Under the pieces are notes generated by a model. The model searched no databases. It worked only from the letters and a program-made list of their open reading frames with translations, and was not told the origin of the DNA. A stretch of 64,000 bases of DNA from Acidobacteria bacterium SCN 69-37 (GTDB lineage Bacteria > Acidobacteriota > Vicinamibacteria > Vicinamibacterales > SCN-69-37), in assembly GCA_001724025.1 (NCBI GenBank), contig MEDJ01000004.1, positions 62,001 to 126,000 on the forward strand. The letters run 5' to 3'. Positions 1-64,000 of the stretch are shown here, piece after piece (position 1 is the first letter of the stretch; each line of letters begins with the position of its first letter). A program made the position numbers and the translations under genes.

Positions 1-63
1 CGGTATAGCTGGACACGACGGGACGGTATGGTAGCAGGCCCGGATTCCCGGGAAGACGACGGC

Positions 64-480
64 TCACTCCGCCGCGATGCAGCTCCTGAGGACGACGTCG
101 GTCGTCAGCCCCTCGCAGAAGCACTTCAGCTGCACGCGCGTCTCCTGCTCGACGGCGGCCATGATGGCTTCGGCCTGATCGTCGAGCAGCATGGCGTAGA
201 CGCCGCCCGTCGGGGTCTGGCCGAAATAGACATACGCCTCGCCCGACTCGTCGGTGCCGGCGCGCGTCACGTCACCGGCCACGATGAGGGCCCTGCCGAC
301 GTAGGCCCGCTCGGCCTGCTCGCGGACGGACTGGAAATCCTGCCACAGCAGCGCCGCCGAGAGGCGCTCGACGGGCGACGCCTCGAGGATCCGGCGATCC
401 TGATCGGGCCGCCGCGCCGTACACGCCATCAGCATGACGACGAGCCACACCGCGGTGGCCGCGCGAGGGAGGGCGCGCAC
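64..480 (-). CDS. OB-fold (tRNA_anti-like) lipoprotein
   Basis: A 138-residue exported lipoprotein of unknown role. The N-terminus has two arginines, a hydrophobic stretch and a lipobox ending in Cys20 (LMAC). The remainder resembles the tRNA_anti-like OB-fold family: an acidic helix followed by strands around YVGRALIVAGDV, and a C-terminal KCFCEGL...LRSC segment with three cysteines. The start lies 6 bases after the sucB stop, so it is probably the last gene of the sucA-sucB transcript. Nothing in the sequence ties it to 2-oxoglutarate dehydrogenase biochemically. The fold call is from family resemblance; function unknown. Confidence 0.75.
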   Translation of the reverse strand: MRALPRAATAVWLVVMLMACTARRPDQDRRILEASPVERLSAALLWQDFQSVREQAERAYVGRALIVAGDVTRAGTDESGEAYVYFGQTPTGGVYAMLLDDQAEAIMAAVEQETRVQLKCFCEGLTTDVVLRSCIAAE

Positions 481-486
481 GGGGGC

Positions 487-1731
487 CTAGGCCTGGACGA
501 GCAGCGCGCCGGGATCCTCGACCAGTTCCTTGATGCGCACCAGGAACCGCACGGCCTCGGAGCCATCCACGATCCGGTGATCGTAGGTGAGCGCGATATA
601 CATCATCGGCCGCAGGACGACCTGCCCGTTCACGCCGACGGGCCGCTCTTTGATCGCGTGCAGGCCCAGGATGCCGACCTGCGGCGGATTGAGGATCGGC
701 GTGCTCATGAGCGAGCCGAAGACGCCGCCGTTGGTGATGCTGAACGTGCCGCCGCGCAGGTCCTCGAGCGTGAGCGCGCCATCCCGCGCCTTCTTCGCGA
801 AGTCACGGACGCCGGCCTCGATCCCGGCGAACGACAGCCGATCGGCGTCACGCAGCACCGGCACCACGAGGCCTTCGGGCACGCCGACGGCGATCCCGAT
901 GTCGTAGTAGTGCTTCAGCACCATGTCTTCGCCGTGAATCTCGGCGTTCAGACGCGGGAACTCGCGCAGGGCCGCCACGGTGGCCCTGACGAAGAACGAC
1001 GTCAGGCCCAGGTTGACGCCGTACGTCTCCTTGAACGACTCCTTGAGGCGCCCCCTGATCGCCGTCACGGCGCTCATGTCGACCTCGTTGAAGGTCGTGA
1101 GCATGGCCGCCGTGTGCTGCGCCTCGACGAGACGACGCGCGATGGTGGCACGGCGCTTGGACAGGCGTTCGCGCGTCTCGCGGCGATCGGGCTGCGGGGA
1201 CGCGGCCGCGGGCGGACGGGCGGCGGGCGGCGGAGCAGCCGCCGCGGGCGGTGGGGCGGCGGGCGCAGGCGCTGGGGGAGCAGCGGGCGCGGGCGCCGCG
1301 ACACGCCGGTCGATGTCGGCCTTCGTCACGCGGGGCCCGTCGGCCTTGACACTCGACAGATCGACGTTCTGCTCGCGGGCAGCCTTGCGCGCCGATGGCG
1401 TGGCGGCGACGGTGGCGGCGGGCGCGGGGGCTGGGGCGCTCTTCGCGGTCGCGGGTGCAGGCGCCTCGTCGGCCTTCTTCGCCGGCGCGGCGGCGCTGTC
1501 GCCGATCACGCCGAGCACCTCGCCGATCTTCACGTCGGCCCCGACCGGCTGCGTGATCTTCTGCAGCACGCCGTTCTGGGTGGCCGACACCTCGACGTCC
1601 ACCTTGTCGGTCTCGAGCTCGACGAGCGGATCGCCCGTGGCGACCGCATCGCCCTCGTTCTTGATCCAACGCGCCACCCGCGCGTCGACGATCGACTCCC
1701 CCATCTCCGGCACGACGATATTGACTGGCAT
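487..1731 (-). CDS. sucB: Dihydrolipoamide succinyltransferase, E2 of 2-oxoglutarate dehydrogenase
   Basis: E2 core of the 2-oxoglutarate dehydrogenase complex, which transfers the succinyl group from lipoamide to CoA in the cytosolic TCA cycle. The lipoyl domain occupies residues 1-80 with the lipoylated lysine at K43 (ETDKVDVEV). A long Ala-Pro linker follows, then a peripheral-subunit-binding domain at about 110-145, a second Pro/Ala linker, and the acyltransferase domain from about 185 to the end with the catalytic DHRIVDG motif. At 414 residues it matches the family. It lies 57 bases downstream of sucA, and that gap contains a 28-bp palindrome. It could in principle act on another 2-oxo acid, but the sucA neighbour makes succinyl the obvious choice. 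Confidence 0.95.
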
Positions 1732-1757
1732 CCCTAACGACCCTTCGATGTCTGTGC

Positions 1758-1785
1758 GTAGGGGCGACGCATGCGTCGCCCCTAC
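1758..1785. repeat. 28-bp perfect palindrome between sucA and sucB
   Basis: A perfect palindrome with core GGGCGACGCATGCGTCGCCC extended on both sides by G-TAG/CTA-C arms. It fills most of the 57-bp gap between the sucA stop and the sucB start. The same core occurs twice more at 24.04-24.18 kb, so it is a dispersed repeat rather than a gene-specific site. In RNA it would form a 14-bp hairpin between the two cistrons, which could set the sucA:sucB ratio by mRNA processing; that role is inference. Confidence 0.85.
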
Positions 1786-1788
1786 ATG

Positions 1789-4614
<2,826 letters not shown>

Positions 4615-4683
4615 ACGCACACCGATCCCCGTCGGGCCTTCCGGTCCGATCGCCGTCCGCACAGACCCCGGACCTCTTATCGG

Positions 4684-6093
<1,410 letters not shown>

Positions 6094-6216
6094 GCAGGTC
6101 ACTCTCCTCCGCACAATGCTAACGCGTCCGCGCGCGCGGCGCACGTCGCGGCCGCGATCCTCCGCACGATCGACGACGTGGGCGCGTGCGGCGTGACGCG
6201 CACGACCGCCGGAAAC

Positions 6217-6261
6217 GACAGCACCGGGACGTGCGCGTGAGCGCATCGTCCCGGTGCTGTC
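6217..6261. other. Strong hairpin between cytochrome gene and fumC
   Basis: Two arms of about 20 bases (GACAGCACCGGGACG plus TGCGC) pair perfectly except for one bulged base, around a GTGA tetraloop. It sits 52 bases after the stop of the cytochrome gene that ends at 6313 and 124 bases before the fumC start, all on the minus strand. There is no T-tract, so it is not a classical intrinsic terminator. It may still act as a transcript end or mRNA-protecting hairpin. Confidence 0.6.
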
Positions 6262-6312
6262 GATCCATCCCTGTCGACCCACGGTCGATCGGCGCGTGCC
6301 GATGTCCGTGGT

Positions 6313-6849
6313 TCAGTTCTGCGGCGCCCCGCCACCGCGCGGTCCGCCACCGCCGCGCTGCGGCACGACAGGCCCCGCCTCGGTCAGCGCGAAGCTGCCG
6401 CGTCCCCAGCCTTCAGCCGGCTGCTTGTCGGGCGTCTCGGCCCCGCGATGGCACGTGAAGCACGACACCTTCTCCACCGACGCGTCGTCGGCCGGTCCGC
6501 GCGTGGCCGCGTTCAGGTTCATCGTCATCTTGATCATGCCGCGCGCGACTTCCTTCTCGGGCTTGGTGTCGAGCGAGTAGTCGAGGCGCGGATTCTGGCC
6601 GGGGTTGGGCGGCGGGGCGTTCGGATCCTCCGCGTGGCAGTGCGAGCACTGCACACCGAGGCTGGCGTTGAAGGTCGTCATCAGTGCCCCAACCTGCTGA
6701 CGCGTCCAGGTCTTCGGCAGCACCTCGAGGTGCATCGGCTCCTGCGGCGCGCCGCCCGGACCTCCCGGGGGAGGGCCCTGGGCCACCAGCACGGCGCCAG
6801 CCAGCCAGACAGCGCCGGCAATCACGAACAGCGACGACCTTTTCTTCAT
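6313..6849 (-). CDS. Diheme c-type cytochrome, reaction-centre cytochrome-like
   Basis: Exported 178-residue c-type cytochrome. It has an N-terminal KKR and hydrophobic signal segment, then a proline/glycine-rich stretch. Two haem-binding CxxCH motifs follow: CSHCH at 68-72 and CFTCH at 130-134. The segment LEVLPKTWTRQQV...TFNASLGVQC resembles the photosynthetic reaction-centre cytochrome c subunit-like family common in acidobacteria, where it is found without photosynthesis. The start has a GGAGG-type ribosome site. It is a paralogue of the next gene upstream (6983-7444). It presumably carries electrons in the periplasm; its partner is unknown. Confidence 0.88.
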   Translation of the reverse strand: MKKRSSLFVIAGAVWLAGAVLVAQGPPPGGPGGAPQEPMHLEVLPKTWTRQQVGALMTTFNASLGVQCSHCHAEDPNAPPPNPGQNPRLDYSLDTKPEKEVARGMIKMTMNLNAATRGPADDASVEKVSCFTCHRGAETPDKQPAEGWGRGSFALTEAGPVVPQRGGGGPRGGGAPQN

Positions 6850-6888
6850 GCGATCCTCCGGGACCCGCTCAACCGAGCCGTGGCGCCT

Positions 6889-6918
6889 ATCCTACACGCA
6901 ATTGTCCGGGTTTTGTCA
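6889..6918 (-). promoter_or_regulatory. Putative sigma70-type promoter of the first cytochrome gene
   Basis: On the minus strand TGACAA (6918-6913) is followed after 18 bases by TAGGAT (6894-6889). Transcription would begin near 6882, leaving a leader of about 33 bases before the ATG at 6849. The match is to consensus only. Confidence 0.35.
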
Positions 6919-6982
6919 TCGCGATACTCGGCCCCAGGTCGTGCCGATCGAGAAAAATCTGTGACAGGCGCGTGCCGCCGTC

Positions 6983-7444
6983 TCAGTTGGCCGGCACGGT
7001 TGGCCCCGCCGGTCGCAGGGTGAAGCGCGCTCGCCCCCACCCGGCCGACGGCGAGAACGCGGGCGTCGACTTGCCCAGATGGCACGTGTAACAGGAGACG
7101 ATCTCGTCCTCGAGGCTCGCGTTGATCTCGTTGGTGAGCGTGATCATGAAGCGGCTGGCGATCTTCTCCTCCTTCGAATCGTCCGCGTAGTCGAGCACGG
7201 GGTCCTCGCCGGGCGCGCGGGGCGGCGCCTCGGGATCCTCGGTGTGGCAATACGCGCAGTCCACGCCGAGACTGGTGTTGAACGACTCCATCACCAGGTC
7301 CACCTGCTCGCGCGTCCACGTCGACGGCAGCACCTCGAGCCGCATGGCCGGCTCGGGCTCCTGTTCCCGGCCCACGACAACGACCGACGCCAGCCAGACG
7401 CCGGCGAGCGACACGAACAGCGACAACACTTTCAGGATCGGCAT
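6983..7444 (-). CDS. Diheme c-type cytochrome, paralogue of the downstream gene
   Basis: A 153-residue exported protein with a hydrophobic N-terminal segment (about residues 5-24) and two CxxCH haem motifs, CAYCH at 63-67 and CYTCH at 118-122. The segment MRLEVLPSTWTREQVDLVMESFNTSLGV aligns closely with its neighbour, and both end in a GWGRA/GWGRG segment followed by a Pro-rich tail. The pair looks like a local duplication. Its start is 17 bases after the stop of the topoisomerase gene, so the two may be co-transcribed. Confidence 0.87.
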   Translation of the reverse strand: MPILKVLSLFVSLAGVWLASVVVVGREQEPEPAMRLEVLPSTWTREQVDLVMESFNTSLGVDCAYCHTEDPEAPPRAPGEDPVLDYADDSKEEKIASRFMITLTNEINASLEDEIVSCYTCHLGKSTPAFSPSAGWGRARFTLRPAGPTVPAN

Positions 7445-7461
7445 GAGGCGCGTGCTCCAGG

Positions 7462-9834
<2,373 letters not shown>

Positions 9835-9842
9835 GGGGGGAG

Positions 9843-9848
9843 AGTTTA
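9843..9848 (-). promoter_or_regulatory. Probable -10 element of parC, leaderless
   Basis: TAAACT on the minus strand ends eight bases before the GTG of parC. That places the expected start site at or next to the start codon. The adjacent upstream DNA is a copy of the GGTACGAC repeat family, so a dispersed repeat forms the upstream part of this promoter. Confidence 0.35.
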
Positions 9849-9990
9849 CAGGTACGACAGGGTTATCTCAGGTACGACAGGTACGACGGGCGAGTGGTGG
9901 GCCCGGCAATCTCTGGGGCCGATCCTCAGGTACGACAGGTACGGGGCCCCGAGGCTTCAGCCTCGGGGAGACGCCCCTGGGGCCGAAGCC
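9849..9990. repeat. Composite of GGTACGAC repeats and a CCCCGAGGCT palindrome
   Basis: This gap between parC and the beta-barrel gene holds no gene. It contains three copies of a CAGGTACGACAGG-type unit at 9849, 9866 and 9925, all in the same orientation. A 22-bp palindrome, CCCCGAGGCT-TC-AGCCTCGGGG, follows at 9947-9968, then a GC-rich imperfect copy. The second unit (9866-9902) matches the 37-bp ends of the element at 62.1-62.3 kb. The palindrome recurs in opposite orientation at 48608-48629. Confidence 0.8.
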
Positions 9991-10049
9991 GCAGGGCTGC
10001 GACAGGATCGATCTGGCGCGTGCCGCATCGCTCCGCGCGGGGACGCGCG

Positions 10050-11030
10050 CTACCAGGCGAGACGCGCCGCAATGCCGACGCGGCCCGGACGAATCTCGAC
10101 GAGGGTTTCGCGGTGGCGACGCAATCCGTCGACGACCGCCCCGCCCGCGGCGCCCAGTCCGCTGCCGACTCCGCCGCCGAGGATCAGCGCGCCCGCCATG
10201 TTCATGCAGTCGCCCTGACACCTGGCAGTGGCGACCGCCAGAAACGTCGCCCCCAGGCCCGCGCCAATCAGCGCGCCATACCCGATCCCGTTCCCGATGC
10301 CGTCCGGACGCTCGATCCGCCGCACGTCAGCCACGGGCACGATCGCCAGGCCCGTCGCTGTCGCGAGTACGATGTCGTCCGGATCGATCCGCGTCACGTG
10401 CCCGGCGACCTCGGTCCCGGCCGCGTCGGTGACCCACACGAACTGCCCCGTGCGCACGACCGCGGCCCCGAGCGGACGCGATCCGATCGCGCCGCTGGTC
10501 CGATACCGGCCGATGGGGACGCTGAAACCGACCTGGGCCCGAAGCTCCGATCCATCGCCGGCCAGCACGAAGCGCACCTCCTGGCGCAGGCTGAGGTGCG
10601 GACCGATGCGTTCGCTGACTCCGACGCCGATGATCGCGGCGGGCAGCGGTCCGGTGCCGACGTGCGTCCTCGTGTCGCGGCGAAACGACACGCCTCCGCC
10701 GGCGATGACGTGCCATGAGATCGGATCGGCCTGCGACACGACCTGACGGATCTCCACACCCGACAGCCGCGAGTCCCAGGACGCCTCGCGCGGACGTCCC
10801 TTCGTGACCTGGCTCTCGCCGAACAGCACGAGCGCGGTTTCCGGCGACAGGTTGAAGGTGACGCGCGGTCCCCACGAACGGCCGCCGCCGTCGTAGAAAT
10901 CCCGCACCGCGGCCGCATCGATACCGACCTCGACCGCCGGACTCCCCGCATCCTGCCCGGCCCACGCCGGCAGCGACCATTGCAGCAAGATCACGATGAC
11001 GACGACCGGTGGGACCCATCGAGCGACCAT
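10050..11030 (-). CDS. Exported beta-barrel-like protein with glycine-zipper tail
   Basis: A 326-residue protein not recognised as a named family. It has a signal peptide cleaved after about PAWAG. Residues 30-180 show alternating strands typical of small outer-membrane barrels (VTFNLSPETALVLFGESQ, GGGVSFRRDTR, LRAQVGFSVPIGRYR). A short SH3-like or PRC-like stretch follows (GQFVWVTDAAGTEVAGHVTRIDP). The last 80 residues hold two glycine-rich hydrophobic helices (GYGALIGAGLGATFLAVA and AGALILGGGVGSGLGAAGG) like glycine zippers. GGGAGG lies 8 bases before the ATG but within a small hairpin (11043-11062). Location is inferred as envelope; function unknown. Confidence 0.7.
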   Translation of the reverse strand: MVARWVPPVVVIVILLQWSLPAWAGQDAGSPAVEVGIDAAAVRDFYDGGGRSWGPRVTFNLSPETALVLFGESQVTKGRPREASWDSRLSGVEIRQVVSQADPISWHVIAGGGVSFRRDTRTHVGTGPLPAAIIGVGVSERIGPHLSLRQEVRFVLAGDGSELRAQVGFSVPIGRYRTSGAIGSRPLGAAVVRTGQFVWVTDAAGTEVAGHVTRIDPDDIVLATATGLAIVPVADVRRIERPDGIGNGIGYGALIGAGLGATFLAVATARCQGDCMNMAGALILGGGVGSGLGAAGGAVVDGLRRHRETLVEIRPGRVGIAARLAW

Positions 11031-11109
11031 GGCACGCGCCTCCCTGACGTGGTGCTGTCAGGAAGGAATGCGCAAACGGTCGGGAGTCTGGCTCGCAGAC
11101 TCCGGGTAC

Positions 11110-11144
11110 AAAAAAAGAGGCGAGGCGCCCGGGCGCCCCGCCCC
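11110..11144 (-). terminator. Intrinsic terminator on the minus strand
   Basis: Two 12-base arms (GGCGAGGCGCCC and GGGCGCCCCGCC) pair with one mismatch and essentially no loop. On the minus strand the stem is followed by seven T. It either ends the transcript of the small frame upstream (11184-11414) or attenuates transcription into the barrel gene starting at 11030. Confidence 0.65.
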
Positions 11145-11183
11145 TTCGTGCTGCTGGTGCATCGCGTTGCCGGCGAGCACACC

Positions 11184-11414
11184 CTACGACGCCCTGCCCA
11201 GCCGTTCGTCAACGACAAGGACGGGCGGGGTCACCCCGACGTTCGGCACCTCGACCGCGGGTGGACTCGCGGTCTCGAGTGCCGCCGCAGGCAGCTTGGC
11301 CGACGAAGACGACGGTGCCCCCTGGCCTTCGATGCGACGAGCGGCATACCGGGCCGCGAGTCGAATCAGGTCGCGGCGCGTGGCAATCACCACGTCGTAC
11401 CTGTCGCACCTCAC
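11184..11414 (-). CDS. Possible small protein, weakly supported
   Basis: A 76-codon frame whose first codons derive from the inverted GGTACGAC repeat (MRCDRYDV). It continues with an arginine/alanine-rich helix (RRDLIRLAARYAARRIEG) and a proline/valine-rich tail. Its stop lies about 40 bases before a clear intrinsic terminator on the same strand, the main reason to list it. No family is recognised and the frame may be non-coding. Confidence 0.3.
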   Translation of the reverse strand: MRCDRYDVVIATRRDLIRLAARYAARRIEGQGAPSSSSAKLPAAALETASPPAVEVPNVGVTPPVLVVDERLGRAS

Positions 11415-11441
11415 GTGCCCGACGCACCCAACGTCCCGTTC

Positions 11442-12152
11442 CTACCAATAGAGAATCCACCTGCCGTCCACCGGCAACGCGTGCGCCTGCAGCGTGATGC
11501 GCTCGTCGCCGGGCTGGAGGTGCGGGGCCGGACCGATCTGGTGCAGTTGATGACCGGAATGGATCGCGAGTGTCCCGACCTCGTAGGCCTCGAACGTGGC
11601 CACGCGGTTCACGCGCGAGTGGGCGATGCGCTCGTCGCGCGGCATCTTCTCGATCTCGATCCGGTTGATGTTCCAGACGAGCAGCCCTCCGCCGCCGGCC
11701 GGCAGCTTGATCGACAGCGTCAGCGACAACTGCGCGTCGGTGTCCGGCGCGCCGATCGTCGTCCAGTCGATGTGCTCGAACTGCTTGTCGTAGTGCACGC
11801 TCGCGCCAGACTGCCGGAAGGCTTCGTCGAACAGGAAGATGTGGAAGCCGGGCAGCGCGAGACGCGGATGGTAGATCACGTCGGCGCCCACCTGTTCCGA
11901 CACGCGCTCGCGGACGCGATCGAGCAGCCAGCCGACGTGCGCGCGCAGCATCGCGTTCGACTCGGCCGCCTGTGCCTGGTACGCGGCGAACTGCCCGTCG
12001 CGCGCGTCCATGTACGCGGCCGCGCCCAGCGTGAAGAACGGCGTGTCATGACGCTGTGTCCAGTGCGGCCGGAGCGCGTGGACCTGGTCGGCGACACGCG
12101 CCGCTTCGTCGGCAGAGAGCACAGGGACGCGGTGCAGCAGCGGCGCGGGCAT
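11442..12152 (-). CDS. 2OG-Fe(II) oxygenase-like protein
   Basis: A 236-residue protein with the facial-triad pattern of 2-oxoglutarate/Fe(II) dioxygenases: HYD within SGASVHYDKQFEHIDW, a distal histidine in HSGHQLHQIGP, and a downstream arginine in ERITLQAHAL that would bind 2-oxoglutarate. The N-terminal helical part (LSADEAARVADQVHALRPHW) is typical of prolyl-hydroxylase-like members. The frame is open far upstream; an alternative ATG at 12203 would add 17 residues, and neither start has a clear ribosome site. Substrate unknown. It is the last of four minus-strand genes behind the TonB receptor, separated from the YdcF gene by 115 bp. Confidence 0.65.
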   Translation of the reverse strand: MPAPLLHRVPVLSADEAARVADQVHALRPHWTQRHDTPFFTLGAAAYMDARDGQFAAYQAQAAESNAMLRAHVGWLLDRVRERVSEQVGADVIYHPRLALPGFHIFLFDEAFRQSGASVHYDKQFEHIDWTTIGAPDTDAQLSLTLSIKLPAGGGGLLVWNINRIEIEKMPRDERIAHSRVNRVATFEAYEVGTLAIHSGHQLHQIGPAPHLQPGDERITLQAHALPVDGRWILYW

Positions 12153-12267
12153 GGATGGATTAGACCACGGGTGCGCAGGTCCGACGGGCGACAGGTTGGC
12201 CATGCCGGTGCTGTTTCCCAGGCCCCTGCCCCGGCGGGCAGGGCGCTCGTCCCGCCCGCGAGGACCG

Positions 12268-13545
12268 CTACGGATCGAGGGGATCGAGCGGATCGGCGTG
12301 CAGCGACAGTACGTTCGGCTGCCACTCGAGTTCGAACCGTGAAAGGCGCCGCTTCGACACGTACGGCCGGTACCCGAGCTCGCGGTCGTTGCGATCGTCG
12401 AAGGCGATCGCGGCAATCGAGTCCAGGTGGTACTGCTGCGTCGTGATGAGCGCCGGCCGGTCCGTCGGAATGCCGTACCGGAACATGAGCCGCGCGGCGT
12501 TCCGCACGTTCGTGGTCGTGTGGCGTGCGTGCGGATCGATCAGGATCGCGTTGGCCGGCACGTCGAAGTCGCGCATCAGCACGCGCTTCATCTCGACGGC
12601 CTCGGCGAACCGGCTATGTTTCGGGTGGACGTACCCGCCCGAGACGATGATGAGCGGCACCTTCCGATCGTGATAGCGACGCGCCGCCAGTTCGATGATC
12701 AACTTGCCCATCGGGCTGAGTGCGTGGTTCTCGCGCTCCATCGCCTCCGACAGCCCGGCGCCCGGCACCAGCGCAACGGTGTACGGATAGTCCGCCCAGG
12801 CGATCGTCGGGATGCGTGTGTAGGCCTCGGCGTTCTCGCCGAGGTGCATCGGCTCGTGCCGCGCGGCTTCGTCGCGCCAGTTCAGGTCCAGCAGGCGCAG
12901 CGCCAGCGCGCGCGAGGGCTCATAGAACCGTTCCCACGCATCGGCCCGCTCGTGCATGAGACCGATGGCCGTGTGCACGAGCCGTCGGTAGTCGGCCGAG
13001 GCCGCGTCGTGCGAGACCGAGTCGATCGCCGGATACCGCGGCGGCTCGCCGCGGCCGTAGACGGCCAGTATCCGGTTCAGACCGCCGGCCGCCCGCTCCC
13101 ACGCCCGCACGACGAACGCTTCGTCGCCGAGTTCGGCGTCGCGCGCGAACAGGCCCGACTGCCGCATGCGGTCGATGGCCGAGGCGAGCGCGCCGCTCCT
13201 GGCCAGTACACGCAGCGCATCGGACACTCGCGTCACGTCGTCGGCGCTCCAGGCGAGCGCCGCCACGTGGCAGGCCGCGTCGAACGCGCACGCCGACGCC
13301 GCGCGATCCAGCGCCTCGCGCTTCGCCTCGAGTACCGTCCGCAACCCGGGTGACGACGCGATCGCCTTCCCGGCCGCGTCGTCGGCGTCGATGATGGCGA
13401 ACAGGGGAAAATTCTTGCCGCTCACCTCGTCCGCCCAGGCGATCGGCTGGAACCCCGGATCGTCGGCCGTCCGCACGCCCGCGGACGCCAGCACCAGCAC
13501 GGCCATCAGAGCGATCGCCATTCTCATCAGCACACGCGTCTCCAT
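12268..13545 (-). CDS. YdcF-family (DUF218) exported protein
   Basis: A 425-residue protein with an N-terminal signal (MRMAIALMAVLVLASAGV). A helical domain of about 200 residues follows, then a DUF218/YdcF domain: ALVPGAGLSE, LIIVSGGYVHPKHSRFAEAVEMKRVL, ILIDPHARHTTTNVRNAARLM and TTQQYHLDS. That domain is a Rossmann-like fold; E. coli YdcF binds S-adenosylmethionine, and other members act in envelope glycan steps. AAAGGA lies 8 bases before the ATG at 13545 (a GTG precedes it directly). The start lies 12 bases after the stop of the nuclease-like gene, so they are co-transcribed. The C-terminus is a DPLDPLDP repeat. Confidence 0.75.
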   Translation of the reverse strand: METRVLMRMAIALMAVLVLASAGVRTADDPGFQPIAWADEVSGKNFPLFAIIDADDAAGKAIASSPGLRTVLEAKREALDRAASACAFDAACHVAALAWSADDVTRVSDALRVLARSGALASAIDRMRQSGLFARDAELGDEAFVVRAWERAAGGLNRILAVYGRGEPPRYPAIDSVSHDAASADYRRLVHTAIGLMHERADAWERFYEPSRALALRLLDLNWRDEAARHEPMHLGENAEAYTRIPTIAWADYPYTVALVPGAGLSEAMERENHALSPMGKLIIELAARRYHDRKVPLIIVSGGYVHPKHSRFAEAVEMKRVLMRDFDVPANAILIDPHARHTTTNVRNAARLMFRYGIPTDRPALITTQQYHLDSIAAIAFDDRNDRELGYRPYVSKRRLSRFELEWQPNVLSLHADPLDPLDP

Positions 13546-13557
13546 CACGTGGTCCTT

Positions 13558-14598
13558 TCAGCGGGCTTCGAGGGGCTGCCTGGACGCCGGAGCCGATCCG
13601 GTCGCCGGGTTGTACTGCGGGTGTGTCTGGAGGATCGGGTTCCCGGCCGGGTCGGGCCTCGGTGGCTCGGCACTGCGGACCCAGGCCGTGTGTGCGAGGT
13701 CGCGCAAGAGCGTGGCGGCGCGCGAGATCTGCCGCAACATCAACGCGCGGGCCTCGGCCGTCACGCGGGCGGCCTCGGCCGATTCCTTCGCCGTTCCCGC
13801 CGTCGTGAACACACCTGTCCGATCGAGCTGATAGACCCGCTCCACGTGCGCGGCAGCATCGTCCAGGTGCGCGATGACGGCGTCGAACGCATCCGGCAAC
13901 ACGACCGCAGCCGGGATGTCCGCCTGGACGTCGTCGGACGTCAGCTGCATCAGTTCCACGAACTGCGATTCGAACCGCCCGTGCACGCGGGGATCGGTCG
14001 CATACCCCTCCGGGTTCGGTCCCTGCCAGCCGTCGTGATGAATCGTGTCGTGCAGCGGCTGGGCACCGTCGGCGATGTAGTGGCCGAGCCGGCCGAGGTA
14101 GGACGCGATCTCGAGTTCGACGAGCCGCGTGTCGACGCCCTTCGCGAGGGCCGCGCGGTAGCGGCGCATGCCCGCGACCATCCGTTCGTAGCTCTCGACC
14201 GCCGCGTACGGCAGCGTGCCCGTCCAGCGCACGTTGGTGAGCGCGGCGCCCGGATCACCGGCAGCGGCGAGTCGGCGATGCTCCGCGTCGAGCGCCAGTA
14301 CGAACTCGTACCGCGATCGCGGCACGTCCGTCATGAACGCGAACTGCTCGCGAAACCACCCGTGATTGGGATCCTCGAGGATCTTGAGGAACGGCTCGGC
14401 CGGCGACCGCCACGAGTCCGGGATGATGGCCAGGTAGACGATCCACTCTTCGTGAGCGCGCAGGAAGGTCGGGCCATCGTCGGGGATGGCGCGAACGGCG
14501 GCGCGATTGACGGCCTGGTGTCCCCGCTCGCCCCAGGCTCCCAGGCCCGGAGCGAGGATCAGCACACACACGACGGCCAGGATGACGACGATACGCAT
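13558..14598 (-). CDS. S1/P1 nuclease / phospholipase C-fold protein
   Basis: A 346-residue exported protein. The signal peptide ends near LGA, leaving an N-terminal WGERGHQAVNRAA. In the zinc-dependent S1/P1 nuclease and phospholipase C superfamily this tryptophan amine and histidine bind zinc. A second cluster, LGHYIADGAQPLHDTIHHDGW, supplies further His/Asp ligands in the family order. The middle and C-terminal thirds are helical, and the tail is proline/asparagine-rich. GGAGG lies 5 bases before the chosen ATG. It starts 13 bases after the TonB receptor stop, so it may work on phosphate- or nucleotide-bearing substrates imported there; that link is inference. Confidence 0.7.
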   Translation of the reverse strand: MRIVVILAVVCVLILAPGLGAWGERGHQAVNRAAVRAIPDDGPTFLRAHEEWIVYLAIIPDSWRSPAEPFLKILEDPNHGWFREQFAFMTDVPRSRYEFVLALDAEHRRLAAAGDPGAALTNVRWTGTLPYAAVESYERMVAGMRRYRAALAKGVDTRLVELEIASYLGRLGHYIADGAQPLHDTIHHDGWQGPNPEGYATDPRVHGRFESQFVELMQLTSDDVQADIPAAVVLPDAFDAVIAHLDDAAAHVERVYQLDRTGVFTTAGTAKESAEAARVTAEARALMLRQISRAATLLRDLAHTAWVRSAEPPRPDPAGNPILQTHPQYNPATGSAPASRQPLEAR

Positions 14599-14611
14599 GC
14601 GGTCCTCCGTC

Positions 14612-17464
14612 TCAGAACGCGAATCGCGCGCCGAGCTGCACGTAGCGGCCGGGACGCGTCGCCGTGACGCGGCCGAAGTCGGCCGCACGCTGCTGGGTGA
14701 TGACGCCGGTCGCATTCGTCCTGTTGAAGGCGTTTTCCGACTCGATCATCACTTCGAGGGCGCGACCGCCGCCCAGGCCGAACCGGCGCGACACGCGCAG
14801 GTCTGTCTGGAAGAAGTCCGGCAGCCGCGCGCTGTTGCGCCCCGTGCCGGGCAGCCGATCGTTGAGGACCAGATCGTTGTTCAGGTCCGCGCCCGCACCC
14901 GGACTGAAGGGAAAGCCGCTGCCGTAGAACGTCGTTCCCGAGAACCGCAGGCCGTTCAGCCAGCGCAGACCGGACGATTCGATCTCGGGCTCGAACGACC
15001 ACTGCGCCGAGACCGTGTGCGGCTGATCGAGGTTGTTCGGCCCCCAGTCACGTTCGATGTCGCCTGGATCCATCAGCGTGCCGCCCGTCAGGTCGCCCGT
15101 GCCGCGCGACCGCGAGTAGCCGTAGTTCAGGCTGAACTGCAGCCCGCCGCGGAAGCGACGCCGCACCGAGAGATCGAGCGCGTGATAGTTGCTGCGCGCG
15201 CCGCTCTCGACGAGGTTGATCGCGCGGAAGCGCGTATCGGGCCGGCCGGCCGCGCCCGAATATATCGGACGGCCGTCCTCGAGCTGTCCGACGGGCGCCG
15301 GCAGGTTGACGTCGTGCGTATAGGGCCCGTTGCGGTGCCCCCAGTAGCTGTAGCCGACCGAGAGCGACAGGTCGCGCGTCAGTTCGCGCGACACCTGCAG
15401 GCCGGCGTTGTGCGCGTACATGATCTGGAAGTCCTCGTCGAACGCCACGATGCTCGGCACGATCGAGAAGGACGGATCGGCCGCGGCCAGCAGGTTCGGG
15501 AACACGGGTGCGCGGGGGTCGGTTCCCTGCACCTGATAGCTCAGCAGGCGAGTGCTGCGCTGCGCGGCGTTGGTCGCCAGGTTCAGTCCGGGTGAGTCGT
15601 AGTAGATGCCGTAGCCGCCCCGCACGACGGTCTTCTCGCTTCCGGGCGTCCACGTCACGCCCACGCGCGGCGCGAGGTTGTTCCCGTCGGTATTGATCGT
15701 CCGCGAGCGCTCGTACGGCGCATCCGGATCGAGCGTCGGAAAGAACATCAGCTCGTAGCGCAGCCCGGCGCTCAGCGTCAGCTCGGGTCCGACACGCCAC
15801 TCGTCCTGCACGAAGACGTTCAGGAACTGGAAGCTGAGCGAGACTCTGGGATTCCCCAGGTCCTGCGCCAGCTGCGTGTAGGTGAACGGCCGGCCCGTTG
15901 CCGGATCGATCGCGCCCTGGCGCGTGAGCAGGTACTGGTCGAGCGACGACACCGCACCGCGCGGCCCGGACGCCGCCAGGCCGCTGAACGTGAACACGCG
16001 GCCCAGGCCGCTCGTCGGCTCGTTGACCGTGGTCTGATAGTTGAGGCCTGCCTTGAACGTGTGCGCACCGCTGGTGGCCGTGACGTTGTCGATGAACTCG
16101 AGGCTCGCCTCGTGCGACGTGCTCGCCGACGCGGGATTGCAGCCGAAGTTGGCGACGCCGCTGATGTTGATCTGCGCGCCGTCGTCGCTGCCCGTGCACG
16201 GACGCGTGTTCCACGTGTTCCGCACGTTGAACCCCACGCGCACTTCGTTGAGCAGCGTGGGCCGGATCACGGTGGCGATCTGGCCACCGATCCCGTTCAT
16301 CCGATCCTTGTAGATGGTGCCGCGGCTCAGCGTATTCAACCCGCTGCCGCCGCCCGGCTGGCGATTGGTGAAGCGGTTGTAGCGGATGAACCCGCTGTTC
16401 GCGTTGTTCAGGCGGAAGTTCACCTTCACGCTCGGCGTGTGGAAGATCTCGCCGTTCGTGTCGTCCAGTTCGGAGGCCGGCAGCCCGAGCGCCGCCACCG
16501 CCGCCAGGGTGATGGTGACCGGGTTCACGTTCTCGTACGGATTGAACTCGTAGTTTGCGAACCAGAAGACGCGATCGCGGACGATCGGCCCGCCGGCGTT
16601 GCCCTGGACCATGTGCCACGTCTGCTTCGGCCGCGTCGACGCGAGCGGCGGCGTTGCGATCCACCCGCTCGGCCGGATCATCGCCATCGCCGATCCGCGC
16701 ACCTGATTGCTGCCCGATCGAGTGATCACGTTCACGACACCGCCGGCCGCGCGGCCGAACTCCGCCGAGTACGCGCCGGTCATCAACTGCATCTGCTCGA
16801 CGTTCTCCGGCGTGGTGATGACCAGCCGGATCTGGCGGCTGCCGTTGCGCGACGTGTTGTCGATGCCGTCCATGTACCACTGCATCCGATCCGCGGCGCC
16901 GACGACGAACTGCGTGGTGCCGAAGCCGGTGCTCGGGCGGCCCTTCACGCCGGGCCCGATCAGGTGGAAGTTGTAGACGTTGCGTGACGTGATGGGCAGC
17001 GTGCGGATCGCGAGTTCCGGCAGGACTTCACCGGCCACCGCCTGACTCGAGAGCACCATCGACGCGTCGGCGGTCACCGTCACGGTTTCGGTCGTGCCGC
17101 CGACGCCGAGCGTGACGTCCACACGCGTCTGCTGTCCGACGTTGAGCCGGATGCCGCTCTGCCGATAGTCGGCGAAGCCGGGTGCCGACACGAGCACTTC
17201 GTAGTCGCCGACCTGCAGCAGCGGGAAGCGATAGTAGCCGCTCCGATCGGTTGCGGCCTCTCGCACCTGTCCGGTGCCGAGGTTGACGGCGATGACCTTC
17301 GCCGTGGCGATGGAACCGGCGTCGCTGTCGCGGACGAATCCGTCGAGCGCGCCGTCGGTGGCGTTGCTCTGCGCGGCGAGCGACGCAGGATGGAGCACGA
17401 CCAGAAGCATCATGAGGATCGACGAACGCATGGAACGCTGAATCAGGTCTGGCATCGGGAGCAC
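14612..17464 (-). CDS. Oar-like TonB-dependent outer membrane receptor
   Basis: A 950-residue TonB-dependent transporter. A signal peptide ends at SLAAQS. A carboxypeptidase-regulatory-like beta-sandwich follows (about 38-110: GALDGFVRDSDAG, DRSGYYRFPLLQVGDYEVLVSAPGF), then a plug domain with VNVITRSGSNQVRG. A long 22-strand-type barrel ends in the aromatic terminus YVQLGARFAF needed for membrane insertion. This Oar-like architecture is expanded in acidobacteria. No adjacent tonB or exbBD is seen. It heads a transcript running into the nuclease-like and YdcF-like genes. Upstream is a 7-bp inverted repeat (17471-17496) that could be an operator. Substrate unknown. Confidence 0.93.
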   Translation of the reverse strand: MLPMPDLIQRSMRSSILMMLLVVLHPASLAAQSNATDGALDGFVRDSDAGSIATAKVIAVNLGTGQVREAATDRSGYYRFPLLQVGDYEVLVSAPGFADYRQSGIRLNVGQQTRVDVTLGVGGTTETVTVTADASMVLSSQAVAGEVLPELAIRTLPITSRNVYNFHLIGPGVKGRPSTGFGTTQFVVGAADRMQWYMDGIDNTSRNGSRQIRLVITTPENVEQMQLMTGAYSAEFGRAAGGVVNVITRSGSNQVRGSAMAMIRPSGWIATPPLASTRPKQTWHMVQGNAGGPIVRDRVFWFANYEFNPYENVNPVTITLAAVAALGLPASELDDTNGEIFHTPSVKVNFRLNNANSGFIRYNRFTNRQPGGGSGLNTLSRGTIYKDRMNGIGGQIATVIRPTLLNEVRVGFNVRNTWNTRPCTGSDDGAQINISGVANFGCNPASASTSHEASLEFIDNVTATSGAHTFKAGLNYQTTVNEPTSGLGRVFTFSGLAASGPRGAVSSLDQYLLTRQGAIDPATGRPFTYTQLAQDLGNPRVSLSFQFLNVFVQDEWRVGPELTLSAGLRYELMFFPTLDPDAPYERSRTINTDGNNLAPRVGVTWTPGSEKTVVRGGYGIYYDSPGLNLATNAAQRSTRLLSYQVQGTDPRAPVFPNLLAAADPSFSIVPSIVAFDEDFQIMYAHNAGLQVSRELTRDLSLSVGYSYWGHRNGPYTHDVNLPAPVGQLEDGRPIYSGAAGRPDTRFRAINLVESGARSNYHALDLSVRRRFRGGLQFSLNYGYSRSRGTGDLTGGTLMDPGDIERDWGPNNLDQPHTVSAQWSFEPEIESSGLRWLNGLRFSGTTFYGSGFPFSPGAGADLNNDLVLNDRLPGTGRNSARLPDFFQTDLRVSRRFGLGGGRALEVMIESENAFNRTNATGVITQQRAADFGRVTATRPGRYVQLGARFAF

Positions 17465-17470
17465 CTCGAA

Positions 17471-17496
17471 CGTGAACGCATCTTGCGCGGTTCACG
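17471..17496. promoter_or_regulatory. Inverted repeat upstream of the TonB receptor
   Basis: CGTGAAC and GTTCACG are perfect inverted arms separated by 12 bases, beginning 7 bases upstream of the receptor start. The size and symmetry fit a dimeric repressor site, but no regulator is adjacent. Confidence 0.3.
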
Positions 17497-17716
17497 TGTC
17501 GGTCCCGTTGCAGCCAGGCAACGATCCGGTCACGCGTGGCGAATGATCGTCGTGACGTTCGCGGGCACCGCACGCGCGCGCCCGAGCGCGCGGCGCGTGG
17601 GTGGAGCGCGAGAGCGTGGCGCCCGACCCGGGGATCGCGACGTTCAGTCCGCGCCTCGATTGGTGGCGCGCAGGCTGCGGGGGCTCACTGACGACGGGCG
17701 GATCGGGCGATGCCGA

Positions 17717-18802
<1,086 letters not shown>

Positions 18803-18880
18803 GGATCGATTGTAGCGGTCGACGGGGACCGCGGGAATCGATCGCCCGGGATAGACCGGCAGGCTACCGCACCCGGCCGC

Positions 18881-20062
18881 TCAGTGACGATCGAACCGCG
18901 TCAGAAACGCTTCCCATGAGAGGGCCGAGACACCGGGGGCAACCGCCGTCGTGACCGTGCCGGCGCGTGGCGGCCGGTGCACGAGGCAGGCCTCGACCGG
19001 CAGGCTCGGGGCTGCCGTCGCGCGCAACGCACGCGCGAGGCGCTGCAGCGACGTGGCCATCGCCGGGGTCACGGTCCGCCCTGCCTTGCACTCGACGAGC
19101 CACACGCGGTCGACTCCGGGTACCACGACGTCGACCTCGAGCCCCTGCTCGTCCCTGAAGTGGTACACCGCGCGCCGTCGTCCGGCCGCTGTCTGGCGCT
19201 TGACGATCTCGGCAATCACGAAGCCCTCGAACAGCGCACCCAGAAACGGCGACCGATCGAGATCGCGCGCGGATTCGATGCCGAGCAGGTGACACGCCAG
19301 GCCACTGTCGGTGATGTAGACCTTCGGCGACTTCACGAGGCGCTTGCCGGCGTTCTCGTAGTACGGCGGCACGACGAGAATCTGCCCGGTCGTCTCGAGG
19401 ACGCCCATCCATTGCGAAATCGTCGGCACGCTGACGCCGAGCGGCGCGGCCAGCTCGGTTCGATTGAGCAGCTGACCGTGCCGCGTGGCGAGCAGGCCGA
19501 GGAACCGGCGGAACGTCGCCAGATCCCGCACCATCGTCACGGCCCGCACATCACGCTCCAGATAGGCCTGCACGTACGAGCTGAACCAGAGCCCGGCCGC
19601 CGATGGCCGGGCAACGACCTCGGGGAAACCGCCCAGCCGCAGCGACACCTTCGGCGATTCGCGCGTCGACAGCGGCAGCAGCTGGAAGATGGCGGCCCTG
19701 CCCGCCATCGATTCGCTGACGCCCTGCATGAGCGGGGCTTCCTGGGATCCGGTCAGTACCCACCGTCCCACCCGCCGGGGCTCGCGATCGATGCGGGCGC
19801 GGACGTACGCGAACAGCTCCGGCACGTGCTGGATCTCGTCGAGAATCGCCGGCAGCCGGAGGCCGTCGAGGAACCCCTGCGGATCGGCGCGGAGACGCGC
19901 GACGAGATCCGGATCCTCGAGCAGCACATAGGACGCCTTCGGCAGCAACCGGCGAAGCATCCATGTCTTCCCCGTGCGACGCGGGCCCGTCAGGACCACG
20001 GCCGGAAACTGCTTCAGGGCCGCCAGCACCCCGGGCTCGATGGACCGGCGAGCATATCGCAT
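18881..20062 (-). CDS. AAA ATPase with DUF4143 domain
   Basis: A 393-residue cytosolic ATPase of the AAA_14/DUF4143 family. The Walker A motif is GPRRTGKT (26-33), Walker B is LPAILDEIQHV (D75, E76), and sensor I is WVLTGSQEA. A winged-helix-like stretch follows (LLNRTELAAPLGVSVPTISQWMGVLETTGQI). The DUF4143 end carries an ExD...VECKAGR segment like the PD-(D/E)xK nuclease fold. Members are widespread single genes, and their role is not firmly known. The upstream DNA (20063-20100) is markedly A/T-rich against a GC-rich background, suggesting its own promoter. No partner gene is evident. Confidence 0.85.
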   Translation of the reverse strand: MRYARRSIEPGVLAALKQFPAVVLTGPRRTGKTWMLRRLLPKASYVLLEDPDLVARLRADPQGFLDGLRLPAILDEIQHVPELFAYVRARIDREPRRVGRWVLTGSQEAPLMQGVSESMAGRAAIFQLLPLSTRESPKVSLRLGGFPEVVARPSAAGLWFSSYVQAYLERDVRAVTMVRDLATFRRFLGLLATRHGQLLNRTELAAPLGVSVPTISQWMGVLETTGQILVVPPYYENAGKRLVKSPKVYITDSGLACHLLGIESARDLDRSPFLGALFEGFVIAEIVKRQTAAGRRRAVYHFRDEQGLEVDVVVPGVDRVWLVECKAGRTVTPAMATSLQRLARALRATAAPSLPVEACLVHRPPRAGTVTTAVAPGVSALSWEAFLTRFDRH

Positions 20063-20182
20063 ATGAGAATCCTAAACTGGTACTTTATTTTTCTCAAACA
20101 CACGAGATTGCCAGCAGGTCGCGATCACCGGGTCCGGGGCCGTCGGTTTCGTCCGGCGCCGGGTCTCACGTAAGCTCGTGGC

Positions 20183-20977
20183 ATGCGCACGCGCGCGGCA
20201 CTCGTCACGGCGGTCGTCCTGCTGGCCGCCACGCTGGGCTTTGCGCAAGGCGGACGATTCCGCGGGTTCGACGCGCTGCGGCGTCCCGTGACGCCCGATC
20301 CCGGCATTGCCTACGACGGCCGGTTCACATTCGTACGCCTCACGTACGACACAGCGCCCGGTGGGTATTGGTACCGCGGCCAGCCGGCCTGGATGCACGG
20401 CTATCCCACGGCCGAGCGCAATCTCATGCGCATCATGGATGCGCTGACGACGCTCGCGCCGCACGTCGACGAGGTCAAGACGCTCTCGCTCGAGGATCCG
20501 GCCATCTTCGACTACCCGGTGCTCTACATCATCGAGGTCGGCTGGTGGATGATGACCGACACGGAGGCGGCCAACCTGCGCGCCTACATCCAGAAGGGCG
20601 GCTTCGTCATCGTCGACGACTTCAAGCTGCCGGGCGGCATCGGCGGCGGCGGATGGGATCACTTCGCCGCGAACATGCAGCGCGTGCTGCCCGACGCACG
20701 CTTCGTCGATCTCGACGCCTCGCACCCGATCTTCCACCAGTTCTTCGACATCCCGTCGTTCGACATCATCCCGCAGGCCTACAATGCGGGCCGGCCCTCC
20801 TTCATCGGCCTGCACGAGGACAACGACCCGGCCAGGCCGCTGCGCATGATGGTCTTCTACAACACCGACATCTCGCAGTACTGGGAGTGGTCCGAACGCG
20901 GGTTCCGCTCGATCGAGGAGACGAACGAAGCCTACAAGCTCGGGGTCAATGCGATTCTGTACGGGCTGACGCACTGA
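20183..20977 (+). CDS. DUF4159 exported protein
   Basis: A 264-residue protein with a signal peptide ending at FAQ. The DUF4159 domain contains RFTFVRLTYDTAPGG, a glutamine-amidotransferase-like Rossmann segment (DYPVLYIIEVGWWMMTDTEAANLRAYIQKGGFVIVDDF) and a C-terminal RAINVILYGLTH-like end (here VNAILYGLTH). Members often sit near MoxR/DUF58 genes, but none is present here. TAAGCT lies six bases before the ATG, compatible with leaderless transcription. Function not established. Confidence 0.85.
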   Translation: MRTRAALVTAVVLLAATLGFAQGGRFRGFDALRRPVTPDPGIAYDGRFTFVRLTYDTAPGGYWYRGQPAWMHGYPTAERNLMRIMDALTTLAPHVDEVKTLSLEDPAIFDYPVLYIIEVGWWMMTDTEAANLRAYIQKGGFVIVDDFKLPGGIGGGGWDHFAANMQRVLPDARFVDLDASHPIFHQFFDIPSFDIIPQAYNAGRPSFIGLHEDNDPARPLRMMVFYNTDISQYWEWSERGFRSIEETNEAYKLGVNAILYGLTH

Positions 20978-21021
20978 TCCGGGCCGGCGATCCGGCTGGC
21001 CGGCCTTCCCGGCCCACACGC

Positions 21022-21849
21022 ATGTCGAATCTGCCAGAGACCGATCTCATCACTGCCGCCCGCGCCGGCGACGCCGCCGCGCTCGAGGCGCTCCTCGAGC
21101 AGCACCAGGCACAGATCTACCGCTTCGGGCTCCAGATGTGCCGGAATCCGGACGATGCCCGGGAGGTCCTGCAGGACACGCTGCTGGCCATGGCCCGGGG
21201 CGTGCGTGATTTCCGAGGCGAGTCGTCGCTCTCCACCTGGCTGTACACGATCGCCCGGCGCTTCTGTCTCAAGCGACGACAGCGGGGCCGCGACACGGCC
21301 GGGAACCCGGCGTTCACCCCGGCCGCGGAAACCGACGCCGCGCTCGTCCACGATCCGTCACCAACGCCCGAGGCCCGCCTGGCCGGCCGGCAGGTCGCCG
21401 ACCTGCTGGATCAGGCGATTCGTGCGCTGCCCCCGATGTATCGCGAGGTGCTCGTGCTCCGCGACGTCGAGGGGCTCAGCGCCGCTGACGTCGCCCGGGT
21501 TCTCGGCATCACCGTGCAGGCGGTCAAGAGCCGGCTGCACCGGGCGCGGGTGTCCGTGCGCCAGCACCTTGCGCCGCACCTGGGCGCACTCCCGTCGGGA
21601 GCCGATCCCGGCACCCCCTGTGCGCGCATCGTCTCCACGTTCTCGAAACACCTCGAGGGGGAGATCAGCGCCGACACCTGCGCCCGGATGGAGCGCCACC
21701 TCGACGACTGCGCGCACTGCCGCGCGGCCTGCGCGTCACTCCGGCAGACGCTGGCCCTGTGTCGTGAGGCCGGGCAGGGGACCGAGGTGCCGCCGGCGGT
21801 CCGCGCGGCCGTCAGGCACGCGCTCGCGGGCCTGGTCCCGTCGTCCTGA
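21022..21849 (+). CDS. ECF-type sigma factor with C-terminal zinc-finger (ZAS-like) motif
   Basis: A 275-residue sigma-70 family protein. Region 2 spans about residues 20-88 (HQAQIYRFGLQMCRNPDDAREVLQDT), and region 4 spans about 127-182 with a helix-turn-helix at GLSAADVARVLGITVQAVKSRLHRAR. Beyond residue 195 comes an extra segment with C220 and H226-x3-C230-x2-C233. This HxxxCxxC pattern is that of zinc-binding anti-sigma (ZAS) domains, normally a separate protein. The motif may therefore restrain the sigma factor in cis and respond to thiol redox state (inference). It is followed after 43 bases by thioredoxin, a Cys-rich protein and a DUF302 protein. The frame is open far upstream; the ATG at 21022 starts the homology. 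Confidence 0.85.
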   Translation: MSNLPETDLITAARAGDAAALEALLEQHQAQIYRFGLQMCRNPDDAREVLQDTLLAMARGVRDFRGESSLSTWLYTIARRFCLKRRQRGRDTAGNPAFTPAAETDAALVHDPSPTPEARLAGRQVADLLDQAIRALPPMYREVLVLRDVEGLSAADVARVLGITVQAVKSRLHRARVSVRQHLAPHLGALPSGADPGTPCARIVSTFSKHLEGEISADTCARMERHLDDCAHCRAACASLRQTLALCREAGQGTEVPPAVRAAVRHALAGLVPSS

Positions 21850-21892
21850 ACCCTTTTGCCCGCACGAGGCTCTTACCGGGCAGGAGGTCGAA

Positions 21893-22282
21893 ATGGCAAC
21901 GGTGACGATCACGGAAAGAGAATTCGCAACGGCCACGGTCCAGGGCATTGTCCTGCTCGACTTCTGGGCAGGCTGGTGCGGTCCGTGCCGGGCATTCGCG
22001 CCGGTGTTCGAGGCGGCGTCCGAGCGCCACCCCGATGTCGTCTTCGGCAAGGTCGACACGGAAGCCGAGTCCGGGCTGGCCGACACGTTCGGCATCCGCG
22101 CCATTCCCACGATCGTGGCGCTGCGCGACGGCGTGCGGATCTTCCAGCAGCCCGGCGTGATCCGCGCGGAGGCGATCGACGACCTGATCGGCCAGATCCG
22201 CGCGCTCGACATGCAGGAGGTCCGCCGGCGCCTCGACGACGACCAGCGGGCGCAGGCCGACACGCTCGCGGCAGGTGCCTGA
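21893..22282 (+). CDS. Thioredoxin
   Basis: A 129-residue cytosolic thioredoxin. The active site is WCGPC with C29 and C32, preceded by LLDFWAGW and followed by the cis-proline loop IRAIPTIVAL. The C-terminal 25 residues form an extra charged helix (MQEVRRRLDDDQRAQADTLAAGA) beyond the canonical fold. AGGAGG lies 5 bases before the ATG. The stop overlaps the next start as TGATG, showing translational coupling. With the upstream redox-type sigma factor, the layout recalls the sigmaR-RsrA-thioredoxin circuit of Streptomyces, an analogy only. Confidence 0.92.
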   Translation: MATVTITEREFATATVQGIVLLDFWAGWCGPCRAFAPVFEAASERHPDVVFGKVDTEAESGLADTFGIRAIPTIVALRDGVRIFQQPGVIRAEAIDDLIGQIRALDMQEVRRRLDDDQRAQADTLAAGA

Positions 22283-22488
22283 TGTGCAGGCGTATTGAAT
22301 GTCGGACGTGCGGGCGCCCGACCTATGCCGGCTGTGGCCGCCACATCGAACAGGTACTCGAAGGCGTGCCGGTGTCCGAGCGATGCCGGTGCCGTTCAGC
22401 AGGCGGCAGCCCCGCAGCGCCACGCCGTTCGTGGATTCAGCGCCTGTTTTCCGGCGCATCCCGGGAAAGGACCCGGTCGCATGACTGA
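22282..22488 (+). CDS. Small Cys-rich zinc-ribbon-like protein
   Basis: A 68-residue protein with the pattern MCRRIECRTCGRPTYAGCG, then HIEQVLEGVPVSERCRC. This matches a widespread small bacterial family with CxxCGxPTxxGCGxHxxxVxxxVxxxxRCxC, probably binding zinc through four or more cysteines. The remaining 30 residues are basic and poorly conserved (RSWIQRLFSGASRERTRS). The start overlaps the thioredoxin stop and the end overlaps the DUF302 start by eight bases, so it is embedded in the redox operon. Function unknown. Confidence 0.8.
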   Translation: MCRRIECRTCGRPTYAGCGRHIEQVLEGVPVSERCRCRSAGGSPAAPRRSWIQRLFSGASRERTRSHD

Positions 22489-22876
22489 CGCCATGAACAT
22501 GAAGAAGACCCTGTCGGGTGATTTCGACGACGCGATCGATCGCGTCACGGCCGCACTGAAGACCGAGGGCTTCGGCGTCCTGACGGAGATCGACGTGCAA
22601 CGCACACTCGAACAGAAGCTCGGGGTGTCGTTCCGGCGCTACCGGATTCTCGGGGCGTGCAATCCGCCCTTTGCCCACCAGGCGCTGGGATCCGACCTGA
22701 TGGCCGGCCTGATGATGCCGTGCAACGTGATCGTCTACCAGGAGGACGACGGCACGGTGACGGTCATTGCGGGCGATCCCGTCAGCGTGGCCGGGGCAAC
22801 CGGCAACGCGCAGCTCGGCGCCCTCGCGGGAACGATTCGCGCGAAGCTCGAGCGTGTCATGGCCGCGCTGGCGTAA
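22481..22876 (+). CDS. DUF302 domain protein
   Basis: A 131-residue protein covering a complete DUF302 domain: FDDAIDRVTAALKTEGFGVLTEIDVQRTL, YRILGACNPPFAHQAL, and MMPCNVIVYQEDDGTVTV. The conserved GACNP and PCN segments carry two cysteines that could bind metal or react as thiols. An inner ATG six codons later (MNMKKTL) is an alternative start. It is the last gene of the sigma-thioredoxin operon, followed by an intrinsic terminator at 22894-22931. DUF302 members occur near heavy-metal, sulfur and redox genes; the biochemical role is not settled. Confidence 0.88.
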   Translation: MTDAMNMKKTLSGDFDDAIDRVTAALKTEGFGVLTEIDVQRTLEQKLGVSFRRYRILGACNPPFAHQALGSDLMAGLMMPCNVIVYQEDDGTVTVIAGDPVSVAGATGNAQLGALAGTIRAKLERVMAALA

Positions 22877-22893
22877 GGCGATCGACAGTTCCG

Positions 22894-22931
22894 GCCGGCC
22901 GATCGCGCAGCCGCCGATCGGGCCGGCTTTT
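22894..22931 (+). terminator. Intrinsic terminator of the sigma-thioredoxin-DUF302 operon
   Basis: Arms GCCGGCCGATCG and CGATCGGGCCGGC pair with a single bulge around a 9-base loop and are followed by TTTT on the plus strand. It begins 17 bases after the DUF302 stop. Confidence 0.65.
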
Positions 22932-22949
22932 CGCGTAGAGTGAGGGCGA

Positions 22950-22971
22950 GGCGTCGGCCATGGCCGACGCC
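22950..22971. promoter_or_regulatory. 22-bp perfect palindrome in the dinB leader
   Basis: GGCGTCGGCCA and TGGCCGACGCC form a perfect palindrome between a TAGAGT -10-like hexamer (22936-22941) and the dinB ATG at 22983. It could be an operator or an mRNA hairpin in the 5' leader. No similar copy was noticed elsewhere in the window. Confidence 0.4.
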
Positions 22972-22982
22972 GTCCGCCTGCC

Positions 22983-24044
22983 ATGCGGCGCATCATTCAC
23001 GTGGACATGGACGCGTTCTATGCGTCGGTCGAGCAGCGCGATCGCCCGGATCTGCGCGGCAGGCCGGTGGCCGTGGGCGGATCGCCGCAGTCGCGCGGGG
23101 TCGTCGCGGCCGCCAGCTACGAAGCGCGCGCGTTCGGCGTGCGCTCGGCCATCCCGATGTCACGTGCGATCCGGCTCTGTCCCGACCTGCAGATCGTCCG
23201 CGCCGACTTCGCGAAGTACCGGGCCGTCTCGCAGCAGGTCTTCGAGATCTTCCGATCCGTCACGCCGCTCGTCGAGCCGCTATCGCTCGACGAGGCGTAC
23301 CTCGACGTGACGGTCAACGCGTGGGACGAACCGCTGGCCACGACCGTCGCGAAACGGATCAAGGCCGAGATCCGGACGCGCACGGGCCTGACCGCGTCGG
23401 CCGGCGTCGCCCCGAACAAGTTCCTGGCAAAGATTGCCTCGGGCTGGCAGAAGCCCGACGGGTTGACGGTCATCGCCCCGGCCCGAGTCGAGGCGTTCCT
23501 GCGCGATCTGCCCGTCGACGCGCTCTGGGGCGTAGGGCCCGTCACGGCGCGCCGGCTGCACGACCGCGGGATCCGCACGCTGACCGACGTCCGGACGGTC
23601 GAACCGGGCGTCCTGCGCGAGACGGTCGGCTCGCAGGCGGACTGGCTGCTGCGGCTCGCGCGTGGCGAAGACGACCGCGCGGTCCAGCCCAACCGGGCCG
23701 CGAAGTCGTCCTCGAGCGAGTGCACCTACGCGGCAGACATCGACGACATCCAGCAGATGCGCGAGGAGATCGCGGCCATGGCGCGCGAGAACGCCGCGTG
23801 GCTCCGGCAGAAGCAACTGCTCGCGCGCACCGTCACCATCAAGGTTCGGTACGCGGATTTCACGACCGTCACGCGGAACCACTCGAGCGTGCCCACCGAC
23901 GACGACGCGCAGATTGCGGCGCGCGCGGTGGCGCTGCTCGACAGGACGGATGCGGCCCGTCGTCCGGTGCGACTGCTCGGCGCAGGTGTTCATGGGCTGT
24001 GTACGCGCGAGTCGTCCGACGACGGATGGTTGCCGTTCGGGTAG
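22983..24044 (+). CDS. dinB: DNA polymerase IV (Y-family)
   Basis: Error-prone translesion polymerase of 353 residues. The palm acidic residues lie in HVDMDAFYASVEQ and LSLDEAYLDVT. YEARAFGVRSAIPMSRA is the finger segment, and ASAGVAPNKFLAKIASGWQKPDGLTV is the family signature. A helix-hairpin-helix thumb follows (LWGVGPVTARRLHDRGIRTL) and then the little-finger domain. The C-terminal beta-clamp-binding peptide is not obvious: the protein ends SDDGWLPFG. The final stop codon TAG is contributed by a dispersed palindrome (24040-24069). It is convergent with hemH. Confidence 0.95.
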   Translation: MRRIIHVDMDAFYASVEQRDRPDLRGRPVAVGGSPQSRGVVAAASYEARAFGVRSAIPMSRAIRLCPDLQIVRADFAKYRAVSQQVFEIFRSVTPLVEPLSLDEAYLDVTVNAWDEPLATTVAKRIKAEIRTRTGLTASAGVAPNKFLAKIASGWQKPDGLTVIAPARVEAFLRDLPVDALWGVGPVTARRLHDRGIRTLTDVRTVEPGVLRETVGSQADWLLRLARGEDDRAVQPNRAAKSSSSECTYAADIDDIQQMREEIAAMARENAAWLRQKQLLARTVTIKVRYADFTTVTRNHSSVPTDDDAQIAARAVALLDRTDAARRPVRLLGAGVHGLCTRESSDDGWLPFG

Positions 24045-24181
24045 GGCGACGCATGCGTCGCCCCTACCCGGCCGGGAAACAGGCCGACGGGCCGTTCGGG
24101 CGACGCCGCGGACGGGGCGGACGCGCCCGATTCGCGGGGGGGCGACGCACCCGATCCGTAGGGGCGACGCATGCGTCGCCC
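24040..24181. repeat. Paired GGGCGACGCATGCGTCGCCC palindromes between dinB and hemH
   Basis: Two copies of the palindrome seen at 1758-1785 bracket this convergent junction: an imperfect one at 24040-24069, with one G missing in the left arm and containing the dinB stop codon, and a perfect core at 24162-24181, two bases before the hemH stop. The roughly 90 bp between them holds degenerate relatives (GGGCGACGCCGCGGA, GGGGCGACGCACCC). Nothing else is encoded here. Confidence 0.85.
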
Positions 24182-24183
24182 GG

Positions 24184-25182
24184 TCAGTCCCACCCGGCCA
24201 GTTCGCGCGTGACGATCCGGGTCATCCCGTCCACCCAGGCCTCGTTCACGTTGAGGCAGGGGATGAGCCGGTAATCGCGTCCGCCGGCGTGACGGTACTG
24301 CTCCCGCCCCGTGATGCCGATCTCCTCGAGGGTCTCGAGACAGTCGGCCAGGAATCCGGGGCAGAACACGGCCAGGCGTTCGAATCCGCGCCCGGCCAGT
24401 TGCTTCAGCGTCTGGTCGGTGTACGGGCGCAGCCATTCCTCGCGGCCGAAAAGCGACTGATACGACATCGTCAATCGATCCGGCGGCCAGTCGAGCGCCG
24501 CCGCAAACGCGCGCGTGGTCGCCGTGCAGTGCTCGGGATAGGGATCGCCCAGTTCGGCATAGCGCTTCGGAATGCCGTGAAAGCTGAGGACGATGTGATC
24601 GGGTACCCAGTCGACGAAGGCCCGGCGCGCCGAGTCGACCAGTGCGTCGATGTAGGCCGGGTCGTCGGGATAGGGCGGCACCACGCGGAGCGGCGACACC
24701 ACGCGTTCGGGCATCAGGACCCGCATGACGTCCTCGAGGCTCGACCCGGTGGTGGCGCTGGCGTATTGCGGGTACATCGGGAAAGCGAGGAAGCGATTGC
24801 AGCCGCGCGCGCGCAGGTCGGCGACCGCTCGTTCGGTCGACGGATTGCCGTATCGCATGGCCACGGCCACGCAGGGAGCGCCGTCGCCCATCGTGTCGGC
24901 GAGCTGCGCCTCGAGGGCCCGCGCCTGGGCCTCGGACGTGACGAGCAGCGGCGAGCCCTCGGGACTCCAGACCGATGCATACAGCCGGGCCGACCGGGCC
25001 GGCCGCGTCACGAGCACGACGCCATTGAGGATCGCCCACCAGAGCGGGCGGAACGTGTCGACCACGCGCACGTCCGACAGGAACTGACGGAGATACCGCC
25101 GCAACGCGGGCGTCGTGGGGGCATCGGGGGTGCCGAGCTGGAGCAGCAGAATGCCGGTTCGCGACCGTGCGGACTGAGGCAT
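24184..25182 (-). CDS. hemH: Ferrochelatase
   Basis: Inserts Fe2+ into protoporphyrin IX, the last step of heme synthesis. The 332-residue protein carries GILLLQLGTPDAP at the N-terminus and the signature LSFHGIPKRYAELGDPYPEHC with the metal-binding histidine. The C-terminal VFCPGFLADCLETLEEIG carries the conserved glutamates. A GTG directly before the ATG at 25182 is an alternative start. It is divergent from the hemA operon across a 99-bp region that contains the putative HemR-like box, so both transcripts could be controlled together. The stop lies two bases from a dispersed palindrome. Confidence 0.95.
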   Translation of the reverse strand: MPQSARSRTGILLLQLGTPDAPTTPALRRYLRQFLSDVRVVDTFRPLWWAILNGVVLVTRPARSARLYASVWSPEGSPLLVTSEAQARALEAQLADTMGDGAPCVAVAMRYGNPSTERAVADLRARGCNRFLAFPMYPQYASATTGSSLEDVMRVLMPERVVSPLRVVPPYPDDPAYIDALVDSARRAFVDWVPDHIVLSFHGIPKRYAELGDPYPEHCTATTRAFAAALDWPPDRLTMSYQSLFGREEWLRPYTDQTLKQLAGRGFERLAVFCPGFLADCLETLEEIGITGREQYRHAGGRDYRLIPCLNVNEAWVDGMTRIVTRELAGWD

Positions 25183-25234
25183 CACGCTAGCCTATCATCG
25201 CACCACGCCGACGCTTGGTGAGACGGTTTTCAAT

Positions 25235-25250
25235 AGACAAAGCAGTGACA
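25235..25250 (+). promoter_or_regulatory. Direct repeat resembling the HemR box, between hemH and hemA
   Basis: AGACA (25235-25239), six bases, then TGACA (25246-25250). The 11-base period equals one DNA turn, as expected for a head-to-tail OmpR/PhoB-family dimer. I recall the Leptospira HemR box as TGACA-N6-TGACA; this site differs at one base. It overlaps the putative -35 of hemA and lies in the only divergent promoter of the heme locus. The locus encodes an OmpR-family regulator itself. Binding is inferred, not shown. Confidence 0.5.
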
Positions 25251-25275
25251 ATTCACCTGATGCGGCCGATAGAAT
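25245..25275 (+). promoter_or_regulatory. Putative hemA promoter, leaderless
   Basis: GTGACA (25245-25250) as -35 and TAGAAT (25270-25275) as -10, with 19 bases between (18 if the -35 is read as TGACAA). The -10 ends six bases before the GTG start codon of hemA, so transcription should begin at or near the start codon. No ribosome site is present. Confidence 0.5.
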
Positions 25276-25281
25276 GGCCGC

Positions 25282-26133
25282 GTGCGACTCGCCCTGATCC
25301 ACCGTTCCCCAGGCGAGGATCCACCACCGGTCGACTCCACGGCGTGGCGGACCTGCCTGCGTGAAGTCCATTTCGTTCCCAGCCACCGGATTCCCTACGA
25401 GCACGAAGTCCTGACGGACGCGGATGCGTACGCCCTGCTGCTCGAAATCGTCTGTGGGCTGCGGTCACCGTTGATCGGCGAGACCGAGGTCCAGGCGCAG
25501 TTCAAGGAGTTCCTGGCGTCGGCGGCGGCCCGCGAGAACCGCTGGCTGCGGCAGGTGGGACAGCGGATTCTCGGCGACGCCAAGCACATTCGACACAAGT
25601 ACCTGCAGGGATTCGGGGCGCACTCGTATGGCAGGCTCGCCGCGCGGTACCTCCAGGGCCAGCGGCTGGCGGTCATTGGTACCGGGGCACTGGCGTCGCA
25701 GGTCGTCCAGGTCGCCCCCGACACGACCGTCGTCGATGTCTGGGGCCGCAGTTCGGAACGCGTCCTGCCCACCCGCCCCGCCGGATTGACGTTCTCGCTC
25801 CTGGCCGATGCCGGGCAGCAGGCCGGCACCCGCACACAGTCGACGACGCTCGTCATTGCCGCACCCGTATGGTCAGCAGACCTAGATCGCGTAATCAGGT
25901 GCTATAAGGATCTCGTCAACGTCGTCGACCTTCGATCGACAGACCAACAGACGCCAATCATCGCTCCCGTGCCAACCGTCCGCCTGGGCGATCTGCTGGC
26001 GGACGCCGCGAAGTCCGACACGGGCGGCGCGCCGCGGGTGCGCGCGGCGCGGACCGATATCCGGAGCCTGGCTGTCGCGTTTGCCGGCCGCGAGGAATTC
26101 CGTCCCTTCGGTTGGGACGACGTATGCGCGTGA
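25282..26133 (+). CDS. hemA: Short, divergent glutamyl-tRNA reductase
   Basis: First enzyme of C5 tetrapyrrole synthesis: NADPH reduction of glutamyl-tRNA to glutamate-1-semialdehyde. The diagnostic motif is GLRSPLIGETEVQAQFKEF (family: SLxxGExQIxGQVK). Upstream, RTCLREVHF aligns with STCNRTELY, keeping a cysteine at the nucleophile position. A Rossmann segment follows (LAVIGTGALASQVVQV). At 283 residues it is far below the usual 410-430: the N-terminal catalytic domain is trimmed and the C-terminal dimerisation domain is nearly absent. No frameshift is evident, and hemC overlaps its 3' end by ten bases, so it looks functional. Start GTG; leaderless promoter. Position at the head of the hem operon supports the call. 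Confidence 0.8.
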   Translation: MRLALIHRSPGEDPPPVDSTAWRTCLREVHFVPSHRIPYEHEVLTDADAYALLLEIVCGLRSPLIGETEVQAQFKEFLASAAARENRWLRQVGQRILGDAKHIRHKYLQGFGAHSYGRLAARYLQGQRLAVIGTGALASQVVQVAPDTTVVDVWGRSSERVLPTRPAGLTFSLLADAGQQAGTRTQSTTLVIAAPVWSADLDRVIRCYKDLVNVVDLRSTDQQTPIIAPVPTVRLGDLLADAAKSDTGGAPRVRAARTDIRSLAVAFAGREEFRPFGWDDVCA

Positions 26134-27602
26134 GGCTGCTCAGCAGGGGCAGCGACCTTGCACGACTTCAAACGCGGCTCGTCGAGCAGGCCCTGCGCAC
26201 CTCTGATCCTCAGCTCGACATCGAAAAGATCGTCCGCTCGTCCCTTGGCGATCGCGACAGTCGAATAGAACTCTGGCAATCAACCGAAAAAGGGCTATTC
26301 ACAAGCGACCTGTCCGGCGCTCTCCTGGCTGACGACGCCGACGTGGCGGTTCACTCGTGGAAAGATCTGCCTGTCGAAGGATTCGCGGGGACTGTCGTTG
26401 CGGCCACGCTCGAACGGGCGGATCCCCGGGATGTGCTGCTCGTCCGCGCAGACGTGCTTGCCGCACGCCCCGCGGTTCTCGACGTCCTGACATCCTCCCC
26501 GAGGCGCACCTTCCAACTGGCGGAGAGCCTGCCAGGCCTTCTGCCGTGGCCGATTACGGGCATTGAACCAAAATCCGTTCGCGGCAACATCCCGACGAGG
26601 CTTCAACGTCTGGCCGAGGGGCAGGGGCACGCGCTCGTCGTCGCCAAGGCGGCACTGGACCGGCTGCTGTCGCCGGCATCGGAGCCGGCCACACGCGACA
26701 CGATCCGGCACCTGCTCGCGGGCTTCCACTGGACCGTCCTGCCGCTGCGGGAGTTCCCGACCGCGCCGGCGCAGGGAGCCCTGGCGCTCGAGGTTGCCAC
26801 GGCGCGGCAGGACATCCGGGCGGCCGTCGCGCGCATCTCGCACGAGGCCACGCACCGGGCGGTGGACGCCGAGCGCCAGATCCTGGCGGGTTATGGCGGC
26901 GGCTGTCACGAGGCCATCGGGGCGACGGTGCTCGTGCGCGAGTACGGCGTGGTCACGAGCGTGCGCGGCCGTGCGGCCTCGGGCGAGCGCTTCACCCGCT
27001 GGACGCTCGATCCCGCCGGTCCGCTGCCGCCACCGGCCGAATCGGCGGCGGCCATCTGGCCCCGTCCCGGCGAGCGGGACGGTGCCGTCCGCCGGCCGCT
27101 CGACGTTCGCCTGCCGTCGGACGACAGGGGCTGGTGGGTGGCCCGCGCGGAAGCGGTCCCCAACGGCGTGCAGCCGGATCCGTCCCGCCTCGTCTGGGCT
27201 GCCGGCACGCGCACCTGGCGACGACTGGCCGCGCGCGGCGTCTGGGTCCACGGCTGCTCGGACGGCCTGGGTGACGGCGAGGCGCCGGCGCTCGATACGC
27301 TTGCCGGCCGCACGGTCGCCTGGCATCGTCTGACGCACGCCCGCAGCGGCGCGGCGGACGCGTTCGCCACGTACACGGTGGAGTCGCCGCTCCCCGACGA
27401 TCTGCCGTCGCGGACGCACTTCTTCTGGACCAGCGGTACGCTGTTCCTCGACGCGCTGGCACGCCATCCGGAGATTCGCGGGGCCTGGCACGGGTTCGGC
27501 CCGGGGCACACGTCGCGGGTCGTCCGCGACACCATCACGGATGGCTCGCGCCTGAGCGTCTGGCTGGACTACGAACAATGGCATCAACACATGAGTCGAT
27601 GA
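26124..27602 (+). CDS. hemC: Porphobilinogen deaminase fused to a uroporphyrinogen-III synthase-like domain
   Basis: A 492-residue two-domain enzyme. Residues 1 to about 300 are HemC: RLLSRGSDLARLQTRLVEQAL, VHSWKDLP, SVRGNIPTRL, TAPAQGALALE, and the dipyrromethane-cofactor cysteine in GGGCHEAIGATV. Residues about 330-490 form a separate domain (WWVARAEA..., ALDTLAGRTVAWHRL, THFFWTSGTLFLDAL, WHGFGPGHTSRVVRD) that follows the order of HemD, including the substrate-binding Ser/Thr and GPxT-like segments. No separate hemD is present in the operon. The start overlaps hemA by ten bases; a GTG two codons later is an alternative. HemD assignment is weaker than HemC because that family is poorly conserved. 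Confidence 0.88.
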   Translation: MRVRLLSRGSDLARLQTRLVEQALRTSDPQLDIEKIVRSSLGDRDSRIELWQSTEKGLFTSDLSGALLADDADVAVHSWKDLPVEGFAGTVVAATLERADPRDVLLVRADVLAARPAVLDVLTSSPRRTFQLAESLPGLLPWPITGIEPKSVRGNIPTRLQRLAEGQGHALVVAKAALDRLLSPASEPATRDTIRHLLAGFHWTVLPLREFPTAPAQGALALEVATARQDIRAAVARISHEATHRAVDAERQILAGYGGGCHEAIGATVLVREYGVVTSVRGRAASGERFTRWTLDPAGPLPPPAESAAAIWPRPGERDGAVRRPLDVRLPSDDRGWWVARAEAVPNGVQPDPSRLVWAAGTRTWRRLAARGVWVHGCSDGLGDGEAPALDTLAGRTVAWHRLTHARSGAADAFATYTVESPLPDDLPSRTHFFWTSGTLFLDALARHPEIRGAWHGFGPGHTSRVVRDTITDGSRLSVWLDYEQWHQHMSR

Positions 27603-28570
27603 TCACCGCCGCGCCGTGGTCGCGGCTGCGGCTGCGGCGCACCGAACACCTGCGGGACCTGCTGGCCGAGACCACGTTCGGCAGCGCGCAGCTGATCCAG
27701 CCGGTCTTCGTCGTCGAGGACCTGATCGGCAGCGAGCCGGTGCCGGGGCTGGGCGATACCGCGCGGCACGGACGGGCCGCGGCCCTCGAATCGATGGCGC
27801 GCGATCTCGCCGCGGGCGTCCGCCACTTCATCCTCTTCCCCGTCCCGTCGTCGAAGGGGACGCGGGCGTTGTCGTTCTCGCACGTGGCCTCGACGGTGGA
27901 GGCCATCAAGCGCGAGTTCGGCGACGCGCTGCACCTCTGGGTCGACATCTGCCTGTGCTCGTCGACCACGCACGGGCACTGCGCGATTCTCGACGACGAG
28001 GGCGCGATCGATCTGGATGCGACGCTCGAGGCGCTCGCGCAGGCCGCGGTGGATGCAGCCTCGGCCGGCGCCGACGGGGTCAGCCCGAGCGACATGATGG
28101 ATGGGCGGGTGGCGCACATCCGTGCGGCGCTCGATGCGGCCGGGCACCGGCAGGTGCCCATCATGAGCTACAGCACGAAGTTCGCGAGCCAGTTCTACGG
28201 TCCGTTCCGCGGCGCGGCCGATTCGGCACCGCAGCACGGCAACCGACGGCACTACCAGATCGACGTCCGGGCCCGTCGCGATGCCATTGCCTCGTCGATC
28301 CGGTGCGCTGACGAGGGCGCGGATCTGCTGATGGTGAAGCCGGCGATGACGTCGCTCGACCTGATCGGGCCGATCGGCGAGATCACCGGCCTCGGCGTGG
28401 GGGCGTATCAGGTCAGCGGCGAGTACGCGAGCCTGGTGGCGCTGGCCGAGAAGGGCTTCGCGGAGTTCGACGCCGCGCTGCTCGAAACGCTGCACGTGCT
28501 GCGGCGGGCCGGCGCCGCGTTCATCATCACGTATGGCGCGCGGCGCGCGCGGGCGCTGGGACTGTCATGA
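27599..28570 (+). CDS. hemB: Delta-aminolevulinic acid dehydratase (porphobilinogen synthase)
   Basis: Condenses two 5-aminolevulinates to porphobilinogen. The Schiff-base lysines are in MSYSTKFASQFYGPFR and LMVKPAM. The metal-site region is VDICLCSSTTHGHC, with cysteines typical of a zinc-dependent enzyme. DGVSPSDMMDGRV is the family signature. The ATG at 27599 overlaps the hemC stop (ATGA) and gives 323 residues, the usual length; an in-frame ATG at 27578 would add seven residues. It is followed by hemL with another ATGA overlap. Confidence 0.95.
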   Translation: MITAAPWSRLRLRRTEHLRDLLAETTFGSAQLIQPVFVVEDLIGSEPVPGLGDTARHGRAAALESMARDLAAGVRHFILFPVPSSKGTRALSFSHVASTVEAIKREFGDALHLWVDICLCSSTTHGHCAILDDEGAIDLDATLEALAQAAVDAASAGADGVSPSDMMDGRVAHIRAALDAAGHRQVPIMSYSTKFASQFYGPFRGAADSAPQHGNRRHYQIDVRARRDAIASSIRCADEGADLLMVKPAMTSLDLIGPIGEITGLGVGAYQVSGEYASLVALAEKGFAEFDAALLETLHVLRRAGAAFIITYGARRARALGLS

Positions 28571-29844
28571 CGAATCCGGCCCTCTATGCCCGCGCGATCC
28601 AGACCGCCCCCGGCGGCGTGCACAGCCCCGTGCGCGCGTTCACGAGCGTGGGCGGCACGCCGGTCTTCGTCCAGTCGGCCGCCGGCGCGCGACTGACGGA
28701 CGTCGAGGGGCGCCGATACATCGACTTCTGCCAGAGCTTCGGGCCGCTCATCCTCGGTCACCGTGACGAGACCGTCCGCGCGGCGGTCATCGCGGCAGTC
28801 GACGACGGGTGGTCGTACGGGGCGTGCGAACCGTACTCGCTCGAGTTGGCGGAATGGATCCTGGCGCGCGTGCCGTGGGTGGAGCGGATCCGCTTCGTGT
28901 CGTCGGGCACCGAGGCGGTCATGTCGGCGCTGCGCGTCGCGCGCGCGGCCACCGGACGTGGGCGCATCCTGAAGTTCGAGGGCTGCTATCACGGCCACGC
29001 CGACAACCTGCTCGTGCAGGCCGGCAGCGGGCTGGCCGGCCCTGTGGCGGCGAGCAGCGCGGGACTGCCGGCCGACATGATTGCCAGCACGCTCGTCGCG
29101 CCGCTCGACGACGAATCGGCGATCGATGCGATCTTCGACGCGCACGGTGCCGACATTGCCGCGGTCATCGTGGAACCGGTGCCGGCCAATTACGGGTTGC
29201 TGCCGCCGCGGCGCGCGTGGCTCGCGCACCTGGCGGCGCGTGCCCGCGCGGCGGGCACGCTGCTCATCCTCGACGAAGTCATCACCGGGTTCCGCAGCGG
29301 CGTGCGCGGTGCGGCGGACGTCTACGGCATCACGCCCGATCTCGTCTGCTACGGCAAGGTGATCGGCGGCGGCTTTCCCGTGGGCGCGTATGCCGGGCGC
29401 GCGGACCTGATGCGGATGGTGGCGCCCGAAGGGCCTGTCTACCAGGCGGGGACGCTCAGCGCGAACCCCGTGGGCATGCGCGCGGGCCTGGCCACGCTGC
29501 AGCGCGTGGAGGCGATCGACGGGTGGGCCGCACTCGAGACGCGCACGGCCACCTTCGTCGACGCTCTCGGCACGCGGCTGCGCGCGATCGTGCCGGATCT
29601 GATCATCGTCAGGCACGCGTCGATCTTCTGGCTGTGCCGGACGTCGGCGCCCGTGCGTCAGCCGCAGCGGATTCCGTCGGCGCATGCCGAGTGGTACCGA
29701 CGGTTCTTCCACGCGGCGCTGGCGCGCGGGGTCTATCTGCCGCCCTCGGCGTATGAAGTCTGCTTCCTCTCGATCGCGCACGACGACGCGGTCCTCGCGG
29801 AGGCGGCCGAGGCCCTGACCGCGGCGGCCGGAGACGTGGGCTGA
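28567..29844 (+). CDS. hemL: Glutamate-1-semialdehyde 2,1-aminomutase
   Basis: PLP enzyme converting glutamate-1-semialdehyde to 5-aminolevulinate, the partner of HemA in the C5 pathway. It has 425 residues. The PLP lysine is K264 in CYGKVIGGGFPVGAYAG, and the Asp that contacts the pyridine nitrogen is in LLILDEVITGFRSG. PGGVHSPVRAFTSVGG is the usual N-terminal segment. It overlaps the hemB stop by four bases, and the histidine kinase gene starts two bases after its stop. Its presence confirms a glutamate-based, not glycine-based, route. Confidence 0.96.
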   Translation: MTNPALYARAIQTAPGGVHSPVRAFTSVGGTPVFVQSAAGARLTDVEGRRYIDFCQSFGPLILGHRDETVRAAVIAAVDDGWSYGACEPYSLELAEWILARVPWVERIRFVSSGTEAVMSALRVARAATGRGRILKFEGCYHGHADNLLVQAGSGLAGPVAASSAGLPADMIASTLVAPLDDESAIDAIFDAHGADIAAVIVEPVPANYGLLPPRRAWLAHLAARARAAGTLLILDEVITGFRSGVRGAADVYGITPDLVCYGKVIGGGFPVGAYAGRADLMRMVAPEGPVYQAGTLSANPVGMRAGLATLQRVEAIDGWAALETRTATFVDALGTRLRAIVPDLIIVRHASIFWLCRTSAPVRQPQRIPSAHAEWYRRFFHAALARGVYLPPSAYEVCFLSIAHDDAVLAEAAEALTAAAGDVG

Positions 29845-29845
29845 C

Positions 29846-30697
29846 ATGCCGGCGATGCCCGCGTCGCGCACCCGGATGCACTACATCGCGGCCGTCGCGT
29901 GGCTGACGTTCACGGTCTCGCTCGCGTCGTGGTGGTGGATCATCGGGCTGTCGATGCCGACGCGGCACCGGATGTTCCTGTGGGAAGGCGCCACGTTCAT
30001 CCTGGTGCTGGTGGGCGGCGGCGTGGCGATTCTCATCGCCATCCGTCGTGAAGATCGGCGGCGCCAGGCGCTCGAGATGTTCTTCATGTCGTTCACGCAC
30101 GACCTGAAGACCTCGCTCGCGAGCGTGCAGTTGCAGGCCGAGGGGCTGCGGGCGGATCAGGAAGATCAGCCGGATCCGGCCACGCGCCGGCCGATCGATC
30201 GGTTGCTGCAGGATGTCGTGCGGCTGCAGATCCAGCTCGAGAATTCGCTCTTCGTCGCGCAGCCCGACGGCCGGCTGCTGCAGGAGCGCCTGGACGTGGT
30301 CGCGGCGATTGAACGGCAGCGCGAGGACTGGCCGAGGCTGGGCGTCGACGTCCACGGCTCGGGCACGGTGCTGGCCGATGCGCGGGCGCTCGACACGGTG
30401 CTGCGCAACGTGCTGCAGAACGCCGTCCTGCACGGTGCGGCAACCGCGGTCGAGATCCGCGTCGATCGCGTGCCCGGCGACATCGTCCGGCTCGCGATCG
30501 AGGACAATGGATCGGGTGTCGACGCGGCGAGCCTGGCGCAGCTCGGCGAGGCCTTTTCGCGGCCGAGCGAGACGAGCGGCACCGGCATGGGCCTGCACGT
30601 GAGCAGCCGGCTGGTGGCGCGGATGGGCGGCGCGATGCGGTTCGGCATGGCCGGTGACGGTCTGCAGGTGACGATCGAGCTGCCGGAGGCCCGGTGA
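29846..30697 (+). CDS. Sensor histidine kinase inside the heme operon (HemK-like)
   Basis: A 283-residue kinase. Two membrane segments (about 13-35 and 43-66) are joined by a very short loop, so there is no periplasmic sensor domain and sensing is probably within or at the membrane. The dimerisation helix carries H85 in SFTHDLKTSLASVQL, a variant H-box lacking the usual Pro. The ATPase domain has an N box (VLRNVLQNAVLHG), G1 (EDNGSGVD) and G2 (GTGMGLHVSSRL). It lies between hemL and hemE and overlaps the regulator gene by one base. That position matches the HemKR pair I recall from the Leptospira hem locus; heme-related sensing is inferred. Confidence 0.88.
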   Translation: MPAMPASRTRMHYIAAVAWLTFTVSLASWWWIIGLSMPTRHRMFLWEGATFILVLVGGGVAILIAIRREDRRRQALEMFFMSFTHDLKTSLASVQLQAEGLRADQEDQPDPATRRPIDRLLQDVVRLQIQLENSLFVAQPDGRLLQERLDVVAAIERQREDWPRLGVDVHGSGTVLADARALDTVLRNVLQNAVLHGAATAVEIRVDRVPGDIVRLAIEDNGSGVDAASLAQLGEAFSRPSETSGTGMGLHVSSRLVARMGGAMRFGMAGDGLQVTIELPEAR

Positions 30698-31374
30698 TGG
30701 CGCGCATCCTGCTGGTCGAGGACGAGCCCTCGCTCGGGCGCACGCTGTGCGAGCGGCTGCAGAAGGAGAAGTACGAGGTGACGTGGGCGCAGACGGTCGC
30801 GGCCGCCGACGCGGCGCTCGCATCGAGCCGCTGGGACATCGCCATCGTCGACGTGAAGCTGCCCGATGGATCGGGATTCGGCCTCGCGCGGCAGATCAAG
30901 CGATCGTCGCTCACGCCGGTGATGTTCATGACGGCGCTGAATTCGGCCGAGAACCGGCTCGAAGGATTCGAGATCGGCGCCGACGAGTACCTGCCGAAGC
31001 CGTTTCACCTGAAGGAATTCATCCTGCGGGTGCGGCACGTGCTGACGACGCAGCGCGTGCCGGAGGTGCTGCACGCCCGGGGCCGGCAGATCGATCTGGC
31101 GGCGCTGTCGGTCGTGGGATCCGACGGCGTCCGCGTGTTCCTGCAGGTGCGCGACGCGCGCGTGCTGAAGCTGCTGATCGCGTCGGCGCCGAGCGCCGTC
31201 GATCGATCCGAGATCCTCGATCGGGTCTGGGGTCGCGATCAGTATCCGACGACGCGCGCCGTGGACAACGCAATCGTGCGGATTAGACAGGCTCTGCAGG
31301 ACGACAGCGGCGAACTGATCCGATCGGTTCGCGGTATTGGCTACCAGTGGACACTGGAGCCCGGGGAATCGTAA
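30697..31374 (+). CDS. OmpR/PhoB-family response regulator inside the heme operon (HemR-like)
   Basis: A 225-residue regulator with a receiver domain (1-120): acidic pair in VEDEPSLG, phosphorylated D52 in IAIVDVKLPDGSG, Thr in FMTALNS, and Lys in YLPKPFHLKEF. A winged-helix DNA-binding domain follows (about 130-222; LDRVWGRDQYPTTRAVDNAIVRIRQAL, IRSVRGIGYQW). GGAGG lies 8 bases before the ATG, and the start overlaps the kinase stop as TGATG. Its expected head-to-tail binding mode matches the direct repeat found between hemH and hemA. The stop overlaps the hemE start (TAATG). Confidence 0.92.
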   Translation: MARILLVEDEPSLGRTLCERLQKEKYEVTWAQTVAAADAALASSRWDIAIVDVKLPDGSGFGLARQIKRSSLTPVMFMTALNSAENRLEGFEIGADEYLPKPFHLKEFILRVRHVLTTQRVPEVLHARGRQIDLAALSVVGSDGVRVFLQVRDARVLKLLIASAPSAVDRSEILDRVWGRDQYPTTRAVDNAIVRIRQALQDDSGELIRSVRGIGYQWTLEPGES

Positions 31375-32399
31375 TGGGACGTTTCGTGGATGCGCTGGCC
31401 GGCACGCGACAGGCCGTGCCGCCAATCTGGTTCATGCGGCAGGCGGGCCGGTATCAGCAGTCGTACCAGGCCAAGCGCCGCAAGTACCGCTTCGAGCAGT
31501 TGTGCCGCGAGCCGCACCTGGCGGCGGCCGTCGCGCTCGATGCGGTGCAGGAGTTCGATTTCGACGCGGCGATCCTGTTCAGCGATCTGTTGTTCCCGCT
31601 GAACGCGCTGGGATTCCCGCTGAAGTACGACGACAGCGGTCCGAAGCTCGGGCGCCGGCTCGACGAGGCGGGACTCGGCCGGCTGCGGGATCTCGATCGC
31701 GCCGGCGACGCGCTGGCGTTCCAGGCCGAGGCCGTCGCGCTCACGCGCTACGCGCTGGCGCCGTCGACGGGCCTGATCGGCTTCGTCGGCGGGCCGTGGA
31801 CGCTGTTCGTCTACGCGATGGAGGGCACGCACACGGGTGCGCTCGTCCGGCCCAAGGTGTCGATGGGCCTGTACCGCAAGTTCGCGCGGATCCTGGTGCC
31901 GCTGCTCGCGCGCGCGATTCGCGAGCAGCTCGAGGCCGGCGCGGACGTGGTGATGATTTTCGATACGGCCGCGGGCGAGCTGTCGCCAGCCGCGTTCCAG
32001 CAGCACATTGCGCCGGATCTGCGCCGGCTGGCCGCCACGCAGCCCGGCCGCCTCGGCTACTATGCGCGCGGCATCCAGGCCGCGCACCTCGGCGGTCCGA
32101 CGAGCGCCGGCATCGGGCCGTGGGCCGGCCTGGGCGTCGACTGGCGGTGGGATCTGACCGACGTGCTGGCCGCGCGCGGCCGCACGGGATTCGTGCAGGG
32201 CAACTTCGATCCGGCGCTGCTGCACCTGACGGGCACGGCCCTGCGGCGTGCCATCGATGAGTACCTGGCGCCAATCGTGGCGCTGCCGGCCGCGGCGCGC
32301 CGCGGCTGGGTGTGTGGCCTGGGGCACGGCGTACTCCCGGGCACCCCGGAGGCCAGCGTCCGGGATTTCGTTCGCGTCGTACGGAGGCGCCTGTCATGA
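31374..32399 (+). CDS. hemE: Uroporphyrinogen decarboxylase
   Basis: Decarboxylates uroporphyrinogen III to coproporphyrinogen III. It has 341 residues, with the N-terminal signature PPIWFMRQAGRYQQSYQ, FDAAILFSDLLFPLNALG (catalytic Asp region), GFVGGPWTLFVYAMEG and a C-terminal GLGHGVLPGTPEASV. The start overlaps the response-regulator stop by one base; GGGGAA is a few bases upstream. hemN follows with an ATGA overlap. Confidence 0.96.
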   Translation: MGRFVDALAGTRQAVPPIWFMRQAGRYQQSYQAKRRKYRFEQLCREPHLAAAVALDAVQEFDFDAAILFSDLLFPLNALGFPLKYDDSGPKLGRRLDEAGLGRLRDLDRAGDALAFQAEAVALTRYALAPSTGLIGFVGGPWTLFVYAMEGTHTGALVRPKVSMGLYRKFARILVPLLARAIREQLEAGADVVMIFDTAAGELSPAAFQQHIAPDLRRLAATQPGRLGYYARGIQAAHLGGPTSAGIGPWAGLGVDWRWDLTDVLAARGRTGFVQGNFDPALLHLTGTALRRAIDEYLAPIVALPAAARRGWVCGLGHGVLPGTPEASVRDFVRVVRRRLS

Positions 32400-33745
32400 C
32401 TCTCTCGGACCTCCTCGAAAAGTACGACGTCCCCGTCCCGCGGTACACGAGCTATCCGACGGTGCCGCAGTGGACCGAGCCGCCCACGACCGATCAGTGG
32501 GTGGCGGCGCTCGAACGCGCCAGTGCGGCGCCCGACGCGGCGCTCGCCCTGTACGTGCACCTGCCGTTCTGCGAGTCGCTGTGTTCGTTCTGCGGCTGCA
32601 ACAACGTCATCACGCGCGATCACGGCCGCGAGGCGCCGTACATCGACCTGGTGCTGGCCGAACTGCGCGCGTATCTGGCGCGCGTGCCGTCGCTGGCCAG
32701 GCAGCCGTTCCAGCAGCTGCACCTGGGCGGTGGCACACCGACGTTCCTCTCGGCCGAGTCGCTCACGCGGCTGGTCACCGGGCTCTACGAGCACCTGCCG
32801 CAGCGGACCGGCGCGTTCGAGGGATCGATCGAGGTCGATCCGCGCGTGACGAACACGGCACAGCTCGAGGCGCTGCGCGCGCTCGGCTTCCGTCGCGTCT
32901 CACTCGGCGTGCAGGACATCGACCCGCACGTCCAGCACCTGGTCAACCGCATCCAGCCGCTGGAGATGACCGAGCAGATCTGTGTCGAGGCGCGCCGGCT
33001 GGACTACGAGTCGATCAACATCGACCTCATCTACGGCCTGCCCGGTCAGACGACGGAATCGATTGCCGCCCTGGCGCGCGAGATCCTGCGGCTGTCGCCG
33101 GATCGCCTCGCGGTCTACAGCTTCGCGAAGGTGCCGTGGATCAAGCCGCAGCAGCGGCGGTTCAAGGACGACCAGATTCCGGCGGGTGCCGCCAAGCGCG
33201 CGCTGTACGAAGCGATCCGCGAGCCGCTGGTGGCCGGCGGGTACCTCGAGATCGGGCTCGATCATTTCGCGAAGCCCGGCGATGCGCTCGCCCGGGTGGC
33301 CGACGAGGGACGGCTGCACCGGAACTTCATGGGCTACACGGAGGTCAGGACGACGACGCTGCTCGGGCTGGGCGTGAGTGCGATTTCCGAGACGCCCGGC
33401 TGCTATCACCAGAACGAGAAGGTGCTGCCGACGTACGAGAAGCGCGTGCTCGCCGGTGAAATCCCGACGCTGCGCGGGCACATCCTCTCCGACGAGGACC
33501 GGCGCCGGCGCGACCTGATCTTCAGCCTGATGACGCGGTTCCGCGTGCCGGTCGGCGACGGCGACATTGCGGCCGACGAGGCCATGGTCCGTCAGCTCGT
33601 CGCCGACGGCCTGATGACGATCGACAACGGCATGGTGGTGGTCTCGGATCTCGGGCGGCCGTTCCTGCGGAACGTTGCCGCCGTGTTCGACGCGCACCTG
33701 GTACACCAGGACCTTTCGCGTCCCACCTATTCGACATCGGCATGA
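32396..33745 (+). CDS. hemN: Oxygen-independent coproporphyrinogen III dehydrogenase
   Basis: Radical-SAM enzyme converting coproporphyrinogen III to protoporphyrinogen IX. The 449-residue protein has the [4Fe-4S] motif C59-x3-C63-x2-C66 followed by GC (C68), preceded by ALYVHLPFCES and followed by LHLGGGTPTFL. The N-terminal YDVPVPRYTSYPT tail is characteristic of true HemN rather than the HemW paralogue. SLGVQDIDPHVQ and IDLIYGLPGQT are further family segments. It overlaps hemE and hemG by four bases each. No oxygen-dependent hemF is seen in the window. Confidence 0.95.
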   Translation: MTLSDLLEKYDVPVPRYTSYPTVPQWTEPPTTDQWVAALERASAAPDAALALYVHLPFCESLCSFCGCNNVITRDHGREAPYIDLVLAELRAYLARVPSLARQPFQQLHLGGGTPTFLSAESLTRLVTGLYEHLPQRTGAFEGSIEVDPRVTNTAQLEALRALGFRRVSLGVQDIDPHVQHLVNRIQPLEMTEQICVEARRLDYESINIDLIYGLPGQTTESIAALAREILRLSPDRLAVYSFAKVPWIKPQQRRFKDDQIPAGAAKRALYEAIREPLVAGGYLEIGLDHFAKPGDALARVADEGRLHRNFMGYTEVRTTTLLGLGVSAISETPGCYHQNEKVLPTYEKRVLAGEIPTLRGHILSDEDRRRRDLIFSLMTRFRVPVGDGDIAADEAMVRQLVADGLMTIDNGMVVVSDLGRPFLRNVAAVFDAHLVHQDLSRPTYSTSA

Positions 33746-34920
33746 AGACGGCGCGCGTGGTCGGCGCCGGGCTGAGCGGGCTGGCCGTGGCGGCGTGCCT
33801 GGCCGACAAGGGCCACCAGGTCGAGGTCATCGAGGCCGCCGACGGGCCCGGCGGCCTCATCGGCACGCAGACCACGCCGCACGGGCCCGCCGAGCGGGCG
33901 GCCAACGCGTTCGTCTGGACGCCGACGACCGAGGCGTGGTTCGCGCGGCTCGGGCTGACCGCCGAACTGCCGCTGCCCACCGCGCGGGCCCGCTACATCT
34001 ACCGCGACGGCCGGCCGCGACGCTGGCCGCTCACGCGGGGCGAGACGACGGGCCTGCTGACGCGACTGGCCTGGACGTACGCGACACGGCGGCTGAAGCC
34101 GCGCGCCGACGAATCGGTGGCCGCGTTCGCCACGCGTGCCGCGGGTCCGGCCGCGGCGCGCTGGTTCGCCTCGCCGGCCATGCAGGGCGTCTATGCCGTG
34201 CCCGCCGATCAGCTGGCCGCCGCTGCCATCTTCGGCCCACGCCGGCGATCGCGCGGTCCGAGTGCGTCACCGCGCGGCGGCATGGGTCAGTTCATCGAGC
34301 GCCTCTACGACGATCTGCGCACGCGCGGCGTGACGTTCTCCTTCAACGCGGCCGCTGACTTCGTCGGCGGCCACGTCCCGACGGTCATCTGCACGAATGC
34401 GCCGGCGGCCGCCCGGCTCGTGGCCCCGCACGCCCCGGGCCTGGCCGAGGCCATCGGCCGCATCGGCATGACCGGCATCGAGACCGCGACGGCGTTCTAC
34501 GATCCGTGTCCTGACGATCTGCAGGGATTCGGCGTCCTGTTCCCGCGCGAGGTCGGCGTCGGGGCTCTCGGCGTCCTGTTCAACTCGAGCATCTTCCGCG
34601 GGCGCGGACCGTATCGATCCGAGACCTGGATCTATGCCGTCGACGATCGCACGCCGTCGGCGGCGTCGGCGGCCGATCGCGTCACAGCCGATCGCGAGGT
34701 CCTGGTCGGCCGGCGCACGCCACCGCTGGCGGTCTATGCCACGCGCCGGCCCGCGGCCCTGCCCATTTACGATCGGCATGTGCTGGCAATCGCCCCGCAC
34801 CTCCAGGAACTGCCGCCCTGGCTGGCGCTGTCGGGCAACTACCTGGGCCAGATCGGCGTCTCGACGCTGCTCGCGCGCGCCGAGACGACCGTGGACCAGC
34901 TCGTGGCGCGCACGTCGTGA
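33742..34920 (+). CDS. hemG: FAD-dependent protoporphyrinogen oxidase (HemY-type)
   Basis: A 392-residue flavoprotein with an N-terminal FAD dinucleotide fold (RVVGAGLSGLAVAACLADKGHQVEVIEAADGPGGL). A C-terminal FAD-contact segment (LPPWLALSGNYLGQIGVSTLL) is also typical of protoporphyrinogen oxidases. It is shorter than usual (about 450-470) and divergent in the middle, so homology alone would give only an amine-oxidase/PPO superfamily call. Its place after hemN with a four-base overlap makes protoporphyrinogen oxidase the natural role. With hemH it completes the classical protoporphyrin route. Confidence 0.85.
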   Translation: MKTARVVGAGLSGLAVAACLADKGHQVEVIEAADGPGGLIGTQTTPHGPAERAANAFVWTPTTEAWFARLGLTAELPLPTARARYIYRDGRPRRWPLTRGETTGLLTRLAWTYATRRLKPRADESVAAFATRAAGPAAARWFASPAMQGVYAVPADQLAAAAIFGPRRRSRGPSASPRGGMGQFIERLYDDLRTRGVTFSFNAAADFVGGHVPTVICTNAPAAARLVAPHAPGLAEAIGRIGMTGIETATAFYDPCPDDLQGFGVLFPREVGVGALGVLFNSSIFRGRGPYRSETWIYAVDDRTPSAASAADRVTADREVLVGRRTPPLAVYATRRPAALPIYDRHVLAIAPHLQELPPWLALSGNYLGQIGVSTLLARAETTVDQLVARTS

Positions 34921-34935
34921 TACAACGGCTGCCTG

Positions 34936-35940
34936 ATGCGTGATGTCCTGATCATCGGCGCCGGCCCGGTCGGCCTGGCGTGCGCCATTGCCGCCACGCG
35001 CGAAGGACTGTCCGCGCGCGTCCTCGACAAGGGAACGCTCGTCAACTCGATTGTCGGCTACCCGTCGATGATGGAGTTCTTCTCGACGCCGGAGTTGATC
35101 GAGATCGGCGGCTACCCGTTCGCGATTCCCCGATACAAGCCGACGCGCGAGGATGCGATCGAGTACTACCGGAAGGTGGCCGCGCGCGAATCGCTCGACG
35201 TGCGGCTCTACGAGCGCGTCCTCGAGGTGCGCGGCACGCGCGGCGATTTCACCGTCGTCACGTCGAAGGGGGAACACCGGGCCCGACATGTGGTCATTGC
35301 CACGGGCTTCTTCGATCAGGCGACGATGCTCGACGTGCCGGGCGAGACGCTGCCGAAGGTCACGCACTATTACAGGGAACCGTACGGGTACGTCGGCCAG
35401 CAGGTCGCGGTGGTGGGCGCGCGCAACTCGGCCGCGAAGGCCGCGCTCGACTGCCATCGGCACGGCGCGCACGTGACGCTGATCGTGCGATCGTCGTCAC
35501 TGTCGGATCGGATCAAGTACTGGATTCGTCCCGATATCGAGAACCGCATCAAGGAAGGCAGCATCACGGCGTATTTCGACTCGACGATCGAGGCGATTGC
35601 CGAGACGACGATCGCGATCAGGACGCCCGCGGGACGCCGGGAGATCGCCAACGACTGGGTGCTGGCGATGACCGGCTACCGGCCCGACTTCGCCTTCCTC
35701 GACGCGCTGGGCGTGGCGTGCGACGGCACACCGCAGCGGGCGCCGATTCACGACGAGGCGACGTTCGAAACCGCGCGGGCGGGCGTCTACATTGCCGGCA
35801 CCGTGTGCGGTGGCTACGACACGGGCCGATGGTTCATCGAGAACGGCCGGTTCCACGCGCGGCAGATTGCCGCGCACATCGCCAGGGGCCGCGTCGAGCC
35901 CGTACGGTTCGACGACGTGCACTGGAAGACGGCCGAGTAG
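34936..35940 (+). CDS. ypdA: YpdA-type bacillithiol-disulfide reductase
   Basis: A 334-residue FAD/NADPH-binding oxidoreductase of the YpdA family, known in Firmicutes to reduce oxidised bacillithiol. The FAD fold is IIGAGPVGLACAIAATREGL, and the NADPH fold is AVVGARNSAAKAALDCHRHGA. LVNSIVGYPSMMEFFSTPELIEIG is the family-specific N-terminal stretch, and VCGGYDTGRWFIENGR is near the C-terminus. There is no thioredoxin-reductase CxxC. It starts 15 bases after hemG, probably as the last gene of the heme operon, which links thiol homeostasis to heme synthesis. No bshA/B/C gene is in the window, so the thiol itself is inferred. Confidence 0.85.
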   Translation: MRDVLIIGAGPVGLACAIAATREGLSARVLDKGTLVNSIVGYPSMMEFFSTPELIEIGGYPFAIPRYKPTREDAIEYYRKVAARESLDVRLYERVLEVRGTRGDFTVVTSKGEHRARHVVIATGFFDQATMLDVPGETLPKVTHYYREPYGYVGQQVAVVGARNSAAKAALDCHRHGAHVTLIVRSSSLSDRIKYWIRPDIENRIKEGSITAYFDSTIEAIAETTIAIRTPAGRREIANDWVLAMTGYRPDFAFLDALGVACDGTPQRAPIHDEATFETARAGVYIAGTVCGGYDTGRWFIENGRFHARQIAAHIARGRVEPVRFDDVHWKTAE

Positions 35941-35951
35941 CCGCCGCGCGA

Positions 35952-37067
35952 TCAGCGCCGCTCGGCGTACACGCGCGTGAGCACGATCGGGGTCACGGGC
36001 ATCTCGCCCTCGACGGGCACCTTCGCAATGGCGTCCACCACGTCCTGCCCGCCGCTGACGCGCGCGAAGACCGTGTATTGCCCCGTCAGCGGCGCGCACG
36101 CCCCGATACAGATGAAGAACGACGTCGAGCCGCTGTCCGGGGCGTCGCCGCGCGCCATCGAGACGATGCCCGGCTCGTTCGGCGTGTCGGTGAACTCGGG
36201 TGGCAGATTGCCGACGAACCGCTGCTGCGAGGCGCGCAGCGGCTCCTGCCTGTAGAACGGCGAGCCCGTCTGGATCACGAAGTTCGCGGCCACGCGGTGG
36301 ATCAGCATGCCGTCGTACACGCCGCCGGCCACCATCTGCAGGAACCGGCGCACGGTTACCGGGGCCTTGTCGGGCAGCAGGTCCAGCTCGATTCGCCCCA
36401 TCGTCGTCTCGAGGATGGCGCGGTAGGCGGCGAGGTCGGCAACCGATTCGTCGACGAACGGATCGGGCGGCGTGTCGCGGATCGTGATGCCGGTGATGGC
36501 GATGCGCTCGTTCGGCAGACCGTCGGCACTGGCCTCGGCGGAGGCGATGTCCTGCACGACCTCCATCCCGTCGACCACGCGGGCGAACACGGTGAACAGA
36601 CCGTCGAACGCCGGCTGCTCGCCGATGCAGATGATGAACTGCGAACCGGCGGAGTCGGGTTCGTCGGCAAACGTGACGGCCGTCACGGCGCCGGCCGCGT
36701 GATGGACCTCGCGGCCCTCGGCCCGCAGCCGGCGCATGCCGCCGCTGCCGTACTCGGCGACGCGGGCAGGATCCGCCGAGAACGGATCGCCGCCCTGGAT
36801 GATGCCGTTGGGCACGACGCGATGGAAGATGGTGCCGGTGTACGCGCCCTCGCGCGCCAGCGTGATGAAGTGCGCCACGTGATTCGGCGCCGTCTCGGGC
36901 AGCAGCTGCATCACGATGGTGCCGCGGGTCGTCTCGACGACGGCCTGCGTGCCGGCCATCTCCTCGAGCGTGAAGGGCGACGTGAAGAAGTCGGGCGCGG
37001 GCGCCTGGGTCCGCGGGCCCGGACCGGCCTGAAGGGACGTCAACAGCAGCAGGACGACGGTCAGCAT
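35952..37067 (-). CDS. Tandem-domain cyclophilin-type peptidyl-prolyl isomerase
   Basis: A 371-residue exported protein with a signal segment ([14 protein letters not shown]) and two consecutive cyclophilin domains. The first (about 40-195) has [37 protein letters not shown]. The second (about 210-368) has [16 protein letters not shown] and [22 protein letters not shown]. The second has lost the first aromatic of FHRV and the GSQFF motif, so it may be less active or act as a binding module. It probably assists folding in the periplasm. It is convergent with ypdA and divergent from the rhodanese gene. Confidence 0.88.
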
Positions 37068-37134
37068 CTGGCTCCCTCCGAAAAATCCCGGTCATTCTAG
37101 CGCCGGCCGCCGCGCGCTGCGGCATAATAGGAGG

Positions 37135-37998
37135 ATGACTGACATTGCCGCCCGTGGTTATGCCCACCCCGAGGTGCTGGTATCGACCGACTGGGTCGCC
37201 GCGCACCTCGACGACCCCAACGTCCGCCTCGTCGAATCCAACGAAGATACGCTGTTGTACTCCTCCGGTCACCTTCCCGGGGCCGTGCACGTCGACTGGA
37301 CGACGGACCTGAACGACCCGCTCCGACGCGACTACATCACGCGCGAAGGTTTCTCGGCGCTGATGTCGCGAATCGGCGCGACGCGCGAGACCACGGTGGT
37401 GTTCTACGGCGACAAGAGCAACTGGTGGGCGTGTTACGCGTTCTGGGTGTTCCAGCTGTTCGGTCACACGAACGCCAAGGTCATGGACGGCGGCCGCCTG
37501 AAGTGGGAGAAGGAGAAGCGCACGCTCACGCGTGACGTGCCCACGCCCACGCCGACGAAGTACGACGCGCCCGAGCGGTCCGACGCGGCCGTCCGTGCGT
37601 TCCGCGACGACGTGCTGAAGCAGGTGCAGGCCAAGGGCCAGCTCGTCGACGTGCGGAGCCCCGAGGAATTCGCCGGCACGCGCATGCACATGCCCGACTA
37701 CCCGAACGAGGGCGCACTGCGGGGCGGCCACATCCCGGGCGCGAAGAGCGTCCCCTGGTCGCGCGCGGTCAACCCGGAAGACGGGACGTTCAAGACCGCG
37801 GCCGAGCTGACCGAGATCTACGCGAAGGCGAACCAGCTCGACAGCACCAAGCCCACGATCGCGTACTGCCGGATCGGCGAGCGCAGCAGCCACTCGTGGT
37901 TCGCGCTGCGGTACCTGCTCGGCTTCACGGACGTGAAGAACTACGACGGTTCGTGGACCGAGTGGGGGAACTCGGTCGGCCTCCCCATCGAGAAGTAG
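37135..37998 (+). CDS. Two-domain thiosulfate sulfurtransferase (rhodanese)
   Basis: A 287-residue tandem rhodanese. The N-terminal inactive domain spans about 13-125 ([14 protein letters not shown]). The C-terminal active domain carries C245 in [13 protein letters not shown], the loop of thiosulfate sulfurtransferases; mercaptopyruvate-type enzymes have a CG[S/T]GxT loop instead. AGGAGG abuts the ATG, and a CATAAT hexamer is directly upstream. The sufE gene follows after 5 bases, suggesting a sulfur-relay pair feeding Fe-S cluster assembly, although no sufBCDS genes are nearby. Confidence 0.93.
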
Positions 37999-38003
37999 TC
38001 CGC

Positions 38004-38435
38004 ATGGCCCTGCCCGCAAAGCTGCAGGACGTCGTCGATCTGTTCGCGACGTTCGACGACCAGGCCGATCGGACCAACCTGCTGCTCAGCTACGCCGACA
38101 AGTACCGGGAAGTCCCGCCCGAAGTGGCCACGCGCCCCTTCGGGTCGGGCCACCTGGTGCCGCACTGCGAATCGGAAGCCTACGTCTGGGCCCTGAAGCA
38201 GCCGGACGGCACGCTCAAGCTCCATTTCGCCGTCGAGAACCCGTCGGGCATCTCGGTGAAGGCGCTGGCCGCCATTCTCGAGGGAACGCTCTCGGGCCTG
38301 CCGGCCGCCGAGATCGCCGAGGTCAACCCCGAACTCGTCGAGTCCATCTTCCGGCACAACATCTCGATGGGGAAGGGCATGGGCCTGATGTCGCTGGTGC
38401 AGGCGGTCCGCAGCCTGGCCAGGGCCGCGAGCTGA
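38004..38435 (+). CDS. sufE: SufE-family Fe-S cluster sulfur acceptor
   Basis: A 143-residue SufE protein that takes persulfide sulfur from a cysteine desulfurase. The acceptor cysteine is C55 in HLVPHCESEAYVW, where the family has VxGCxSxVW. LHFAVENPSGISVKALAAIL and the C-terminal NISMGKGMGLMSLV complete the domain. It starts 5 bases after the rhodanese gene and is probably co-translated with it. The GC-to-HC change beside the cysteine is mild and known in other members. Confidence 0.93.
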   Translation: MALPAKLQDVVDLFATFDDQADRTNLLLSYADKYREVPPEVATRPFGSGHLVPHCESEAYVWALKQPDGTLKLHFAVENPSGISVKALAAILEGTLSGLPAAEIAEVNPELVESIFRHNISMGKGMGLMSLVQAVRSLARAAS

Positions 38436-38468
38436 CGCAGATGCCGGGTCGCGCACGATCCGGTCACC

Positions 38469-40394
38469 ATGTGCGGCATCGCCGGCATCTGGCAGCCTGA
38501 CGGTCCGCCCGTCGATCCCGGCACGATTCGGCGCTTCATCCGCGCGCTGGCGCACCGCGGCCCCGATGGCGAGGACGTGGTCGCCGGCGATGCGGACCGC
38601 CTTGCCCTGGCGCATCGACGCCTGGCGATTCTCGATCCCGGCGACGCCAGCGCCCAGCCGATGTGGTCGGCCAGCGGCCGGTACGCCATCACCTACAACG
38701 GCGAACTCTACAACTTCCTCGAGCTGCGCACCGAGCTCGCACGGGACGGCGTCCGGTTCCGGAGCGACGGCGACACCGAGGTGATGCTCGCGGCCTTCGA
38801 GCGCTGGGGGCCCGACGGGCTGCTGCGCTGCAACGGCATGTGGGCCCTGGCGATCTGGGACGCGCGCGAGCGCCGGCTCTGGCTCGCACGCGATCGGTTC
38901 GGGGTGAAGCCGCTGTATGTCACGCGGGCCGGCAACCGGTTCGCCTTCGCGTCGGAGTTGAAGGCGTTCCTCCACCTCGACGAGTTCGTCCCCACGGCGA
39001 ACCCGACGGCCGTGGCCGCACGACTGGCTGACGACGTCAGCGGGCACGTGCTGCTCGACGGCATCGAGATGCTGCCACCCGGGCACTGTCTGGAAGTGAC
39101 GCCGACGGGCGCGCGGCGGCGCCGATGGTGGCACACGATCGAGCACCTCGTCGACGTGCCGCGCGAACGCGCGGCGCAGGCCGAGGCGTTCCGCGCACTG
39201 GTGATCGACGCGTGCCGGCTCCGGCTGCGCAGCGACGTGCCGTTGGCCACCTCGCTCAGCGGCGGTCTCGACTCGTCGTCTGTGATCTGCGCGCTGGCTG
39301 AGGCTGCGGCCGGCCGAGCGACGAGCCGCCGGGCCCCGGCCTGGCAGCGCGCGTTCATCGCCGGGTTCGCGGGCACGTCGCAGGACGAAACCGCCGACGC
39401 CCTGCTCACGGCCGAGCGGGCCGGCGCCACGGCCGTCGTCCGGCAGTTTGCCAGTGCGGATCTGCGCACCGACGTCGATGCGTTTCTCTATCAGTTCGAG
39501 GAGATTGGTGGGCTCTACGGCCTGGCGGCGTGGGCGCTGTATCGCGAGATCCGGCGGGCGGGCCTGACGATCTCGATCGACGGCCACGGCGGCGACGAAC
39601 TGCTTGGCGGGTACGACGTCCATCTGCTGGCCGGTCTCCTGCGCGGTCGCGGGCTGCTGACCGAGCCTCGCCGGACGATCGATCTGATCGCGACGTGGCA
39701 CGGACTGCACGGGGCCCGTCTGCGCGAGCGCGTGTCGAACGGCCCCCTGCTCGCGGCCCTGACGATTCCCGGCGTCCTGCGGGCGGCGCGCACGGTGCCG
39801 TTCGTCGAGCGTCGGACGCGGTGGCTGACGACCGTGGCGCGGCAGCACTCGTTCGAGGCGACGACGGCGGTCGACGAGGGCGTGCGTGCGGAGGAGCGCG
39901 CCATCGACGCGCTCGGGCCGATGCGGGGCGCGCTGTATCGCAGTTTCCATCACCTGTCGCTGCCGCGCATCCTCCGCAACTTCGACGTGCACGCGATGGG
40001 GCACGGCGTGGAGGTCCGGATGCCGCTGCTCGACTGGCGGGTCGTCTGTTTCGCGTTCTCGGTGCCGGAAAGGCGGGGCGGCGGCTACACGAAGGGCCTG
40101 CTGCGCGATGCGATGAGCGGGATGCTGCCCGAGCGGGTGCGGCGGCGTCGCCGCAAGCTCGGCTACAACGCGCCGGTGGCGGACTGGCTGAACGGATCGC
40201 TGGCCGGCTGGCTGGCCGATCTGGTGCACGAGCCGGGGTTCGTCCAGAGCGATCTCTGGGACGGGCCGGCGCTGCGGGCCCTGGCGGAACGGCACCGGCG
40301 ACACCGATCGTGGGTCGATGCCGACGCGCGCCGCGTGGTCCTGGCGGCGACCGCGTACTGGTGGCAGACGCGCTGGCTGCGTCCGCGGGGGTGA
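38469..40394 (+). CDS. asnB: Glutamine-hydrolysing asparagine synthetase
   Basis: A 641-residue amidotransferase. Cys2 after the initiator Met is the class II glutaminase nucleophile (MCGIAGIW), with the HRGPDGED loop and AITYNGELYNFLELR. The synthetase domain has the ATP-binding P-loop LATSLSGGLDSSSV at about 258-270 and a C-terminal RMPLLDWRVV / RRRRKLGYNAPVADWL segment. This long type is often tied to exopolysaccharide or peptide modification rather than bulk asparagine synthesis, but no such cluster is adjacent. It follows sufE by 33 bases and may be co-transcribed. Confidence 0.9.
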   Translation: MCGIAGIWQPDGPPVDPGTIRRFIRALAHRGPDGEDVVAGDADRLALAHRRLAILDPGDASAQPMWSASGRYAITYNGELYNFLELRTELARDGVRFRSDGDTEVMLAAFERWGPDGLLRCNGMWALAIWDARERRLWLARDRFGVKPLYVTRAGNRFAFASELKAFLHLDEFVPTANPTAVAARLADDVSGHVLLDGIEMLPPGHCLEVTPTGARRRRWWHTIEHLVDVPRERAAQAEAFRALVIDACRLRLRSDVPLATSLSGGLDSSSVICALAEAAAGRATSRRAPAWQRAFIAGFAGTSQDETADALLTAERAGATAVVRQFASADLRTDVDAFLYQFEEIGGLYGLAAWALYREIRRAGLTISIDGHGGDELLGGYDVHLLAGLLRGRGLLTEPRRTIDLIATWHGLHGARLRERVSNGPLLAALTIPGVLRAARTVPFVERRTRWLTTVARQHSFEATTAVDEGVRAEERAIDALGPMRGALYRSFHHLSLPRILRNFDVHAMGHGVEVRMPLLDWRVVCFAFSVPERRGGGYTKGLLRDAMSGMLPERVRRRRRKLGYNAPVADWLNGSLAGWLADLVHEPGFVQSDLWDGPALRALAERHRRHRSWVDADARRVVLAATAYWWQTRWLRPRG

Positions 40395-40485
40395 GAGGGC
40401 TGGACGCCGACGCGCGATCCGCGCAGTGTTGTCAATACTTATAGTCTCTTGTCGACCATCGTCAAGATCCCGAGGATGCTTGTCG

Positions 40486-40716
40486 ATGGCCGACCTGCGG
40501 AAGAAGTTCGGGCAACGCGTCCGCGAGTTGCGGAACGCGCGCGGATTCTCGCAGGAGGAACTCGCCCACCGCGCGGGCATGCACTACACCTACCTGGGCG
40601 GCATCGAACGCGGTGAACGCAACCCCGCCCTGCAGAACATCGGGCGCATCGCCCGCGCCCTGGCCATCCCCGTCGCCGACCTGTTCACCGACGCCCCGGC
40701 CCGCAGCCGACGCTGA
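40486..40716 (+). CDS. Small XRE-family transcriptional regulator
   Basis: A 76-residue protein that is essentially one Cro/CI helix-turn-helix domain: FGQRVRELRNARGFSQEELAHRAGMHYTYLGGIERGERNPALQNIGRIARALAIPVADLF. Stand-alone proteins of this kind (HipB/SinR-like) repress as dimers. The upstream gap is A/T-rich and contains two direct TTGTC units 20 bases apart (40429 and 40449), candidates for a self-operator. No toxin or restriction partner is adjacent. Confidence 0.88.
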   Translation: MADLRKKFGQRVRELRNARGFSQEELAHRAGMHYTYLGGIERGERNPALQNIGRIARALAIPVADLFTDAPARSRR

Positions 40717-40749
40717 GCCCCGACCGGCACACGACACGCCCACTGTGGC

Positions 40750-41691
40750 TCAGACCAGCCAACGCTCGGCCTGTTCCACGGACACGCCCTTGCGCGCGGC
40801 GAGATCCGCCAGCTGATCCGGTCCAATCGGACCGAGCGTGAACGGCGCCGCCTGCGGGTGCGCGAAGAAAAGACCGACCTCCGAGGCGCCCGGCGCGAGC
40901 GCGAACGTGTCGGTCACCGCGAGACCGATCTCTGACGTGTGCAGCAGGCGGCAGATCGCCTCGCGTTCGCTGCGATCCGGACACACGGGGCCGCCGGTTG
41001 CCGCGCGCAGTCCGACATCCCGCGCGGGGTGCCGATCGTCGGGCGGCTGCGGGGCCTTGTCGGTCCCGGCCCAGTCACGACGCACCTGCGCGTGCACGAA
41101 CTGGGCGAACGCCGCCGTCAGCTGCGCAACAAGGGCAGCCACCAGCCGCCGGTCCTCGTCACTCAGGCCCTCGTCGTCGCGACCATCGAGGTCGATGCCG
41201 AGCGATAGGGCGTACGCACCGATGTAGTCCGGAGCGAACGACGCCTTCGGGGCCACGAAGTCCGCCACCGAGAGACTCGGCTGCCCCTCGTCCGGGATCT
41301 GCTGCTGCCTCAGCGCATGGAGCCGCACGAGCACGGACGCCCGGGCATCATCCTTGTAGACGAGGATGTCGTCGTCCACGCTGTTGGCCGGCCAGAAGCC
41401 ATACGCGCCGTGCGGCGCAAAGGCCGATGTTTTGGCCAGCTCCGCCAGTACCCACCGGGCGCGGTCGTGCAGGGCGCGCGCCCGTGCGCCGTGCACCGGG
41501 TGTTCGAGAAGCGCCGGGAAGGGTCCGGCCAGGTCGTGCGCGGCGAAGAACGGCACCCAGTTGAGGTGCGGGAGCAGATCCGCCATGGTCGGCCTGGCGA
41601 AGCGACGGCCGATGAACCACGGCACCGGAATCGCGAGGTTGTCCCAGTCGGTCTTCAACGCATTGGCGCGGGCGGCATCGATCGGCAGCAC
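40750..41691 (-). CDS. Free-standing methionine synthase (MetH) reactivation domain
   Basis: A protein of about 313 residues consisting only of the AdoMet-binding activation domain of cobalamin-dependent methionine synthase. It opens at the usual interdomain linker (DAARANALKTDW), then LNWVPFFAAHDLAGPFPALL (family: IDWTPFF), YGFWPANSVDDDILVYKD, DYIGAYALSLG, the AdoMet loop RAATGGPVCPD (R229-D239), TDTFALAPGASEVGLFFAHP, and ARKGVSVEQAERWL at the end. The homocysteine, folate and cobalamin modules are absent: upstream is the divergent pepF. The start is uncertain (GTG 41691 or TTG 41700, no ribosome site). It could serve a split MetH encoded elsewhere or be a remnant. Confidence 0.8.
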   Translation of the reverse strand: MLPIDAARANALKTDWDNLAIPVPWFIGRRFARPTMADLLPHLNWVPFFAAHDLAGPFPALLEHPVHGARARALHDRARWVLAELAKTSAFAPHGAYGFWPANSVDDDILVYKDDARASVLVRLHALRQQQIPDEGQPSLSVADFVAPKASFAPDYIGAYALSLGIDLDGRDDEGLSDEDRRLVAALVAQLTAAFAQFVHAQVRRDWAGTDKAPQPPDDRHPARDVGLRAATGGPVCPDRSEREAICRLLHTSEIGLAVTDTFALAPGASEVGLFFAHPQAAPFTLGPIGPDQLADLAARKGVSVEQAERWLV

Positions 41692-41761
41692 GTTCAGCAA
41701 TCTACGCGGCGCCCATCGCCGCGGGCAAGTCCCGCCGGCCGCGCCGGCCGACGCGCCGACA

Positions 41762-41767
41762 TAGAAT
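41762..41767 (+). promoter_or_regulatory. Probable -10 element of pepF
   Basis: TAGAAT ends nine bases before the pepF ATG, giving a leaderless or near-leaderless transcript. The same hexamer precedes hemA and the gene at 48051 at similar distance. Confidence 0.35.
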
Positions 41768-41776
41768 CGCAGGACG

Positions 41777-43609
41777 ATGGTGACGCCCACGCCCGCCCGT
41801 TCCCGCAATCGCCGCGACATCGACGCCGCCTACACGTGGCGGCTCGACGACATCTATCCGGACTGGGACGCCTGGGCCGCCGACGTCGCGGTACTCGAGG
41901 CCGGCATCGGCGACTATGCGGCGCTGAAGGGCACGCTCGGCCGCGGCGCCGACGATCTGCTGGCCGCGTACCAGCTCAACGATCGCCTCGGCCAGGTCGC
42001 CTACAAGGTGTTCTTCTATCCGTCGCTGCGCCACGACGAGGATCAGCGCGACAACGACGTCAACGCCCGGCGCCAGCAGGTCCAGGCGCTGCTGGCCCGC
42101 TGGCAGCAGGCCGCGTCGTGGGTGCATCCGGAGCTGCTCACGATTCCGATCGCGACCGTGCGCGCGTGGATGACGACGCACCCGGCGCTGGCCGTGTACC
42201 GCTTCGCGATCGAGGAAGTCTACCGGCAGCAGGCCCACGTCCTCGACGAGCGGGGCGAACACCTGCTCTCGCTCGCGACGCAGACGTCGGCCGCCCCCGG
42301 CGAGGCCTACCAGGCGCTGTCGACGGCCGACGCGCGATTTCCCGAGGTCACGCTCAGCACCGGCGAGCGGGTCGTCGCCTCGTACGGCCAGTATCGCGCG
42401 GTCCTCGCGACCAACAGGCAGCAGGCGGATCGGCGCGCGACGTTCCTCGGCCACTACGGCACGTTTGCCGCGAACCTCAACACGTTTGCCGCGCTCTACC
42501 AGGGCATCTGCCAGCGCGACTGGTTCCACGCCCGCGCGCGGGGCTACACCACGACGCTCGAGGCCGCGCTCTTCGGCGACAACGTCCCGCTGTCGGTCGT
42601 CGACAACCTGATCGCGGCCACGCGGGCCGGTGTCGAGCCGCTGCAGCGCTACCACGACCTGCGCCGCCGCGCGCTCGGACTCGATCGGTACTACCCGTAC
42701 GACTTCTCGATTCCCCTCGTCGGCTGGACGAAGCGCTACGGCTACGACGACGTCCTCGACACCATCGTCGCGTCCGTGGCGCCGCTCGGCGAGGCGTACC
42801 AGGCCCGGATGCGGCGCGGCTTCCGCGATCGCTGGATCGACGTGTACGAGAACGACGGGAAGCGGAGCGGCGCGTATTCCGCCGCGGTCCACGGCGTCCA
42901 CCCGTACATGCTGCTCAACTGGGCCGACACGCTCGACGACGTGTTCACGCTGGCCCACGAGATGGGACATTCGATGCACACGCTGCTCGCGCACGAGCGG
43001 CAGCCGTTCGTCTATGCGGACTACACGATCTTCGTGGCCGAGGTCCCGTCGACGCTCAGCGAGATGCTGCTGCTCGATCACCTGCTGGCCGGTACGACGG
43101 ATCGGGACGAGCGCATCGTGCTGCTGCAGCACGCCATCGACAACATCACCAGCACGTTCTACACGCAGGTCATGTTCGCGGACTTCGAACGGGCCGCGCA
43201 CGCGCTGGTCGAAGACGACAGGCCGCTGACGGCCGACGTCCTGAACGCGCTCTACCGCGAACGGTTCGCCGCCTACTACGGCCCGGCGGTCGACATGGAA
43301 GCGCTGACGCCCATCACGTGGGCGCGGATCCCGCACTTCTTCAATTCGCCGTACTACGTCTATCAGTACGCCACCTGCTTCGCGTCGGCAGCCCGGATTC
43401 TGGCCGCCATCCGCCAGGACGACCACCTGTCGGCCGGTCAACCATCAATGGCCCGGCAGCGCTACCTCGACATGCTGGCTGCCGGCGGCTCGGATCACCC
43501 GATGACCCTGCTGCAGCAGGGAGGCGCCGACCTCGCGGACCCGACCACCGTCCAAGCCGTGGTCGATCAGCTCGGGCACCTCGTCGATCAGCTCGAAGCC
43601 CTGTTCTGA
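41777..43609 (+). CDS. pepF: Oligoendopeptidase F (M3B metallopeptidase)
   Basis: A 610-residue zinc metallopeptidase that cleaves short peptides in the cytosol. The metal motif is HEMGH at about 394-398 (LAHEMGHSMHTLLA), with the downstream glutamate in FVAEVPSTLSEMLLLDHLL. Other family marks are RDIDAAYTWRLDDIYPDWDAW at the N-terminus, GVHPYMLLNWADTLDDV and the C-terminal YYVYQYATCFASAARI / SDHPMTLLQQGGADL. No signal peptide. It is divergent from the MetH-domain gene. Confidence 0.95.
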   Translation: MVTPTPARSRNRRDIDAAYTWRLDDIYPDWDAWAADVAVLEAGIGDYAALKGTLGRGADDLLAAYQLNDRLGQVAYKVFFYPSLRHDEDQRDNDVNARRQQVQALLARWQQAASWVHPELLTIPIATVRAWMTTHPALAVYRFAIEEVYRQQAHVLDERGEHLLSLATQTSAAPGEAYQALSTADARFPEVTLSTGERVVASYGQYRAVLATNRQQADRRATFLGHYGTFAANLNTFAALYQGICQRDWFHARARGYTTTLEAALFGDNVPLSVVDNLIAATRAGVEPLQRYHDLRRRALGLDRYYPYDFSIPLVGWTKRYGYDDVLDTIVASVAPLGEAYQARMRRGFRDRWIDVYENDGKRSGAYSAAVHGVHPYMLLNWADTLDDVFTLAHEMGHSMHTLLAHERQPFVYADYTIFVAEVPSTLSEMLLLDHLLAGTTDRDERIVLLQHAIDNITSTFYTQVMFADFERAAHALVEDDRPLTADVLNALYRERFAAYYGPAVDMEALTPITWARIPHFFNSPYYVYQYATCFASAARILAAIRQDDHLSAGQPSMARQRYLDMLAAGGSDHPMTLLQQGGADLADPTTVQAVVDQLGHLVDQLEALF

Positions 43610-43787
43610 AACGGGCCCTTGGATTGCCCCCTCCGGAGCGCTGGATCCGGCGGGGGAGTCGCCCGGCACCCGGGATCGGACCGTTCGATACAATTTCTTT
43701 ACCTGCAACGGATTACGAACATCCGATCGAACAGCCCCCGACAGCCTGGCGTACGGCACGGCCTTTCCTTAAGGCCGGGCACACGCT

Positions 43788-46766
43788 ATGGGATTCCTCG
43801 ACAAGCTCATGCCGCAGCCACGCTGGAAGCACGCGGATCCGGCAGTACGCCTGGACGCCGTGAAAGACGTAGACGACCTTCAGGACCTTGCCCAGCTCGC
43901 CGAGCACGACCCCGATGTGCGGGTCCGGCGGGCCGCGGCCGCGCGCGTCGATGACGTGGCGGTGCTGGGCCGCATCGCCGGCGCCGATCCCGACGAGGAC
44001 GCGCGCGACAAGGCGGCCGATCGGCTCGTCGCGCTGGCCAGCCGGCAGGCGATGGCCGGCGAGGATCCGGCAGGCCCCGAAGCCCAGATCGCGCTCGAGG
44101 CCGTGCGTGCGATCGCCGACGTCCGCCGGCTGTCCACGCTCGCCAAGGGGCAGGCCGCCGACGCCGTCCGCGAACACGCGCTCGCGCGCATCACCGACGA
44201 ACGGGCCCTCGGCAGCATTGCGCGGCACGCGAAGTCCGAGGGCACGGCGGCCGCCGCGCTGGCCCGGCTCGGCGACAGGGCCGAGTTCCTCGAGGTGGCG
44301 ATGCACGGCGATCACAAAGACATCGCCCTGGCCGCCTTCGATCGCCTGTCGCCCGAGACGCTCGACCTCAACGACCTCCGCTCCATCGAGGTCCGCGCCC
44401 ACCAGAAAGCCGTCAGCCGACGAGCCCGCACCATGATTCAGGACATCGAAGCCGCCGAAGCCGCCCGCCAGACCGCCGCCCTCGAACGTCAGCGGCGCGA
44501 GAGCATGTTGTGTGACGCGATGGAGCAGCTGGCCAGCGTGGCCGACGTGTCCGTCCTGCGCGGCGAACTGGTGCGTCTGACCGACGCGTGGCAGGCGCTG
44601 GACGTCACGGAGACCACGGCCCGCGATCGCTTCGCGCGGGCGACGACCGCTGTCGAAGCGGCCATCCATCGTCGCGATCACGAGGCTGACGAAGCCGCCG
44701 ACCGGCTGCGGCTGCGGGCCGAGGCGATTGCCACGCGCATCGCACTCTGCGAGCGCGTCGAGACGCTCGAGGGCGACGACGTCCTCGAACAACTGGTACC
44801 GATCGAAGAGGAATGGCGAGCGCTCCTGCCGCTCGTCGGAAACGGCCCGGAGGCCGACCGGCTGGCAGAGCGCTTCGCCCAGACGGTGGCCGCGTGCCGC
44901 AAGCGGCACGAGATGGGCGCCCAGCTGCAGGATGCGCGCACCACGCTGGAAGCGCGCGTCGTCGAGGCCGAAGGCCTGGTGTCGCACGACGATGCCGCCG
45001 CGGCCGAGCAGCGATGGGTGTCGCTCAGCCGGGAGGCACGCGGCCTCGTCACCCTGCTCGAACGCGCGGCACGCCCCGCCGACGATCTGATCGAACGGCT
45101 GCGCGGCGTCGATCAGGTGTTCGTCGGCCGGCAGACCGAACGCGAGACGGCCGCCGAAGCCGCACGGGAAGCGGCGGCCACGCTGCTGCGCCGGCTCATC
45201 GACCGCGCCCGCCGCGTCGCCGACGCCGAAACGATGACCCTGCGTGAAGGCGATCGCCTGATGCGCGACATCGCGGCCGGTCTCGAGACCGCCACCCGCG
45301 CAGGTTCATCGAAGACGCTCGACGACACCGCCAGCGAACTCCGCGAACTGCAGGGCAAGGTTGCGCCGCGCGTCCGCGAACTGCGGGAAATGGACGACTG
45401 GCGCCGGTTCGCCAACGCGCAGCGCCAGGAACAGCTCATCACGATGGCCGAGGCGATCGTCGCCTCGCTGCGCACGGACGAGGAAGCCGGCAAGGAGACC
45501 GACCTGGCAGCCACCGCCCGCGCCCTGCGCGAACTGCACGCCGAGTGGCAGCAGGTGGCCGAAGCGCCTCGACAGAGCGCCCAGCGGCTCTGGGATCGCT
45601 TCCGCACGGCCACCGATCTCATCCGGAGCCGGTGCGAACCGTTCTTCATCAAGCGGCGCGAAGAGCGCAGCGCGGCACACACCCACCGCCTGGCCCTCGT
45701 CGAGGAAGCCGAAGCCCTCGTCTCGTCGAACGACTGGGCCAAGGCCGCGGCCCGCTTCCAGGCCATGCAGACGGAGTGGCAGGCCCTCGGCGGCCCGGCC
45801 GGTGACGGCGACCGCCAGCTGTTCCAGCGCTTCCGCGCGGCCGCCAACGCGTTCTTCGCCCGCCGCCGCGAGGATCTCGCGGATCGCAAGAAGATCTGGG
45901 CCGAGAACCTCGAGCGCAAGGAAGCACTTTGCGCGCGTGCCGAAGAACTGGCCTCGTCGACCGAGTGGGACACGGCCGTCAACGAGATGAAGCGCCTCCA
46001 AGCCGACTGGAAGACGATTGGCCCCGTGCGCAAGAACAAGTCCGACGCCATCTGGGCGCGGTTCCGCACCGCCGCCGACACCTTCTTCGAGCGCTACCAC
46101 AACCGGCACGAGGTGGCCCTGGCGGCCAAGCTCGCCGAGCGCGAGGCGATCGTCATCGAACTCGAAACACTGGCGGCGCTGCCCGCGGCCGATCTGCCCG
46201 CCTCGGCCGCCGAAGACGTGCAGCGGCTCCGCGGTCAGTGGAATCGCAGCGTGCCGGTGCCGCTGCCGGGCATGAAGACACTGACCGATCGGTGGCAGCA
46301 CGCGCTCGGACAGCTCGTCTCGGCGCGCGCCGATCTGTTCACCGGGACGGATCTCGATCCGCAGAGCGTCGTGCAGCGGATGCAGAAGCTCGTCGCGCGC
46401 GTCGAGGCGCTCGCCAGCGAGGCGCCGAAGGCGACCGACGAGCGCCGACTCTCGCCCACGGAACTGATGGCCGCGAAGCTCCGGCAGGCCCTCGCGAGCA
46501 ACGCGATGGGCAGCCGGCACCACGACGAGGCCAGGCAGCGCGCCACCGTCGACGCCGTGCGCGATGCCCAGGCGGCGTGGCAGCGGCTGCCCCCCGTGGC
46601 ACTGCCCGAGGCTCGCGAGCTCGAGAGCCGCTTCCGGGATGCGTGCCGGAAGCTCCAGGGACACGATCGATCAGGCCGATCGGCCCACCCGCACAAGAGC
46701 CACCGGCCGGCCCCGGCACCAGCCGCACCAGCGCCCGAACACGACGCGGAACCGGCAACCGTATAG
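43788..46766 (+). CDS. Large HEAT / DUF349 repeat protein
   Basis: A 992-residue, almost entirely helical protein without signal or membrane segment. The first 230 residues show HEAT-like repeats (LAEHDPDVRVRRAAAARVDD, LAKGQAADAVREHALARITD). From about residue 560 to 800 there are DUF349 repeats of the form LxxxWKxxGxVPRxxxxxLWxRFRxAxDxFF: ELHAEWQQVAEAP...LWDRFRTATD, MQTEWQALGGPA...LFQRFRAAANAFF, LQADWKTIGPVRKNKSDAIWARFRTAADTFF. The middle is coiled-coil. The tail is Pro/His/Ala-rich and disordered. The known DUF349 family gives no clear enzymatic role. A TACAAT (43689-43694) and a small GGCCTT/AAGGCC hairpin precede the start. Confidence 0.88.
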   Translation: MGFLDKLMPQPRWKHADPAVRLDAVKDVDDLQDLAQLAEHDPDVRVRRAAAARVDDVAVLGRIAGADPDEDARDKAADRLVALASRQAMAGEDPAGPEAQIALEAVRAIADVRRLSTLAKGQAADAVREHALARITDERALGSIARHAKSEGTAAAALARLGDRAEFLEVAMHGDHKDIALAAFDRLSPETLDLNDLRSIEVRAHQKAVSRRARTMIQDIEAAEAARQTAALERQRRESMLCDAMEQLASVADVSVLRGELVRLTDAWQALDVTETTARDRFARATTAVEAAIHRRDHEADEAADRLRLRAEAIATRIALCERVETLEGDDVLEQLVPIEEEWRALLPLVGNGPEADRLAERFAQTVAACRKRHEMGAQLQDARTTLEARVVEAEGLVSHDDAAAAEQRWVSLSREARGLVTLLERAARPADDLIERLRGVDQVFVGRQTERETAAEAAREAAATLLRRLIDRARRVADAETMTLREGDRLMRDIAAGLETATRAGSSKTLDDTASELRELQGKVAPRVRELREMDDWRRFANAQRQEQLITMAEAIVASLRTDEEAGKETDLAATARALRELHAEWQQVAEAPRQSAQRLWDRFRTATDLIRSRCEPFFIKRREERSAAHTHRLALVEEAEALVSSNDWAKAAARFQAMQTEWQALGGPAGDGDRQLFQRFRAAANAFFARRREDLADRKKIWAENLERKEALCARAEELASSTEWDTAVNEMKRLQADWKTIGPVRKNKSDAIWARFRTAADTFFERYHNRHEVALAAKLAEREAIVIELETLAALPAADLPASAAEDVQRLRGQWNRSVPVPLPGMKTLTDRWQHALGQLVSARADLFTGTDLDPQSVVQRMQKLVARVEALASEAPKATDERRLSPTELMAAKLRQALASNAMGSRHHDEARQRATVDAVRDAQAAWQRLPPVALPEARELESRFRDACRKLQGHDRSGRSAHPHKSHRPAPAPAAPAPEHDAEPATV

Positions 46767-46768
46767 AC

Positions 46769-46802
46769 AAGCCAGAAGGTAGAAGCTTCTACCTTCTGGC
46801 TT
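46769..46802. repeat. 34-bp perfect palindrome between convergent genes, containing the MFS stop codon
   Basis: The palindrome has core AGAAGCTTCT extended through TACC/GGTA and CTGGCTT/AAGCCAG with no loop. It is far lower in GC than its surroundings. It starts two bases after the DUF349-gene stop. On the other strand it encodes the last three sense codons (Ala-Arg-Arg) and the TAG of the MFS gene. It could end transcription from both sides. Its composition suggests an inserted repeat. Confidence 0.85.
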
Positions 46803-47991
46803 CTGACAGTCCCAGCCTGCGGTCGACGAAGGTGAAGTAGGGCACCGAAAGGCCGGCAAGTGCGGCGGCCAGCAGGAACGCGGGCCGGAATCCATACAGG
46901 TGGATGACGAGGCCGAGCAGCGACGCCCCCAGGCCGATGCCGGTGTCGAAGGCCGCGAGCATCGCCCCGAACGCGGCCCCGCGCCGACGGACGGGCACGT
47001 GCTCCAGCACGTACGTCGTGAACGCCGGGTGCATCAGGCCGAAGCCCGCCCCGAACACGAGCGCCGACAGCACCAGCGTGACGCGCCCCTGCGCCAGCGC
47101 GAAGCAGACCATGCCCACGGCCGGGGCAATCAGACAGGGAATCAGCACGCGGCGAGGACCGATCGCGTCAATCGCGCGTCCCACCAGCAGCCGGCCGAGG
47201 ACCGTCGTCACCGCCATCACCGACAGGAACAGGCTGCGCGGTTCGACGCCGAGGTCGTCGGCAAAGAGCGCCGAGAAGCTCGTGATAGCGCCGTACCCGA
47301 ACGACACGAGCGCCGTGGTCACGGCCAGCCAGAACACCCGCCACTCGATATGTGACCGCACGAACGATCCCACGGTCAGCGGCACGGGTGACACCGGCTC
47401 GGCCGGCGCCTCGACCGCCGTCGCCCCGGCTTCGCGACGGTCGTCGGGCAGCGCCCACGCGATCGCCGCCATCAGCAGGTTGAGCGCCGCCAGCTCCATG
47501 CACAGCGCAAACCAGCCGTGACGATAGACCCAGAAGCCGACGATCGGCGCGACGCCAATCGCGAACACGGTCGCCAGTCCCCAGTAGCTGAGCCCTTCGG
47601 CCCGCCGGGCTTCGGGAATCGTCGATGTCATGTACGCCCCCGACGCCGCCAGCAGCGCCGACCATACGCAGCCGTGCACGATGACCACGGCCAGCAGCAG
47701 GTGATAGTCCGTGATGAAGGCGTAGCTGAACGTGAACGCCGCCAGGATGAGCGACACCCCGATCAGGACCGGCCGGTGGCCAATCCGGTCGCTCATCGCG
47801 CCTGTGATGGGCCCCGACAGCGCGGAGGCGAACGTCAGGAACCCATGGAACAGGCCCGCCACGGCCGTCGATCCGCCCAGCGCCAGCACGCGGTACGGCG
47901 CGACCGGCAGCAGTTGGAACACCGACGCGAACACCGTGAAGGTGTAGCCGAACATGATGAAGAATCGCGTGGTGAATAACCGGGGAGACAT
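46789..47991 (-). CDS. MFS transporter, 12 TM
   Basis: A 400-residue major-facilitator protein. Hydrophobic segments begin at FFIMFGYTFTVFASVFQLLPVAPY. The loop 2-3 signature is GPITGAMSDRIGHRPVL, the charged central loop is around residues 185-205 (DDRREAGATAVEAPAEP), and the second half repeats with LLVGRAIDAIGPRRVL. A frame continues upstream of the ATG at 47991, but that part is low-complexity arginine-rich and not protein-like. The C-terminal SEARR and stop lie largely in a palindromic repeat, so the original end may have been altered. Substrate unknown. Confidence 0.88.
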   Translation of the reverse strand: MSPRLFTTRFFIMFGYTFTVFASVFQLLPVAPYRVLALGGSTAVAGLFHGFLTFASALSGPITGAMSDRIGHRPVLIGVSLILAAFTFSYAFITDYHLLLAVVIVHGCVWSALLAASGAYMTSTIPEARRAEGLSYWGLATVFAIGVAPIVGFWVYRHGWFALCMELAALNLLMAAIAWALPDDRREAGATAVEAPAEPVSPVPLTVGSFVRSHIEWRVFWLAVTTALVSFGYGAITSFSALFADDLGVEPRSLFLSVMAVTTVLGRLLVGRAIDAIGPRRVLIPCLIAPAVGMVCFALAQGRVTLVLSALVFGAGFGLMHPAFTTYVLEHVPVRRRGAAFGAMLAAFDTGIGLGASLLGLVIHLYGFRPAFLLAAALAGLSVPYFTFVDRRLGLSEARR

Positions 47992-48037
47992 CGGCCAGCA
48001 GTATAACGATCGGCCCCGCGCGGCCCCGGGGCCGCGA

Positions 48038-48043
48038 TAGAAT
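48038..48043 (+). promoter_or_regulatory. Probable -10 element, leaderless
   Basis: TAGAAT ends seven bases before the ATG at 48051, in the context GATAGAATCGGCCGCATG. This is nearly identical to the hemA promoter context (GATAGAATGGCCGCGTG). Confidence 0.45.
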
Positions 48044-48050
48044 CGGCCGC

Positions 48051-48551
48051 ATGTCCGATCGTCCGTCCCAACTCTGGCGCGCGATGCCGCCCGACACGCG
48101 CGTGGCCGCCGCGGCCGCCTTCTGGCGCGATACCGAGTCCCCCGAGATCGGCGTCCAGCACGCCGAGGCCATCGGCCTGCTGGCGCGTCGGCTGAACTTC
48201 CGGGTCCGCAGTCTCCAGACCCTGCCCGTCGAGAAGCGGGCCCGGCACCTCGCACAGATCACCGACGTGACGGATCCGATCGCGACGCGGGCCTTGATTG
48301 CCTATCACTTCGAGGCCCAGCGGCCGCTGATGGCCGCCTTCCTCGATGCGCTGGGCATTGCGCACGAGAACGGCCTGATCACGGCCGACGAGACGCCCGC
48401 ACCGTCGGCCGAGGCGCTGGCGACCGCCGTGCAGGCCGTCCGCACCGCCTTTCCGCAGGCCGAAGTGGACCTGTACTTGAGGACGCTGGCGACGCTCGAT
48501 GGGGACACCTGGGCGGCACTCGACGGCGTCCTGGCCCACTCCGCCAGCTGA
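48051..48551 (+). CDS. Conserved-looking hypothetical helical protein
   Basis: A 166-residue soluble, largely helical protein that I do not recognise. It has no signal peptide, cysteine or membrane segment. The N-terminal half is basic (PDTRVAAAAAFWRDTESPEIGVQHAEAIGLLARRLNF), and the middle reads ITDVTDPIATRALIAYHFEAQRPLMAAFLDALGIAHENG. The good -10 element 7 bases upstream and the codon pattern support it as a real gene. It stands alone, divergent from the MFS gene and followed by a repeat-filled gap. Confidence 0.7.
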   Translation: MSDRPSQLWRAMPPDTRVAAAAAFWRDTESPEIGVQHAEAIGLLARRLNFRVRSLQTLPVEKRARHLAQITDVTDPIATRALIAYHFEAQRPLMAAFLDALGIAHENGLITADETPAPSAEALATAVQAVRTAFPQAEVDLYLRTLATLDGDTWAALDGVLAHSAS

Positions 48552-48589
48552 CGTCGTCAGTCACCGCTGGCCTCGCCATTGCACTGGGA

Positions 48590-48725
48590 GTCCCCCGGAC
48601 AGCCGGCCCCCGAGGCTGAAGCCTCGGGGCTCCGAAGAGCATCCCGGACAGCCGAAGCCTCAGGGCGCCGAAGGGGCTCCGCCGGGACAGTTGGAGCCCT
48701 GGGGCTTCAGCCCAGGGGGACACAC
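48590..48725. repeat. Cluster of REP-like GC-rich palindromes
   Basis: Three related hairpin units occur in tandem: CCCCGAGGCT-GA-AGCCTCGGGG (48608-48629), a degenerate unit GCCGAAGCCTCAGGGC (48651-48666), and CCCTGGGGCT-TC-AGCCCAGGGG (48698-48719). They are separated by CCCGGACAG/CCGGGACAG spacers. The first unit is the inverse of the palindrome at 9947-9968. The cluster forms the leader of the gene starting at 48729, only three bases downstream. Confidence 0.8.
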
Positions 48726-48728
48726 ACC

Positions 48729-49268
48729 ATGACCAGACGCCGGCGTTCGTGGATTCTTGGCGGCCTGCTGACATTCCTGCTGGGCGTGGCCGCGCCGGTC
48801 GCCGCGCAGGAGACGGCGCCCGCGCCGGCGACCGACTCGGATCAACCGGCGGTCACGGTGCCCGTCACGCCGGGCGACATGGCGCGCATCCGGAAAGCCC
48901 TCGACGCGGACCCGGCCGTCCGTATCGACGACGACCAGCTGCGGTTCTACATGCAGATCCTCGTCAAACGCCCGACGTTCGCCGAGTTCATCAAGGGCTA
49001 CGACTTCAAGAACGGCCCGACGCGTCGCGGCAATCCGATGACCCACAACGAGTTCCTCGCGATGGTGACGCCGAAGGAACTGCAGAGCTCCGTCGGCATC
49101 ACCGCGCGCGAGACGCTCGAGTTCGCCCTCACCAACTGGCTCGGCCAGACGCTCGTCAAGCGTGCGTTCGAGGAAATCCAGCAGGCGAAGAGCGAGCGGG
49201 AGATCCAGGAAATCCGCGATCGGATCGATCGCGAACTGGCCGCACTCAAGGCCTCGTCGGGGCAGTAG
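48729..49268 (+). CDS. Exported hypothetical protein
   Basis: A 179-residue protein with an N-terminal RRRR and a hydrophobic signal ending at VAAQ (cleavage near residue 26). A Pro/Ala/Asp-rich linker follows, then a helical domain (MARIRKALDADPAVRIDDDQLRFYMQIL, FAEFIKGYDFKNGP, HNEFLAMVTPKELQSSVGI) and a charged coiled-coil tail. No family is recognised. Its leader is a REP-like repeat cluster with no clear ribosome site. Its 3' end overlaps the convergent ferredoxin-like gene by 23 bp. Confidence 0.7.
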   Translation: MTRRRRSWILGGLLTFLLGVAAPVAAQETAPAPATDSDQPAVTVPVTPGDMARIRKALDADPAVRIDDDQLRFYMQILVKRPTFAEFIKGYDFKNGPTRRGNPMTHNEFLAMVTPKELQSSVGITARETLEFALTNWLGQTLVKRAFEEIQQAKSEREIQEIRDRIDRELAALKASSGQ

Positions 49269-50202
49269 CGGCGACGACGTTCCACGGCGGGATGACGATC
49301 GAGATTGCGCCGTGGGCCCTGGCCTGACAGGCCAGGCGGATGAGCGGCCGTTCCTCCAGCGCATCCAGGTAGCCGCACGCGCGCAACTGCGTACGCTCGC
49401 GCTCGTCGACAGGGGACAGCTTCCCGGCGCCGCCGAGCACGCCAACCCAGCAGCCGCACGCGTCCGTTCCGCATCCGGATGGGAGGGGGCCGGCGTGGGG
49501 TGCACAGCGTGGATCGAGACTGTGGTAGTCGCGCCCATCGGCCAGGGCGGCCTCCGCGATTGTCTGGCCGTCGATCAGGGAAAACCGGGCCGACGGGTCG
49601 GCCTCGTCGAACGTCACGGACCAGCGCCTGCGCGCACCGCGCACGAACCCGAAAAGCCCTTGCGAGTCGTCCCGTGCCCGCACCCGCAGCACCTGGTGCG
49701 GCGACATCGCCCGCGCCTTGTGCGACAGGTGAATCGTCGGGGCTTCGACCTCGAATGCCCGGGGCCCGGCCTGGCGCAACGTCATCAACAGCACGGCGCC
49801 GATACCGAGCAGCATCTCGCGATCGACTCGCGCCGTCCTTCCCGCCGCATCGGCAATCGCGCCGATCGTCGTGGCCAGGTCTGCCGATGCGGGACCTCTC
49901 CACGCCTGGATCGCCGCCTTGACCTGGGGCCAGTACCGGTGCGCATACAGAAACCTGTGAGAAGTCCCCGCCTGCTCGGCCAGCCGTGGGGTTCCTGCCA
50001 CGCCGGCGGCGTCGGCCTGCCCGGCGACCTCGTCCGCATGCTCCGTGCGCAGGTGCCGCACGAGGGGAAAGAACGCGAACCAGATCCGCGTGGCCTCACG
50101 ATCGACAGGGTGGATGTCGGACCCGATCGCCTCGAGGGCGCCCGTCCACGCCTCCGCGTCATGGCGGATCAGCGCCGCGTACATGTCGATCATGCGTGGC
50201 AC
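49246..50202 (-). CDS. [2Fe-2S] ferredoxin-like domain protein
   Basis: A 318-residue soluble protein. The first 210 residues are helical and unassigned. The last 90 resemble a plant-type ferredoxin: cysteines in PRCAPH, then SGCGTDACGCWVGVLGG, GKLSPVDERERTQLRACGY, and RLACQARAHGAISIVIPPW. The order Cys cluster, glycine turn, acidic helix, RLACQ is the family order, but spacing in the cluster is C-x4-C-x1-C instead of C-x4/5-C-x2-C. An altered cluster site is possible. The start at 50202 has a second ATG four codons on. Partner unknown. Its stop overlaps the convergent gene. Confidence 0.65.
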   Translation of the reverse strand: MPRMIDMYAALIRHDAEAWTGALEAIGSDIHPVDREATRIWFAFFPLVRHLRTEHADEVAGQADAAGVAGTPRLAEQAGTSHRFLYAHRYWPQVKAAIQAWRGPASADLATTIGAIADAAGRTARVDREMLLGIGAVLLMTLRQAGPRAFEVEAPTIHLSHKARAMSPHQVLRVRARDDSQGLFGFVRGARRRWSVTFDEADPSARFSLIDGQTIAEAALADGRDYHSLDPRCAPHAGPLPSGCGTDACGCWVGVLGGAGKLSPVDERERTQLRACGYLDALEERPLIRLACQARAHGAISIVIPPWNVVAATAPTRP

Positions 50203-50224
50203 ATTCTATCGTCCGCGGCAGACG

Positions 50225-51391
50225 TCATCGCGGCGTGACGATGAGCGCGTCACTCACGGGCCGGGCTCCGATCGGATCGGACGGACGATTGACGATCTGG
50301 CCCCGGACCACCATCGTCGTCGATCCGCCGCCATCGAGGTTGAGGGCATCGGTCAGCCCCAATCGATCGCACAGGCGCTGGAGATCGTCGAAGCTCATCC
50401 CGATGCTGTAGTCAGGACCGCGCCCGTCGACGGCGATGAGCCAGATCCGTCCGGCGCGATCCTGGCCAATCAACGTCCGCGGGTGACGCCCCTCGGTGAA
50501 GTCGTCGGCCTGCAGGCCTTCGTCCTTCCAATCCGTGAGGATCTCGCCGCCGCGGCGGAGCAGGCCCGCGCCATTGACGATGTGCTGCGACCGCTCGAGT
50601 TCCTCGTCCGGCACGCCGAAGGCGCTGCGCCACTCTGTCGAGAGCGAAGCTTCGACGCCGACAGTCAGAGCCATCAAGGCCGGCGGCAGCCGCGTGCCGC
50701 CGTACGACAACACGACCCCGTCGTCGGGAATGCGCGTGCGGCCGAAGCCGACGCGCACCTCGCGCACCCGCAGCGGTTCGCCGCCGAGTACCCACTCGGC
50801 GCCCGTCGGCGCCGTGTCGGTATGCTCGTGATAGCCAGGCGTATACAGCATCAGCCGGCCGCGCTCGCGCGTCGTGTCGACGCCGTCGATCGGCACAGTC
50901 CGCACGTCGGTCCCATCGTCGAACGACAGGGACATCTTCGCGGCGAGGCGATCGAAGACGAGCGACACCGGCCCACCCGGCGGCGAGTGGATAATGACGA
51001 CGCCGCGCGCCAGGCTGCTGTCGCTGACGAGACGACCGTCGACCTTCAACACGCCCGTAGGTTCGCCGTTGGCGCGATTGAAGAAGCCCCCGTTGACGGC
51101 CACGAGGGCGTTGTGCCGCCTGGCGATGTCGCCCACCAGCTCGGCATCGAGCACGCGGCCGTTCGAGAGCACGCTGGCCAGGCGCGCCTGCGCCGGATCG
51201 ATCCGCACGAGGAAGATCGCGACGGGGCCGGCGTTGGCCACCAGCGTCTCGTCGGTGTTGCGGTACAGGTTGATCCCGGGAGCGAGCCGATCCGGCGTGC
51301 CCAGCCAGCCGGCATCGCGCGCCGGCCCGCACGCGGCGAGGGCGATGGTCGCCGCGACTGTCGCGGCACGCACGAGGCGACGCCACCGCAT
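50225..51391 (-). CDS. Phosphodiester glycosidase (NAGPA) family lipoprotein
   Basis: A 388-residue protein with a lipoprotein signal (lipobox LAAC, Cys21) and the phosphodiester glycosidase domain. Family segments are ALVAVNGGFFNRANGEPTGVLKVDG, RHPRTLIGQDRAGRIWLIAVDGRG and the C-terminal LGLTDALNLDGGGSTTMVVRGQIVN. Relatives remove N-acetylglucosamine from phosphodiesters or act on envelope and spore glycans. The start overlaps the stop of the beta-CASP gene (TGATG), so it is translated from the same mRNA. Confidence 0.9.
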   Translation of the reverse strand: MRWRRLVRAATVAATIALAACGPARDAGWLGTPDRLAPGINLYRNTDETLVANAGPVAIFLVRIDPAQARLASVLSNGRVLDAELVGDIARRHNALVAVNGGFFNRANGEPTGVLKVDGRLVSDSSLARGVVIIHSPPGGPVSLVFDRLAAKMSLSFDDGTDVRTVPIDGVDTTRERGRLMLYTPGYHEHTDTAPTGAEWVLGGEPLRVREVRVGFGRTRIPDDGVVLSYGGTRLPPALMALTVGVEASLSTEWRSAFGVPDEELERSQHIVNGAGLLRRGGEILTDWKDEGLQADDFTEGRHPRTLIGQDRAGRIWLIAVDGRGPDYSIGMSFDDLQRLCDRLGLTDALNLDGGGSTTMVVRGQIVNRPSDPIGARPVSDALIVTPR

Positions 51392-52815
51392 CAGATCTCG
51401 ATACGCTCCTGGTGCCCGGGCGTGGCGAGGCGCCACCCCAGCTCCGCCTCGATCCGGGCCTTGAGCGCGTCCATGGGTTCGGCCTCGCCGTGCACGAGGC
51501 ACGTGAGCGCCGGCGGCCGCTTGAACTGCCGCAGCCACCGGAGAATCTCGTTGCTGTCGGCGTGCGCGGACATCGAATCGATCGCCTCGATCCGCGCCTT
51601 GACCGGCACATCCGCGCCGTGGATACGCGTGAACCCGACGCCTTCGAGCATCTGCCGCCCGCGTGTGCCCGCGGCCTGGTAGCCGACGAACAACACGGTG
51701 TTGCGCTCGTCCGGCAGCGTGTGGACCAGGTGGTGCAGCACGCGCCCTCCCGTAGCCATGCCGCTCGAGGAGACGATGATGGCCGGCTCGGTCGATTCCT
51801 GGACGGCCCGCGATTCAGGCACCGACGACACGACGCGCAGCTGCTCGGTGCAGAACGCGCAGACCTTCAGGTAGTTGCGCTCGCGACCGTGGTTGAACCG
51901 CTGCCCGGCCACGTCACCGTCGAGCTCCTGCAGCCGGCTGCGGTAGATCCCCAGCACCTCCCGGGCCATCGGGCTGTCGACGTAGACGGGCAGCACCGGA
52001 ATCCGCTGCTCCGCCTCGAGGCGACCGATCCAGTAGAGCACCTCCTCGATCCGCCCGAGGGCGAACGCCGGGATGATCACCTTGCCGTGGCGATCGGCCG
52101 TCTCGTTGATGATCTGCGCCATGCGGGCGCCGTTGTCGTCGGCTTCGTGCACGCGGTTGCCGTACGTCGACTCGACGAGCAGGACGTCGGCCTCGTCGAC
52201 CGGATCGGGATCGGGCATAACCGGCCGATCATAGCGACCGAGATCGCCGCCGAAGAGCACGGTCTTGCCGGCCGACTGGAGACGAACGCGCGCGTACGCG
52301 GACCCGAGCAGGTGCCCGGCATTGACGAACTCCGCCTCGACGCCGGGCGCCACCGGCATGGGGCGGTCGTAGCCGACAGGCTGCAGCAGCGCCATGGCAC
52401 GATCCGCATCCTTCGTCGTGAAGAGCGGCAGCGCCGGCGAGTGCTTCGTGTAGCGCTTCCGGTTCGCGCGTTCGGCATCTTCTTCCTGGAGTCGTGCGGC
52501 ATCGGCCAGGACGATGCGCGCCAGCTCGGCCGTGGCCGGCGTGCAGAAGACGCGGCCCTTGAAACCCTGGCCGACGAGTCGCGGGAGATAGCCGACGTGA
52601 TCGAGGTGCGCGTGCGTGAGGACGACCGCCTCGATGTCGGTGGCCTTGATTGGCAGGGCCTGCCAGTTGCGTTCGCGCAGCGACTTCAGCCCCTGGAACA
52701 ACCCGCAGTCGATGAGCACCCGGTGCCCGTCGACCTGCAGGAGGTGCTTCGAACCGGTCACGGTCCGCGCCGCGCCGAGGAACGTCAAGGATGCCTGCGG
52801 ACTCGAATCAGCCAA
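51391..52815 (-). CDS. Beta-CASP metallo-beta-lactamase-fold ribonuclease
   Basis: A 474-residue cytosolic hydrolase. The metal motif is H68-x-H70-x-D72-H73 (LTHAHLDHVG). NAGHLLGSAYARV and LFGGDLGRYDRP follow, then the beta-CASP insert with VDSPMA, IVSSSGMATGGRVLHHL, and the RMMBL tail with IDSMSAHADSNEIL and LVHGEAEPMDALK. This is the CPSF73/KH-less RNA exonuclease type widespread in bacteria. It starts inside the end of the PLP-enzyme gene (8-base overlap). Confidence 0.92.
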   Translation of the reverse strand: MADSSPQASLTFLGAARTVTGSKHLLQVDGHRVLIDCGLFQGLKSLRERNWQALPIKATDIEAVVLTHAHLDHVGYLPRLVGQGFKGRVFCTPATAELARIVLADAARLQEEDAERANRKRYTKHSPALPLFTTKDADRAMALLQPVGYDRPMPVAPGVEAEFVNAGHLLGSAYARVRLQSAGKTVLFGGDLGRYDRPVMPDPDPVDEADVLLVESTYGNRVHEADDNGARMAQIINETADRHGKVIIPAFALGRIEEVLYWIGRLEAEQRIPVLPVYVDSPMAREVLGIYRSRLQELDGDVAGQRFNHGRERNYLKVCAFCTEQLRVVSSVPESRAVQESTEPAIIVSSSGMATGGRVLHHLVHTLPDERNTVLFVGYQAAGTRGRQMLEGVGFTRIHGADVPVKARIEAIDSMSAHADSNEILRWLRQFKRPPALTCLVHGEAEPMDALKARIEAELGWRLATPGHQERIEI

Positions 52816-53776
52816 TCAATCCTCCCGTGTGCCAGAAGAGTACCGTCTGGTCTTTCGTGAACGTCCCCGCGCGCACTCGCGCGATCAGGCCTGCCATCGC
52901 CTTGGCCCCGTAGACGCTGTCGATCACGATGCCCTCCGTACGCGCGAGCAGCGTCGTCGCCTCCGTGGCCGCCGGCGTCGACACGCCGTAGCCGCCGCCC
53001 ACCTGGCTGTCGTCGGTCGTGATCGGGTGCGGGCCCAGGAGCGTACCGGCGCGGCCACCGAGCGCCACCGCCATGCTGTCGATCAACTGTTCGACGTGCG
53101 TGGCGAGGGCCTCGGCCGGCTCGTCGGCACTGACACCGATGACGTGCGCCCGGCTCCCCACCAGGGCACAGCCGGCGACGAGCCCCGCCTGCGTGCCGCC
53201 CGACGATGAGGCGTGGATGATGACGTCGGGGGTCACGCGGTCCATACCGAGCTCGGGGACGGCCCGGGCCATGCCCATGGCGCCGACAGGCGTCGATCCT
53301 CCGACGGGAATCACGAACGGCACATGATCGGCACGTCTGACCTCGTCGGCTGCCGCCTCCATCGCGGCGGCGCGATCCTCGCGACGGGGCACGATCCGGA
53401 CGTCGGCGCCGAATAAGTGATCGAGTCGCAGGTTGCCGGTGGGAGGATCGGGAGCCACGCCGTTCAGGACGAGGATGACGCGCCAGCCGAGCGCAGCGCC
53501 CGTCGCCGCCGTCACGCGCGCATGATTGGATCCCACCGCGCCGCAGGTGATGAGCGTGTCAGCGCCGGCGCGCCGGGCCTCGGCCGCGATCAGCTGCAGC
53601 TTGCGCACCTTGTTACCGCCGCCGCCGAACGCCAGCAGGTCGTCACGTTTGACGAGGAGGCGGGGAGCGTCGGGACCGAGCGCCTGTTCCAGCCGCGCGA
53701 GCCGCTCGACAGGCGTACGATGCCGGGCCAGGTCCACGGCCGGCTTCGACATCAATGTGGCCAGCGCCGTTGCCAT
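52808..53776 (-). CDS. D-cysteine desulfhydrase / ACC deaminase-family PLP enzyme
   Basis: A 322-residue fold-type II PLP enzyme. The Schiff-base lysine is K56 in LLAFGGGGNKVRKLQL. TCGAVGSNHARVTAATGA is the substrate loop, GGSTPVGAMGM follows, and HASSSGGTQAGLVAG is the phosphate-binding region. Relatives deaminate D-cysteine, 1-aminocyclopropane-1-carboxylate or L-cysteate; substrate cannot be fixed here. A second ATG at 53752 (MSKPAVDL) is a likely alternative start. It is the first gene of a three-gene minus-strand operon and divergent from the MTHFR-like gene. Confidence 0.88.
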   Translation of the reverse strand: MATALATLMSKPAVDLARHRTPVERLARLEQALGPDAPRLLVKRDDLLAFGGGGNKVRKLQLIAAEARRAGADTLITCGAVGSNHARVTAATGAALGWRVILVLNGVAPDPPTGNLRLDHLFGADVRIVPRREDRAAAMEAAADEVRRADHVPFVIPVGGSTPVGAMGMARAVPELGMDRVTPDVIIHASSSGGTQAGLVAGCALVGSRAHVIGVSADEPAEALATHVEQLIDSMAVALGGRAGTLLGPHPITTDDSQVGGGYGVSTPAATEATTLLARTEGIVIDSVYGAKAMAGLIARVRAGTFTKDQTVLFWHTGGLIG

Positions 53777-53833
53777 GCGTGCGTCCCATGTTACGGGAGA
53801 CAGCCACGCACCGCCATGGCCGGGCACGTCCCG

Positions 53834-53839
53834 TATACT
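53834..53839 (+). promoter_or_regulatory. Probable -10 element of the MTHFR-like gene, leaderless
   Basis: TATACT ends six bases before the ATG at 53846. Transcription would start at the initiation codon. A convincing -35 is not visible. Confidence 0.4.
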
Positions 53840-53845
53840 GGCCGG

Positions 53846-54688
53846 ATGGCCAGTGGGCTTGCCGAGACCCTGCACGAACATGCCGTCCTGTCGGTGGAGT
53901 TGCGTCCGCCGCGCGCCGAGCTCGACGCCGCCGCGGGCCGCGACGCCTGGATCGACACGCACCACGCCGTGCGCGGCTTCGTGCGCGACGGCTCGTTCGT
54001 CTTCCTGACCGACAGCGCCGTCGGCACGCGCGAGGAACACAACCTCCGCCACCTGGTCATCAACCTCGGCACCGACGTGCCGCGCGATCGCGTCGTCCCG
54101 TTCCTGACGACGAAGCACACGCTCGATTTCTGTCTGGCGTACGCCGAACGCGCGTGGACGGAAGGGTTCCGGTCGCTCGTGGTCCTCGGCGGCGACCGGA
54201 GCGTGGGCGCGCCGCGCTGCGTCGGCCACGCGTGGGAGCTGCGCAGGCTCATCCGCCAGCACGTACCCGGCCTGTCGCTCGGCGGCTGGGCCAACCCGCA
54301 CGCCGACGCGGCCACCCAGACGGGCTTCATCACGGGCGGTCAGTTCTACGGGGAATACTTCCTGACGCAGGTCGTATCGCACCACGACATGCCGAAGGTC
54401 GATCGGTTCCTGGCCGAGTGCGGGCGACAGGGCGTCACGCTGCCGGGCGTGTTCGGCGTCTTCTATTACCGCAGCGCGAACCCGAGGACGCTGCAGACGC
54501 TGCAGCAGTTCCTGCCGGTGCCGGCCGAGGCGCTGACGCGCGAGTTCGAGAGCGGCGCCTCACCGGAGCTGGTGTGCGCGCGCACGATCACCGCGCTCAG
54601 GGCTGCGGGCGTGAAGCACGTGTACGTGTCGAACCTGCCCGTCGCCACGGCCCGGGCGACGTTCGAGCGGATTCTCGCGTTGACCTGA
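53846..54688 (+). CDS. Methylenetetrahydrofolate reductase-like protein
   Basis: A 280-residue protein with the TIM-barrel outline of MetF: LSVELRPPRAELD at strand 1 (family FEFFPP), VFLTDSAVG, NLGTDVP, VVLGGDRSVGAP (family GD), GGWANPHADAATQTGFITGGQFYGEYFL (family QLFFD) and GVFGVFYYRSANPRTL (family GIMPI). The strongest MetF residues are changed: the FD of the QLFFD strand is YG here. A folate or related one-carbon role is plausible but not certain. It is convergent with an SDR resembling pteridine reductases. Confidence 0.65.
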   Translation: MASGLAETLHEHAVLSVELRPPRAELDAAAGRDAWIDTHHAVRGFVRDGSFVFLTDSAVGTREEHNLRHLVINLGTDVPRDRVVPFLTTKHTLDFCLAYAERAWTEGFRSLVVLGGDRSVGAPRCVGHAWELRRLIRQHVPGLSLGGWANPHADAATQTGFITGGQFYGEYFLTQVVSHHDMPKVDRFLAECGRQGVTLPGVFGVFYYRSANPRTLQTLQQFLPVPAEALTREFESGASPELVCARTITALRAAGVKHVYVSNLPVATARATFERILALT

Positions 54689-54705
54689 GCTGACGAACTG
54701 CGGGC

Positions 54706-55437
54706 TCAGCGGACGTGGCGTCCGCCATCGACGCGGATCGTCTCGCCCGTGATGAAGTCGGTTTCGATCAACGCGTCGATCGTGCTGGCGATGGCATCCG
54801 GCCCCCCCCAGCGGCCCAGCGGCGTGGATTCGGCCACGGCCTGCTGTTCCTCCGCGGACGTGTCGGGCGGCGGCAGGATCGGCCCCGGAGCAACGGCGTT
54901 GACCAGGATGCCGTCGCGCGCCAGTTCCAGGGCCAGCGCCTCGGTGAGCGCCTTCACGCCCGCCTTGGCGACGTAGTACGCAACGTAGCGCTCGTAGCGC
55001 GGCCGGCTGCTCGCCGCGACCCAGTCGGTGAAGTTGATGATGCGGCCGCCGCCGCTCCGTCGCAGCAGCGGAATGGCCGCGCGACAGACGCGGAACGTCC
55101 CGTGCAGATCCACGTCGAGCTGGCGATGCCACGCCGCCTCGGTCAGGTCGTCGAGGGCCACCGCGTCGTACGTCGACGCCATGTTGATCACGACATCGAG
55201 ACGGCCATAGGTCTCGTCGATCTGCGCGATGAGCGCCTCGACGGAGGCCGCGTCCGTCACGTCGGCCTGCACGGCCAGGGCCCGGCCTCCGCGCGCCGTG
55301 ACCGTGGCCACGAGCCGATCGGCATCGGTGCGCGATCCCCGATAGGTCGCCACGATCGTGGCACCGCGCGCGACCAGACGCTCGCCAATCGCGGGCCCCA
55401 TGCGGCGGGCACCGGTCAGCAGCACGACGGGAGACAT
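54706..55437 (-). CDS. Short-chain dehydrogenase, pteridine-reductase-like
   Basis: A 243-residue SDR. The nucleotide fold is LLTGARRMGPAIGERLVARGA; the arginine pair after TGA is typical of FolM/PTR1-like enzymes that use NADPH. The catalytic tetrad region is INMAST, INFTDWVA, YVAYYVAKAGVKAL, then VNAVAPGPILPP. INFTDW at the Ser position (Asp-Trp instead of the usual Ser) is a mark of the pteridine/dihydromonapterin reductase group. An upstream ATG (55446) would add three residues. It follows the DoxX gene by 6-15 bases and faces the MTHFR-like gene. Confidence 0.8.
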   Translation of the reverse strand: MSPVVLLTGARRMGPAIGERLVARGATIVATYRGSRTDADRLVATVTARGGRALAVQADVTDAASVEALIAQIDETYGRLDVVINMASTYDAVALDDLTEAAWHRQLDVDLHGTFRVCRAAIPLLRRSGGGRIINFTDWVAASSRPRYERYVAYYVAKAGVKALTEALALELARDGILVNAVAPGPILPPPDTSAEEQQAVAESTPLGRWGGPDAIASTIDALIETDFITGETIRVDGGRHVR

Positions 55438-55452
55438 CGCCGTCATGGGAAA

Positions 55453-55938
55453 TCAGGCGTGATCACGAATGCGCGCCAGCCCCGCGGCGCGCGAGGCATC
55501 GGTGCGCAGGCGGATGCCGTCGACGGACCAGTCGCCGGCACCGGCCAATGCGAGGCAGGCGAGCGCGGCCACGAGCAGCACGGCGTGCTCCATGCCGTGG
55601 CCCCTCGTTGGATCGAGCGCCCAGTTGAGGAAAAAGCCCCAGCGAGCCGAGTCGAACCAGATCCGGACGATCTCGACGGCAATCAGGGTGATGGAGGCGA
55701 TGCGCGTGAACCAGCCGGCCACGAGCAGGACACTGCCGGCCAGCTGCAGGCTGGCAGCAATCAGCACGAACATGAAGGCCGCCGGGACACCGGCACCGCT
55801 GAAGTAGGTGGTCGTGGCCGTCAGGCCGCCGGGGCCGAGCGCCGCGCCCGCGAAGGCCCCGACCAGCCAGTGCAGGGCGTGCAGGGTGAGCAGGAGGGCC
55901 ACAGTGACACGAAGCACGAGCAGGCCAGCCGGCGCCAT
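55453..55938 (-). CDS. DoxX-family membrane protein
   Basis: A 161-residue inner-membrane protein with four hydrophobic helices: LLVLRVTVALLLTLHALHWL, AAFMFVLIAASLQLAGSVLLV, ITLIAVEIVRIWF and EHAVLLVAALACLAL. The pattern GGL...YFSGAGVPAAFMF and LLVAGWFTRIAS is that of DoxX/DoxD relatives. It may link to quinone or redox chemistry, but the family is heterogeneous. It is co-transcribed with the downstream SDR. A 229-bp gap upstream (55939-56167) holds no gene that I can support. Confidence 0.85.
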   Translation of the reverse strand: MAPAGLLVLRVTVALLLTLHALHWLVGAFAGAALGPGGLTATTTYFSGAGVPAAFMFVLIAASLQLAGSVLLVAGWFTRIASITLIAVEIVRIWFDSARWGFFLNWALDPTRGHGMEHAVLLVAALACLALAGAGDWSVDGIRLRTDASRAAGLARIRDHA

Positions 55939-56167
55939 CGCTGCCGATTGTGTCACCGATTGCGACAAATTGGGATCTGCCGTCTCCGCAGCGGAACCGC
56001 CGCGTGTGATTGTGAGGCCAGCAGGACCGGACGCAGGTCCGGCCGGGCGCCTCGTCCGCATGCGCGAACGTCAGACGCCCGACCGGCTGTCTCGATCGTA
56101 CGGATCACTGCTGACGTGGCTTCAGCTGTTCGACGGGATCGAGACATCCCGCACGACAGCAGAGACA

Positions 56168-56392
56168 CTACGAGCCGCCGAGGGCGTTGCCGAGGTCATC
56201 GATCAACCCCGCATCGTCGAGTTCCGCGAGGCTCATCTTCTCGGCCTCCTCGCCGGTCCACCCCTGCGAACACAGATAGGCGTACCGGTCCTCGACGTGC
56301 TGGGCCAGTTCCTCGACCACATCGAGCTCGTCCACCGGGTCGAGCCCGGCCGTCGCGAGACGGACGCGGACGAGCGCCCGCCAATCAGGCAT
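56168..56392 (-). CDS. Orphan permease-prefix-like small protein
   Basis: A 74-residue protein matching the N-terminal prefix of acidobacterial MacB-like ABC permeases (ADOP type): DWRALVRVRLATAGLDPVDELDVVEELAQHVEDRY, then EEAEKMSLAEL. In full-length relatives this prefix is followed by two permease modules, absent here: the frame ends at GNALGGS, and the next 230 bp show no permease sequence. Its start overlaps the PadR gene by eight bases, the usual arrangement for this module, so it is either a truncated permease gene or a free-standing partner of the PadR protein. Confidence 0.7.
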   Translation of the reverse strand: MPDWRALVRVRLATAGLDPVDELDVVEELAQHVEDRYAYLCSQGWTGEEAEKMSLAELDDAGLIDDLGNALGGS

Positions 56393-56729
56393 GGCTGGCA
56401 GCGGTCACGCGATTGACGGCTTCAACGAACTCCCGCCATCCGCTCCGCTGCGCAGCCAGTACTTCGCGGCCCTTGGCCGTGATGCGATACATCCGCCGAC
56501 GACGCTCTCCGGCCTTTTCCACCCACCGGCCCTTGATGAGTCCCCGGCGCTCGAGACGATAGAGCAACGGGTACATCGAGGCGGCGTGGAACGCCAGGGC
56601 TCCCTTCGACCGCACCTCAATCATGCGGGCGATGTCGTAGCCATGACGGGCCTGGTCGTCGACGAGGGACAGGATGAGGAGCTCGGCGCTCCCCTTCTTC
56701 AGTTCGCGGGGACCGGTTGCTGGTGACAT
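56385..56729 (-). CDS. PadR-family transcriptional regulator
   Basis: A 114-residue PadR repressor with the winged-helix: ELKKGSAELLILSLVDDQARHGYDIARMI, FHAASMYPLLYRLERRGLIKGRWVEKAGERRRRMYRITAKGREVL. The ATG at 56729 is chosen because the domain begins there; upstream residues in the same frame are unrelated. The leader holds CTAGTTTCATTAAACAT, an A/T-rich stretch of the kind often bound by PadR proteins themselves. It overlaps the permease-prefix gene, as in acidobacterial PadR-ADOP pairs. Confidence 0.93.
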   Translation of the reverse strand: MSPATGPRELKKGSAELLILSLVDDQARHGYDIARMIEVRSKGALAFHAASMYPLLYRLERRGLIKGRWVEKAGERRRRMYRITAKGREVLAAQRSGWREFVEAVNRVTAASHA

Positions 56730-56877
56730 ATGTTTAATGAAACTAGGTTGCTCTCGGCCCGGCGTCAAGGCCCATGACGACGACAACCGCAGAAAAGTCG
56801 CGTCGGTTGGACGTTCGTGCGGAACCCGCCGGTCCGGGAGGGGCTCATCCCCACCCGTAGTCATGATTCTGTCGCAA

Positions 56878-57480
56878 TCAGAAGTAAAACGCGAGCCCGC
56901 TGGTCCACATCGATCCCTGGTGTGACAGCCGGCTCCGCAGACCCGGCACGCCGACGGGCGTCTCGTCGGCCTCGGGGCTGCCGAACCTGACGAACCGATA
57001 CCGGTAGTCGACCACGACGGCTGCATGGCGACCGAGGAACAGTTCGGCGCCGAATCCGAGGTGCGCGCCGCTCCGGCGCTCGGTCACCGGCTCCGACGGA
57101 ACGCCTGTGAGATCGATTGTCTCCGTCGTCCGCGAGTACAGGCCATAGCCCGCCAGGACGTAAGGCGCCAGCGTCGATCGGACGGGAAACAGCAGGAGCG
57201 ATCCCTGAAGCGGCCGCTCCCGCACGCGGAACCGCCCGTCGTCGGACTGCTCGGTCCGGAAGTCGGCCGCGGCCTCGAGTACGACGCGCTTCGACGACCG
57301 CATGCGCAGGATGCCGCCCACGTACCGCGCCGACGCGGTCTGCGACGGGACGTCCCCGCGCACGAAGCTGAGCCGGGGCCCGAGGCCGACCCCCTGGGCC
57401 GCGGCGTCGGCGGGAAGAAGGGCGATCGTGCCGCAGAGGGCAAGGAGGGCACAGGCGGTCCGGAGCGGCAACTGGATCAT
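56878..57480 (-). CDS. Small outer-membrane beta-barrel protein
   Basis: A 200-residue exported protein with a signal ending at DAAAQ. Alternating amphipathic strands follow (GPRLSFVRGDV, RYVGGILRMRSSKRVVLEAAADFRT, LQGSLLLFPV, YVLAGYGLYSRTT, AHLGFGAELFLGRHAAVVVDYRYRFVRF), ending with an aromatic terminus WTSGLAFYF. This fits an 8-stranded OmpA/OmpW-like barrel. An upstream ATG (57528) would add 16 charged residues in front of the signal and is unlikely. It is divergent from the aminotransferase gene. No ligand can be proposed. Confidence 0.75.
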   Translation of the reverse strand: MIQLPLRTACALLALCGTIALLPADAAAQGVGLGPRLSFVRGDVPSQTASARYVGGILRMRSSKRVVLEAAADFRTEQSDDGRFRVRERPLQGSLLLFPVRSTLAPYVLAGYGLYSRTTETIDLTGVPSEPVTERRSGAHLGFGAELFLGRHAAVVVDYRYRFVRFGSPEADETPVGVPGLRSRLSHQGSMWTSGLAFYF

Positions 57481-57552
57481 GGCGGCGTTCCCGGCCGTCT
57501 TATCGGCCTGCCGGTCTGCCGGCTGCACCGTCCTACGCTACGATAGGAGGCT

Positions 57553-58761
57553 ATGCCGACCGGCACCTCCGTCCACGTCTCTGCGCGCGTCAACGCCTTC
57601 AGCTACGCGATCCGCAACATCGTCGCCGAGGCCCGGAAGGTCGAGGCCGCCGGCCGGAAGGTGCAGTACCTCAACATCGGGGATCCCGTGCAGTTCGGCT
57701 TCCGCACCCCGCCCCACCTGATCGAGGCCGTCGAGCGCGCGATGCGCGACGGGCAGAACGGCTACGTCCCGTCGGCCGGCATCGAACAGGCGCGCACGGC
57801 CGTGGCCGGCGAGTACACGCGTCGCGGCATGTCCGTTACGCCCGACCGCGTCGTCATCACGCAGGGAACGTCCGAGGGCATCGAACTGGCGCTCAGCGTG
57901 CTCGTCGACCCGGGCGACGAGGTCCTGATCCCCACGCCGAACTATCCGCTGTACACGGCCCTGCTCTCGAAGCTCGGCGCGAGGGCCGTGTCGTACAGGA
58001 CGGATCCGGATCGCGGCTGGCAGCCGGATCTGGACGACATCCGCGGCCGCATCACCGCCCGCACGCGCGCGCTCGTCGTCATCGATCCGAACAACCCGAC
58101 GGGTGCGGTCTATCCCGAAGCGACGCGCCGGGCGCTGATCGATCTCGCGGACACCGCCGGGCTGACGATCCTGGCCGACGAGGTGTACGGCGACGTGTCG
58201 TTCGACGGCGCCACGCCGCTGCTCGGATCGCTCGCGCCCGATGCCCCGATTCTCTCGTTCTCGTCGCTCTCGAAGGCCTACCTCGCGCCGGGCTGGCGCA
58301 CGGGCTGGCTCGTGGTGGGCCGGTCGCCGCGACTCGACGAGGTGCTGTCGGGCATCAGGAAGATGGCCGACGGCCGACTGTGCAGTGCCGGCCCGATGCA
58401 GTACGCGGTGGCGCCCGCCCTCGACGGCGATCGATCGCACCAGCGGGCTTTCGCCGATGCCCTGCGCGAGCGCGCCGAGGTCACCTCGCGTCGCCTCAAT
58501 GCCATGCCCGGCATGCACTGTGTGACGCCACGCGCCGCGTTCTACGCGATGCCGCAGCTCGATCTGCCGGCAGGCCGGCGCGACGAGGACTACATCCTCG
58601 GCCTGCTGCGTGCCACGGGCATCCTCTGTGTGTACGGCGCGGGGTTCGGCATGCCGCCCGAGGGCGGCTACTTCCGGATCGTCTTCCTCGCCTCGCCGGC
58701 CGAGCTGGAGGCGATCTTCGACGACATGGCCGCGTACACGGCCGAGTTCCTCCGGAGTTGA
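57553..58761 (+). CDS. Class I PLP aminotransferase (AlaA/AlaC-like)
   Basis: A 402-residue fold-type I aminotransferase. The PLP lysine is in SFSSLSKAYLAPGWRTGW, the Asn-Pro loop is VVIDPNNPTGAVY, ILADEVYGDV carries the Asp-Glu and Tyr, and the substrate arginine is in YFRIVFLAS. YLNIGDPVQFGFRTPPHLIEAV at the N-terminus matches glutamate-pyruvate transaminases of the AlaA group. TACGAT and AGGAGG lie immediately upstream of the ATG. It is followed by dsbD after 22 bases. Confidence 0.92.
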   Translation: MPTGTSVHVSARVNAFSYAIRNIVAEARKVEAAGRKVQYLNIGDPVQFGFRTPPHLIEAVERAMRDGQNGYVPSAGIEQARTAVAGEYTRRGMSVTPDRVVITQGTSEGIELALSVLVDPGDEVLIPTPNYPLYTALLSKLGARAVSYRTDPDRGWQPDLDDIRGRITARTRALVVIDPNNPTGAVYPEATRRALIDLADTAGLTILADEVYGDVSFDGATPLLGSLAPDAPILSFSSLSKAYLAPGWRTGWLVVGRSPRLDEVLSGIRKMADGRLCSAGPMQYAVAPALDGDRSHQRAFADALRERAEVTSRRLNAMPGMHCVTPRAAFYAMPQLDLPAGRRDEDYILGLLRATGILCVYGAGFGMPPEGGYFRIVFLASPAELEAIFDDMAAYTAEFLRS

Positions 58762-58783
58762 TCGCGCCCGGATCCGAGGTGCC

Positions 58784-60517
58784 ATGCGCCGCCTGCTCGT
58801 TCTGCTCACCGCCTGTCTCGTCGTCGCGTGCTCGTCTCAGCCGTCGGCGCAGGTCCTGACCGAGTACGAGACGCTGCTCGAACGCGACACCGTCGCCCCA
58901 GGCACGACCGTCCGCGGCATGCTCCGCGTGCCGCTGCCCGACGGCCTGCACGTGCAGTCGAACGCCCCGCGGGAACCCGGCCTGATTGCCACGGCCCTGA
59001 CCTTCGCCCCGCCGGCCGGGATCGATGTGACCGAGGTGGTCTTCCCGCCCTCGATCGATCTCGACCTGCCGGGCTACACGCTGCCGCTGGCCGTGTTCGA
59101 ACACGAGATGCGGCTCGGCGTGGTGCTCACGGTCGCCCGATCGGCCTCGTCGGGACCGGTCACCATCCCATCGCGACTGCGCTACCAGGCCTGCGACGAT
59201 CGCCAGTGCTTTCGTCCACTCGATCTGGACATCGCCTGGCACCTGACGATCGCCGCCGCCGGTACGCCGATCGCGCCGGCGCAGCATCAAGAGCGCCTGG
59301 CGGCCATCCAGTACGGAATGGGCGAGCGGCCGCCCATCGTCGAGGCCCTGCCCGTCATCGCGTCGAGTGCGACGCAGGCACCGCCAGCGGGATCGGCCGA
59401 CACGCTCGCGCTGTTCGACACGTTCGAGATCCGCGGCACGGGCGCATACATGAACGCGGACGAGTTCCTCACGTTCATCCGCAACGCCGAGGCGGGCATC
59501 AGGCCGCAGGGTCTGCTCGAGGGCCGCAGCATCCTGGCGATGATCGCGATCGTCTTTGTCGGCGGCCTCGCCCTCAACCTCACGCCGTGCGTCCTGCCGA
59601 TGATCCCGATCAACCTGGCGATCATCGGCGCCGGCGCGCAGAACGGGAACCGCCGACGCGGCTTCGTCCTGGGATCGGTGTACGGAGCGGCGATGGCCCT
59701 GACCTACGGCATCCTCGGCCTGGTGGTCGTCCTCACCGCCGGAACGTTCGGCACGATCAACGCCTCGCCCTGGTTCAACCTCGGGATCGCCGCGCTGTTC
59801 GTCGTGCTCGCGCTCGCGATGTTCGACATCATCAACATCGACTTCTCGCGCTGGTCGAGCCGCATCCGCTTCAACGATCGGAGCCGCGGGACGTCGATGC
59901 TCGCCTTCGGCATGGGTGCCGTGGCCGCGCTGCTGGCCGGCGCGTGCGTGGCGCCCGTCGTCATCCAGGTCGTCGTGTTTGCCGCCGATCGCTATGCGGC
60001 CGGGGCCCCGGCCGCGCTCGCGCTGCCGTTCGTGCTCGGTGTCGGCATGGCACTGCCGTGGCCACTGGCCGGCGCAGGCATCAGCGCGCTGCCCAAACCC
60101 GGGGCGTGGATGGTGCGTGTCAAGCAGGCGATGGGCGTGTTCATCCTCGGCACCGCGGCGTACTACGGCTACGTAGCCTGGCTCGGCTTCGACAACCTGC
60201 GCGTCGATCCCGACAGCGTCTCGGCCAGCGTGCAGGCACAGCTCGAAGCCGGCTGGCGATCGGATCTCGCCGCCGGTCTCGAGGAAGCCCGCCGCGATGG
60301 CCGGCCGGTACTCGTGGACTTCTGGGCAACGTGGTGCAAGAACTGCCTGGTGATGGATCGCACGACGCTCGTCGAGTCGGCCGTCGTCGAGGCGCTCGAC
60401 GGGTACGTGAAGATCAAGGTGCAGGCCGAGGATCCCGACGCGTCGCCCGTCCGCGACATGCTCCAGCGTCTGCGCGCCCCGGGCCTGCCGGCGTACGCGA
60501 TCCTCCAACCGCAGTGA
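58784..60517 (+). CDS. dsbD: Thiol:disulfide interchange protein DsbD
   Basis: A 577-residue three-domain protein that passes electrons from cytosolic thioredoxin to periplasmic thiol proteins. The N-terminus has a signal with a lipobox-like VVAC (C16). The periplasmic immunoglobulin-like domain carries YQACDDRQCF. Eight membrane helices follow, with the redox cysteines in LTPCVLP (about 268) and GACVAPV (about 386). The C-terminal thioredoxin domain has WATWCKNC at about 515-522. GAGG is just upstream of the ATG. It may support maturation of the c-type cytochromes encoded elsewhere in the window, an inference. Confidence 0.94.
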   Translation: MRRLLVLLTACLVVACSSQPSAQVLTEYETLLERDTVAPGTTVRGMLRVPLPDGLHVQSNAPREPGLIATALTFAPPAGIDVTEVVFPPSIDLDLPGYTLPLAVFEHEMRLGVVLTVARSASSGPVTIPSRLRYQACDDRQCFRPLDLDIAWHLTIAAAGTPIAPAQHQERLAAIQYGMGERPPIVEALPVIASSATQAPPAGSADTLALFDTFEIRGTGAYMNADEFLTFIRNAEAGIRPQGLLEGRSILAMIAIVFVGGLALNLTPCVLPMIPINLAIIGAGAQNGNRRRGFVLGSVYGAAMALTYGILGLVVVLTAGTFGTINASPWFNLGIAALFVVLALAMFDIINIDFSRWSSRIRFNDRSRGTSMLAFGMGAVAALLAGACVAPVVIQVVVFAADRYAAGAPAALALPFVLGVGMALPWPLAGAGISALPKPGAWMVRVKQAMGVFILGTAAYYGYVAWLGFDNLRVDPDSVSASVQAQLEAGWRSDLAAGLEEARRDGRPVLVDFWATWCKNCLVMDRTTLVESAVVEALDGYVKIKVQAEDPDASPVRDMLQRLRAPGLPAYAILQPQ

Positions 60518-60601
60518 CGATCCCGTCACCGCACCAACACTTTCGCACGGCAACTGTCGCGTCTGCTGCTATAGTTACTCGGCGATGAGGGTGCAGTACA
60601 C

Positions 60602-61852
60602 GTGAGTAGAACGGGTGCGCGCATACTTCTCGGTGTCAGCTGCCTGCTGGCCGCGGCCGCGGTGTTCCAGTCCTTCCGCTTCAGCCAGTCCCACATCACC
60701 GACCGCCAGCGACTCGTCGCGATCGAGCGCGAGGCTGGTGCGCTCGAGACCACGCTGACCGAACTGCGCGGCGCGCAGATGGCGTACCTGGCTGCCGGCC
60801 AGGGCCCCGAGTTCTGGATGCGGCGCGCGAGCGAACTGGCGGATCAGCTGCAGGCGGGGCTCGCGCGGGCGCGCGAGACGAGCGAGACGACCGACGCGCA
60901 GGCCGCCCTCACGTCCGCCGAGACCACGCTGGCCAGCCTGGTTCAGCTCGACACGCGCGCGCGCCGGGCCGTGAGTGCCGATCAGAAATATCTCGCGTCT
61001 GATCTGGTCTTCACCGATGCCGTCACGGGCGCGCAGCAGATCGTCGAAGCCGTCCAGGCCGCACGGGCCGCCGAGCAGTCCGCCATCGAGGCCCGACTCG
61101 ATCGCGAGGGCCTGATCCAGTTCGCCCTGTTCCCGGCAGCGCTGCTGCTGATTCTGGCGTCCGCCTGGACGGCCGGCCACGCGAACCGTCCGAAGGCGCC
61201 GGCCCTGTCCGAAGCCGAGGAAGTGGCCGAGATGCTGCGCAAGCTGCCGCCGCCCGTGAAGGCGCCGGGCGTGACGGCCGTCATCACGCCGCCGGTCGCC
61301 ACGCCGCCTGCCCGCACGCTGGCGACGCCGGCCGCAGGCGATCCCGTGCCGGCTGCCCCGCCAGCACCGGCAGCGTCCATCGTGAGCCTGACCGACGCGG
61401 CCGAACTCTGTGTCGACCTCGCGCGGGTGCTGGACGCGGCCGACATGCCGTCGCTGCTCCAGCGGGCCGCGCGCACGCTCGACGCCAGCGGCATGATCGT
61501 CTGGGTGATCGACACGACCGGGCAGACGCTGGCGCCCGCGTTGACGCACGGCTACTCGGAACGCGTGCTCGCCAAGCTGAAGCCGATCGACGTGCAGGCC
61601 GACAACGTGACCTCGCTGTCGTTCCGGTCCATGCGGCCGCAGACGATGCCCGGCGCGGGGCGCGACGGGGCCTCGAGCGCCATCGCTGTGCCGCTGATCA
61701 CGAGCGACGGCTGCAACGGTGTGCTCGCCGCAGAGGTTCCCGGCCCTCGACCGGCGGACGAGCGCGTGGCCGTGGCGCGCATTCTCGCGGCGCAACTCGC
61801 CGCCATGCTCTCGCCCATCGAACCGCCGGCGCGCAAAGCCGCCGAAGCCTGA
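60602..61852 (+). CDS. Membrane-anchored GAF-domain protein
   Basis: A 416-residue protein with an N-terminal membrane helix (ILLGVSCLLAAAAVF), a periplasmic helical region of about 150 residues, and a second membrane helix (IQFALFPAALLLILASAWTAG). A long Pro/Ala linker follows, then a C-terminal GAF-like domain (about 285-405: LLQRAARTLDASGMIVWVIDTTGQTLAPALTHGYS, AIAVPLITSDGCNGVLAAEV). No output domain is attached. The start is a GTG; TATAGT about 25 bases upstream is a candidate -10. The GAF-PP2C phosphatase beyond the next gap faces it convergently and could be a signalling partner (inference). Confidence 0.8.
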   Translation: MSRTGARILLGVSCLLAAAAVFQSFRFSQSHITDRQRLVAIEREAGALETTLTELRGAQMAYLAAGQGPEFWMRRASELADQLQAGLARARETSETTDAQAALTSAETTLASLVQLDTRARRAVSADQKYLASDLVFTDAVTGAQQIVEAVQAARAAEQSAIEARLDREGLIQFALFPAALLLILASAWTAGHANRPKAPALSEAEEVAEMLRKLPPPVKAPGVTAVITPPVATPPARTLATPAAGDPVPAAPPAPAASIVSLTDAAELCVDLARVLDAADMPSLLQRAARTLDASGMIVWVIDTTGQTLAPALTHGYSERVLAKLKPIDVQADNVTSLSFRSMRPQTMPGAGRDGASSAIAVPLITSDGCNGVLAAEVPGPRPADERVAVARILAAQLAAMLSPIEPPARKAAEA

Positions 61853-62085
61853 TCGACTGTCCCCCGGGACAGAGGTCAGCCTTCGGGAGATCGACCTCTC
61901 CGACAGACACACGCCGCGCCCACCGCGCGCACATCGTGCATTTCCGCGCGCGACCGATACGGCACGTCTCTTGAACAACAGGGGCATCGAGCCGTCGGCC
62001 GTCACCGGGGTGCGTTCCTTCGACAGGCAGGCGCTGGCATCGCCGTACTCCGGCGTTCCACTCACGACGGCGGCGGCTCATAGAA
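61853..62085. other. Gene-free stretch before the MITE-like element
   Basis: No convincing gene. It opens with a small palindrome CTGTCCC-CC-GGGACAG (61857-61872) and a GGTC/GACC-type inverted repeat, either of which could end the GAF-gene transcript. The rest, up to the element at 62086, is plain GC-rich sequence in which I see nothing. Together with the element this makes a 441-bp interval between convergent genes. Confidence 0.5.
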
Positions 62086-62292
62086 TCTCAGGTACGACGG
62101 GTACGACAGACGACAGGTGGGGGGCGGCGATTCCCGTGCGAACGGACGCAATGTCCCGGTTGCACCTGCTGTTCCCCTCGAAATTTTCCCGTCACGCTTC
62201 CCGGTTCGTTCCCCAATGTCCTGTCACCGCCAAGTATCGCCCCCGGACGGCGCAGCCCCACCTGTCGCCTGTCGTACCCGTCGTACCTGAGA
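62086..62292. mobile_element. 207-bp MITE-like element with 37-bp inverted ends
   Basis: The ends 62086-62122 and 62256-62292 are inverted copies with 36 of 37 bases matching (both begin TCTCAGGTACGACGGGTACG when read inward). The 133-bp interior has no frame and contains A/T-richer patches. It sits between convergent genes, ending one base before the stop codon of the phosphatase gene. Related single ends occur at 9866-9902 and 11396-11416. Size, ends and lack of coding fit a non-autonomous miniature element; no matching transposase is present in the window. Confidence 0.7.
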
Positions 62293-62293
62293 C

Positions 62294-64000
62294 TCAGCTC
62301 GTGATCCGCAACACGACGACCGTCGAGTCGTCGTTGGGGGCAGTGCCGCCGCGGTGGGAGTCGACAGCGGCGGTGATGCGCGCGACGATCTCGCTCGCCG
62401 GCTGATCGGCCGCGGACGAGACCACGTCCATCAGGCGCTGGACGGAAAACTCGTCACCGGCCGCATCGACAGCCTCGGTGACGCCATCCGAATAGAACAC
62501 GTAGATATCGCCGACGGTCAGCGGGAACGACACCTCGTCGTAGCTGACGCCGAAGAACGATCCCAGCGGGACGCCGGGCAGTTCGATCTGGCTGCACACG
62601 CCCCCGCTGACGCGGACCGGGTACGGCACGCCGGAGTTGGCCAGCGTGACGGTCCGACGCTTCAGGTCGAAGAGCGCGTAGCAGAGCGCACAGAAATATT
62701 CCTCGAGCTGCCGCTCGTGCAGGATCGTGTTGATCGACATCAGCACGTTGGCGGGCGACGAGCGCTCCGGCAGGTAGCGGCGCCGGAACGTGCGGCCGCG
62801 GACGAGCTCACCGGCGAACACGGAGTACAGCGCGGCCGGCACGCCCTTGCCCGAGACGTCGCCGACAGCGACGATCAGCGCATTCGAGTCGGGGATGAGG
62901 AAGTCGTGGAAGTCGCCGCCGAGCTCGCGCGCCGGGGCGAACGACACGGCCAGGTCGACGCCGCGCACCTTCTTGGGCAGCTGCGTCGGCAGCAGCGCGG
63001 CCTGGACACGCTGGGCGAATCGCAGCTCGCGTTCGAGCCGGGCTTCGTTGGCCGACAGTTCCTCGTACAGGCGCGCATTCTCGATGGCCACGGCCGCCTG
63101 GCTGGCCAGCAGCGTGAGAATCTCGACGTCGCGTTTGGAGAAGGCGTCGAGCTCCGGACTCTCGAGATCGAACACGCCGATGCACCGATCCTTGATCAGC
63201 ATCGGCACGACGAGCTCCGACCGGACGTCATCGACCACCTTGATGTAGCGGGGATCCTTCGAGACGTCGGGCGCCAGGACGGCCTCACGGTGCAGGGCCG
63301 CGTAGCCGACGAGCCCCTCGCCCATCCGCACGCGCGGCAGCTCGACCTTCGATCCGTACTGCACGGCGGTCTGGATCTCGAGTTCGCTGGTCGCCTCGTT
63401 CAGCAGGAGAATCCCGAACGTCCGATAGTCGACGACGCGCGTCGCGAGCTGGGCAATGCGCTCGAGCAGGGCGTCGAGATCGAGCAGCTGGCCCATCTCG
63501 CGGCCGATCTCGGCCAGCGTCTCGAACGCCTCGGCGTCGCTGCGCTGCTGGGCGAACAGCTGCGCGTTGACCAGCGCCGTGGCCACGTGCGCCGCGAACT
63601 GCCGCAGGATGGCGACGTCACGTTCCGAGTACCGGTCCCTGTCGCGGCTGAGCACGTTCAGGGCGCCGATCGACTGCGACTTGTGCAGCAGCGGCACGAC
63701 GAGCGTCGACTGCATGTCCGGGACGATGCTGACGTACGCCGGCTCGGTGGCCACGTCGCCGCTGACCAGCGGCTGCTGGGCGGCAATCACGCGGCCCAGG
63801 ACGCCAGCCGTGGCGCTCATCTCGAACCCTGACGCGCTGTCGGGGTAGCCGACGCTGTAGGCGAGCTTCAGTAGGCCCCGCTTCTGGTTCACGAAATAGA
63901 CCCCGAACGCGTCGAAGGGGACCAGGCGGTGCACGAGCGACGGGATCCGGTGCAGCAGCTCGTCGAGCTCGATGACCGAGGCGACCTTGCGGCCGAGGTC
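62294..64000 (-). CDS. GAF-GAF-PP2C (SpoIIE-type) phosphatase, 5' end beyond window
   Basis: At least 568 residues; the reading frame is open to the window edge, so the N-terminus is missing. Two GAF domains are visible (VELDELLHRIP-like start through VVPLLHKSQSIGALNVLSRDRDRYSERDVAIL, and VDYRTFGILLLNEATSELEIQ through MLIKDRCIGVFDLES). A coiled-coil linker and a SpoIIE/RsbU-type Mn-dependent phosphatase follow: FAPARELGGDFHDFL, VAVGDVSGKGVPAALYS, TLANSGVPYPV, YVFYSDGVTEAVD and NDDSTVVVLR. Such proteins dephosphorylate anti-sigma-factor antagonists. A start inside the window (GTG 63934) would cut the first GAF domain. Confidence 0.9.
   Translation of the reverse strand, partial: DLGRKVASVIELDELLHRIPSLVHRLVPFDAFGVYFVNQKRGLLKLAYSVGYPDSASGFEMSATAGVLGRVIAAQQPLVSGDVATEPAYVSIVPDMQSTLVVPLLHKSQSIGALNVLSRDRDRYSERDVAILRQFAAHVATALVNAQLFAQQRSDAEAFETLAEIGREMGQLLDLDALLERIAQLATRVVDYRTFGILLLNEATSELEIQTAVQYGSKVELPRVRMGEGLVGYAALHREAVLAPDVSKDPRYIKVVDDVRSELVVPMLIKDRCIGVFDLESPELDAFSKRDVEILTLLASQAAVAIENARLYEELSANEARLERELRFAQRVQAALLPTQLPKKVRGVDLAVSFAPARELGGDFHDFLIPDSNALIVAVGDVSGKGVPAALYSVFAGELVRGRTFRRRYLPERSSPANVLMSINTILHERQLEEYFCALCYALFDLKRRTVTLANSGVPYPVRVSGGVCSQIELPGVPLGSFFGVSYDEVSFPLTVGDIYVFYSDGVTEAVDAAGDEFSVQRLMDVVSSAADQPASEIVARITAAVDSHRGGTAPNDDSTVVVLRITS

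Follow-up and report, generated by a model that had tools for sequence, protein, structure and literature searches.

A hem-box upstream of hemA is very probably the DNA switch of the HemKR two-component system in an acidobacterium

Does the short direct repeat between the divergent hemH and hemA genes of this acidobacterium control heme synthesis, or is it a chance resemblance to a site known from Leptospira? Work on Leptospira biflexa has shown that HemR, when phosphorylated, binds TGACA[N6]TGACA in front of hemA, hmuO and a small number of further genes and that it activates hemA (PMC11426443). In the 64-kb stretch of DNA analysed here (the window), the hemH-hemA spacer (25186-25281) carries AGACAAAGCAGTGACA at 25235-25250 on the + strand, which the initial annotation had taken for a HemR-like box departing from the leptospiral one by a single base and keeping its exact 11-base period. 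Both particulars hold, and the reading as a whole is supported by the conservation of the site and by the orthology of the regulator. We think, from the comparison of sequences described below, that 25235-25250 is very probably the DNA switch of HemKR.

Counting sites in one genome is not sufficient to decide this. Matches to TGACA-N6-TGACA with at most one mismatch number two in the 64-kb window, where 1.8 are expected (chance level), and 81 in the whole genome, versus 42 for the reversed pattern; we therefore turned to conservation across genomes. We searched 84,980 species genomes with an alignment of HemR, without using the box, and obtained 80 loci; they belong mainly to Acidobacteriota, Bdellovibrionota and Leptospiraceae, and most have the same gene cluster. 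At every one of the 53 evaluable loci, i.e. those with upstream sequence present, the box stands before hemA with at most one mismatch (44 of them perfect); these loci span the same three groups and include related genomes that are not independent of each other. The identity of HemA to that of the window drops to about 26-38% among the loci, and the flanks of the box are not alignable. Moreover, an unbiased count of all pentamer direct repeats with spacers of 3 to 12 places TGACA-N6-TGACA at the top (43 of the 54 regions examined), with no unrelated repeat in more than 5 of them, and none of 28 upstream regions of ordinary hemA genes from the same class comes within two mismatches of the box on either strand. 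An extended motif, DGACAWWNNNRTGACAMWT, which was derived from 54 hemA promoters with the window's own among them, is present at the site under discussion and nowhere else in the 4.43-Mb genome.

Conservation of the two pentamers in relatives, which the initial annotation had proposed as a check, was examined directly: they are kept in close relatives as well as across three phyla. The HemA of the window was found in 8 of 193 genomes searched in the class, and all eight have the box before hemA with at most one mismatch; one close relative (G093) even has an identical AGACA half-site. When the six closest hemH-hemA spacers are simply aligned with MAFFT, the boxes end up in the wrong places, since the spacers cannot be aligned outside them; a comparison anchored on the box was used instead. 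Three more Acidobacteriota genomes, found via HemA and not via HemR, carry the box (one locus, L169, was left out of this set as it resembles the L031 genome again), and seven loci with a canonical HemA are without it. Perfect boxes precede hemA in Bdellovibrio bacteriovorus and in Leptospira interrogans. In five Leptospiraceae loci hemKR lies apart from hemA and a perfect box is still found before hemA, so that the association does not result from mere gene proximity. A Dadabacteria MAG has a perfect TGACAAAACCGTGACA between hem genes, in an orientation unfit for a simple upstream box, and a hemKR pair elsewhere in its genome.

The 54 promoters, chosen by a box within one mismatch (a choice that excluded no evaluable locus), give the consensus (A)TGACA-[AT]-[AT]-N-C-N-[GA]-TGACA-[AC]-[TA]-T. 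Positions G2, A3, C4, A5, T12, G13, A14 and C15 are invariant in all 54, and the spacer is constrained as well (A/T at 7, C at 9, A/G at 11). The first base is T in 45 promoters and A, C or G in the other nine, so the AGACA of the window is natural variation; the mismatch that had been pointed out is real, but it can hardly be called a deviation at a commonly varying position. Hexamers resembling a -10 are most frequent 19-20 nt downstream of the box, and a standard sigma-70 promoter with 16-18 nt spacing was not found. The proposed overlap with the -35 of hemA is correct as to position; with the predicted -10 of the window 19 nt away and no standard promoter found, the box replaces a -35 element. 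This arrangement suggests that the hemA promoter is activator-dependent. The distance from the end of the box to the start codon is 31 or 32 nt in 28 of 53 loci, and only 4 of 46 short-gap loci have a Shine-Dalgarno-like sequence; the two observations together suggest that the hemA mRNA is usually leaderless, with its 5' end close to the start codon, which in the window is the GTG at 25282.

The presence of an OmpR-family regulator gene in the operon, also claimed at the outset, is confirmed, and we can be more specific: reciprocal best match, synteny and the recognition helix all identify this regulator as the ortholog of leptospiral HemR. Over its length it shares 45% identity with L. interrogans HemR, with 202 bits in the reciprocal best match versus 100 for the next paralog (193 versus 117 bits across plasmid records). 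The phosphorylation-site residues E9, D10, D53, T80 and K102 are all present. In the recognition helix, R188, D191 and N192 are invariant in 83 of 83 HemR homologs; N192 is absent from ten paralogs of the same genome and presumably from E. coli PhoB. The best sequence match in the PDB is 4q7e, which we take to be the receiver domain of L. biflexa HemR.

The genes of the locus (Table 1) form an operon, hemA-C/D-B-L-HK-RR-E-N-G, with a divergent hemH, in a gene order identical to that of L. interrogans. No GlutR_dimer domain was found in the whole genome, nor was a heme oxygenase of PF01126, the family proposed as a target of repression by HemR in Leptospira. The short HemA proteins have a conserved C-terminal GW(D/E)DLCA tail with a cysteine near the C-terminus (FGWEELTCPAF in L. 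interrogans), which could serve to bind heme or a partner. On the hemH side (25183-25230, - strand), TAGGCT/TACGCT recurs just before the hemH start in relatives and is possibly the hemH -10; the hem-box lies too far upstream of hemH to serve as its -35. A Pyr_redox_3 flavoprotein gene (34936-35940) follows hemG, and tblastn found no counterpart of it in the 18-kb locus of a relative of the same genus.

Table 1. Features of the hem locus (positions in the window)
Feature	Position	Strand	Remark
hem-box AGACA-AAGCAG-TGACA	25235..25250	+	predicted binding site of HemR dimer
-10 element TAGAAT of hemA promoter, predicted	25270..25275	+	19 nt after box
hemH, ferrochelatase	24184..25185	-	divergent from box
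hemA, short glutamyl-tRNA reductase, no GlutR_dimer domain	25282..26133	+	GTG start at predicted transcription start
hemC/hemD fusion, porphobilinogen deaminase/uroporphyrinogen synthase	26112..27602	+	same fusion in L. interrogans
hemB, porphobilinogen synthase	27578..28570	+	
hemL, glutamate-1-semialdehyde aminomutase	28567..29844	+	
hemK, membrane histidine kinase	29846..30697	+	very short external loop; H85, T89 (His+4) conserved
hemR, OmpR-family response regulator	30694..31374	+	ortholog of leptospiral HemR
hemE, uroporphyrinogen decarboxylase	31347..32399	+	
hemN, oxygen-independent coproporphyrinogen III oxidase	32312..33745	+	
hemG-type protoporphyrinogen oxidase	33742..34920	+	

We consider that 25235-25250 is in all likelihood a functional hem-box, at which a dimer of phosphorylated HemR, bound in the -35 region, would drive an autoregulated hem operon. 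HemK would phosphorylate HemR, both being encoded inside the operon; the phosphorylated dimer would bind the two TGACA half-sites and, most likely, recruit RNA polymerase to the -10 element 19-20 nt downstream. The transcript, usually leaderless, would begin with the start codon of hemA or close to it and extend over hemC/D, B, L, K, R, E, N and G, and the autoregulation would be positive, since hemKR sits in the operon that HemR switches on. A heme precursor or product would then turn HemK into a phosphatase and switch the circuit off, as the supply of 5-aminolevulinic acid (ALA) does in L. biflexa by way of the phosphatase activity of HemK (PMC11426443).

The most serious objection concerns the sign of the regulation. 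HemR bound to the box could mask the -35 region and so repress hemA, a mechanism proposed for leptospiral hmuO, the leptospiral HemR being described as both activator and repressor (PMC11426443), and a protein bound where this box lies could indeed block RNA polymerase. We nevertheless find repression unlikely, because the half-site nearest the -10 is too far from it for a good constitutive promoter, because the lack of a standard sigma-70 promoter fits an activator-dependent one, and because phosphorylated HemR activates hemA in L. biflexa.

The other alternatives do without HemR. The pho box has half-sites TGTCA-N6-TGTCA, and PhoB binds such 11-bp direct repeats near the -35 by its winged helix. 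The opposite strand of the hem-box reads just this, the same pentamer with the same period, and HemR shares the OmpR/PhoB-type winged helix, so that one might assign the box to another OmpR-family regulator such as PhoB. This we regard as very improbable: the box tracks HemKR, being present at every evaluable hemA locus of HemKR genomes and absent from ordinary hemA genes of the same class, and the two systems differ in orientation relative to the promoter, in spacer consensus and in the recognition helix (at N192 and V195 for HemR). For a Pho regulon member one would look for a PhoB-type helix and a site independent of HemKR, whereas the recognition helix of HemR differs from that of PhoB and hemA genes without HemKR lack the site. 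It could also be argued that only the second TGACA matters, as the core of a sigma-70 -35 consensus followed by a -10, the first pentamer being accidental; but four bases of that pentamer are invariant in all promoters, the spacer is under constraint too and the distance to the -10 is not the 16-18 nt of an ordinary promoter, which makes this reading scarcely credible. Finally, one-mismatch matches are common enough (about two per 64-kb window) for a chance match without function to be imagined, but the probability left to it is next to nil given the persistence of the box at this position in three phyla, the single occurrence of the extended pattern in the genome, and the contradiction by the repeat scan, by the evaluable loci and by the ordinary hemA regions.

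Granting activation by HemR, one may ask what HemK perceives. The phospho-accepting H85 and T89 (His+4) are each present in 79 of 79 HemK homologs; the Thr at His+4 is used for phosphatase activity, and HemK has no typical sensor domain (PMC11426443). Residues of the two membrane helices are invariant or nearly so, with W29-W30 in the first helix and M43-x3-E47-G48 at the start of the second, and since a typical sensor domain is lacking, we propose W29, W30, M43, E47 and G48 as candidates for the signal site. The loop between the helices has about 10 residues in the window; that of L. interrogans is clearly longer. Because some lineages have almost no external loop, sensing inside the membrane can be envisaged. 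The broadest form of the hypothesis, i.e. that HemKR is an old circuit common to Acidobacteriota, Bdellovibrionota and Leptospiraceae, in which one box drives a single, mostly leaderless hem operon and HemK senses a tetrapyrrole or a precursor inside the membrane through the W29-W30/M43-x3-E47-G48 motif, is put forward here as a possibility and not as an expectation.

How far is this the system already known? HemKR itself is; as far as the searched literature shows, the novelty lies in its reach across phyla and in the invariant membrane motif of HemK. With the HemKR of Leptospira, the window shares the sequence and spacing of the box, its position before hemA, the family and orthology of the regulator, and a kinase with conserved His and His+4 Thr. 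The kinase and regulator genes of L. interrogans lie between hemL and hemE (PMC2266917), and the window agrees with that species in the linkage of hemKR to heme genes, the order hemA-C/D-B-L-K-R-E-N-G and the short HemA, the loop of HemK being the point of difference. It also differs from Leptospira in phylum, in the first base of the box (A, not T), in the absence of a heme oxygenase arm and in having the extended box only once; a wider regulon with hmuO is a property of L. biflexa HemKR and not a defining one. In L. biflexa, hemA shows no significant change when hemKR is deleted and the cells are in standard medium (PMC11426443), which indicates that control of hemA is composite there. This counts against our reading of the site, as do the one-base departure of the window's box from the consensus and the missing part of the leptospiral regulon. 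For B. bacteriovorus, PMC2266917 mentions gene linkage alone, that of two-component genes to the hem cluster, as 'data not shown'; its cluster, hemA-C/D-L-K-R-E-N-G-H, resembles ours and has its own box as described above, the difference being that hemB is outside the operon and divergent. No description of hem-boxes outside Leptospira was found in the literature, in a search that did not cover Morero 2014, which treats the leptospiral HemKR/hem-box according to its citation in PMC11426443 and may mention other phyla.

Here HemR seems to act locally, on its own operon. Of six relatives searched, two have the extended pattern once each, and TGACAWWNNNRTGACA has zero to four matches in each of twelve genomes of other groups, mostly the hemA box. 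The extra boxes in other genomes, at six loci, revealed no coherent heme-related second target. The only perfect short box in the genome of the window (C3:21620-21635) lies about 76 nt upstream of a gene for a secreted carboxypeptidase-regulatory-like protein, and was rejected as a second target for want of a fitting -10 and of a coherent target.

Judging from these comparisons, at least three bacterial phyla share this switch together with its operon and regulator. HemKR, so far studied in a spirochete alone, would become a circuit of general importance for heme control, its operator, regulator and operon all being near-invariant in three phyla, and would predict how heme synthesis is regulated in acidobacteria with little or no genetics. 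The homologs also provide a large comparative data set on what HemK senses, with the conserved membrane residues as obvious candidates, and B. bacteriovorus is a tractable, non-pathogenic organism in which HemKR could be tested.

In the HemR tree, the Leptospiraceae form one supported group and the Acidobacteriota two well-supported ones (the order of the window with Thermoanaerobaculia, and Blastocatellia with relatives); Bdellovibrionota account for most of the diversity outside these groups, and the deep branches are without resolution. The distribution in Acidobacteriota is patchy, a short HemA being found at strong E-values in 9 of 396 genomes, and the HemR tree does not separate transfer from repeated loss. 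Several near-complete genomes from the family of the window's organism (G102, G105 and others; family f1, genus g5) have neither a short nor a canonical glutamyl-tRNA reductase and may belong to heme auxotrophs. Another genome, G110, has a hemH-hemA-hemK-hemR-hemE-hemN-hemG cluster without hemC/D, B and L on one contig (C33) and a canonical HemA on another (C21), so that two HemA types are present in one genome.
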